Part shown: piece after piece, positions 1 to 41,470 of the stretch
How the letters are laid out: the number at the start of each line of letters is the position of its first letter
Position numbering within the stretch: the first letter of the stretch is position 1
Assembly (NCBI GenBank): GCA_022447525.1
Contig: JAKVBA010000001.1
Coordinates: 1-41,470, forward strand
Length of the DNA stretch: 41,470 bases
Origin: Gammaproteobacteria bacterium
GTDB lineage: Bacteria; Pseudomonadota; Gammaproteobacteria; Arenicellales; Arenicellaceae
Direction of reading: 5' to 3'
Notes under the pieces: model-generated
The model's database searches: none
Told to the model about the DNA's origin: nothing
Seen by the model: only the letters and a program-made list of their open reading frames with translations
Program-made: the position numbers and the translations under genes

Positions 1-634
1 TGCCTGCCAATTCCAAACCTGTATTTGGGGATACAAGCTCGATGGTAGGCTCAATGCCATTCACATCATTGAGCCTAAACGCCCCCCAATCAGACACTGC
101 GCACTGAACGTAAACGCCACTCATTACGCCGGAAACTACCCCATAATTCCCAGGGGATTCACAGATATCATGTGCCCCTCGAGCTGTGTCGTCATCAGTA
201 TGAAAGACTAAAAATCGACTGTTTGAGTATTGTTGTGCTTGATCGTTTAAGTCATAACCAAAAGACTGACTTTGAGAAGCGCCAACATAGAATGCTATGA
301 ATGGGCCACTCCATGCGGGTGGTGCAGAAGAATTATCTGTTATTGGAAGATTCCATCCGACTTCAGCTAGTCTGTAAGCTTTTTGCGCAGTTTTAATTTG
401 GGTGTCAACTTCGCCGTATGGAATTTCCATTTCCAATCTTGGTAAGGTCGCCGAAGAATGAGTTGCTTCAAGAGTAAGCACCAGATTACCAGACGCAATC
501 GGGCCTTGAATCTCAGTATCTTGAACTATTGTTGCTTCGTTTGAAAATAGATTTCCACATGCGAACAAAGCTGTATAGCACACTGCCTTTTTAAAAACAG
601 AATCGAATAATGAAGTAGCCGTGTTTTTTTTCAT
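1..634 (-). CDS. Partial secreted protein of unknown function (N-terminal part)
   Basis: This reading frame has no stop and runs off the left edge; I translated 211 codons from the ATG at 634. The N-terminus starts MKKNTATS and is followed by a hydrophobic stretch ending ALFACGN near residue 26. This looks like an export signal, and the Cys with L at -3 and A at -1 could be an imperfect lipobox. The rest is soluble, rich in Ser, Thr, Asp and Gly, with Cys residues well apart (DICESPG, VQCAVSD), as expected for a periplasmic or surface protein with a disulfide. I do not recognise the family. It starts 577 bp beyond the end of the symporter gene and nothing shows that it belongs to the sugar locus. 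The coding call rests on the long open frame and the signal-like N-terminus. Confidence 0.7.
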   Translation of the reverse strand, partial: MKKNTATSLFDSVFKKAVCYTALFACGNLFSNEATIVQDTEIQGPIASGNLVLTLEATHSSATLPRLEMEIPYGEVDTQIKTAQKAYRLAEVGWNLPITDNSSAPPAWSGPFIAFYVGASQSQSFGYDLNDQAQQYSNSRFLVFHTDDDTARGAHDICESPGNYGVVSGVMSGVYVQCAVSDWGAFRLNDVNGIEPTIELVSPNTGLELAG

Positions 635-1211
635 AACCCCATAGCGCAAATTTAATGCGCCCAACAAAACTTGTTAATTAACGAGTCGTGCAGAAAAATT
701 TAAAAAATTGAACTCAACAGGTTGTCCTTAACGCAAAACAATCATAGGTCGGAACGGTGTGATTTTTGAGCCGAACCAGACATTAAAAGATTTTAATGCT
801 TTGGTCAACCTCAAGGTAAAGTACTAACAAATATTAGAAACCCAATTCAAAAAATAATGGTTACTTGATCAATACCGAGAAAACCACCTTTAATCGAGTG
901 CGTGATCTCACAATCAAATAGAACCAAATAGCGAGTCGAGAAATTTGCTAAGCATGAGGAGCACAAGTAAAAGTCTATATAAAGAGAGATTCTTTAATTG
1001 TGGCGGCTCAGCCTAGGTTAGCTACTTCATTTATTTTCACTAAGGTGACTACTGTCGATGCTAAATCAAATTTATTATCATCGGATAAGAATGTAATTTG
1101 GAACTATTTACGTAGCATGAAAGACTCGGTTCTGCAAAAACATCATTTTTTAGCTAGAGGGCCGTGCTCACTACTCACATACTACTTCCATAATAAGCAT
1201 CTAGAATCAAC
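635..1211. other. Intergenic region with no supported gene
   Basis: This 577-bp, AT-rich stretch lies upstream of the partial leftward gene and downstream of the symporter gene. It contains a short dyad (GCGCA, 7 bases, TGCGC at 644-660) just above the start of the partial gene and a GTTAATTAAC palindrome at 672-681. I see no convincing terminator after the symporter gene. A GTG-initiated frame at 1000-1215 has no ribosome binding site, overlaps the symporter stop and resembles nothing, so I do not call it. Confidence 0.5.
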
Positions 1212-2915
1212 TTAAAACAAACTCAATTTTCTTACCGACCAAATACTAAACAGAGCGTTTACTGCAAGGACGATTGTAGAAAGCATCCAGAACGTTGTCC
1301 CGATTCCATTGACAAGACCTATTGGTGAAAACACGAGGTAGACGATTACGATACATGAGAACAACGTTGAACTAGCAGCCCATGAATACTTCCATGGAGT
1401 TAAATCCACTTTAGCGTCTTCCTTAAAGTAATCGCCTTTTTTTCTAGGTTGGACAAAACCGAAGTAAAGCATTATCGCTACTTCTATAAGGAATAGAACA
1501 GCGTATAAATGAATAAAATGCAGGTTCACATCGAATACAAATTTGATGAGCCCATAGGCAATAACGTGAAAGATGATAGCTACTTTTGCACCAATTGCAG
1601 GCACTCGCTTGGTAAACAAACCAACCAACACAATCGTAATCACAGGAATGTTGTAGAACCCGGTAAAAATCCGGATTATTTGCCATAGACCTTCAGGCGC
1701 GTATTGCAGCAATGGCGCGACAACAAAAGAAAATAAAGCTATTACCACGCTTGCTATCTTTGCAACTTTGATGAGTTCTTGATCACCAATTACTTTTTTC
1801 TTTAAGGGCTGATAAACGTCTAATACAAACAACGTCGCTGCACTATTCAATAAGGAATTGAAAGAGCTAAAAACTGCACCGAGTAAAACCGCCAAAAAGA
1901 AGCCTGATAGGTACCAAGGTAATACATCTTTAACCAGTTGAGGATAGGCCAAATCAATACTTGGAAGCTTATCGCCCTCTACCCCGTATAGATGAAAAGC
2001 GATCACTCCGGGGACCATCATCATAAAAGGGACCAGTAACTTAAAATACCCTGACAACAAAACTCCCTTTTGACCCTCTTTAAGGTTCCGAGCTCCGAGA
2101 GTTCTTTGGATTACATACTGATTTGTGCCCCAGTAAAACAGATTCGCCAAAATCATACCGGTGAAAATAGTTCCAAATGGAACAGTATCGCTTGATGAAC
2201 CAATTGCGTTTAGTTTGTCAGTATTAGTGCTTGTTATCGTTACCACACCTTCAACAAAACTACCATCACCCAAAAGCATCAAGCCCAACGTTGGCACTAG
2301 AATTCCGATAATTAACAACCCTATTCCATTGATCGTATCTGACACCACTACGGCCTTGAGACCACCAAAAACCGCGTAGATAGCACCGACACTGCCAACA
2401 ATCAAAACCGTGACAATGATGGACGTTTCTTTAGCCAAATTGAGTAAACTAGGCACATCAAATAATTTCAATACGGCCAATGATCCTGAGTAAAGAACCG
2501 AAGGAATGGTTACCAAACCATAACCAAACATAAAAAGAATAACGGTAAGACGTCTTACGTCATCATCGTAACGATCTTTGAGAAAACCCGGTAGCGTGGT
2601 GAACGCGCCCGACAAATAGCGTGGCAAAAAAACTAACGCCATGACAATGGTCGCAAAACCCGCGGTTACTTCCCAAGCCATGGCCGTCATATTAAATCCA
2701 TAAGCTGACCCATTGAGGCCAATAAGCTGTTCGGCGGATAGATTGGTTAGTAGCATTGACCCCGCTATAAACGTTCCGGTCAGGCCTCTACCCGCTAAAA
2801 AGTAGCCGTCTTTATCGTCAACACTACCCTTGGTCTTTTGATAAGAAATCCAGCCAACCAATGCCATAAAAAAGATACAAGAGGCTAAGGTAAATAGAAT
2901 GTCGTTGGTCTCCAC
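1212..2915 (-). CDS. Sodium:solute symporter, vSGLT-like sugar transporter
   Basis: This is a 567-residue inner-membrane protein with about 14 hydrophobic segments, of the solute:sodium symporter (SLC5) family. It resembles Vibrio vSGLT: YFLAGR at 38-43, NLSAEQLIG at 58-66 and a YWGTNQY block at 261-267. The galactose-contacting residues I recall for vSGLT have counterparts here: Q63, E82, N258, Y261, W262 and K292. The substrate is therefore probably a hexose-like sugar or glycoside taken up with Na+. Translation starts at GTG 2915, with a strong AGAGGAG ribosome binding site about 6 bases upstream. The gene follows the GH31 gene by 132 bp in the same direction and is the likely uptake step of the locus. 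The exact substrate cannot be read from the sequence. Confidence 0.9.
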   Translation of the reverse strand: METNDILFTLASCIFFMALVGWISYQKTKGSVDDKDGYFLAGRGLTGTFIAGSMLLTNLSAEQLIGLNGSAYGFNMTAMAWEVTAGFATIVMALVFLPRYLSGAFTTLPGFLKDRYDDDVRRLTVILFMFGYGLVTIPSVLYSGSLAVLKLFDVPSLLNLAKETSIIVTVLIVGSVGAIYAVFGGLKAVVVSDTINGIGLLIIGILVPTLGLMLLGDGSFVEGVVTITSTNTDKLNAIGSSSDTVPFGTIFTGMILANLFYWGTNQYVIQRTLGARNLKEGQKGVLLSGYFKLLVPFMMMVPGVIAFHLYGVEGDKLPSIDLAYPQLVKDVLPWYLSGFFLAVLLGAVFSSFNSLLNSAATLFVLDVYQPLKKKVIGDQELIKVAKIASVVIALFSFVVAPLLQYAPEGLWQIIRIFTGFYNIPVITIVLVGLFTKRVPAIGAKVAIIFHVIAYGLIKFVFDVNLHFIHLYAVLFLIEVAIMLYFGFVQPRKKGDYFKEDAKVDLTPWKYSWAASSTLFSCIVIVYLVFSPIGLVNGIGTTFWMLSTIVLAVNALFSIWSVRKLSLF

Positions 2916-3047
2916 GGTTACTCCTCTGACTATATTATTGTTCTTATAAGTTTAGGCGCAACTAACGCTGCAAATAGACTTGATTAGTTCTGTCTTTGAA
3001 CACGTTGTTTGCATGGCATAAAGGCATCAATCGTCACTATGAGCAAC

Positions 3048-5204
3048 TTAAACGTCTATTATCTGCTCTGGGATGAATCTGTCTGCTTGATCTTTTGGAA
3101 GCTCTTTTGTTGATTCAACAATCGCATTAATCGGTAACTGGGCTCCCTTGCGAACAAATGCACAAATTTGATTCAATGCGAGTACCTCTGTGTATACGTC
3201 ACCTCCTTGGATAATATCGCAAGCTTTTAAGTAGTCGTTTTCGATCAAGGTGTTCTCACTTAAACGCACCCATTCACCTTTTGGTAGGTAATATTCGATG
3301 CATCCGTTTTTCTGAAAACAAGGAACTACTAATATATCCGAGCCAAACATAAACTGATTCTCAAACCCCCACGCCTGCTTCTGTTGAGGAAAGGCAAGGA
3401 CCATTGGACGCTGAACAGGGAGGCCAGATTGTGTGGCTTCGTACATCACATTTTGTAAATACGTTTGTAGTTGGTATCTCAGTTTTAAGGCGTCGTTTGC
3501 TGCTTTTTCGGCCTCTGGTGAGTATGACCATGGTTCTCTCTCACCTATTCCGTGCAAGCGATAATGAGCTGAGAAAACCGCCGCCTGGGCCCAACGAACA
3601 TACAGCGCATCATCACGGGTGTCTTTATAAAAACCGCCGATATCAGTTGCATAGAAAGGCGCTCCGGTGAGACCCCAAGACAGACCGCCTCGAATATTAC
3701 CCATCATGCCTTCCCAATCCGCCTGTGGATCACCACCCCATTGACTATTGAACCGTTGACTTCCTATCCATGCTGAGCGACTAAAAAGAAAAGGACCTGA
3801 TTTACAATATTTTTGAGCTGCTTGATAAACACAGCGATTGTATAAATGTGCGTAAACATTATGTAGAGCCATACCGGATTCGCCATTGGACGCAACCATG
3901 TTTTCGTCTTCAAGCTGCTCGCCAAAATCGGCTTTAATCATATCAACGCCCATTTCAAACAACTCTTGATGCGCTTCCAACCAAAAATCGTAAGCATCAG
4001 CATGAGTAAAATCCACGATTCCTGATCTTGGCAACTGTGTTAGTACCTGCCCAAAAGCTTGTTGATCCCAATCATATTCATAGGCAGTACCGCTACGTTT
4101 GTCCTTTAGTAGCCAACCTCTCTCTGCGAACATAGAAAACCAGTCGTGCTTTACGGAGATTAAAGGATATTCCCAGACACAAATCTTGAAATTCATCCGT
4201 TTTAATTCGTCGAGAACGGCTTTTGGATCAGGCCAACGGGTCTTATCCCATTCAAACGCAAACCGAGTATCGGTGTCTTGCCAAGCTCTGCCGTCAATTG
4301 TTATGGTATCGCACGGCATGTTTTTAGCGCGAACTTGTCGAGCAACCGCCAATAGCTCGTCTGGATCTTTATAATACGCCTTCGAGAGTATGGCTCCGCC
4401 ACTCCAAGAGGGCGGCATTGGCGCACGACCAGTTAGTTTTGTTACAGAGCGAATCATCGCCGCGCCTATATTTTTCTCTTGATCTGGTAACTCAAGAAAC
4501 AGGAATATGTCTAAATGCTGATCTTCGATTAAACAACAATAAGAGCGCTGTGACCAATTCGGACTGCCAACCGCATGAGTAACAATCGCAGGCGTATGCG
4601 CGAAAATACCCCACCCCTCTGGACTCCAGCAAAACGGAAAATTTTTATAGGAAATTTCGGCATTAACGCCCAGAGCATCACTGTTATAAGAGCGCAGTAG
4701 CTGACCTCTCTTATTTAACGGCCCCCATTTTTCCCCTAGACCGTAAACCGGCTCATTTGACTTCAGATCACAACAGAACAACCAGCCTTTATCGGTTTTA
4801 CTTAGCGGTGGAATTCTGTGTTTGCGTACAAAATGTCCATCTGTAGGGGATTGTGCTATTACCTCTGCGGTATTTGCCGAGCATGCTTTGAAGCTCAATG
4901 GAAAATAGCTGAGATCTATTCTGAAATCACCAGCATTGATTAAAGCTTGTTCATCACCTATTTCAGCCGATAGCTTCAATGGACGAATATGTTCAATCAA
5001 TAATCCGTAATCGTACTCGCGCTGGCTTTTTGTAAACAACCTTAAGCCATTTTCAAATACTTGCAGCACTAGTGTTCCATGTTCGGTATCTAATCTTAGA
5101 CTGTGTTCGTTCAGCAGCACAGGCTTTTCAGAAAGAACTAATGCATCAACCTCGCCCCAATCTGGTGCTTGTAAATAGTCGTGCCGCGACGATATAAAAT
5201 TCAT
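3048..5204 (-). CDS. Glycoside hydrolase family 31 alpha-glycosidase (YicI-like)
   Basis: This 718-residue protein has a beta-sandwich N-terminal part (to about 260), a TIM barrel (about 265-590) and C-terminal beta domains. The GH31 nucleophile is D426 in KADFGE and the acid/base is D492 in QWGGD; SYKNFPF at 185-191 and FEWD at 317-320 are also typical. It should hydrolyse an alpha-glycoside with retention. No signal peptide is visible, so it is probably cytoplasmic and acts after uptake. Overall it aligns best with alpha-xylosidase/alpha-glucosidase YicI. The sulfoquinovosidase residues of E. coli YihQ (Q262, Q288, R301, W304) appear to be replaced: the stretch after strand 2 reads DGRAWQDTDTRFAFEW. 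The start ATG lies 9 bp after the GntR stop, with no clear ribosome binding site, suggesting translational coupling. The substrate is unknown; xyloside, glucoside and a modified sugar all remain possible. Confidence 0.9.
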   Translation of the reverse strand: MNFISSRHDYLQAPDWGEVDALVLSEKPVLLNEHSLRLDTEHGTLVLQVFENGLRLFTKSQREYDYGLLIEHIRPLKLSAEIGDEQALINAGDFRIDLSYFPLSFKACSANTAEVIAQSPTDGHFVRKHRIPPLSKTDKGWLFCCDLKSNEPVYGLGEKWGPLNKRGQLLRSYNSDALGVNAEISYKNFPFCWSPEGWGIFAHTPAIVTHAVGSPNWSQRSYCCLIEDQHLDIFLFLELPDQEKNIGAAMIRSVTKLTGRAPMPPSWSGGAILSKAYYKDPDELLAVARQVRAKNMPCDTITIDGRAWQDTDTRFAFEWDKTRWPDPKAVLDELKRMNFKICVWEYPLISVKHDWFSMFAERGWLLKDKRSGTAYEYDWDQQAFGQVLTQLPRSGIVDFTHADAYDFWLEAHQELFEMGVDMIKADFGEQLEDENMVASNGESGMALHNVYAHLYNRCVYQAAQKYCKSGPFLFSRSAWIGSQRFNSQWGGDPQADWEGMMGNIRGGLSWGLTGAPFYATDIGGFYKDTRDDALYVRWAQAAVFSAHYRLHGIGEREPWSYSPEAEKAANDALKLRYQLQTYLQNVMYEATQSGLPVQRPMVLAFPQQKQAWGFENQFMFGSDILVVPCFQKNGCIEYYLPKGEWVRLSENTLIENDYLKACDIIQGGDVYTEVLALNQICAFVRKGAQLPINAIVESTKELPKDQADRFIPEQIIDV

Positions 5205-5213
5205 ATGTTTTAA

Positions 5214-5933
5214 TTATTTTAATGATACGGAATAGACGAATTTTTCGGTACTACAGTAGGCCTGACTCCACTCAACAACTCTCCCATCTATATTTATACT
5301 GCTTCTTTCGGTCATTAATGCGGCCTCCCCAGCATTTAATTCCAAATGATTCGCTACCTTCTCATCTAAAATTACTGCGTGTAATTCATCTCTCACTTCA
5401 ACAACAGAAATGCCGTATTTCGATTGATAATAACCGTACAAAGAATTAGGTATTTCGTCTACTTCATCTATGCCCGGGAAAATCGACAGCGGCTGTAGCA
5501 CCATCTCATAAATTGCCGGCCTACCCTTGATCGATCTAACCCTCACCATTTCAGCAACCATAAGGTTCTCTGTTAATCTCAACTTTTTCGCCTCTCGTGC
5601 GCTTGCCTGCCTTGAGGTTAGAGATACAACTTCGGTTTCGGGTATAACACTTTCCCCACCATGTTCCTTGTACCGAAAGAAGCGATACAAAGAATTCTCA
5701 TTATTATGCTCCGAAACGTATGTCCCCTTACCTTGCCTGCGCCGGAGAATATTTTCATCTACTAACTGGTTTAAGGCTTTACGAACAGTGCCTTGACTCA
5801 CTCCTAACTCATCAGCTAGGCCAAACTCACTGGGCAAAGAGTCTCCAGCTTTCCAGTAGCCCTCGCTAAGTCGTTTCACAATTTCGTCGTAGACCTGCTG
5901 GTACAAAGGCTGATATTTTGTTGATAAAGTCAT
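5214..5933 (-). CDS. GntR/HutC-family transcriptional regulator (UTRA domain)
   Basis: This 239-residue regulator has an N-terminal winged helix-turn-helix (about 8-75) with the GntR signatures SLPSEFGLADELGVSQGTVR and RRRQGKGTYV. A C-terminal UTRA ligand-binding domain (about 90-239) includes the usual REVRDELHA-like segment (VEVRDELHAV). HutC-type GntR proteins are usually repressors of sugar or amino-acid catabolism that release DNA when they bind a pathway metabolite, often a phosphosugar. It is the first gene of the leftward operon. A 412-bp control region separates it from the reductase/dioxygenase pair, so it probably represses both directions through the dyads there. A GAGGG just upstream of ATG 5933 could serve as the ribosome binding site. 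Confidence 0.92.
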   Translation of the reverse strand: MTLSTKYQPLYQQVYDEIVKRLSEGYWKAGDSLPSEFGLADELGVSQGTVRKALNQLVDENILRRRQGKGTYVSEHNNENSLYRFFRYKEHGGESVIPETEVVSLTSRQASAREAKKLRLTENLMVAEMVRVRSIKGRPAIYEMVLQPLSIFPGIDEVDEIPNSLYGYYQSKYGISVVEVRDELHAVILDEKVANHLELNAGEAALMTERSSINIDGRVVEWSQAYCSTEKFVYSVSLK

Positions 5934-6066
5934 TAAGGGCCCTCTATTACAATTTTTTCAAATGTTTTCAATATCTTAATTCACATTCCTAAGGTTGTGA
6001 AAGGAAAATGTACAAAGAACTGAAAGACTGCATGAAGTTATTGATTTTTTGGATTGCCATAAAGAC

Positions 6067-6094
6067 TTGAACTGTATCTTATATAAGATACAAT
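6067..6094 (+). promoter_or_regulatory. Predicted sigma70 promoter with operator in the spacer
   Basis: A TTGAAC (-35, 6067-6072) and a TACAAT (-10, 6089-6094) are separated by 16 bases. The 20-bp palindrome at 6073-6092 fills the spacer and enters the -10, so a bound repressor would exclude RNA polymerase. The promoter is read by eye from consensus only. Confidence 0.5.
6073..6092. promoter_or_regulatory. 20-bp perfect palindrome, candidate GntR operator
   Basis: TGTATCTTATATAAGATACA is a perfect 20-bp palindrome. Its GT...AC outer pattern and AT-rich centre suit HutC-type GntR operators. It lies between the regulator gene and the divergent reductase gene, inside a predicted promoter. I infer that the adjacent regulator binds it. 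Confidence 0.65.
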
Positions 6095-6168
6095 AATTCA
6101 AATTAAATGAAAACCCGCATCTAAAGTACCGTTAAAATGTCGAGGTATGCAGTGGGGTTTGACTACCT

Positions 6169-6184
6169 GTGTTGATATCAACAC
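6169..6184. promoter_or_regulatory. 16-bp perfect palindrome
   Basis: GTGTTGATATCAACAC is a perfect 16-bp palindrome, 76 bp downstream of the candidate operator. Its sequence differs from that site, so it may bind a second regulator or be a variant site for the same one. Confidence 0.45.
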
Positions 6185-6251
6185 GTGCCGTTTTAATGGT
6201 TAAAAATAGAAAAATGCTCTGATACAAATTATTATGCGAACCCCTGTCTAA

Positions 6252-6283
6252 GCCTACTATATGATTAGTTATCCATAGTAGGC
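6252..6283 (+). promoter_or_regulatory. Inverted repeat in the leader of the reductase mRNA
   Basis: GCCTACTAT at 6252-6260 and ATAGTAGGC at 6275-6283 form a perfect 9-bp stem with a 14-base loop. Outer TGTC and GACA could add 4 bp after a bulge. It lies 62 bp before the reductase start. No T-run follows, so it is not a terminator. It could be a leader hairpin or a spaced operator. Confidence 0.45.
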
Positions 6284-6345
6284 GACACTTGGATGAGCAA
6301 AATCATGGCTTCCTTAAGATTTACTAAAAGAAATAAGTTCAAAAA

Positions 6346-7314
6346 ATGACAAAAAAGAGTGATCGTAAAATTCCTTCTGTAGGTTTTGGCATGTGGAAAA
6401 TAGCAGAGGATGATTGCGCTGCTAGCGTATACAAAGCCATTAAGCTTGGTTATAGACATCTTGACAGCGCTAGCGACTATGGCAATGAAGTTCAGGTTGG
6501 AGAAGGTATAAAACACGCTATTGATGACGGCTTATGTAGGCGCGAAGACCTCTGGGTAACTTCTAAATTATGGAATACATATCATGCTAAAGAGCACGTT
6601 GGGCCCGCTCTGCAAAAAACACTGGACGATTTACAACTCGATTATCTTGATCTTTACCTAATCCATTTTCCAATCGCTCAACGTTACGTTGATTTTAAAG
6701 AACGCTATCCAGCTGGGTGGTTTTTCGACCCAGATGTTGACGAACCGAGAATGCATCTTGAAAAAGTCCCTTTGCATGAAACTTGGTCAGCAATGGAAGA
6801 ACAATATCAAAATGGTCTGACGCATCGGATTGGTGTCTGTAACTATAATACTGGCTTAATGCACGATTTGCTCTCTTACGCGAAAATCAAACCAGCCATG
6901 TTGCAAATAGAATCCCATCCATACCTCACTCAGGAAGCTTTACTAAGACTTTGCAAAATGAATGATATTGCAGTTACTGCCTTTTCTCCACTCGGTGCTC
7001 TCTCCTACCTAGAACTGGATATGGCGAACGAAACCGAAAGCGTCTTGGAACAACCAGTTGTTGTAGCAGCTGCTAAACGACTTGGAAAAACCCCCGCTCA
7101 GATCGTACTTCGCTGGGGTGTTCAGCGCGGAACAACAATTATTCCAAAGTCAACCAAAGAACATCGAATGATTGAAAACGCGGACCTTTTTAATTTTGAA
7201 TTATCAGAAAGGGAAATGACTGAGATCAGTGCATTAAATCAAAATAGACGCTTCAATGATCCTGGTGTTTTTTGCGAAGCTGCGTTCAACCGTTTTCATC
7301 CAATATACGACTAG
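6346..7314 (+). CDS. Aldo/keto reductase, xylose-reductase-like
   Basis: This is a 322-residue NAD(P)H-dependent TIM-barrel reductase. The AKR tetrad is visible as D40, Y45, K74 (TSKLW) and H107 (LIHFP). The C-terminal IIPKSTKEHR segment is the usual cofactor loop; its Lys and Arg suggest NADPH. A long loop, RYPAGWFFDP (about 120-129), recalls aldose/xylose reductases of the AKR2 group. It should reduce a sugar aldehyde or free aldose. With the dioxygenase 38 bp downstream it probably forms a two-gene operon, and it may reduce an aldehyde made by that enzyme. The start ATG at 6346 has no clear ribosome binding site; an 18-codon frame (6293-6349) ends on it as ATGA, so coupling is possible. 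Confidence 0.92.
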   Translation: MTKKSDRKIPSVGFGMWKIAEDDCAASVYKAIKLGYRHLDSASDYGNEVQVGEGIKHAIDDGLCRREDLWVTSKLWNTYHAKEHVGPALQKTLDDLQLDYLDLYLIHFPIAQRYVDFKERYPAGWFFDPDVDEPRMHLEKVPLHETWSAMEEQYQNGLTHRIGVCNYNTGLMHDLLSYAKIKPAMLQIESHPYLTQEALLRLCKMNDIAVTAFSPLGALSYLELDMANETESVLEQPVVVAAAKRLGKTPAQIVLRWGVQRGTTIIPKSTKEHRMIENADLFNFELSEREMTEISALNQNRRFNDPGVFCEAAFNRFHPIYD

Positions 7315-7352
7315 ACCGAAATGCAACTTAAGAGCGCGAACGAGGACTGACA

Positions 7353-8336
7353 ATGAGTAACAAAATTGAGTTTCAATCGGTTAATAGCCAACTTGTTTTT
7401 GATGAAGGTGTTTTTCCTTTAGTGGTTACACCCCCACAAGCAAATATAACTCTGGAACAATCCAAGCAGTGGATCAGGGATAATCTCCATACTCTTGAAC
7501 TTGAACTTGCTAGAGCCGGCGCGATTTTGTTTCGCGGCTTTCCTATGGACAGTGCAGAGACCTTCGATGAATTTTCAGCGGCGTTTGATTACCCAAGTTT
7601 TACCTACAAAGAATCGCTTTCGAACGCGGTTAGGATAAATTTCACTGAGCGAGTCTTTACCGCCAATGAAGCGCCAAAAGACGTAGAGATATATCTTCAC
7701 CATGAAATGGCACAAACGCCGGTATCGCCAGATAAACTCTTCTTTTTTTGCAAGTCTGCGGCCGAGCAAGGTGGCGCAACTCCTATCTGTAGGTCAGACA
7801 AGCTCTACCAAGCTCTGAAAGATCGAGATTCAGAATTGGCCTTGGAGTTTTTTGACAAGGGTCTAAAATACACCACTCATATGCCATTCGAAGATAATCA
7901 TGCGTCAGGCCAGGGCAGAAGCTGGAAAGGAACTTTGAGCGTAGAAACACAAGCCGAGGCTGAGAAAAAGCTGGCTCAATTAGGGTACTCTTGGGAGTGG
8001 ATGAGCGATAAAAGCTTGAAAGCCATTACACCAGTATTGCCAGCTGTACGCACCTTAGAAAATGGCACTGACGTTTTTTATAATCAGCTGGTAGCTGCTT
8101 ATCTAGGATGGAAGGGAGTAAAAGAGGAGCCCTCAAAGGCCATCACCTTTGGTGATGATTCTCATATTTCCGTTGAGGCCCTTGATTTGGTCGTATCTTT
8201 ATCTCGAGAGTTTACCTTTGACCTTCAATGGCAAGATGGCGATATGGCCCTGATAGACAATAAAATGACCATGCATGGCCGTCGCCCCTTTGCTGGAGAA
8301 CGCAAGCGTCAAGTTTTGGTAGCATTAGCTGCTTAG
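7353..8336 (+). CDS. Fe(II)/2-oxoglutarate-dependent dioxygenase (TauD/TfdA superfamily, SyrP-like)
   Basis: This 327-residue enzyme belongs to the clavaminate-synthase-like branch that includes SyrP and the plant protein At3g21360. It shares RVFTANE, LHHEMAQ and RRPF with that branch. The iron ligands should be H116 and E118 (HHEMAQ) and the distal H308 (MHGRRPF), with R319 as the likely 2-oxoglutarate anchor. The acidic ligand is Glu instead of the usual Asp, as in At3g21360. Such enzymes use O2 and 2-oxoglutarate to hydroxylate a carbon; if that carbon bears a sulfonate or similar group, an aldehyde is released. A GAGGAC ribosome binding site precedes ATG 7353. Being paired with a sugar reductase and a glycosidase, it probably acts on a sugar. 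The substrate is not known. Confidence 0.9.
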   Translation: MSNKIEFQSVNSQLVFDEGVFPLVVTPPQANITLEQSKQWIRDNLHTLELELARAGAILFRGFPMDSAETFDEFSAAFDYPSFTYKESLSNAVRINFTERVFTANEAPKDVEIYLHHEMAQTPVSPDKLFFFCKSAAEQGGATPICRSDKLYQALKDRDSELALEFFDKGLKYTTHMPFEDNHASGQGRSWKGTLSVETQAEAEKKLAQLGYSWEWMSDKSLKAITPVLPAVRTLENGTDVFYNQLVAAYLGWKGVKEEPSKAITFGDDSHISVEALDLVVSLSREFTFDLQWQDGDMALIDNKMTMHGRRPFAGERKRQVLVALAA

Positions 8337-8354
8337 AATTAGTGCCTTAGAATT

Positions 8355-8380
8355 GGGTCCTTACCCTCGGGCCCCTTTTT
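8355..8380 (+). terminator. Rho-independent terminator after the dioxygenase gene
   Basis: GGGTCC at 8355-8360 pairs with GGGCCC at 8369-8374 (one G-U pair) around an 8-base loop and is followed by CTTTTT. It lies 19 bp after the dioxygenase stop and ends the rightward operon. Confidence 0.75.
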
Positions 8381-8440
8381 AACAGTCGTTATTAAAAATA
8401 ATATCGGCAAAAGTAGGTTACTTGTTCCGCTAATAACAGT

Positions 8441-9733
8441 TTAATCTGTTGGTGTTTTTTGAAGAGCTGCAAGAAAAAAGCCATCCGTTCCAGTTTTGCT
8501 GGGGTAGGTCCTTAGTTGTGAGGCGCTAACGTCTAACAAAGATTGATCAAAATCTAAATCACTAAAATAATCTGGCATAGCTTTGAAAGCCTCATGGTTT
8601 GATAGGAATCGTTCCACCTGCTTTTCATTTTCATCTGTCAACAAGGAGCAAGTGGCGTATAGCAAAACCCCACCAGACTTTACCAGTCTTTGCGCACTGC
8701 GTAGTATCGAATACTGCGTATCGAGCAGGTTTTCCAAATCCGCTTGCGTTAAATTCCATCTACTATCTGGGCTTCTTCGCCAGGTTCCAGTTCCAGAGCA
8801 TGGTGCATCTATCAACACAACATCCGCAGCTCCTTGATGCTTCTTTACCCATTTATCATTTTCGGAACTCAGCACATGAGTTCGCACATTGTGTACCCCC
8901 GCCCTTCTTGTACGCTTGCTCAGTTGCGCTAATCGCTTAGAATGAACATCACAGGCGTAAATAGTCCCCTTATTTTGCATCATAGCCGCCATAGCTAATG
9001 TCTTGCCGCCAGCGCCAGCGCAAAAGTCGACTACCTTTTGACTTGGTTTAACCTTGCTAACCAAAGCCAAGAGCTGAGAACCTTCATCTTGTACTTCAAT
9101 CCAACCGTCTTTGAATGCTTGGGTTCCAAAAAGCGCAACTCTTTTATCAAAGCGCAGCCCCCACGGAGATATGGGTGTCTTTTGCGGGCACAAATTTACC
9201 TTTTTCAGAAAGTGGCTCACTTGCTTTACTGTACTTTTTAGTGTGTTTACTCTTATATCTGTTGTAGCTTGCTCATTCGAAGCTCTCATTTCTGATTCGT
9301 ACATATCACCCAAGGAATGTTGCAGTCTTTCCTGCAACCATTCCGGCACGTTTAACTGTACAAACAGCGGTGCATCACTCAAATCAGCAAAATCAATCAA
9401 ATCGATGGCTTTTTTATCGGACTCAGACAAGGGCTTCGGGCCATGACCTTGACCATTAAAATAACTGTCAGTTCTGAGCCCGAGATGCCTTAGTAGTACG
9501 GCTCCCAGGCGTCTGCTATTGGGAGGAATGCCTACCTTATTTAGTAAGTAGCCAAAACAAAGCTTGTTTCGTAAGATCAAATAGAAATATTCAGATATAA
9601 CCGCCTTGTCCTTAGAACCTATGTAGCGCCTGTGCTTAAAGTAGTTTGCCATCGTGCGATCCGCTGGGTAAGCGCGATCAGAAATCTCATCAAGTAATTC
9701 GATGACGGCTTGTATTTGTGCTGGTGCTTGCAT
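8441..9733 (-). CDS. RsmB/NOP-family RNA (cytosine-5)-methyltransferase
   Basis: This 430-residue protein has an N-terminal NusB-like helical region (about 1-145) and a C-terminal Rossmann methyltransferase. The SAM loop is VVDFCAGAGGKT (234-245). The two catalytic cysteines of the m5C class are C312 in APCSGTG and C362 in ATCSLL. It should methylate a cytosine in rRNA, probably 16S, using SAM. The family is firm, but whether it equals RsmB or a paralogue with another target cannot be told from sequence alone. It faces the dioxygenase gene tail to tail and is a stand-alone gene. ATG 9733 has no clear ribosome binding site. Confidence 0.88.
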   Translation of the reverse strand: MQAPAQIQAVIELLDEISDRAYPADRTMANYFKHRRYIGSKDKAVISEYFYLILRNKLCFGYLLNKVGIPPNSRRLGAVLLRHLGLRTDSYFNGQGHGPKPLSESDKKAIDLIDFADLSDAPLFVQLNVPEWLQERLQHSLGDMYESEMRASNEQATTDIRVNTLKSTVKQVSHFLKKVNLCPQKTPISPWGLRFDKRVALFGTQAFKDGWIEVQDEGSQLLALVSKVKPSQKVVDFCAGAGGKTLAMAAMMQNKGTIYACDVHSKRLAQLSKRTRRAGVHNVRTHVLSSENDKWVKKHQGAADVVLIDAPCSGTGTWRRSPDSRWNLTQADLENLLDTQYSILRSAQRLVKSGGVLLYATCSLLTDENEKQVERFLSNHEAFKAMPDYFSDLDFDQSLLDVSASQLRTYPSKTGTDGFFLAALQKTPTD

Positions 9734-9805
9734 GCGCGCGACTATAGCATGAATACAGTAACCTAACAGTTAGTAATTCGTTGCAAAGTTTTTACTAAAG
9801 AATGT

Positions 9806-9812
9806 CTTGAAA
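9806..9812 (+). promoter_or_regulatory. Possible sigma32-type -35 element
   Basis: CTTGAAA matches the -35 of heat-shock (sigma32) promoters and lies about 146 bp upstream of the small heat-shock gene. No good CCCCAT-like -10 is visible 13-17 bases downstream, so the call is tentative. Confidence 0.3.
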
Positions 9813-9957
9813 TACCATTTTTTATCATTAAATAACAAAACGTGATGCTTACGAGATCACGAAAACATAGCTAACCAAGGTTGCTCGCTAGGAGAGCCTT
9901 GCATTAGTAAATTTAACCAACATTTATGGCCTAACAAGGCATAACTGGAGATATATA

Positions 9958-10422
9958 ATGAATAGAATCGATCTTTCCCCTCTATACCGCAGCAGCATTG
10001 GATACGACCGTTTTGGCTCTCTTTTAGACGCTGCATTCCAAACCGAAAAAACATCAGCGAGCTACCCTCCTTACAATATTGAAGTGGTGGCCGAAAATCA
10101 GTATTCAATCACCCTCGCACTCGCAGGCTTTAATGAAGAAGAGCTTGATATTCAAGTCGAGAACGGTGTCCTAACCGTGAATGGCAAAAAAGAATCAGCA
10201 AAAGAGCCAAAAAACTTTTTGCATCAAGGCATCGCGAATAGATCGTTTGAGCGTAAATTTAACCTAGCGGACCACATCGAAGTAGTCGACGCAGAGTTGG
10301 TTAATGGTTTGCTGACTATTTCTTTAGTCAAAGAGGTACCCGAAGCAATGAAACCAAAAAAGATTGCGATCGGATCATCTAGCGCCAAGGTAATTCAGCA
10401 TAAAAATGGCGAGGCTGCCTGA
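9958..10422 (+). CDS. ibpA: Small heat-shock protein, Hsp20/IbpA type
   Basis: This 154-residue ATP-independent chaperone holds unfolding proteins in the cytoplasm until the DnaK and ClpB systems act. The alpha-crystallin domain spans about 38-135, with the family strands ALAGFNEEELDIQ and ENGVLTVNGKKE. The N-terminus (LSPLYRSSIGYDRFGSLLDA) is typical of IbpA. A GGAG 8 bases before ATG 9958 serves as the ribosome binding site. The long leader contains a hairpin-prone AAGG...CCTT segment at about 9878-9900. A thermosensor is possible, but I see no clean ROSE or fourU motif. A strong terminator follows. The symbol is by family resemblance; ibpA and hspA paralogues cannot be separated here. Confidence 0.9.
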   Translation: MNRIDLSPLYRSSIGYDRFGSLLDAAFQTEKTSASYPPYNIEVVAENQYSITLALAGFNEEELDIQVENGVLTVNGKKESAKEPKNFLHQGIANRSFERKFNLADHIEVVDAELVNGLLTISLVKEVPEAMKPKKIAIGSSSAKVIQHKNGEAA

Positions 10423-10450
10423 ACCTAATCTCTGAGCTATTGAAACTGGA

Positions 10451-10477
10451 AAGGCCGTCAATTTGACGGCCTTTTTT
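10451..10477 (+). terminator. Rho-independent terminator after the heat-shock gene
   Basis: AAGGCCGTCA at 10451-10460 pairs perfectly with TGACGGCCTT at 10464-10473 around a 3-base loop and continues into a run of six T. It also lies past the end of recR on the other strand, but there only two T follow the stem. Confidence 0.9.
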
Positions 10478-10497
10478 CTTATTTGAGTTTAAGCTTA

Positions 10498-11097
10498 TTA
10501 ACGGGCTGAGCGCCTATCCTTAAAAGCTGCAGCCAAAGTTCTTTGATCCATGTATTCTAGCTCACCGCCGACCGGTACACCTCTTGCAAGCCTGGTAATT
10601 TCAACATCGTATGGCTCAAGTAGTTGAGTTGTATAATCCGCCGTTGCCTCCCCCTCAGCGGTTATATTCGTTGCAATAACCACCTCACGAATCTCATTTT
10701 CAGCTATCGTTCTGCTTAATTTTTTAAAGCCTAGTTTGTCTGGTCCAATACCTTCTAATGGCGATAGGCGCCCCATTAAAACAAAGTAAAGACCATTATA
10801 AGCTCCGATTTGCTCTATAGCCTCGAGATCAGCTGGTGTTTCAACGACACAAAGGACGCCTTGATCTCGTTTTGGTGAAGCGCAAATCTCACATAGTTCT
10901 GATTCGCAAAACGTATTACAACGTTCACAGCTTCTTACCGTTTGTAATGCGGTTTGTAAAGCATCGGCAATTTGTTTAGCACCCTCCCTGTTTCTCTCCA
11001 TGAGATGAAACGCCATTCTTTGGGCATTTTTTGGGCCCACTCCAGGCAGTGCTTTTAAAGCGGTTTTCAGTGCTTCTATGGCTGCAGAGGTTGTCAT
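10498..11097 (-). CDS. recR: Recombination mediator RecR
   Basis: This 199-residue DNA repair protein works with RecO (38263-39000 here) and RecF to load RecA on SSB-coated gaps. The N-terminal helix-hairpin-helix is at LPGVGPKNAQR (18-28). The four-cysteine zinc finger is CERCNTFC...CEIC (about 56-72). The Toprim domain (about 80-175) starts at GVLCVVETPADLEAIE. Length is normal. It is the last gene of dnaX-ybaB-recR, a conserved order, and begins 21 bp after the ybaB stop. Confidence 0.97.
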   Translation of the reverse strand: MTTSAAIEALKTALKALPGVGPKNAQRMAFHLMERNREGAKQIADALQTALQTVRSCERCNTFCESELCEICASPKRDQGVLCVVETPADLEAIEQIGAYNGLYFVLMGRLSPLEGIGPDKLGFKKLSRTIAENEIREVVIATNITAEGEATADYTTQLLEPYDVEITRLARGVPVGGELEYMDQRTLAAAFKDRRSAR

Positions 11098-11118
11098 GCA
11101 CTAAGTCCCTCGACCATT

Positions 11119-11448
11119 CTAAAATGGCATTTTCATACCAGGAATGTTCAAACCTCCAGTCAAACCCGCCATTTTTTCCTGTGTTGTTTTTTCAACTTTA
11201 CGAACTGCGTCGTTCATGGCGGCCGCGACTAAATCTTCTAGAACATCTTTATCTTCGACATCTCCGACTAACTCTGGGTCGATCTCAACACGTTTCACAT
11301 CGTGCCTGCAGGTCATAGTTAACTTAACCATGCCGCCGCCAGATTCTCCAACCACCTCAATATTTCCCAATTCTTCCTGCGCTTTTTGCATATTTTCTTG
11401 CATGGCCTGCGCTTGCTTCATGATATTGCCAAGACCGCCTTTCATCAT
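11119..11448 (-). CDS. ybaB: Nucleoid-associated protein YbaB/EbfC
   Basis: This 109-residue small DNA-binding protein is of the YbaB/EbfC family, which forms dimers with tweezer-like arms. Family features are [24 protein letters not shown]-like N-terminal helices and the core strand [21 protein letters not shown]. The C-terminus ends with the usual Gly/Met-rich tail ([14 protein letters not shown]). It sits between dnaX (103 bp upstream) and recR (21 bp downstream), the conserved position. Either ATG of the ATGATG at 11448 could be the start. Confidence 0.95.
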
Positions 11449-11551
11449 AATATATACCTATCTTTTTTCTCTATTTAAATCAAAATCTTATGCAGAGCAT
11501 TTGATTTAAACTATTTCGTTTTATGCCAAGTCAAATGTTAGCTATTCAAAC

Positions 11552-13531
11552 CTAAGCGTCTATTGGTTTGATCGAATTTTCTTTAATCGAGGCACCAAAT
11601 GCGGATATTATAGACTTCACCCCGGGATCATTGCGTATTTGCTCTCGGACTTTTTCCTGCTGTTCAAAACCTAGTCTGGATAGACACTCCGATGGTGTCT
11701 CACGATTACTATCGTCAATATCCAGCGACACCTTGATTTCGCTATTCACCGCCAGCCTGACAGCCGATTGAATGGTTTTATACCTGTCATCGCTATATAG
11801 ATGCTCAAGTTTTGGTGATAAACAGAGATCTATTCGTTCTTCATTTATTCGATCCGCTGCGCAATTCATGGCCAGCTCCTTAGCCATACCTACCAATGTC
11901 GTTTGCTCTATAAGCTCACCCCATTCGTTATTTCCAGCTAAAGTTACCGCAATTAGGTTGTCCAAACTCGCAGATGAGCCCGCAGTCTGACCAGGAGTAT
12001 TATCTAACGCCAACTCCGAGTCAGCGCTGCTGTGCGATCGTTGATTTACCACTACACTCGAGTCTGTGCTGGCTTTTTGATTCGCTAATGAATTATCGTT
12101 TGACTCTTTTATGTTCTCATACGCTGAGAGCTCGTTTTCAGCACTCGTCGAAATTTCAATTGGTGGAGCTGAAGGGACATCATATAGCGCTTTCGCGCCC
12201 ATCGTTGATTGTGAGGTCGAATCAACAATCTCTTGTTTTTGTGGCTCACGCTCTTCTTTGTTGTTCGCAGTGCTTGGAGTTTTGTCGACGACTACATCAG
12301 CTACTTTTGAGTCTACTTGGTCAAATTTAGCTGTTTTTTTTTCCGTCAAAACCGACGAATCAGAAACGGATCGATCTTCAAGGTTTGAAGTCTGCTCAGA
12401 CCTATTCGAATCCAAAGAAAGGCCCTTGATGCCTGAGGCGGCGCGGTCGGCGGGTTCAAATGCGAGCATTCTCAACAACGCCATTTCGAACCCTACCCTC
12501 CGACTGGGAGCAAGTGAGATATCTTTTTTACTTATCAGACCGATTTGATAAAACAATTGCAATGTTTCCGCATCAAAATTCGACACAAACTCTTTGAGCT
12601 TCTGATCAGAAAATTGAGATTGGTTCGCAATATTCTTAGTAACTTGAGCCAAGGATATATGGTAAAGAGCCATCAAAAGATCATCTAAGGCAGTTGTAAA
12701 ATCAACCGCATTATTTGCCATCTCGGCGATCACATGGAGCGCTAAATCTACGTCTCTTAGACATAAAGCTTCGACGATTTTCTGAGTATGCTCAGACTTA
12801 ATCGACCCTAACATACCTCGAACATTATCAAGTCTAACTTCACCACTGCCTTGTGCGATTGCCTGATCGAGCAGGCTCAGACCGTCTCTCATACTGCCAT
12901 CGGCTGCGCGAGAGATTTCAGTCAACGCGGGTATATCGTAGGCAATGTCTTCGCTGTTTAGAATTTTAACAAGTTGGTTTTCAACTTGCTCAGGCCGCAT
13001 TGCACGTAAATTAAACTGTAAACATCTCGATAAAATAGTGACCGGCAACTTTTGCGGGTCAGTGGTAGCAAATAGAAATTTGACGTGCTCTGGAGGCTCT
13101 TCCAAAGTTTTTAAAAGTGCGTTAAAACTGTGCCCAGAGAACATATGAACTTCGTCTATGAGATAGACTTTGTACTTACCTGAAGTAGGCGCATATTGAA
13201 CGTTTTCTAATAACTCTCTGGTTTCATCTACTTTCGTTCTTGATGCCGCGTCGACTTCGATTAAATCAACGTATCGACCTTCGTCAATAGACAAACAAGT
13301 GCCACATTTTTGACATGGTTCAGCGCTAGTTCCTTCTTCGCAATTCAATGATTTAGCAAAAATTCTTGCTAATGTAGTTTTGCCCACACCTCTGGTGCCA
13401 GTAAACAAAAAAGCATGATGAATGCGACCTGTATCAAGTGCGTTTGATAATGCTTGCACCACATGCTGCTGTCCGACAACTTCGGAAAATGCTTTAGGAC
13501 GCCACTTTCGGGCAAGTGCAAGATAGGACAT
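11552..13531 (-). CDS. dnaX: DNA polymerase III subunits tau and (by frameshift) gamma
   Basis: This 659-residue clamp-loader ATPase has Walker A GTRGVGKT (45-52), zinc cysteines C64, C73, C76 and C79, DEVHM (126-130) and the sensor SRC (168-170). Together these mark domains I-II, with domain III to about 370. Residues about 375-525 form a low-complexity linker rich in Ser, Asp and Glu. The C-terminal part (about 525-659) should bind DnaB and the polymerase alpha subunit. At codons 397-400 (plus coordinates 12334-12342) the mRNA has nine A in a row, read GAA AAA AAA ACA. A -1 slip there gives Asn-Ser-stop, a 401-residue gamma form. The gene leads dnaX-ybaB-recR, with the 4.5S RNA gene just upstream. 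Confidence 0.97.
   Translation of the reverse strand: MSYLALARKWRPKAFSEVVGQQHVVQALSNALDTGRIHHAFLFTGTRGVGKTTLARIFAKSLNCEEGTSAEPCQKCGTCLSIDEGRYVDLIEVDAASRTKVDETRELLENVQYAPTSGKYKVYLIDEVHMFSGHSFNALLKTLEEPPEHVKFLFATTDPQKLPVTILSRCLQFNLRAMRPEQVENQLVKILNSEDIAYDIPALTEISRAADGSMRDGLSLLDQAIAQGSGEVRLDNVRGMLGSIKSEHTQKIVEALCLRDVDLALHVIAEMANNAVDFTTALDDLLMALYHISLAQVTKNIANQSQFSDQKLKEFVSNFDAETLQLFYQIGLISKKDISLAPSRRVGFEMALLRMLAFEPADRAASGIKGLSLDSNRSEQTSNLEDRSVSDSSVLTEKKTAKFDQVDSKVADVVVDKTPSTANNKEEREPQKQEIVDSTSQSTMGAKALYDVPSAPPIEISTSAENELSAYENIKESNDNSLANQKASTDSSVVVNQRSHSSADSELALDNTPGQTAGSSASLDNLIAVTLAGNNEWGELIEQTTLVGMAKELAMNCAADRINEERIDLCLSPKLEHLYSDDRYKTIQSAVRLAVNSEIKVSLDIDDSNRETPSECLSRLGFEQQEKVREQIRNDPGVKSIISAFGASIKENSIKPIDA
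12295..12342 (-). promoter_or_regulatory. Candidate -1 frameshift site in dnaX with following hairpin
   Basis: On the coding strand, nine A (12342 down to 12334) contain the heptamer A AAA AAA in the correct phase. The -1 frame then reads AAC AGC TAA. Directly downstream, CAGCTA pairs with TAGCTG, and inside that TTTGA pairs with TCAAA, separated by a 2x2 internal loop and closed by a 10-base loop. No SD-like stimulator is visible upstream. The hairpin starts only one base after the heptamer, closer than in classical sites, so slippage by RNA polymerase is an alternative mechanism. Confidence 0.7.
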
Positions 13532-13678
13532 TTAATTAGGTAGTGTATACGCTCTTACTGTAACCAAAAGCATGCTCTAAAACCGCAACAAGCACAAGCC
13601 TATTTATCCCTTGATTATTGTTGTGGTTTGTTGGCATCAAACACGCAATATTATTATTTATACAAAAGAGTTGAAAAT

Positions 13679-13785
13679 GATGACGGCTAACCTGATCACA
13701 GCACCCGAATTAGCTGCTACGGCTGCTCCCTTCCGGGCCTGACCGGGTTCACAACCTATCGCCACTATGGAGACTAGCCGCCACC
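13679..13785 (-). ncRNA. ffs: 4.5S signal recognition particle RNA (small SRP RNA)
   Basis: The minus strand contains the conserved SRP hairpin GGTCAGGCCCGGAAGGGAGC, including the GGAAG tetraloop region that binds Ffh. The ends pair: GGTGGCGGCTA (5') with TAGCCGTCATC (3'), giving an RNA of about 107 bases. The ends are set by this pairing, so they may be off by a few bases. The gene lies upstream of dnaX and divergent from xseA. Confidence 0.95.
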
Positions 13786-13792
13786 GCGGGCG

Positions 13793-13798
13793 ATTATA
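13793..13798 (-). promoter_or_regulatory. -10 element of the 4.5S RNA promoter
   Basis: A perfect TATAAT on the minus strand lies 7 bases upstream of the deduced RNA 5' end. I see no good -35 at 16-18 bases upstream. Confidence 0.55.
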
Positions 13799-13923
13799 AC
13801 CAACCTCTTTCAGGAAGCCTACTATTGATTTAAATTTTATCTACCGATCAATAAAATTATTCACGACTGAGAGAGAAATTACCGGTAAGATTCAGAGATC
13901 ACCCAAAGTGTAGAAAAGAAAAA

Positions 13924-15258
13924 ATGAATCAAGCTCAGACCATCTATCAAGTCAGCGATCTAACCAATGAAATGCGAAAATTGATGGAGGTTTCTTATCC
14001 AGAAATATGGATCGAGGGAGAGCTGTCATCACTCAGCGCGCCAGCTTCTGGACACTTGTATTTTAGTCTAAAGGATGAAAAATCTCAGTTGAGATGCGCG
14101 ATGTTTAAAGGAAGAGCATCTGTCTCTCGCTATAAGCCCAAAACCGGTGATTTAGTGCGGGTGAGAGCTAAGATTTCAGTTTATACCGCCCGAGGAGACC
14201 TACAATGCATCGTTCAACATATTGAAGAGGCCGGAGAGGGGTTATTACAACGCCGATTTGAAGAATTAAAACACGAGCTGAATCGACAGGGATTGTTTGA
14301 TACTAAGTATAAAAAAGCCATACCAAACTACCCCAGCCATATAGGTGTGGTTACTTCTCCCTCGGGAGCTGCGGTTAAAGACGTTTTAACGACGCTTAAG
14401 CGTCGTTGCGCAGGAATTCCCGTCACTATCTATCCAGCGGTAGTTCAAGGTGATGGCGCCGCAAAATCGCTAAATCAAGCGCTACGTGATGTGGTTAAAG
14501 ATAACAAGGCCGATGTAATCATACTCACTAGAGGAGGAGGTTCATTAGAGGACCTTTGGTGCTTTAATCATGATGGCTTAGCGCAAACAATATTTGACTG
14601 CCCAATCCCAATTGTCTGCGGTGTTGGCCATGAAGTAGACATCACCATCGCAGATTTAGTCGCCGATGCAAGAGCGGCAACACCGACAGCAGCAGCAGAA
14701 CTAATCAGTCCTGATTCACAACAATTGACATATAATTTAGCCAGGCTAGGCAAACGCTTACCTAATCTGATGCAACGATCAATTGCCAATTTGTCTCAGG
14801 CTGTTGACCTAAATGGTCGACAAATTAGACACCCAAAACAAATGCTAAATTTGCAAAAGGAAAAGCTAAAAACAAGTCAAAGACGACTTGGCTATCTAAT
14901 ACAGCAAACACCAAAATGGCAGAGATCGAGCTATCAAGCATTATCAAGGCGTTTGACCACTTTGGCCCCGCAAAAGCTTATAATCTCCGAGCTTGATAAA
15001 ATTAGCTCTCTATCTAGCAGGTTGCTTTCTGGATACACCAACAATAATCGATTGCGTCACAATAAGTTTGAGGCTGTAGCCAGCCAACTCAATGCAGTAA
15101 GCCCACTTGCAACCTTAGGAAGAGGTTTCTCGATAACAAGAAACGAGCAAGGCGATATCGTAAGAGATGCTGAGCAACTGGAGTCTGGTTCGAAGGTATC
15201 AGTCCAGTTAGGGCAAGGCAGCGTTGCTTGCACCGTCGACGAGACAAACAAGGAGTAA
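13924..15258 (+). CDS. xseA: Exodeoxyribonuclease VII large subunit
   Basis: This 444-residue catalytic subunit of ExoVII degrades single-stranded DNA from both ends together with XseB. An N-terminal OB fold (about 6-100) contains WIEGELSSLSAPASGHLYFS. The catalytic domain (about 125-310) has VVTSPSGAAVKDVLTTLKRR, the GGGSLEDLW motif and the GVGHEVDITIADLVADARAATPT region, all diagnostic. The rest is a long helical region ending in the usual LGRGFSI segment. The start ATG has only an A-rich leader. The next gene starts 4 bp beyond the stop, with its ribosome binding site inside the xseA end, so they are co-transcribed. xseB is not in this window. Confidence 0.97.
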   Translation: MNQAQTIYQVSDLTNEMRKLMEVSYPEIWIEGELSSLSAPASGHLYFSLKDEKSQLRCAMFKGRASVSRYKPKTGDLVRVRAKISVYTARGDLQCIVQHIEEAGEGLLQRRFEELKHELNRQGLFDTKYKKAIPNYPSHIGVVTSPSGAAVKDVLTTLKRRCAGIPVTIYPAVVQGDGAAKSLNQALRDVVKDNKADVIILTRGGGSLEDLWCFNHDGLAQTIFDCPIPIVCGVGHEVDITIADLVADARAATPTAAAELISPDSQQLTYNLARLGKRLPNLMQRSIANLSQAVDLNGRQIRHPKQMLNLQKEKLKTSQRRLGYLIQQTPKWQRSSYQALSRRLTTLAPQKLIISELDKISSLSSRLLSGYTNNNRLRHNKFEAVASQLNAVSPLATLGRGFSITRNEQGDIVRDAEQLESGSKVSVQLGQGSVACTVDETNKE

Positions 15259-15262
15259 AAAG

Positions 15263-16075
15263 TTGAGGTATCTTTTGTGTGTTGTATTTCTCTTTGCCCA
15301 AGCTTGTGCATGGAGTAATGGCTATGGTTTTCCAGGCGGTTTAGCAACTTTAAACGTGAGTAAAAAGTCTAATAAACTACCGATCGTTAAATACGGAACG
15401 AGAGAACCTGCGATAGTAGACAAAGGCGATCAATGGCGAGTCTATATTGGCTTAGGCCTTGATCATTTGCCTGGTGAGTATCTCGTCTATTTTCGAGATC
15501 AAGAACCTGAATCAGAGGCTACTTTTTATCGATTCTTTGTCAAACAGATCAAATTCTTAACAAAACAAGCAAGAGACGACGATGAATCGATACCAAAACT
15601 ACCCAATGATCTATCGGATTTAGATTTTAAAAACACAACACCGTTGTCGTTACCGTTTAGTCTTCCTATCGATGCGGAGTGGGAAGATGGGTTTGGAAAT
15701 TATCTATTGAGGACCACATCGGATATTGTTCGACAACAGGATTTTGTTCGTGTCGATGTTGCGGAAAACATCGAAATAAAGTCACCCTCGACCGGAATAA
15801 TTAGCAAAATTACACACTCAAAAGAGACGGGCAAGTATACCCTTGTCATCGATCATGGTAGCGGACTATTTAGCATATTCAATGGCTTAGGCTCAGTTTC
15901 TATGAAATTAGGTCATGGACTCTCCGCCGGCGAGGTATTTGGCCATTCCCCCTCTAAACCTAAAACCGGAGAAAGAAAATCAAAACCAAGAACTGCGATC
16001 AGACATACGATAAGTTGGAGAACTCAACTTAACAACGAGCTAATAAATCCGCTCATTTTGACCGTAACAGAGTAG
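15263..16075 (+). CDS. Exported protein with a degenerate LytM/M23 domain
   Basis: I place the start at TTG 15263, preceded at 7 bases by AAGGAG, giving 270 residues with a signal peptide (RYLLCVVFLFAQACAWS). The C-terminal half (about 145-260) has the shape of a LytM/M23 peptidase: IKSPSTGIISKI, YTLVIDHGSGLFSIF and LGHGLSAGEVFGH correspond to conserved strands. The zinc ligands look lost. The first His is replaced (QQDFVRVD), the LYAHL His is absent (IFNGL), and the final HxH reads HTIS. It therefore probably does not cleave peptidoglycan but may regulate an amidase, as EnvC and NlpD do. It is translationally close to xseA, an arrangement known in other gammaproteobacteria. Confidence 0.8.
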   Translation: MRYLLCVVFLFAQACAWSNGYGFPGGLATLNVSKKSNKLPIVKYGTREPAIVDKGDQWRVYIGLGLDHLPGEYLVYFRDQEPESEATFYRFFVKQIKFLTKQARDDDESIPKLPNDLSDLDFKNTTPLSLPFSLPIDAEWEDGFGNYLLRTTSDIVRQQDFVRVDVAENIEIKSPSTGIISKITHSKETGKYTLVIDHGSGLFSIFNGLGSVSMKLGHGLSAGEVFGHSPSKPKTGERKSKPRTAIRHTISWRTQLNNELINPLILTVTE

Positions 16076-16187
16076 CTATCTAGGCTAATAGAATTTAGCC
16101 TTACCGTATAAAAATTTAGTTGTAGTCGGCGCCAATTGTAGCGGGCCTGGGGAGAAATCAAGCTAAGAGGAAGAATCTGGGCACTCT

Positions 16188-17036
16188 ATGAACAGTTTAA
16201 AAAGATCAATTTGGTTTCAGATAATTACTCTAGTAGTTTTGAGTGCGAGTAGCGTTTCGTCGAAGGCAGTGCAACCCAAAGAAACAATCAGTTTTACAAA
16301 ACTTGCGCACGCAGGAACAACGGTCTTTTTTGCAAACTCAGGCGCAGCAGACCAAACAGGCTTGTTGTTTATACATGGTACTCCAGGAAGCTGGGAGGCT
16401 TTTCAGTGGTATCTATCGAATCCTGATTTGCAAAAAGACTATTTCATGGTGTCCATTGATCGGCCGGGATGGGGTGGTTCAATGATTGATGTCGATTTTG
16501 ACGTCTCTAGCTTCTCGATTCATTCTGCAGCTATAGGTGCTATATTCGACCAGTTCCCTGACAAAAAATGGATTTTAGTCGGTCATTCATTAGGGGCATC
16601 TATCGCTCCACAGATTGCACTAGATTACCCAGATAGGGTGTCCGGTTTATTACTATTAGCGGGTTCTCTGTCTCCCAGACTGGGCTCACCAAGATGGTAC
16701 AATCGGGTCGCAAATACTTGGATTGTCTCGAAATTGCTGGGAAAGTCTATGGGCAAGTCTAATCGAGAAATCATGCGTTTACGATCGCAACTCGCGGCTT
16801 TAGACATTAGGGTAAAGCGATCTAAGATTGACGCAGATGTCATCATTCTTCAAGGCAAAAAAGATAAGTTAGTATCCCCTAAAAACTCACAGTACGCTCT
16901 TAAAAACTGGAGTGAACATTTCTCAAGTATCGCAGTTGTTGAATTGGAGGGTGAAGGCCATTTCTTACCATGGCGACAGTCTAGTTTAGTTGTGGAGCTA
17001 ATAGAGGAACTCACTCAACAACAAAACGAAAAATAG
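16188..17036 (+). CDS. Exported alpha/beta-fold hydrolase
   Basis: This is a 282-residue alpha/beta hydrolase. The oxyanion-hole motif is HGTPGS (63-68), the nucleophile elbow is GHSLGAS with S134, and the likely triad partners are D226 (QGKKDKLV) and H258 (GEGHFLPW). The N-terminus (SIWFQIITLVVLSASSVSSKA) looks like a signal peptide, so it may act in the periplasm. The substrate is unknown; an ester or lactone is most likely. It follows the LytM-like gene by 112 bp, a gap that contains a weak AGGCTAA/TTAGCCT dyad at 16082-16101. It lacks a clear ribosome binding site next to ATG 16188; GAGGAA lies about 18 bases upstream. Confidence 0.8.
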   Translation: MNSLKRSIWFQIITLVVLSASSVSSKAVQPKETISFTKLAHAGTTVFFANSGAADQTGLLFIHGTPGSWEAFQWYLSNPDLQKDYFMVSIDRPGWGGSMIDVDFDVSSFSIHSAAIGAIFDQFPDKKWILVGHSLGASIAPQIALDYPDRVSGLLLLAGSLSPRLGSPRWYNRVANTWIVSKLLGKSMGKSNREIMRLRSQLAALDIRVKRSKIDADVIILQGKKDKLVSPKNSQYALKNWSEHFSSIAVVELEGEGHFLPWRQSSLVVELIEELTQQQNEK

Positions 17037-17390
17037 ATCATATGCGTGGCCATCCTAGTCCAAAAACAATTCCCTCTCCCTATACTAACGCAGAAAATAA
17101 ATATTGCATTATATGTGGTCTAAAGACTTTTATTCTCCTAGCAGGCTAGATCGCGCGCGCATAGTCGAGGTCGGCACCTTGACCAGTCTATCTCAAGTAA
17201 TATTAAGTCGATACCGCTTTTGTCATAAAGCCTAGTTGATATGCGGGCTAAGAAACTGGCTTCTGTAAACCTTAGCATACGGCGACCGAAAGCTACTGAC
17301 CATTTGACGCCGGCCAGGCAGAGCTGTTCGCATTCGCTTTAATGGAACCCGCCTCCCTATTAAATGGCACTTGGGATAGTTACAGCCCTT
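17037..17390. other. Intergenic region between convergent genes, nothing supported
   Basis: This 354-bp stretch lies between the hydrolase gene and der, which point toward each other. It holds a short CG alternation (17151-17160), no clear terminator and no convincing gene. A 35-codon frame at 17042-17149 encodes a CIIC pair but has no ribosome binding site. The low A-T richness compared with other gaps might hint at a decayed gene or structured RNA, but I could not identify either. Confidence 0.4.
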
Positions 17391-18917
17391 TTATAGCCCC
17401 GTACGACCACTTTTCTTGCGACTGCCTCGAAATTTGACTTTATCCTTACTCTTTCTCGAAGGTTTAGCACTAGTATCATGATACGGGTTGTCTGATGTCT
17501 TAAAGCTCAACCTGACCTTGGTACCAAGCATATCAAACGCCTTTTCAAAGGTATTTGACAAGTAACGTTGGTAAGTCTGAGGTAGCTTGTCGAGCTGATT
17601 GCCATGAATTATGACATGTGGAGGGTTCATACCACCCTGGTGCGCAAACTTTAGCTTGATGCGATAATTACCGACCATGGGCGGATTCCGTCGCTCTTCA
17701 GCGTCCTTAAGTATTCGGTTAATTCGTCCCGTACCCATACTAGTCATAGCACTCTCATAGAGCTTATCAACCAGTGGCATTATCACATTTATGCCCTTAC
17801 CAAATTTTGCCGAAATAAATTCTATCGGAATGTTCCCCATATGGCTAAACTTGCGGTCTATCTGAGCACGAACTTGGTCTCGGTCGTACTTACTCATTCC
17901 ATCCCATTTATTGACCAAAATCATTAGTGATCGACCGCTATTAAAGACCAAATTAATCAATCTATTGTCCTGATCAACAATGCCATCTCTTGCATCCAAG
18001 ACAATAGCAACGACCTGCGCGAGTTCTACTGCGCGCAGAGTCTTCATTACTGAAAAACGCTCTACGCGATCGTCTATACGCGACTTTTTACGCATACCGG
18101 CTGTATCAATAAGCACATATTCTTTGTCGTTGAATTCAAAAGGCACATGAATACTGTCGCGGGTTGTCCCTGGCATGTCATAAACAACAACACGCTCCTC
18201 ACCAACTAGGCTATTCAACAAAGTTGACTTGCCGACGTTCGGTCGTCCAACAATGGCAAGTTTGGCCACGCCGGCAGGAATTTCATAGGAGCTCTCTTGC
18301 TGCTGTCGTCCCTCAGTTTCCTCCAGAACCATCTGTAGTAGTTTCTGAACACCATCACCATTTTTACCAGAAATCACCTTAGGTTGATCGAGACCTAACT
18401 GATAAAAATCGGCACTCACCATGCCCCTGTCTAAGCCTTCAGCTTTATTGACTGCAAGATATACTTTGATTCGCTCATTTAACCTTAGTTGTTTGGCGAT
18501 CTCAAAATCAATAGGGGTTGCACCATCGCGACCATCGACAATGAAGATTACCGCGTCGCTATCCTCTAGAGCTTGGTCAACTTGATCTTTCATCAACACA
18601 TGAATTCCCTCATCATCTCCCTCTATTCCGCCTGTGTCGACCACCCAATAAGGTTTTTTACCAACCCTTCCTACACCAACCATACGATCTCTGGTAACGC
18701 CCGGCCTATCGTCAACAATAGCATCCCGGCTTCGTGTAAGGCGGTTATAAAGTGTCGATTTACCTACATTTGGTCTCCCTACAATGGAAATAATTGGTTT
18801 AGGTGCATCCTCTTTTGGCGAACTATCGGACAATAGCTCTCGTTCTTCTTCGGTTAGATTCTTTAAATCAAGACTTTCTGAAGTAGGTGCTGGCTGAATT
18901 TCTTTGGGATCTTTCAC
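17391..18917 (-). CDS. der: Ribosome biogenesis GTPase Der (EngA)
   Basis: This 508-residue essential GTPase with two G domains acts in 50S subunit maturation. The first P-loop is GRPNVGKS at 47-54 with DTGG at 94-97 and NKAE at 157-160. The second P-loop is at 224-231 with DTAGMRKK and NKWD. A KH-like domain follows (about 400-475), then a basic tail rich in Lys, Arg and Ser. An N-terminal acidic extension of about 40 residues precedes the first G domain. The start is GTG 18917. It follows bamB after a 174-bp gap holding two stem-loops, the usual bamB-der order. Confidence 0.97.
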   Translation of the reverse strand: MKDPKEIQPAPTSESLDLKNLTEEERELLSDSSPKEDAPKPIISIVGRPNVGKSTLYNRLTRSRDAIVDDRPGVTRDRMVGVGRVGKKPYWVVDTGGIEGDDEGIHVLMKDQVDQALEDSDAVIFIVDGRDGATPIDFEIAKQLRLNERIKVYLAVNKAEGLDRGMVSADFYQLGLDQPKVISGKNGDGVQKLLQMVLEETEGRQQQESSYEIPAGVAKLAIVGRPNVGKSTLLNSLVGEERVVVYDMPGTTRDSIHVPFEFNDKEYVLIDTAGMRKKSRIDDRVERFSVMKTLRAVELAQVVAIVLDARDGIVDQDNRLINLVFNSGRSLMILVNKWDGMSKYDRDQVRAQIDRKFSHMGNIPIEFISAKFGKGINVIMPLVDKLYESAMTSMGTGRINRILKDAEERRNPPMVGNYRIKLKFAHQGGMNPPHVIIHGNQLDKLPQTYQRYLSNTFEKAFDMLGTKVRLSFKTSDNPYHDTSAKPSRKSKDKVKFRGSRKKSGRTGL

Positions 18918-19003
18918 AGGAGTGTCCTAAGACAATAAATGGCTTTAACGAAATAAAGCCCCATAATAACATGAGGCTCTAGAAGCAATATCTTGTATTG
19001 GAT

Positions 19004-19026
19004 AGAAAGAGTGGAACACTCTTTCT
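19004..19026 (-). terminator. Stem-loop between bamB and der
   Basis: AGAAAGAGTG at 19004-19013 and CACTCTTTCT at 19017-19026 form a perfect 10-bp stem with a 3-base loop. No long T-run follows on the bamB strand, so it may attenuate or protect the bamB-der transcript more than end it. Confidence 0.45.
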
Positions 19027-19032
19027 CTTGTA

Positions 19033-19065
19033 CTCTAGTGAGTCACGTTTTGCTAACCACTAGAG
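19033..19065 (-). repeat. Second inverted repeat between bamB and der
   Basis: CTCTAGTG at 19033-19040 and CACTAGAG at 19058-19065 form a perfect 8-bp stem around a 17-base loop. It lies 7 bp from the first stem-loop and 27 bp from the bamB end. Confidence 0.4.
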
Positions 19066-19091
19066 ACGAATATAGGTTATTTCGACTAATA

Positions 19092-20258
19092 CTATTCAGA
19101 GATAGACAGTGCTTGTAGTGCTCCATCAGAATCGACAAAGTAAACTCGACCATCTCTAGCGACTGGCTCACCTACGATGCGTTTGGCTCCTAGGCTATGT
19201 TTGCCAATCAACTCGCCGTCGGCTTTACGTAAGACGTAAAGCCCTCCATCGCCCTCACCAACTAAAACATAGGCTCCAAGCGAAATAGGTGCGCTGGTGG
19301 TAAACAATCTAAGCCCTTTTTGAGACCAATTAACCGTACCACTTCGACGGTCTAGCTGATGAATCACACCATATCGGTCACTCATATAGAGATTGGCCGC
19401 ATCATAAGACATAGGATTTATAGACGACACCTCGGTGCTCCAATCTATGCGCTGGGATTTAATATTGAGTGCGTGCGTCACTTCCCTGTAGGAAGTAACG
19501 TAAAGGTGCTCACCAACCAGTAAAGGGTCGGTGTCAACATCGGCGAGACGGTCAATATCGTTTGTACCTCGCGCAAACGATATTGGAAAATCCCATAAGG
19601 CGCGTCCAGAACGGGCTTCAACAGCTGCCATATTACCGTCAGAAAACCCTGCAAATACAACTCCTTGTGTAATTACCGGCTTCGAGTCCCCTCTGAGCGT
19701 TAGTTTTGGTAACTGGCGACTAATTGTCCAAATAATAGAGCCATCAAATGTATCCAATCCGTAAACTTTTCCATCACCGGAGCGCGCGATCACTAAATCA
19801 TTTCCGATCACAGGGCTTGCAAGTATTTCACTGTCTAACTGAGTTTCCCAAGCAACGCTGCCATCATCTTGTTTTAGTGCGACCACTTCTCCATTGTCGG
19901 TTCCGACTAAAACCAAACCACTTCCGACACCAACGCCGGCAGTAATTTTGGTTTTGTCGAGCTTTGATCTCCAAACTCTAGCGCCAGTCTCGGCTATCAC
20001 TTTTTCTACTCGCCCTTTAATCGATGCAGCATACACGTGATTGCCAAACAAAGCCGGTGAAAGCAGTGCGTCTCCTTGCCCTATTTTCTCGCCAAGGGAT
20101 ACCTTCCAATGTCGTTTGAGTTCAGTAGTGGATTTGAACTTTGGCTTGACGGCTTTCTCCTCGACACCGAAAAAGTCTGTCTTGCTTGTTTTGCCGCAAG
20201 CCCCTAATAGAGAAATCAAAAGACTGGCGATAAGAAGAGAACGAACGCTTTTATTCAT
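19092..20258 (-). CDS. bamB: Outer-membrane assembly lipoprotein BamB
   Basis: This 388-residue lipoprotein of the BAM complex helps insert beta-barrel proteins into the outer membrane through BamA. The signal peptide ends in a lipobox SLLGAC with the lipidated Cys at 21. The rest is a beta-propeller with repeating PQQ/WD-like blades (for example VYGLDTFDGSIIW, MAAVEARSGRALW, IHQLDRRSGTVNW, LYVLRKADGELIG). Length is normal (E. coli about 390). It lies between yfgM and der in the conserved order, all on the minus strand. Confidence 0.95.
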   Translation of the reverse strand: MNKSVRSLLIASLLISLLGACGKTSKTDFFGVEEKAVKPKFKSTTELKRHWKVSLGEKIGQGDALLSPALFGNHVYAASIKGRVEKVIAETGARVWRSKLDKTKITAGVGVGSGLVLVGTDNGEVVALKQDDGSVAWETQLDSEILASPVIGNDLVIARSGDGKVYGLDTFDGSIIWTISRQLPKLTLRGDSKPVITQGVVFAGFSDGNMAAVEARSGRALWDFPISFARGTNDIDRLADVDTDPLLVGEHLYVTSYREVTHALNIKSQRIDWSTEVSSINPMSYDAANLYMSDRYGVIHQLDRRSGTVNWSQKGLRLFTTSAPISLGAYVLVGEGDGGLYVLRKADGELIGKHSLGAKRIVGEPVARDGRVYFVDSDGALQALSISE

Positions 20259-20328
20259 GTTTACAACCGTGGGATTATTTACGCACTATCAGTATCTGAG
20301 CCTATACCTGAACTTACAATAGTCGGCA

Positions 20329-21075
20329 TCAACTCTTATCAGTTTCGGACGCCGACTCTACCTCTGATGAATCTACCGCTGATGAATCTGCCTCTGGTGA
20401 CTCTGCCTCTGGTAAATCCACCTCTGAGGACACGGCATCTGTTACTGGCAAGCGATCCAACTTGATATTTAGGATTTGCACGTATGAGTCTTGCAGACCA
20501 TCTAAAGCGTCGATAGCTGCTTGATAATGCGCTCTGGCTTCGGACTCATTACCGTTTTTGACCGCAATGTCACCGAGAACTTCTTGATAATGAGATGAAA
20601 AACCATCAGTTGGTTCAAACGAGGCAAGTGCTTTAGCCTGATCTAGCTCATTTAGAGCAATTTTTATCTTAACTTGTCGAATTCTAGCTGAATGCTGTAA
20701 CCCGACCTCGGGCGCATTATCAACAACCCATTGTAGCTCTCCGAATGCTGCAGGCAAATCATTTACCGCAGTCTGTTTTGCCTTTATTAATGCTGCTTTA
20801 GAGGCATAAACAGTAGTGGCATGCTTTTCTTTTAGCTCGGCCACTTGTTCGGTAATATCAGCAAGTCCCGAATCTATCGACTCAGTTTGTGCCGATTGAA
20901 ACAACGCCGATGCCTGCTCTGCATTTAACTGAGTATTCTCTTCATACTTGTTATAACTTACAACTGCGGCCAAGCCTAGGACAATACCAATAGCCAACGC
21001 TGGTCCGTTGTCCTTAAACCACTTACGTGCCCGCTCATCTTGCTCTTCCGGGGAAAGAAAAATATCGTCTGCCAT
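20329..21075 (-). CDS. yfgM: SecYEG-associated TPR protein YfgM
   Basis: This 248-residue inner-membrane protein is anchored by one N-terminal helix (LAIGIVLGLAAVVSYNKY, about 27-44) with a periplasmic TPR domain. The family start EEQDERARKWFKDNGPALA is clear. YfgM links the SecYEG translocon with periplasmic chaperones. The last 35 residues are an acidic Ser-rich tail encoded by 15-bp tandem repeats (20361-20435), absent from the usual family length of about 205-210. It lies 70 bp before bamB and after hisS. Confidence 0.92.
   Translation of the reverse strand: MADDIFLSPEEQDERARKWFKDNGPALAIGIVLGLAAVVSYNKYEENTQLNAEQASALFQSAQTESIDSGLADITEQVAELKEKHATTVYASKAALIKAKQTAVNDLPAAFGELQWVVDNAPEVGLQHSARIRQVKIKIALNELDQAKALASFEPTDGFSSHYQEVLGDIAVKNGNESEARAHYQAAIDALDGLQDSYVQILNIKLDRLPVTDAVSSEVDLPEAESPEADSSAVDSSEVESASETDKS
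20361..20435. repeat. 15-bp tandem repeat, five units, in yfgM
   Basis: Five imperfect 15-bp units starting with CCTCTG or CCGCTG (for example CCTCTGATGAATCTA) lie in frame in the 3' end of yfgM and encode Glu/Asp, Ser and Ala-rich five-residue units. Being a multiple of three, copy-number change would lengthen or shorten the tail without frameshift. Confidence 0.8.
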
Positions 21076-21154
21076 TATTACTCTAATTCTTGTTGTTATA
21101 GCTCATTAACACACTCAAAAAATGCGCAATGGATAATTAGTCGGTGGATTATAT

Positions 21155-22453
21155 CTAATTCAGTAAATTAGTCACGAAATTGAAGACTTCTTCTTGCGCT
21201 ATGCTTATTTGTTGAAAATTTGGATTGGCCTCTAGCAGGTCTTTCCTTAATATTTTGACATTGGCTGCATAATCCTCAGATTCTTGCTCGCCAATGATAA
21301 TCGCTAAGCTAGCACCACTTTTATCCGCCTTTTTGAACTGATTCTTCATGCTACCTTCTCCAACATGGAGTGCCGCAGACAAGCCATTCTGCGTTAAATT
21401 CTGCTGAATTTTAAGCGCTTGCGAGCGCGAAGTTTTGCCCACAGACACAATAAAAGCATCTAATCTATCGTCTTCAACCAAGTTTGGAGCGTTCTGTTCT
21501 CTTAGCATTTCGATCAACCTCTCCAAGCCCATTCCGAATCCAAATGCAGGTGTTGCTTGACCTCCCATTTGTTCGACCATAAGGTCATATCTTCCACCAC
21601 CGCATACTGTTGCTTGAGCACCGTAGTCGTGATTAACCCATTCAAAAACCGTATCATTGTAATAGTCTAGGCCTCTAACCAGTCTTGGCTCTACTTGATA
21701 TTCAATCTCCAAAGCTTTTAGATAATTTTGCAACTCATCAAAACGAGCTCTCGAATCTTCGCTCAAAAAATCTAATATACTTGGAGCGTCTTTCAAAATA
21801 GCCTGAACCCGTTCATTTTTTGAATCCAGAATCCGTAAAGGGTTGGTATTCAAACGTCGTTTACTATCCTCGTCCAGATCTTTTATAAAGCCTTGTAAAT
21901 ATAAAACTAAAGCTGCCTTATAACGTGCTCTAGAGTCAGAGTCTCCAAGGCTGTTTATATAGAGCACCACGTTTTGCAGGCCAAGCTTATTGAATAACTG
22001 TTTGATCATCGAAAAAACTTCAGCTTCAATATCTGGCGTACTCCAGCCGTAACACTCAACTCCCACTTGGTGAAATTGGCGATAGCGGCCTTTTTGTGGT
22101 CTCTCGTGACGAAACATTGGACCGACATACCAAAGTCTTTGTTGCTTGTTATAAAACAAGCCATGTTCAATTCCTGCTCTAACACAGCTAGCTGTGCCTT
22201 CCGGCCGCAAGGTTAGGCTGTCTCCATTGCGATCCTCAAACGTATACATCTCTTTTGACACTATATCTGTCTCAGCGCCAATAGATCGGGCAAATAAATT
22301 GGTGCTTTCCATGATAGGAGTCCTTATTTGCTTATAACCTCGATTACCAAACAGCTGGGCACATAATGCCTCAACCCTCAGCCAATCTCGGGTTTCATCG
22401 GGCAAGACGTCCTTCATCCCCTTTATCGCTTTTATTTGACCTTGTTTAGCCAT
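21155..22453 (-). CDS. hisS: Histidine-tRNA ligase
   Basis: This class II aminoacyl-tRNA synthetase charges tRNA-His. I choose ATG 22453 (432 residues, MAKQGQIKAIKGMKDVLP) over an upstream TTG. Motif 1 lies near GYKQIRTPIMEST, and motif 2 is the MFRHERPQKGRYRQFHQ block. The histidine-specific LVRGLDYY and the motif 3 region GFGMGLERL follow. A C-terminal anticodon-binding domain covers about 325-425. It is preceded by rodZ (30 bp) and followed by yfgM (79 bp). The ispG gene, often found between rodZ and hisS, is not here. Confidence 0.97.
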   Translation of the reverse strand: MAKQGQIKAIKGMKDVLPDETRDWLRVEALCAQLFGNRGYKQIRTPIMESTNLFARSIGAETDIVSKEMYTFEDRNGDSLTLRPEGTASCVRAGIEHGLFYNKQQRLWYVGPMFRHERPQKGRYRQFHQVGVECYGWSTPDIEAEVFSMIKQLFNKLGLQNVVLYINSLGDSDSRARYKAALVLYLQGFIKDLDEDSKRRLNTNPLRILDSKNERVQAILKDAPSILDFLSEDSRARFDELQNYLKALEIEYQVEPRLVRGLDYYNDTVFEWVNHDYGAQATVCGGGRYDLMVEQMGGQATPAFGFGMGLERLIEMLREQNAPNLVEDDRLDAFIVSVGKTSRSQALKIQQNLTQNGLSAALHVGEGSMKNQFKKADKSGASLAIIIGEQESEDYAANVKILRKDLLEANPNFQQISIAQEEVFNFVTNLLN

Positions 22454-22483
22454 GGTTAACTTCAAATTAGTCGTGATTTTTAT

Positions 22484-23407
22484 TTACTGCTTGGGTTTTC
22501 CAACACTAAACTTCGCGTAAACGCCCTCAGTGTGCTGGCTTAGGTCGTATTCTGTACCGTTGAGTTTCATCTGGACACCCTTAGCGTTACCAAGCAGAAT
22601 GCTTAATATTCCTTGTGCGGAAACCTCGAGGGTCTCACCTGCGGGATAACTCTGATACGCCAATCGGTTTTGACTTTCATCGCGGATATCGACCCAAGAA
22701 GTGTCGGTAAAACTAAGAACGACCGTAGTTTGCCCATCTTTTACAGTAGACGCGCTAGAAAGTGTCGACTGGTCATTTTCAAGGTTATTTCCACTCGTCT
22801 CTGAGGTGTCTGGTTGCGATTCTAATGCGCCTTCATTTGGGTTGATTTGACCTTCATCTTCACTCTCAGTAGCGATATTCTCGAGAACCACATCATTGGG
22901 GGCGTTTATCGTCGGGTCTATTTCACTCGTGGTGTTTACATCCGCAGTTGATTGAGTATATGAGCTGGTGCTAAAAAGAGACTGAAAAGCAGAAAAATAG
23001 GCTATTAAACCGATAACGCCAGCAATCACCAGAAAAGCAAGTAATCTTATCGGCGAGAATCGGTTAGAGTCATTGCGCTCGTTATCAGCAATACCGCGAG
23101 GTAAGTCATCTAAATTAGTGGATTTTTGCCAGTTCTTATTGAGATAGTGTGACAAAACATCTTCTGGATTCAGACCAACCAAATTTGCGTAGGAGCGAAT
23201 ATAACCACGAACATAGGTGGCTTCGGGTAACCCCTCGCTTTGATCTAGTTCAATGGTTTTGATTTGAGTTACTGATAAATTAAGATCAGTTGCAATTTCC
23301 TCCGCTGATTTACCTAGCTCTTTTCTTGCCTTAGCAAGCATCGCACCGCTGCCTAACGATTCTGTATTTTGTTCATTACTGTCTTTGTTTTCTATGTTTT
23401 CTTCCAT
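22484..23407 (-). CDS. rodZ: Cytoskeletal protein RodZ
   Basis: This 307-residue bitopic membrane protein links MreB to the cell-wall elongation machinery. An N-terminal Xre-type helix-turn-helix (about 25-90, LAKARKELGKSAEEIATDLNLS) is followed by a basic stretch. A membrane helix (LLAFLVIAGVIGLIAYFSAF, about 122-141), a Ser/Thr/Asn/Asp-rich linker and a periplasmic DUF4115 domain (about 222-305, SWVDIRDESQNRL) complete it. I prefer ATG 23407 (MEENIENK), with GAGAG upstream, over a TTG six codons earlier. The position between pilF and hisS is conserved. Confidence 0.93.
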   Translation of the reverse strand: MEENIENKDSNEQNTESLGSGAMLAKARKELGKSAEEIATDLNLSVTQIKTIELDQSEGLPEATYVRGYIRSYANLVGLNPEDVLSHYLNKNWQKSTNLDDLPRGIADNERNDSNRFSPIRLLAFLVIAGVIGLIAYFSAFQSLFSTSSYTQSTADVNTTSEIDPTINAPNDVVLENIATESEDEGQINPNEGALESQPDTSETSGNNLENDQSTLSSASTVKDGQTTVVLSFTDTSWVDIRDESQNRLAYQSYPAGETLEVSAQGILSILLGNAKGVQMKLNGTEYDLSQHTEGVYAKFSVGKPKQ

Positions 23408-23591
23408 TTTAAGAGTCTCTCGCAACCCTAGCTCTGTGTGATATCTGTTTATTTTCTTTACGGTACATGGCTTATTTGCAGCAAAGTCAATCGACTTGAA
23501 GAACCAATCAACTTGTCAGCCAATAGCAAATGCAATACCGCAGACTAGCTAAGCGGTTTCCATAGGAGAATCTCTATTTCTATTGTCTAAA

Positions 23592-24362
23592 CTATTTTTC
23601 TTCTCTAAGTCGATTGGCAGCTTTCGATCCGGGAAACGCTTCTAGTATTTGTTTACGATATTGATCTGCAACATCATAAGCTCTAAGTTTAGATTCTATT
23701 TCATATGCCAAAAAGAGCGCCTCAGGTTGCGGATTGGTAATGGCCAAATAACGCTCAATATAAGCTCGGGCACTTAGGTTTTGTCCGCTTTCTTTCTTTA
23801 ATGTAGCTAGCCTGTAAAGCGCTGGTCTCATCTTTGGATTAAATTCTAATGAACGTTTCAAGAAAAGCTCAGCTCTAGAGTCGTTGATTCTGGCCATGCA
23901 CTCGCCGGCTCTCATATAGCTCAATTCCGCATTTTTAAACAAAGGATTCTTGGCCGCCATCTCAAAGTATTTAATTGAGTCTCGTTCTTTACCGGTTTGA
24001 CACAGAAACATCCCAAAGTCATGAGCTGCAGAAGCATTTTCGTTATCGGATTGAACAGCTTTCCTTAGATAATACTCCGCGTCACGATTATTTTTTAGTT
24101 GTATTTGCAGTAAACCCATTACGTAATTGCTATCTGAATGGGATGAATCAAGCATCAACGCTTTCTCCAACTCTTTCTTTGCAATGCTATATTGCTCTTG
24201 TTCCATATATTCACGTGCCAACCTTGTATGCAGCATGGCTCGCTCAGCTTTTGGCTTTTTTTCTGCCAAATCAATCTTGGGTTTTGATGGATTAGTAGTG
24301 CAGCTGGTAAGCATACAAACCAAAATCCACCCCAAAGAAATTGTTGTTGTTATTCTGTTCAC
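23592..24362 (-). CDS. pilF: Type IV pilus pilotin PilF/PilW, TPR lipoprotein
   Basis: This is a 256-residue outer-membrane lipoprotein. The signal peptide ends MLTSC with the lipidated Cys at 21. Six or so tetratricopeptide repeats follow (for example ARLAREYMEQEQYSIAKKEL and SNYVMGLLQIQLKNNRDAEYY). PilF helps the PilQ secretin reach the outer membrane. No other pilus gene lies in this window, as is normal because pilF sits in the rlmN-pilF-rodZ cluster. The start is GTG 24362. It begins 31 bp after the rlmN stop. Confidence 0.9.
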   Translation of the reverse strand: MNRITTTISLGWILVCMLTSCTTNPSKPKIDLAEKKPKAERAMLHTRLAREYMEQEQYSIAKKELEKALMLDSSHSDSNYVMGLLQIQLKNNRDAEYYLRKAVQSDNENASAAHDFGMFLCQTGKERDSIKYFEMAAKNPLFKNAELSYMRAGECMARINDSRAELFLKRSLEFNPKMRPALYRLATLKKESGQNLSARAYIERYLAITNPQPEALFLAYEIESKLRAYDVADQYRKQILEAFPGSKAANRLREEK

Positions 24363-24393
24363 TGTAGACTTAGCCTGTTAACAATAGAGGCTG

Positions 24394-25551
24394 TTATTGT
24401 ATTTTTTCCTTTAAGCTTTGTCTAAATTTTTCAGATCTTTTGGTTTTGTCCATAACATCACCGGCAAGTTGCCCGCAAGCTGCCTCGATGTCGTCCCCTC
24501 TAGTTTTACGTACTGTAACGATCACACCCTTGTTGTGCAGTAGATCTCTAAAACGATTTATGCGGGAGTTGGAGGATCTTTTGTATTGAATGCCATCAAA
24601 GGGGTTAAAAGGTATCAGATTTACCTTACCAGGAACCTTTTTCATGATCGATGCTAACTGATGGGCGTGTTCTAACTTATCGTTGACCCCATCAAGCATA
24701 ACGTACTCAAATGTTATCCTAGCCCTCTGTGAGTCGGCCACATACCGGTTACAAGCGTCGATTAGTTTTTCAATATTGTACTTTTTGTTCAACGGCACTA
24801 GTTCATTGCGAAGCTCATCGTTTGGTGCATGTAAACTGACAGCCAAACTGACAGGACAAGCCTTCTTTAACTCATCTATCTTAGGTACAACACCGGCCGT
24901 ACTCAATGTTATTCGACGTTTTGACAAACCAAAACAAAAATCATCTTGCATGATTTTCATTGCCGAAACGACGTTATCAAAATTCATTAGGGGCTCACCC
25001 ATACCCATCATAACAACGTTAGAGACGATGCGTTTGTCAGTCTTATACTGTTGTGCAAGTAAATGCTTTGCCAGCCATACTTGACCGATAATTTCGGCGG
25101 TTGTCAAATCTCTATTATAGCCCTGCTTACCTGTAGCGCAGAAAGAACAATTGAGAGTGCAGCCAACTTGTGAGGAGACACATAGAGTACCCCTGGAGTC
25201 CTCTGGAATGAAGACCATTTCGATTGCACTTTTACCAGGTACTTTGAGAAGCCATTTTCGAGTTCCATCCTTGGATAGATTGTCAGAGATAATTTCTGGA
25301 ACTGTTATTTTCGCATTTGCACTCAGGCTTGATCTCAACGCTTTGCTAAGATTAGTCATCTCAGCAAAGTCGTTAACGCCCACCTGATGGATCCATTTCA
25401 TGACCTGAGAGGCTCTGAATGACTTCTCGCCAATCGAAGCAAAATATTGCTCCATCGCCTCCCTATCCAAGCCCATTAAATTGACTCTTGAGTCAGATGT
25501 TGAGGTTCTCTTTACCTCAACATCAATTTTTAAGTTGGCGATATCGGTCAT
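24394..25551 (-). CDS. rlmN: Dual-specificity RNA methyltransferase RlmN
   Basis: This 385-residue radical SAM enzyme makes 2-methyladenosine in 23S rRNA (A2503) and in some tRNAs (A37). The iron-sulfur cysteines are C131, C135 and C138 ([12 protein letters not shown]). The methyl-carrying cysteine pair corresponds to the C-terminal AACGQLAG and the family's other conserved Cys. [14 protein letters not shown] near residue 24 is the usual N-terminus. I take ATG 25551, with AAGGAT 7 bases upstream, over a TTG at 25596 that would overlap the ndk stop. It is 26 bp downstream of ndk, so the ndk-rlmN-pilF genes probably share a transcript. Confidence 0.96.
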
Positions 25552-25577
25552 TGCAAGATCCTTGTGAGAGTAGTTCT

Positions 25578-26009
25578 CTATCTTGTTCTTGGACAAACGC
25601 CATCATTTCCGAAGAAAAACTCAATTTCTTGAGCGGCTGTCTCTGGAGCATCAGAACCGTGACAGGCATTCTCATCGATGCTAGTAGCAAAGTCTGCTCT
25701 GATAGTTCCAGGAGCAGCCTCTGCAGGGTTGGTGGCACCCATTACCTCACGATGTGCGGCAATCGCATTTTCTCCTTCAAGAACTTGCACAATAACAGGA
25801 CCAGAGGTCATAAAAGAGACTAGATCGCTATAAAACGGACGCTCTTTATGGACCGCATAAAACTCACCCGCTTGTTCATCTGACAAATGCATCATCCGCG
25901 CAGCGACGATGCTCAAGCCTGCTTTTTCAAAGCGAGAATAAATTTCACCAATTACGTTTTTTGCAACCGCATCAGGTTTGATAATAGAAAGAGTACGTTC
26001 AACAGCCAT
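25578..26009 (-). CDS. ndk: Nucleoside diphosphate kinase
   Basis: This 143-residue enzyme transfers the gamma phosphate among nucleoside di- and triphosphates and so balances NTP and dNTP pools. The phosphorylated catalytic histidine is H117 in NACHGSD. IIKPDAV at 9-15 and [12 protein letters not shown] are diagnostic, and the end [13 protein letters not shown] is typical. A GGAG precedes ATG 26009. It leads the ndk-rlmN-pilF-rodZ-hisS run, the usual gammaproteobacterial order. Confidence 0.97.
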
Positions 26010-26245
26010 TATTAGACTCCAAAAGATTAAATTATTTCGATTTTTAGTTTGGCTACAACTACAAGATGTGCCGCAGTGCTGTAAAAAAGCTCAGTTATGT
26101 ATCAACCAGATATGAGCTCCCTTTTCATAGCGGGCGCTATTCTAGCGACCTTGATGTTTAATTACTAATCTTCCAATTGAAAAAAAGCATGACGTCACTG
26201 AAAACGAGTAATTGTTGGGCAAATTCAGCTAAAACAACACAATAT

Positions 26246-27691
26246 TTATAAGGTTTTTGCCAGTAAATGATCTCCCACTAGATCTTCAAGAAAAACTCGA
26301 GTCCATTTGCCCTTTTCAATCTCAGTTTTCGGGACCAAACAAGAAAGGTACTGCTCTGATCGACATAAAACGTACTTATCATTAACTATTTTACTCTCCG
26401 GTAGAACCCAAACCTCGCGCCCCAGCATACGGGTCTTGGCTGCTAACTCAATTGGTTTAGCGGACTCTCGCAAACGTTGATTTCTATCTTTCCTTTCAGA
26501 GACAGGCACTTGCTTAGCGCCCGGTATTTTAGCAGCTGGTGTGCCCTCACGTTCGGAATAAGAGAAAGTGTGCGGAAATGCAACCTGAATATCCTCTACC
26601 ATTGAAACCGTCTCCAGAAACTGCTCCTCCGTTTCCGTAGGGAAGCCAACCATTACATCAGCACTGATTATTAAATCAGGAATAGCTTTTCTGAGTTTAG
26701 AGATTCTCTCTCTTACGTGTGCCGAGTCATAACGTCTTTTCATCCTCTTAAGGATTAAAGTGCTACCACTCTGCAAGGACAAATGCATATGCGAACAAAT
26801 ACGTGGTTCGTTCGCCCACAATGTTATAAGCCTATCGGTGATATGGAATGGGTCGATAGAACTTAGTCTAATGCGAAAAGGATTGTCTGGTTCAAAATCT
26901 AGGGTTAATAATTCCTCCAATAAATCCACCAAGTCAAAACGGCCAATATTCTCATCAAAATCATCCCCATACGAACCAAGATCTACCCCACAGATCACAA
27001 TTTCAGGATAGCCATTCAACACCAACCTTTGTACTTGACGTTTTATCAGACTTGGAGCTAATGATCTGCTTGGTCCTCTTGCAACATGAATGATACAGAA
27101 TGTACAACCTTGATCACAGCCTTGCTGAATTTGGACAAAAGCTCGGGTGTGAGCCTCGTAACCAGCCAAAAGTTGATCCGGCAGGCTCACATGCTGATCA
27201 AGATCGCCAACCATTACTTTTGGCAACTGACCTTCTTCCAATTTAGGAATAAGTTCATGCGTATCAAGCTTTCGATCATTGCCGAGCACTAAGTCGACCC
27301 CCGGAATTTGGGCACAAGCTTTGGGATCCATTTGGGCGTAACACCCCGTAACTACAACCAGTGCATCGGGATTTCTTTTAATCGCCTTCCTTACCTCTTG
27401 TCTTGCTTGCCTATCCGCCTCTTTGGTCACTGTACAGGTATTAACCAAGTAAAGGTCTGCCTCTTGATCTGCAGGCACAATTTGCCAATCTTGGGTTTTA
27501 AGGGCTTCACCAATAAGCTCTGACTCATAGCTGTTAACCTTACAACCGAGCGTTCGAATGCCAACTCTTTTGGCATTCACATCGGGCACCCGAGTTTTAG
27601 ATAAGGAGGACTCATTGGACGAACTAACTCCGACAGGGTCCCACAGCGTTTCTAGCTTTATTTCAACTGTTTTACTTTCGTTTTGGCTCAC
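26246..27691 (-). CDS. mtaB: tRNA-t6A37 methylthiotransferase MtaB-type
   Basis: This 481-residue radical SAM methylthiotransferase adds a methylthio group at C2 of t6A37 in ANN-decoding tRNAs. The N-terminal domain binds a cluster through C50 (TLGCKVN), C86 (NTCTVT) and C117 (TGCYAQ). The radical SAM cluster is C192, C196 and C199 (GCDQGCTFC). The TLGCKVN and NTCTVT motifs favour MtaB over MiaB or RimO. The C-terminal TRAM-like region covers about 410-480. An unusual extension of about 40 residues precedes the domain, and the GTG start at 27691 has no good ribosome binding site, so the true start could be later. It stands alone between ndk and an outer-membrane protein gene. Confidence 0.88.
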   Translation of the reverse strand: MSQNESKTVEIKLETLWDPVGVSSSNESSLSKTRVPDVNAKRVGIRTLGCKVNSYESELIGEALKTQDWQIVPADQEADLYLVNTCTVTKEADRQARQEVRKAIKRNPDALVVVTGCYAQMDPKACAQIPGVDLVLGNDRKLDTHELIPKLEEGQLPKVMVGDLDQHVSLPDQLLAGYEAHTRAFVQIQQGCDQGCTFCIIHVARGPSRSLAPSLIKRQVQRLVLNGYPEIVICGVDLGSYGDDFDENIGRFDLVDLLEELLTLDFEPDNPFRIRLSSIDPFHITDRLITLWANEPRICSHMHLSLQSGSTLILKRMKRRYDSAHVRERISKLRKAIPDLIISADVMVGFPTETEEQFLETVSMVEDIQVAFPHTFSYSEREGTPAAKIPGAKQVPVSERKDRNQRLRESAKPIELAAKTRMLGREVWVLPESKIVNDKYVLCRSEQYLSCLVPKTEIEKGKWTRVFLEDLVGDHLLAKTL

Positions 27692-27800
27692 GATTAACCC
27701 AATAGCCTATTCTTGATCAGAAGTGACATAAGAATTATATTCGAGCGCAAGTTTGCCATATCAAATCTCTAAAAACACCAATCTATTAAGCAAAAACCAA

Positions 27801-27835
27801 CATAAAAAAAGCGGCCTGAGGCCGCTTTTTTTATG
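27801..27835 (-). terminator. Strong bidirectional terminator
   Basis: A nearly perfect 35-bp inverted repeat: CATAAAAAAAGCGGCC, TGA, GGCCGCTTTTTTTATG. It gives a GC stem with seven T on either strand. It lies 35 bp after the outer-membrane protein gene, which it should terminate. It also insulates mtaB from read-through. Confidence 0.9.
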
Positions 27836-27870
27836 TTTTGATGACTAAAGACTTAATACTGTAGTAAAAG

Positions 27871-28905
27871 CTACTTGATAAGATAACGGATACCGGCACT
27901 GAACATTTTATTATCCGAGAGGGAGTCATGAGTATCTGAATCGCTGTCGAACACCCTTCCTTCTAGGAACCATTGGAGATTACTTTTACCGAAGTCACCT
28001 CCAACTAGCCCGTAAAGTGAAGTATCTCGAAAGTGACTATCGTCAACATTCCAGGCACCAATACCACCCCCAATAAACGCTCTCTCACTTAGTTTTCTCT
28101 CTATTCCAAGGTCGATCGCAAAATTATCCTCTGGGTAGATATTGCCAGGGTTGATACCGTTACGCTCGTAATAGGAAACCGTACCAGTCAGCGAGGTCTT
28201 TTGGCTTAACTGTTGCAGTAAACCGGCTTTAACACCATAAATACCAGAAGCGTCTTTTTTATCCATTTGCCAAGCAGGTTCAAAACGCGGTCTCGTTTCG
28301 GAACCAGCAAACGCCGCCACGAATGGAATTAATTTAAGCGCTGGCTCCTCAACCACAGGGGCTGTTGGCTCAACCACTTTGGTTTCTTCCGCAGGTGCCA
28401 ACTTGGCTACGTCTGGGTTGCATTCGGCACTCATATCTTTGGAAACGGCGGCCAAACTTACATTACAGCAAGCCTTTGGTATAACCATCTCGTAAACTTG
28501 ACAATCACTCTTAACATTTAAAGCGAAACCCTCAAATGGAGTGGACGCGGCCCACTCTCTGTATGGCAGAGCTACGTATTTACCGTCCTTTTTTGAACCC
28601 ATCCATGCCAATTTTGTACCCTTTGGAAAAGACTGTTCTTCCATTTCTCCATTAGCAACGGCAGCAAAAAATGCATCAGCGCTTCCAGTCCATCCTGAAT
28701 CTGCAAGAATGGCTTTTACATTTTCGGGATTTTTTGCAATATAATCTTGCAGCTCGGCCACAGTTTGCACACCACCTTCGCAAACTGACTGTGAAGTGCC
28801 AAGCCTATATATTTTTTTGTACTCCTGAGCAACTGCGGTCTGGGTTGCTGCGCTCGCTGTTAAAATAATAAAACCTGCCCTGATTAATGTCTTTTTTGAG
28901 ATCAT
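27871..28905 (-). CDS. Outer-membrane beta-barrel protein with an unrecognised periplasmic domain
   Basis: I start at ATG 28905, with GAGAGGG 8 bases upstream, giving 344 residues and a clear signal peptide ending TAVAQ near 27. Residues about 28-165 are an unrecognised domain with paired cysteines (SVCEGG, SDCQVY, KACCNV). A Pro/Glu/Ala/Val linker follows (about 170-190). The C-terminal half (about 195-344) has alternating amphipathic strands (GLLQQLSQKTSLTGTVSYYE, FAIDLGIERKL, LYGLVGGDFG, LQWFLEGRVF) as in small eight-stranded OmpA- or OmpW-like barrels. It ends YLIK without the usual terminal Phe. It is monocistronic, with its own terminator. Function is unknown. Confidence 0.8.
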   Translation of the reverse strand: MISKKTLIRAGFIILTASAATQTAVAQEYKKIYRLGTSQSVCEGGVQTVAELQDYIAKNPENVKAILADSGWTGSADAFFAAVANGEMEEQSFPKGTKLAWMGSKKDGKYVALPYREWAASTPFEGFALNVKSDCQVYEMVIPKACCNVSLAAVSKDMSAECNPDVAKLAPAEETKVVEPTAPVVEEPALKLIPFVAAFAGSETRPRFEPAWQMDKKDASGIYGVKAGLLQQLSQKTSLTGTVSYYERNGINPGNIYPEDNFAIDLGIERKLSERAFIGGGIGAWNVDDSHFRDTSLYGLVGGDFGKSNLQWFLEGRVFDSDSDTHDSLSDNKMFSAGIRYLIK

Positions 28906-29077
28906 TTTAGAACCCTCTCTATCTAATTTTATTTTGTATGAATCATTCACACGCTTTATAGCAAAGCAACAAATGAGTGTCGCTGGTTACTATCTTAGTC
29001 GTTTTCGGCGACAAAATCCCAGACTTATTAACATTTTTTATTAATCCAACAGCAATATTTCGTTAAATCGAGAATTA

Positions 29078-29401
29078 TCAGGGTTGGACAGCAAAGCTTT
29101 CGCCGCATCCACACTCATCTGTCGCTCGAGGGTTTGAAAAACGAAACGACTGGTTTAGCCCTTCAGTCACATAGTCAATTTGAGTGCCGTCTAATATTTT
29201 ATGGCTTTTCTCGTCGACAAAAACTTTCACACCATGTTGAACGAAAACCAAATCATCCGCAGCTTGAGTCTCTGCGAAATCAAGTACATATGAATAACCA
29301 GAGCACCCTGATTCCTTAGCAGCAAAACGTAATGCTAATGCATTGTTTTTTTCGATTTGACTATGGATGCGTTCGGCAGCGGTTTTAGTCAAAGTTATCA
29401 T
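29078..29401 (-). CDS. Iron-sulfur assembly protein, IscA/ErpA family
   Basis: This 107-residue A-type carrier delivers Fe-S clusters to target proteins. The three cluster cysteines are C33 (GCSGY), C97 and C99 (ECGCG), as in IscA. A strong CAGGAG ribosome binding site lies before ATG 29401. It follows cysE by 49 bp. In many gammaproteobacteria trmJ-cysE is followed by iscR-iscS-iscU-iscA; here only the A-type protein is present, so other assembly genes must lie elsewhere. IscA, ErpA and SufA cannot be separated reliably by eye. Confidence 0.9.
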   Translation of the reverse strand: MITLTKTAAERIHSQIEKNNALALRFAAKESGCSGYSYVLDFAETQAADDLVFVQHGVKVFVDEKSHKILDGTQIDYVTEGLNQSFRFSNPRATDECGCGESFAVQP

Positions 29402-29450
29402 TCAAAACTCCTGATTAAATATATAGCGGATATGGTTAAATTGAGTGTTA

Positions 29451-30215
29451 TTAAATATTAATAGGTCCAGTTGCAGCAGATTTGGGTGCAGGTTCGAGCT
29501 CTATGCAATCTGTCTTTATCTCTGGAAGGCTCAACCCATCTGTCTCGACGCCCGCGGACTGCAACCGATCAACTAAATCTCGATTAAATGCGTCCATTGT
29601 TTGCAATTGTTGACAGAGACCGTGAATTGCTTGTGCGACTGGGTCGTCAACTGACGGTTGATGGCCGTAGGCATCGAAACCGCTATTAGCCCGTTGATAC
29701 TCTGCTGAATCAACGGCATGTGCGGGAATACCGACCACTGTTGCCCCCTCTTCAACCGGTTTAACGACCACGGAATTTGATCCAACACGCGCATTACTAG
29801 CAACGGTTATCGGCCCCAGAATCTTCGCACCGGCACCAACCACCACGCCATTTCCTAATGTGGGATGTCGCTTACCCCCGTTCCAACTAGTTCCACCAAG
29901 AGTAACTCCATGGTAAAGCGTACAATCGTCTCCTATTTCGGCGGTTTCGCCAATCACAACGCCCATCCCGTGATCAATAAAAAGTCGCTTGCCGATTTTA
30001 GCCCCGGGATGAATCTCTATGCCTGTTAGCCACCTTGAAACCATCGACACAAACCGGGCAAACCATTTGAGCTTCAAATTCCAACAGCTATGAGCAAGTC
30101 TGTGCAGCCAAAGCGCGTGAACACCAGGATATGTAGTCCATATTTCGAATATATGTCTTGCTGCCGGATCTCGATCGAATACGGTTTTGGTATCTTCTAT
30201 AAAACGTCTAAACAT
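29451..30215 (-). CDS. cysE: Serine O-acetyltransferase
   Basis: This 254-residue enzyme makes O-acetylserine from serine and acetyl-CoA, the first step of cysteine synthesis. A helical N-terminal part (1-63) leads into the left-handed hexapeptide-repeat helix. Key residues are D81-H82 ([12 protein letters not shown]) and H102 ([18 protein letters not shown]). A tail of about 80 residues after the hexapeptide region is longer than in many short CysE proteins and could affect cysteine feedback. It is placed between trmJ (64 bp upstream) and the A-type Fe-S protein, tying sulfur supply to Fe-S assembly. Confidence 0.95.
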
Positions 30216-30279
30216 GACAAACGGGGTTAAATAATAGTACGCTGCATACTTTCAGAGGCAAACCTTTGAAAGACCAATT

Positions 30280-31050
30280 TCAATTATCAATACTCAACTC
30301 TTGATCTATCGCCGACAATATACCACGTAGGATCTGTATCTCTTCCACGGTAAGCTCAGCTTTCGCGTACAGTCTCGTCAATTTTCTCATCAGTTGAGTC
30401 GGAGGCCTAGATTTTACAAAATTTAGGGATTCTATGGTCGATTGCAAGTGCTCTAAATGCCCATCCAATTGTTTTCTAGTCGCCGCTTGTTGTCTAATGT
30501 GGTAGGACGTGCCTAATTTACTATCCGGACTAGGCATCTGATCAGATCTTGTTTTCAGCCAACACATGCGCAACTCATAAGCAAGGATTTGAACAGCACT
30601 AGCTAAATTCAGTGAACTGTATTCTGGGTTTGCGTCAATTTTAATTTGCATTTGACACAAGTCCATTTCATCGTTGGTAAGACCGCTACTTTCTCTTCCA
30701 AACAAAATAGCAACTGAACCATGAAGATTTGATGTCAAATGTTCTATGGCGGTCTCTGCAATGTCTTTAGGGTTCTTGGTTGGCCAAGAAATCTCTCTTT
30801 CTCTCACGGAGGTGCCAACAACCAAAGTGGCTTCAGAGATGGCCTCATTTAAATCACCATAAATCTGCGCTTGCTCGAGGACACTCTCTGCCCCAGCGGC
30901 TAGCTTTGACGCCTCGTAGTGGGGAAACTTTTTGGGATTCACCAGTACAAGCGAGGACAGCCCCATAGTTTTCATGGCACGAGCGACGGACCCAATATTG
31001 CCGGGATGTGTCGGCTCTACTAGAACGATCTTAATTTTTGATAAAAGCAT
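30280..31050 (-). CDS. trmJ: tRNA (cytidine/uridine-2'-O-)-methyltransferase TrmJ
   Basis: This 256-residue SPOUT-class enzyme methylates the 2'-O of position 32 in several tRNAs. The trefoil-knot motifs are clear: VLVEPTHPGNIGSVARAMKTMG (about 10-31), VAILFGRESSGLTNDE (about 113-128) and SSLNLASAVQILAYE (about 145-159). A helical C-terminal extension (about 165-256) is typical of TrmJ over TrmL. It is divergent from suhB across 201 bp and leads trmJ-cysE-iscA-like. This divergent suhB/trmJ arrangement is conserved in gammaproteobacteria. Confidence 0.95.
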   Translation of the reverse strand: MLLSKIKIVLVEPTHPGNIGSVARAMKTMGLSSLVLVNPKKFPHYEASKLAAGAESVLEQAQIYGDLNEAISEATLVVGTSVREREISWPTKNPKDIAETAIEHLTSNLHGSVAILFGRESSGLTNDEMDLCQMQIKIDANPEYSSLNLASAVQILAYELRMCWLKTRSDQMPSPDSKLGTSYHIRQQAATRKQLDGHLEHLQSTIESLNFVKSRPPTQLMRKLTRLYAKAELTVEEIQILRGILSAIDQELSIDN

Positions 31051-31251
31051 GTGTTAAAACGCGGATCGGTGTTTTTGTCGTGACAGACATTGAATGGCGT
31101 TATCCAAAGCTAGAGTTTAACCTAACATCCTTCATCCGCACGAACTTTATTCCTATTTTACGGAAGCAAAGCCACATTGAGTTCTTTCAAATTAAATTCC
31201 ACACCGTTACACTACGCCTTGGCTATTTTACAACTTGTTTCAGGAACTCCA

Positions 31252-32058
31252 ATGGACTCCAACCTTTTAACTGGAGCGGCTAATGTCGCTACCAACGCGG
31301 CTCGTGAAGCTGGCAAAATCGTCTCGCAGAACATATCGCAACTCGACCGGGTAAAGGTCAATGTAAAAACAAAAACCTCCAGCCGAGAGGAATTGGTTTC
31401 AGAGATAGATCTGCTCGCAGAACAAACCATTATTGAAGAACTAACCAATAACTTTCCTGATCATAATATTATCAGCGAAGAAGCTGGCGACCTTGCTCAA
31501 GAAAGCGACTACTGTTGGGTGATCGATCCCCTTGATGGCACTCACAACTTCTTACATGGTCATCCACATTGCTGCATCTCAATTGCATTGAAGTATAAGG
31601 GTGAAACAGTGGTTGGCGTTATCTATGACCCTCTGAGGAACGAATTGTTCACCGCAAAAAAAGGGTCTGGAGCACAACTCGACGGCCGTAGAATTCGAGT
31701 TTCCCAAACAAGCAAGCTAAAAGACAGTTTGTTGTCAACGGGGCTCCCACACAAACACGGTGCCAACCTTAAATTTTGGATGAAAACATTTGCAGCTCTT
31801 ATGCCTCGCGCGCAAAGCATTCATCGAACTGGTTCTTCTGCCCTAGATTTAGCCTATGTGGCAGCTGGAAGATACGATGGTGCTTGGGAGTTTGGCCTGA
31901 GTGAGTGGGATATCGCGGCTGGATCTCTGTTAATAAGAGAAGCTGGTGGCATAATTACTAGCGAAACCGGCGACCTAAACTATGTCGGCAGCGGCAACGT
32001 AGTCGCTGGCGCTCCAAAAGTACATGAAAAAATAATGCATTTGATTAGCAATTGCTGA
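31252..32058 (+). CDS. suhB: Inositol-1-monophosphatase SuhB
   Basis: I start at ATG 31252, preceded by AGGAAC, giving 268 residues, the normal SuhB length; a TTG start 25 codons upstream is less likely. The metal-binding motifs are E76-E77 (IISEEAGD), D92-D95 (DPLDGT) and the C-terminal WDIAAG. It hydrolyses inositol phosphates with Mg2+. In E. coli SuhB is also part of the rRNA antitermination complex, a role it may keep here. It is monocistronic, with mutS starting 61 bp after it. Confidence 0.95.
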
Positions 32059-32119
32059 AAAAAGCTTTGTCCAAAGCCTGCACAACCCATTAGCTCTTAT
32101 CGCTGCATCTCAACTAATC

Positions 32120-34690
32120 GTGATCGACAACTCCAACAGTAATCATACCCCTATGATGCAGCAATACCTGCGTATCAAGGCCGACTATCCTGACACACTC
32201 GTGCTGTATCGGATGGGCGATTTTTATGAGGTTTTTTATCAAGATGCTGAATTAGCTGCTCGGCTATTAGACATCACGCTTACTCAACGTGGAAAATCAG
32301 GCGGAGAGCCAATTCCAATGGCAGGGGTTCCCTTCCATAGCGTGGATCAATACTTGGCAAAGTTAGTTAAACTTGGCAGATCTGTTGCAATTGCAGAGCA
32401 AGTCGGAGATCCGGCAACGAGCAAAGGCCCTGTAGAAAGAAAAGTCGTTAGAGTTGTAACTCCAGGTACCTTAGTAGAGGACAGCTTACTTGATGAGCGA
32501 CAGGACAACATACTCGCGGCTATCTATCGGTACAACGATACCTACGCCATGGCGACACTAGAGCTATCACTAGGAGATTTTCAAGCTCAACAATTAGATT
32601 CGATAGAGCAAATACACTCCGAACTAAAAAGACTACGACCGGCAGAGCTGTTAGTTTCCGAGAGCGATGAGAGAATTAGCCAATCGATCACGCAGTCGGT
32701 AAAAATGGTACCTAGCTGGTATTTTGATTTTGATGTATCAAACGAGCTGTTGTGTAAACAATTCGACACCAACAATTTAGTCGCTTTTGGTTGCCAAGGG
32801 TTTCCTGTCGCCGTCAGTGCCGCAGGAGCTTTGTTACAATATGCCCGGGATATGCAATACGAAAGTATGCCGCATATCAACGGTTTGCGGATAACACAAA
32901 AAAGTGACTTTCTAATTATTGACGCGGCCAGTAGACAAAATCTAGAGATCGAGACTAATCTTTCCGGAGGCAAAGAATTTACGCTGGTTTCGTTGCTAGA
33001 TAAATGCGCCAATCCTATGGGGGCAAGACTCATAAGGAGGTGGCTACATGGCCCAGTATCAGATCAAAATCTGATTCGGAATCGACAGTCAGCAATACAA
33101 AACTGCATCGATCATGTTGATACCTACGAACTGCAGAAAATATTGCGGGGTTGCGGAGATGTACAACGCATCGTAACCAGAATAGCGCTACAAACCGCTA
33201 GGCCGCGCGACTTAGTTAAGCTTAGGTCCGCACTCCAAAGCTTGCCAGCAATAAGCAATTTACTCAAACGGTGCGATAGTGACTTAATTAGTGACAGTAA
33301 AACCAAGTTAGGTCCATTTCTTGTTGAGCAACAGTTACTTGAAACAGCCATCTTAGACGAGCCTGCAGCCGTGATTCGGGAAGGCGGTGTCATTCGCCCT
33401 GATTTTGACAATGAGTTTCTTGAACTCCACACTTTAAGCAAAAATACTGGTGAGTTTCTTATCAAACTCGAACAAAGGGAAAGAGACTCGACAGGCATAA
33501 GCACGTTAAAAGTGAAATACAACCGGGTACATGGATTTTACATCGAAGTTAGTAAGGCGCAGAGTGGCTCTGTTCCTGAGCACTACATTAGACGCCAAAC
33601 TTTAAAGAATGCTGAAAGGTATATCACTGACGAGTTAAAAGACTACGAAGACAAAGTTCTAAGCGCCAGGGAAAAGGCACTCGCAAAAGAAAAGGCACTA
33701 TACCAATATGTCATCGATGCGCTCTCACCGTCACTGCATCAACTCCAAGAAATGGCGAAAGCCTTGGCCTTTATTGACGTTGTTTGCAATTTAGCAGAGC
33801 GAGCTGTGACACTTAAACTTTGCCGTCCAGAAATTTCCGACGAAATCGGAATTGATATCAAAGGCGGCAGACACCCTGTGGTTGAGGCTAATCAGTCCTC
33901 ACCCTTCATCGCCAATGATTTGACTTTCAACGACTCAACCCGCATGCACGTTATCACTGGCCCCAATATGGGTGGCAAGAGTACGTTCATGCGCCAAAAT
34001 GCACTGATCACATTACTGACGTATACCGGCAGCTTTGTCCCGGCAGAGAGCGCAAAAATAGGTCCAATAGATCGGATTTTTACTCGCATCGGTGCCGCAG
34101 ATGATTTGGCTGGAGGTCGCTCGACCTTTATGGTGGAGATGACGGAAATGGCTAATATTCTACGAAATGCAACTGACAAAAGCTTAGTCTTAGTCGATGA
34201 GATTGGTCGTGGTACCAGTACTTATGATGGCTTGTCACTCGCTTGGGCCAGCGCTCTCGACCTAGCTACCAGATTAAAAGCGTTTAGCCTATTTGCAACA
34301 CACTATTTTGAAATAACCGAACTGGCGGAAAAAATGGATGCGGTAAACAACTTACACCTGGATGCAGTGGAGCATGGTCAAAGTATCGTCTTCATGTATG
34401 GCGTAAAACCAGGCCCCGCAAATCAAAGCTACGGAATTCAAGTCGCTAAACTCGCCGGCTTACCAAACTCCGTTCTCGAAACCGCAAAAAGTAAGCTTAA
34501 TGAACTAGAAGACCAACTAACTTTAGAACCTAATACTGTACTTAGCACACAACAGAGCATAGATTTTAGTGATAACACTCAGTCATCAGTTTCAGCTGCG
34601 GAAATTCGTTTGAGAGAAATTGACCCTGACGATTTGTCAGCTAGGGAGGCTTTAAGTTTGATTTATGAATTATCTGATATGGTTAAATGA
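32120..34690 (+). CDS. mutS: DNA mismatch repair protein MutS
   Basis: This 856-residue protein finds mismatches and small loops. The mismatch-wedging Phe-x-Glu motif is F35-Y36-E37 (GDFYEVFY). The connector, lever (about 260-400 and 530-560) and clamp regions have normal length. The ABC ATPase has Walker A GPNMGGKS (614-621), FMVEMTEM, Walker [17 protein letters not shown] and [10 protein letters not shown]. The C-terminal helix-turn-helix dimerisation region is present. The start is GTG 32120 without a clear ribosome binding site; HTPMMQQYL at 9-17 matches the usual N-terminus. mutL is not in this window. Confidence 0.97.
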
Positions 34691-34815
34691 AAAAGGCTTG
34701 AGGCTGAAGTCATTGATTTGGAATGAATGAAGAACTAAAATACGCGCGCTTCGCAATTCGTAATATAGGCAATACGATCATTGCAAAGTGAAAGACTGAT
34801 ATATCGGAGACCCGA

Positions 34816-35139
34816 ATGACATACGTTGTAAAAGAAGAGTGCATCAAGTGCAAATACACAGATTGTGTGGAAGTCTGCCCCGTAGATTGCTTCCATGAAG
34901 GACCTAATTTTTTGGTTATTGATCCTGAAGAGTGTATTGATTGCAGCTTATGCGAACCTGAGTGTCCGGTTGGGGCCATTGTCGCCGATGACGATCTCGA
35001 GGCTAAAGACGAGCATTATCTTGAGCTCAATGCTGAGCTATCTGAAATTTGGCCGGTCATAACCGAGAAAAAGCCAGCTCTAGAGGATGCTGATGAATGG
35101 GCGGAGAAAGAAGGTAAGTTTGAACTTCTGGAAAGATAG
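34816..35139 (+). CDS. fdxA: Seven-iron ferredoxin FdxA
   Basis: This 107-residue ferredoxin, of the Pseudomonas/Azotobacter FdI type, carries one 3Fe-4S and one 4Fe-4S cluster. The cysteines lie in CIKCKYTDC (C9, C12, C17), C21, C25 and C40-C43-C46-C50. The acidic C-terminal extension is normal for this type. A GGAG precedes ATG 34816. It follows mutS by 125 bp, a pairing also known in Pseudomonas. It probably transfers electrons in the cytoplasm; its partners are unknown. A terminator follows. Confidence 0.95.
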
Positions 35140-35172
35140 ACCCTAATCGAGTCTAAAATAAAGACAAACATC

Positions 35173-35202
35173 AAAAAAGGAGCCCTTGGTGGCTCCTTTT
35201 TT
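35173..35202 (+). terminator. Rho-independent terminator after fdxA
   Basis: AAAAAAGGAGCC at 35173-35184 pairs with GGCTCCTTTTTT at 35191-35202 around a 6-base loop. T-runs on both strands let it act for fdxA and for dsbC, which ends 34 bp away on the other strand. Confidence 0.9.
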
Positions 35203-35236
35203 ATGGGCTAACCGTGCAACGGATATATCATTTACT

Positions 35237-35971
35237 TTAAGTTCCTTGACCGCCCTTTACTCTAGCAATTAGCTGTGGGGAAGGTACATATCCTGGCTGC
35301 CTGCTGCCATCATCAAACAATATCATTGGCGTACCTGACACCCCAGCTCTGCGGCCAAATTCAAAAGTCTCATTGATAGGATTCTCACAAGTAGCAGCTG
35401 GCACCGCCCTATCCGCTTTTGCATCAGTCATTGCTTTTTGTTGATCTGCATTACACCAAACCGCCAAGTTTTTATTGTATTCGTCCGAGCCAAGGCCTCG
35501 ACGTGGCCACATCAAATATCTTACTTGGATACCTGCATCGACTAACTGTTGCACCTCAGAGTGCAATTTTTTGCAGTAATAGCAAGTAACGTCAGTAAAC
35601 ACCGTAATTTTATATTTAGCATCATCGGGCCCAAAGACAATCATTTTGTCTTCATAGTTCTTTAGTTCGCCCTTTAAATAATTTGCTTGGGCTACATCCC
35701 CTACATTCTCTTTCTTAGCGGTGTTGTATAAATCACCGATCAAAATAAAATCATCTTTTAGAAAGGCAAAGGCGTAGCTGCCTTGGACCTCGATACGATA
35801 AACTCCTTCAACCCCAGCCTCAACTATCTCAGCATTGGTGGCAACCGGAAACATTTTTCCAAGCTCAGTACGCACCTTAGCAATTTCCTCTGAACTACTA
35901 GCTGGGTACGCCGCGGTCGAAGCGAGTATTAGCGTAAACACGCTAAATATCGTGGTAAAAATCCTATTCAT
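35237..35971 (-). CDS. dsbC: Thiol:disulfide interchange protein DsbC
   Basis: This 244-residue periplasmic disulfide isomerase has a signal peptide (about 1-24, ending YPASSS). A dimerisation domain (about 25-85), a helical linker and a thioredoxin-fold catalytic domain (about 115-244) follow. The active site reads C130-Y-Y-C133 where E. coli DsbC has CGYC. The structural pair C173 and C195 and the cis-proline P215 (SGTPMILF) are kept. It needs reduction by DsbD, which is not in this window. It stands alone between fdxA and yajQ. Confidence 0.93.
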   Translation of the reverse strand: MNRIFTTIFSVFTLILASTAAYPASSSEEIAKVRTELGKMFPVATNAEIVEAGVEGVYRIEVQGSYAFAFLKDDFILIGDLYNTAKKENVGDVAQANYLKGELKNYEDKMIVFGPDDAKYKITVFTDVTCYYCKKLHSEVQQLVDAGIQVRYLMWPRRGLGSDEYNKNLAVWCNADQQKAMTDAKADRAVPAATCENPINETFEFGRRAGVSGTPMILFDDGSRQPGYVPSPQLIARVKGGQGT

Positions 35972-36036
35972 GTTCTTGTTTCTCTTGTATCAGTTTACGT
36001 GTAAGACTATGCCGAGTTTCACTGTCTCGGCTCTAG

Positions 36037-36522
36037 TCAATCTCTAAAATTGTTAAATTGTAAGGGTCTATCGATATCGCTATTTTTCAAAAACGCGATC
36101 ACTGTTTGAAGGTCATCTCGTTTTTTACCAGTCACCCTGAGTTGTTGACCTTGGATTGCGGCCTGGACTTTCAATTTTTTTTCCTTAATTTGTTTCACCA
36201 GTTTTTTAGCAAGTTCAATTCCAATACCCTCTTTTAAATCAATAATCTGTTTAGCCTTGCTCATACCGATTTCTTGTATTTCTTGATAGTCCAAACACTT
36301 GAGATTGATACCCCTGGACGCGAGCTTAGTACACAACACGTCGACTGCTTGCTTTACTTGAAATTCATTATCAGCAAAGGCTGTAATGCGATTCTCGTTC
36401 AGTTCAAATCGAGCATCAGTACCCTTAAAGTCAAATCGAGTGCTGATCTCTTTATTGGCTTGATGTATCGCATTGTTCAATTCAGTTCTTTCTATCTCTG
36501 ATACTACGTCAAATGAAGGCAT
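36037..36522 (-). CDS. yajQ: YajQ-family nucleotide-binding protein
   Basis: This 161-residue protein of the UPF0234/YajQ family has the diagnostic start MPSFDVVSEIERTELNNAIHQ and the RFDFKGTDA block (residues 32-40). The C-terminal KLKVQAAIQGQQLRVTGKKRDDLQ is also typical. Some members bind cyclic-di-GMP and affect transcription; others have been linked to RNA binding. The role in this organism is open. It lies 65 bp from dsbC and is divergent from the lytic transglycosylase gene. Confidence 0.95.
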   Translation of the reverse strand: MPSFDVVSEIERTELNNAIHQANKEISTRFDFKGTDARFELNENRITAFADNEFQVKQAVDVLCTKLASRGINLKCLDYQEIQEIGMSKAKQIIDLKEGIGIELAKKLVKQIKEKKLKVQAAIQGQQLRVTGKKRDDLQTVIAFLKNSDIDRPLQFNNFRD

Positions 36523-36818
36523 TTTTTTCGGTCTCTTTATTTTTAAGCCCTATTCTACACAAATAACGATTGGAAATAGATTTTGCCAAACCCCAGACCT
36601 TAGCATTTGGCTTATTTATTTAATTATTGATCACCCATTTTTCTATAAAAAACTTTAAAAGGTAACTCTAATATATTGAAAATATTGGAACATACTCTAA
36701 ACTCTAGTGTTAAATCTAAGTCTTTCTTAATATGTATTAATCTTTAACTCGTTATCCGATAACACTGAGAAAATCCCGAAGTGAATTTCATTGGTATTAC
36801 AATACCTTTCATAGAGCA

Positions 36819-37433
36819 ATGAAACGTCTACTAACAATATTTATTGTTTATTTGTCTCTGCTTGGCTTCACGCCAGCGGGTCGTACCGCTATTTACGTTT
36901 TTGAGCGCCCAGACGGATCAACTGTGATTACCGACAGGAAGATTTACAAAAAGGGATACAAATTAAAACGAAGCTATAAGACCAAACCTTATCGCTCCGG
37001 CGAGAGCACTAAAGCTCCTTATATGGCAAAGCCTATCAAATCACAGTACGACGCTATTATTGTGAATACAGCATTGAAATATGACCTAGAGCCTTCTTTT
37101 ATTAAAGCGGTTATACACGTCGAATCTGCTTTTGATCACCTAGCAGTATCCAAAGCGGGTGCAATGGGTCTTATGCAGCTGATGCCGGCGACAGCCGCAA
37201 GTTACCAATTGACCACAAACACCTTCAATCCGTCTCAAAATATCGAGGCGGGGGTAAAGCACATGAAAGACCTAATGGTGAGATACGACAGCAACATGAC
37301 ATTGTCTCTCGCCGCATACAACGCTGGTGCAGGAGCTGTTCGAAAATATAATGGAGTGCCGCCTTATACTGAGACTCAAAGCTACGTAAAAAAGGTCTTA
37401 CACCTATATAAACTCTATAAAAGTCAGATCTAA
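36819..37433 (+). CDS. Lytic transglycosylase with DUF4124 N-terminus
   Basis: This 204-residue exported enzyme cleaves the glycan strands of peptidoglycan non-hydrolytically. A signal peptide (1-23) precedes a short DUF4124-like segment (IYVFERPDGSTVITDRKI) and a basic linker. The SLT domain (about 72-200) has the catalytic E102 (VIHVESAF), GAMGLMQLMP (114-123) and AYNAGAGAV (166-174). It belongs to family 1 lytic transglycosylases of the short, soluble type. The 296-bp region upstream, shared with yajQ, is AT-rich and shows no promoter I can assign with confidence. Confidence 0.92.
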   Translation: MKRLLTIFIVYLSLLGFTPAGRTAIYVFERPDGSTVITDRKIYKKGYKLKRSYKTKPYRSGESTKAPYMAKPIKSQYDAIIVNTALKYDLEPSFIKAVIHVESAFDHLAVSKAGAMGLMQLMPATAASYQLTTNTFNPSQNIEAGVKHMKDLMVRYDSNMTLSLAAYNAGAGAVRKYNGVPPYTETQSYVKKVLHLYKLYKSQI

Positions 37434-37470
37434 CCCTATAGCTTCAAGTCTTTGTTAATCAGGACTTCAA

Positions 37471-38229
37471 TCAAGTACCAACGCCCTCGGATTCCAATCT
37501 AGCCCCGTTCATCAACTGTTTCATAGCGAAGACAGCTTCGTAAAACCCGGTCATAGCAGCTCTTGCTACGATTGAATGACCTATGTTCAAGCAGGTTAGT
37601 TCTTCAATTGCTGCGATTTTAGCAACGTTTTGATAATGTAATCCATGGCCTGCATTAACCTGTAGACCAGCATCAAAAGCCATTTTTGCGGCCAACCTAA
37701 TTCTATTTAGCTCAAACTCTCTCTGTTCCTCACCGCAGTCAGCGTAAGCCCCTGTATGGAGCTCTATTATGTCTGCTCCTAACCTTTTACTGGCCTCTAT
37801 CTGCTCTTTATCAGGATCAATAAACAGCGAAACCTTTATTCCTGACTCTTGTAAGGACGAGATGTAGTCACTCAAGAAATCAGCGTTACCCGCGACGTTT
37901 AAACCGCCTTCAGTGGTGAGTTCTTCTCTACTCTCAGGGACAAGACAACATTCATATGGAATAACTGTCTTTGCGATTTTGAGCATTTCCTGGGTTGCTG
38001 CCATCTCCAAATTCATTGGCAAATTCACGTTCCCCTTAATACTAAATACATCATGATCTTGTATGTGGCGCCTATCCTCGCGCAAATGCACCGTTATCCC
38101 ATCGGCACCAGCCTTTCGGGCTACTTCGGCCGCCTGCATAGGATCGGGATAATTTACTCCCCTTGCTTGTCTGAGCGTTGCTACGTGGTCAACATTTACA
38201 CCCAATTCAATTATCTTATGAACAGTCAT
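37471..38229 (-). CDS. pdxJ: Pyridoxine 5'-phosphate synthase PdxJ
   Basis: This 252-residue TIM-barrel enzyme condenses 1-deoxy-D-xylulose 5-phosphate with 3-amino-1-hydroxyacetone phosphate, the last ring-forming step of vitamin B6 synthesis. Motifs are LGVNVDHVATLRQARG near the N-terminus, GADGITVHLREDRRHI, ELHTGAYAD and VNAGHGLHYQN. I use ATG 38229 in place of a TTG two codons upstream. It follows recO by 33 bp in the conserved rnc-era-recO-pdxJ operon; acpS, which often comes next, is absent here. Confidence 0.96.
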   Translation of the reverse strand: MTVHKIIELGVNVDHVATLRQARGVNYPDPMQAAEVARKAGADGITVHLREDRRHIQDHDVFSIKGNVNLPMNLEMAATQEMLKIAKTVIPYECCLVPESREELTTEGGLNVAGNADFLSDYISSLQESGIKVSLFIDPDKEQIEASKRLGADIIELHTGAYADCGEEQREFELNRIRLAAKMAFDAGLQVNAGHGLHYQNVAKIAAIEELTCLNIGHSIVARAAMTGFYEAVFAMKQLMNGARLESEGVGT

Positions 38230-38262
38230 ATTCAAAATAAAATTTTTAACGTTAATATTAAA

Positions 38263-39000
38263 TCATTCTAACCCTTGGCGGGTCAGAAAAAGGTGGCGAC
38301 TTGTAATTTCTTTGTAGCCAACAGACTGTGATAACACTTCTCTCATTAATTGCTTGGCTGGGCCTATCAATTCAAGTTCTGTTGCAAGATAATTTGAACC
38401 ATGCAGGGACTTTATTACTCTTCCTTGGTACGAGTTCAGCGAGGCTTGGTTAACTTTGACGAAACCTTTGCCTGACTGAAATCTGTAAAATGCATCATCC
38501 TCAATAAGTGAGCTTCCATCAGATTCCATAAGAAAATCAACTGCATAGCCCGCCTCTTTAATTAGACTTTGCTCAAAAAATCTCAGCAAATCCGCCAGTG
38601 ATTTTTTGCTCTTTACGTTGTTTAACTCTAATACAGTCTCATTATAAACATCGAAAAGCCTTGAGTGCGGATCGTAACGGTGAATAGATCGGACCAATAG
38701 TTCATTACAATAAAAACCACATACTAGTCGGTCACCTTTTAACTCAAAGTCAAACAAATCGATCCGACTCAAATCAATTTCGGCTGCCGTCAAGGTTGGA
38801 ACCTCGCCTTTGCCAGTCCAACTTACCAAAAGGGGCTGAAATGGTTGCAAAACACCTTTTATTTTCGATTTCAGTCGTTTAGCACCTTTAGCGATTAAAC
38901 CTAGTCGGCCGTGATCACGAGTGAAAACCTCTACTATTGATGAAGTTTCACTATAGGGCCTTGCTATGAGTACATAAGCAGGTTGATTAAAAACTCGCAT
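38263..39000 (-). CDS. recO: DNA repair protein RecO
   Basis: This 245-residue protein anneals strands and, with RecR, helps RecA replace SSB. The N-terminal OB fold (about 1-80) includes PAYVLIARPYSETSSIVEVFTRDHGRLGLIAKGAKR, very typical. The rest is helical. I see no intact zinc-binding cysteine set, as in other gammaproteobacterial RecO proteins. It starts 11 bp after the era stop. Confidence 0.95.
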   Translation of the reverse strand: MRVFNQPAYVLIARPYSETSSIVEVFTRDHGRLGLIAKGAKRLKSKIKGVLQPFQPLLVSWTGKGEVPTLTAAEIDLSRIDLFDFELKGDRLVCGFYCNELLVRSIHRYDPHSRLFDVYNETVLELNNVKSKKSLADLLRFFEQSLIKEAGYAVDFLMESDGSSLIEDDAFYRFQSGKGFVKVNQASLNSYQGRVIKSLHGSNYLATELELIGPAKQLMREVLSQSVGYKEITSRHLFLTRQGLE

Positions 39001-39011
39001 ACACTTTGGGT

Positions 39012-39926
39012 CTAAATGCCTTCGTCGTAGCCCAAACTATAAAGATCTCGTGCGTTGTCAGACCATCCCGATCTAACCTTTACGAATAATTCCAGAAACA
39101 CCTTTCGCTCAAGCAGACTTTCACAGTTCTTGCGCGCGGACGTCCCAATTGCTTTTAGCGCCTCGCCACGCTTGCCTATCACCATGGCTTTGTGCGAGTC
39201 TTTTTCCACCCAAATATCAGCACTTATCTGGGCTTTTCCATCCATTAACTCAAACTGACTAATCTCAACCGCCGTTGCATAAGGTAGCTCGTCTCCCAAT
39301 CTCCTGAATAGCTGCTCACGCACTAGCTCAGAAACAAGGAATCTGAAACTACGATCAGTAATTTGGTCTTCATCAAATCCTGCTTCGGCAACGGGAAGCC
39401 GCGACGTTATCACATCCATCAAAGCTTCAATATTCCCTCCTTTTACTCTTCCCACAGCGCTCACCGGGACAATATCAGCGAAATCAGCAAGTTTATTTGA
39501 CTCAGCTATTAGAGGAAGGACGTCGTTAATCGATTTAAGTTTATCTATCTTATTGATTATCAGAACAATTGGTAAAGACACGTTCTCAAGTGCTTTTAAT
39601 ACATGTTTATCAGCCTCAGTCCATCCTGATGCGGTGATCATAAAGCAAATAACATCAACACCATCAATACTGGCAATCGCTGTTTTATTGATTACCTTGT
39701 TTATCGTCTTGCGATTCGACTTCTTAGCAACTGAATGAATTCCTGGGGTATCTACAAACACAATTTGTTTATCATCGTCTGTATGAATACCTAAAATTCT
39801 GTGTCTTGTGGTCTGCGGTCGATGAGATGTTATGCTTATTTTTTGACCAATGAGCTGATTCATCAAAGTAGATTTACCAACATTTGGTTTACCAACGATT
39901 GTTACGAAGCCAAATTTATAGGACAT
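39012..39926 (-). CDS. era: GTPase Era
   Basis: This 304-residue GTPase binds 16S rRNA near its 3' end and is needed for 30S assembly. The G domain has GKPNVGKS (12-19), DTPG (FVDTPGIHS) and NKID. The KH domain (about 200-285) has VEKDSHKAMVIGKRGEALKAIG. Length is normal. It follows rnc by 43 bp. Confidence 0.97.
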   Translation of the reverse strand: MSYKFGFVTIVGKPNVGKSTLMNQLIGQKISITSHRPQTTRHRILGIHTDDDKQIVFVDTPGIHSVAKKSNRKTINKVINKTAIASIDGVDVICFMITASGWTEADKHVLKALENVSLPIVLIINKIDKLKSINDVLPLIAESNKLADFADIVPVSAVGRVKGGNIEALMDVITSRLPVAEAGFDEDQITDRSFRFLVSELVREQLFRRLGDELPYATAVEISQFELMDGKAQISADIWVEKDSHKAMVIGKRGEALKAIGTSARKNCESLLERKVFLELFVKVRSGWSDNARDLYSLGYDEGI

Positions 39927-39969
39927 GGGGAAAAAAGTATAAAAAAGTGCTCACCGATAAGACCATAAG

Positions 39970-40671
39970 TCAATTCTGAGCTTTGCGATTTTGATTAAGT
40001 TGGTCGTAAAAAATATCAAGAACTGAGGATGCGGCCTCTTGCTCCGCTGCGCGCCGAGATGTGGCGGTTGCTTTTGAAGAAATGGCAACGTCAAGAAGAG
40101 AGCACTCTACCGTAAATAATTGACTGTGTTGTTCACCCGAAGTTTCTACTATTTCGTATGAAGGCAGTCGAAACCCTCGCTTCTGCATGGCTTCCTGAAG
40201 ACGACTTTTGGGATCTTTATAAGTTGATTCAGGTGAAATAGATTCAAAGTGACACTGAAAGTTTACTTGTATGAACTCTAAGGCCTGCTCAAATCCAGAA
40301 TCAAGGTACAGAGCGCCGATAATACTCTCCACAGCATCAGCTAGAATTGATTCTCTATTGAAGCCGCCACTTTTCAACTCGCCTTCGCCCAAAATTAAAA
40401 ACTTGGACAAATTGAGGTTCCTCGCGACCTTGGCTAGGGTCTCTCTTCTTACTAACGTAGAGCGCATTCGGCTCAGTTTACCCTCGGCAAGCTCTGGATA
40501 TTTATTATAAAGCCAATCAGCAACAACAAATCCTAGAACACTATCGCCCAAAAACTCTAATCTCTCGTAGTTTTTCGAACCACGACTGCGATGAGTGAGC
40601 GCGAGTTCCAATAGGCTAATGTCTTTAAACTGATAGCCAACTGCCCTCTCTAGTGTATTGAGCTTGTTCAA
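39970..40671 (-). CDS. rnc: Ribonuclease III
   Basis: This 233-residue double-strand-specific endoribonuclease processes rRNA precursors. The catalytic signature ERLEFLGDSVLG is at 36-47, and the second acidic site is in LADAVESIIGALYLDSG (about 110-126). A C-terminal dsRNA-binding domain (about 153-226) ends with the usual SRRAAEQEAASSVL. The start codon is TTG 40671; an in-frame TAG lies three codons upstream, so no earlier start is possible. It lies 23 bp after the DUF4845 gene in the lepB-DUF4845-rnc-era-recO-pdxJ cluster. Confidence 0.96.
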   Translation of the reverse strand: MNKLNTLERAVGYQFKDISLLELALTHRSRGSKNYERLEFLGDSVLGFVVADWLYNKYPELAEGKLSRMRSTLVRRETLAKVARNLNLSKFLILGEGELKSGGFNRESILADAVESIIGALYLDSGFEQALEFIQVNFQCHFESISPESTYKDPKSRLQEAMQKRGFRLPSYEIVETSGEQHSQLFTVECSLLDVAISSKATATSRRAAEQEAASSVLDIFYDQLNQNRKAQN

Positions 40672-40694
40672 TGTGTGCTTCTATCGAGTCTGAA

Positions 40695-41132
40695 TCATTC
40701 AATTTCACAACGACCATTTAGGGTACACGTCGCCTTTGGATTAAATTTTGCAACTAAAACTAAATTAGCTACTAACGGCACCTCTCTTTGGTATTCGGCC
40801 TCAACAGTGAATTCATCGCGTGCGCGCGCGACTTTAAATTTATTCTTAAAATCAATTAATCCGCTAGCGCCATCCAAGTACAATTGCTTTTTCATGCCAT
40901 TGATCACTTTCGATCTGGTGATCCTACTCAAATCCTTATCCTCTAGGCTAACACGCATGGCGTTCTTGATATTTTTGTTGGACGAATAAATCGGTACCAG
41001 CTGCATTCCGATGTAAGCTAAAACAAACAATACGCTGAGCACAAACATCATGCTCCACATGGTCCACCCGCCTTGTTTCTTAGAAAGATTATAGTTTTTC
41101 GAAAATGTAGATTTTGTAACCATGGCGCCCAT
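40695..41132 (-). CDS. DUF4845 single-span membrane protein
   Basis: This 145-residue protein of the DUF4845 family has a cytoplasmic N-terminus, one membrane helix (MWSMMFVLSVLFVLAYIGMQLVPIY, about 25-49, starting after KKQGGW) and a periplasmic domain. The KKQ(R)G-type motif before the helix is typical. It is found between lepB and rnc in many gammaproteobacteria; its function is not established. GAGGG about 6 bases before ATG 41132 supports this start over the ATG three codons in. Confidence 0.9.
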   Translation of the reverse strand: MGAMVTKSTFSKNYNLSKKQGGWTMWSMMFVLSVLFVLAYIGMQLVPIYSSNKNIKNAMRVSLEDKDLSRITRSKVINGMKKQLYLDGASGLIDFKNKFKVARARDEFTVEAEYQREVPLVANLVLVAKFNPKATCTLNGRCEIE

Positions 41133-41205
41133 AAATGCCCTCGTTAAGATTTGTCTTGGTTGTTGGCGAATTCAGTATAACAACCTTGCGAAAACAGTGT
41201 ATACC

Positions 41206-41470
41206 TTAGTTTTCGGCATCCAATTCAATAGCTTGGATATTATCGCCTATTCTTGTCGGTTGAAATCCATCCCCTTCAATTACTAAACCTGTACCCGGCG
41301 AGTAATCGAAACCAAAATGCATCCAAATAAAAAAGGCTTTACCGACTAAATTTTGATCAGGGACAAATGTGAAGTCCTTACTCCTACTGTCAGCACTATT
41401 GTCGCGATTATCACCCATAACGAAATATTGACCATCGGGAACAAGCCATGTCTTTATGCCGTTACCAGTT
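41206..41470 (-). CDS. lepB: Signal peptidase I, C-terminal part
   Basis: The last 87 residues of LepB are visible; the gene continues past the right edge. The conserved block MGDNRDNSADSR (box E) and the preceding WLVPDGQYFV identify it. LepB is the inner-membrane serine protease that removes signal peptides. Its catalytic Ser and Lys lie in the missing part. It is 73 bp upstream of the DUF4845 gene and leads the rnc-era cluster. Confidence 0.95.
   Translation of the reverse strand, partial: TGNGIKTWLVPDGQYFVMGDNRDNSADSRSKDFTFVPDQNLVGKAFFIWMHFGFDYSPGTGLVIEGDGFQPTRIGDNIQAIELDAEN

Follow-up and report, generated by a model that had tools for sequence, protein, structure and literature searches.

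The gene at positions 7353 to 8336 (+ strand) of the window, by which we mean the whole 41,470-nucleotide stretch of DNA analyzed here, very probably encodes a SqoD-type sulfoquinovose dioxygenase of the sulfo-ASDO/sulfo-SDO pathway. Sulfoquinovose is a sulfur-containing sugar that is abundant in the membranes of plants and algae, and the characterized SqoD reportedly comes from Marinobacterium aestuarii. The pathway was published in 2023 by Ye et al., as described in PMC12890257, PMC13372026, and PMC12330013; in the account of PMC12890257, SqoD is Fe/2-oxoglutarate dependent, is paired with SquF, and converts sulfoquinovose to 6-dehydroglucose and sulfite, while SquF converts 6-dehydroglucose to glucose. 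The window gene was assigned to this pathway because its pairing with a reductase and the linkage of its relatives to SqgA and to sulfite genes match it, the likeness to SqoD, and the orthology this suggests, being one of gene context and published description, not of sequence. Common to both are an Fe/2-oxoglutarate dioxygenase with a reductase, a sulfoquinovosidase, sulfite handling, and a host range in marine Gammaproteobacteria, including Alteromonadaceae, whereas the window differs in its Arenicella-like host and in its glycosidase, a YicI-like GH31 enzyme and not SqgA or YihQ. The window copy, from an Arenicella-like bacterium, would thus add a member to a pathway whose dioxygenase chemistry was already described in 2023; the unexplored substrate class proposed in an earlier, sequence-only reading has to be given up, as an Fe/2-oxoglutarate sulfoquinovose dioxygenase with like partner genes was in print by that year.

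The dioxygenase open reading frame is intact, begins with ATG, and encodes 327 amino acids. A profile search placed the protein in the TauD family (PF02668; E value, 1.8e-32), and in an alignment with 27 relatives (n = 28) H116, E118, and H308 were invariant, the first two lying within the motif H116-H-E-M-A-Q121. An HxE triad of these residues, with Glu in place of Asp, had been proposed from the letters of the sequence, and it was borne out; as the three residues are invariant in 28 sequences, this reading is not due to chance or misreading. The Asp that supplies the metal carboxylate in TauD proper (HxD) is absent, E118 occupying the position in 28 of 28 sequences. An AlphaFold2 model (mean pLDDT, 91.8; pTM, 0.89) found its best structural match in 1y0z (At3g21360), with a Z score of 40.8 and an rmsd of 1.7 over 316 residues, and the structures that followed scored far lower (next Z, about 22). 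The protein has the fold and the intact metal triad of a TauD-type Fe/2-oxoglutarate dioxygenase. Solved structures close to it in sequence were limited to 1y0z and an uncharacterized recent entry, 9yut. Both carry the HHEMAQ motif, and At3g21360 has the fold of the window enzyme at about 35% identity; however, Y114, R147, Q187, Q245, and an ESLSNAVR loop, all kept in most or all members of the sulfoquinovose-linked dioxygenase clade, are replaced in both. Judged by this conservation, these residues may be the first candidates for sulfonate and sugar binding. The taurine dioxygenase TauD and the alkylsulfatase AtsK have a similar fold (Z, about 21) and presumably share with the window enzyme the oxidative release of a sulfur oxyanion, but their identity to it is only 12 to 17%, and their metal-binding residue is the Asp of HxD.

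A scan of named genomes returned 33 dioxygenase loci (34 including the window) from Arenicella, Pseudoalteromonas, Glaciecola, other Alteromonadaceae, Halieaceae, and Erythrobacteraceae, and no Marinomonas or Marinobacterium orthologues. It was found that an aldo/keto reductase gene adjoins the dioxygenase gene in 30 of the 34 loci, the other neighbors being a GH31 glycosidase (16 loci), a symporter (21), a GntR regulator (15), a TonB receptor (15), a YeiH-type exporter (12), and a GFO/IDH/MocA protein (9). A Pseudomonadales sample of 390 genomes contained 25 with a dioxygenase of the window's clade, and 22 of another 25 loci, almost all from this order, had the reductase next to the dioxygenase; symporter-SqgA-reductase-dioxygenase was the gene order in most Pseudomonadales loci retrieved. 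In the window and its relatives, therefore, the dioxygenase is linked to a candidate 6-dehydroglucose reductase (SquF). The GFO/IDH/MocA protein matched the GH188 sulfoquinovosidase structures 8qc3/8qc2 (about 1e-49), and this enzyme, SqgA, accompanies the dioxygenase in 28 of 59 loci. In the literature, SqgA is present in sulfo-SDO clusters, for example, that of Marinomonas ushuaiensis. In ArSqgA, Arg166, Leu170, Lys172, Glu189, and His193 contact sulfoquinovose, with Arg166 and Lys172 binding the sulfonate and Glu189 and His193 the hydroxyls (PMC10755693); the motifs corresponding to these residues, RxxxLxK for the sulfonate and the catalytic EKCCH, were kept in nine of the nine SqgA copies checked. 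The dioxygenase family is linked to a known sulfoquinovosidase in this way through relatives and not in the window itself.

Some loci depart from this arrangement. In two (L121 and L122), SqgA and the dioxygenase are present, but the reductase usually found between them is missing; a GH36-like gene and another symporter gene lie close by, and a different reductase might serve there. Four loci from marine metagenome-assembled genomes (L045, L046, L048, and L049) encode HHEMAQ-clade dioxygenases of about 50% identity that adjoin genes for an LLM F420-type oxidoreductase, a P450, and a GST, with no reductase nearby. The function of these proteins may have changed, and the four reductase-free loci count against the SqoD reading.

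The window cluster is divergent. On the minus strand lie a sodium:solute symporter of the PRK10484 family (1212 to 2915; NCBIfam E value, 3.7e-215), proposed to take up sulfoquinovose or sulfoquinovosyl glyceride, the GH31 alpha-glycosidase (3048 to 5204), and a GntR/UTRA transcriptional regulator (5214 to 5933; PF00392 and PF07702), while the plus strand carries the aldo/keto reductase, a proposed SquF (6346 to 7314; PF00248; E value, 3.3e-45), and the dioxygenase. The sequence-only reading had described a sugar-catabolism setting with reductase and glycosidase neighbors and had suggested that gene neighbors be tabulated; both neighboring genes are real, and the tabulation above found their linkage to recur in relatives. 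In the divergent promoter region between the GntR and reductase genes, a near-perfect 24-bp palindrome, ACTGTATCTTATATAAGATACAAT (6071 to 6094), overlaps a promoter-like site, and its 20-bp core matches only once in the window, with 0 matches expected. A core of the TATCTTATATAAGATA type is common to the window and L027, L028, L032, and L069; several loci of Arenicella have the core, and others have half of it. From its position and recurrence, the palindrome is a candidate operator for the GntR protein. To judge by their sequence, the genes past position 8441 seem to have housekeeping roles (RNA methyltransferase, small heat-shock protein, RecR, and DnaX).

The GH31 protein of the window is nearest in sequence to YicI, and by fold YicI-like enzymes are also at the top, though many GH31 enzymes score closely. 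Its nucleophile and acid/base are assigned to D426 and D492; the catalytic Asp pair of YihQ (D405 and D472) is matched by Asp in all GH31 proteins of the cluster, and YihQ Q288 is matched by Q309 of the window enzyme, which is invariant. In contrast, YihQ R301, W304, and Y508 are replaced in 16 of 16 cluster GH31 proteins, save for one row with an Arg aligned to R301, and the YicI pocket residues F277, C307, F308, and W315 are replaced by Y, G, A/S, and R, in an alignment whose C6 loop spans gaps and leaves exact residue equivalences uncertain. These replacements rule out a canonical YihQ sulfoquinovosidase, and the pocket of a YicI-type alpha-xylosidase is likewise not present. Compared with both enzymes, the window GH31 alone has R306, which lies in an insertion, and R314, at the position of YicI W315; the two arginines, which lie in the C6 loop, are invariant in 20 GH31 sequences and are absent from YicI, Klebsiella YicI, and BT_0339. 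GH31 and SqgA genes never shared a locus, occurring in 19 and 28 of the 59 loci, respectively, with 0 in common, which suggests that the window GH31 is probably a separate sulfoquinovosidase lineage; this exclusion is to be read as a pattern and not as a probability, because the loci are not independent and the labels follow the tree. We lean toward the view that the YicI-like GH31 and its relatives constitute a second lineage of sulfoquinovosidases within GH31 that evolved independently; it would recognize the sulfonate via R306/R314 and would replace SqgA in the sulfo-SDO operons found in Arenicella, Alteromonadales, and some Pseudomonadales. Marine sulfoquinovosidases are the subject of a 2025 paper in Nature Communications (PMC12780224), which may already describe this lineage. 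A GH31 relative with the same DGRAWQDTRTRF loop was also found in a 1.7-Mb genome (G026; L135:9452-14329), beside TRAP transporter and TonB receptor genes and with no dioxygenase nearby.

A window glycosidase that is not SqgA and lacks the three YihQ residues counts against the SqoD reading, and these features, together with a GntR sequence that diverges between lineages (about 40% median identity), are what might be expected if the dioxygenase desulfonated another sulfosugar or a sulfoquinovose derivative, such as intact sulfoquinovosyl glycerol or sulfofucose, with the GH31 enzyme acting on the matching alpha-glycoside. We regard this as unlikely, since the symporter and reductase of the window have about 64 to 65% median identity to their counterparts in SqgA-type operons, in which the sulfoquinovose motif of SqgA is intact, and the dioxygenases fall in one clade of the tree. 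The symporter, at about 65% median identity to those of SqgA-type operons, suggests a common substrate.

Beside the dioxygenase-reductase pair, different lineages carry four kinds of genes for sulfite or sulfate: YeiH (TIGR00698) and TauE in some relatives, SorA/SorB sulfite dehydrogenase in L035, L039, and L041 (the SorA match, at an E value of 4.7e-70, lies under NCBI's curated cutoff, yet is to the best family), and SulP in L100 to L103. That such sulfite solutions are swapped around an unchanged pair points to sulfite as its product. The sugar-type neighbors in the window (GH31, reductase, symporter, and GntR) would suit an unexplored oxygenase for the hydroxylation of a common, nonsulfonated sugar, but the recurrence of SqgA and of these four kinds of genes beside the pair in relatives makes this very improbable. 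The link of the SqoD-type dioxygenase family to sulfite disposal comes through relatives, and the lack of a sulfite gene in the window cluster counts against the SqoD reading. One YeiH homologue was found in the window genome, outside the cluster; searches of this genome for SorA and for the TonB receptor that neighbors the pair in relatives gave no match at the cutoff used, and the absence of the receptor gene is uninformative because the window starts at a contig end.

Two further observations concern these genes. A variant cluster (L102:10841-18499) contains SulP, GntR, a glycerol-3-phosphate dehydrogenase-like gene, GH31, and a symporter; the dehydrogenase-like gene lies between those for GntR and GH31, which suggests that it could serve glycerol freed from sulfoquinovosyl glycerol. 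The window genome also holds a decayed second dioxygenase (L068:14485-15826; G000:C171:22484-23825, minus strand), of which only the C-terminal part remains, in broken frames and at 44 to 48% identity; it lies immediately upstream of a YeiH-type exporter gene that is intact.

The assignment to a SyrP/At3g21360 group in the sequence-only reading holds in part: no solved structure is closer than At3g21360, but SyrP-type, nonribosomal peptide synthetase (NRPS)-linked proteins form a separate clade (support, 100/100) at about 28 to 30% identity to the window dioxygenase, two rows with long branches making distances within that group unsure. The homologues in plasmid records were distant without exception, with identities below 60% throughout and of about 28 to 33% among the matches listed; those at about 28 to 30% adjoin NRPS genes, and several also adjoin MbtH genes. 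That reading had named consistent linkage of close homologues to peptide or siderophore synthesis as evidence against its sugar setting; only the relatives at about 28 to 30% identity proved to be NRPS linked, and in the neighborhoods of the 59 loci no NRPS gene was recognized beside relatives of more than 45% identity. Hydroxylation of a carrier-bound or free amino acid, as by SyrP, draws on the shared HxE triad, a SyrP-type feature, the TauD fold, and these distant NRPS-linked homologues, but it is scarcely credible for the window enzyme and is ruled out by the tree and the gene neighbors, the NRPS-linked proteins having H-x-E-Q/S/N instead of HHEMAQ.

For the substrate, the product, and the direction of the reductase step of the SqoD-type pathway in the window, we infer the following scheme. 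The symporter would import sulfoquinovosyl glycerol or sulfoquinovose, and the GH31 enzyme would free sulfoquinovose. Using Fe(II) held by H116, E118, and H308, 2-oxoglutarate, and O2, the dioxygenase would hydroxylate C6 of sulfoquinovose, upon which the C-S bond would collapse to give 6-dehydroglucose and sulfite. The aldo/keto reductase would turn 6-dehydroglucose into glucose, which would let the marine host draw on sulfoquinovose as glucose, and the sulfite would be exported or oxidized.

About ten billion tonnes of sulfoquinovose are made each year (PMC10755693), and recycling of its sulfur requires that the C-S bond be broken. With this locus, Arenicella-like marine bacteria join the users of a sulfoquinovose dioxygenase, the HHEMAQ branch of the HxE dioxygenases is connected with C-S cleavage, and Y114, R147, Q187, and Q245 stand out as clade-specific candidate residues. 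The possibly new element is the GH31 enzyme, an atypical glycosidase that may represent a new kind of sulfoquinovose-releasing enzyme; if it is indeed a sulfoquinovosidase, such genes escape any survey restricted to YihQ and SqgA.
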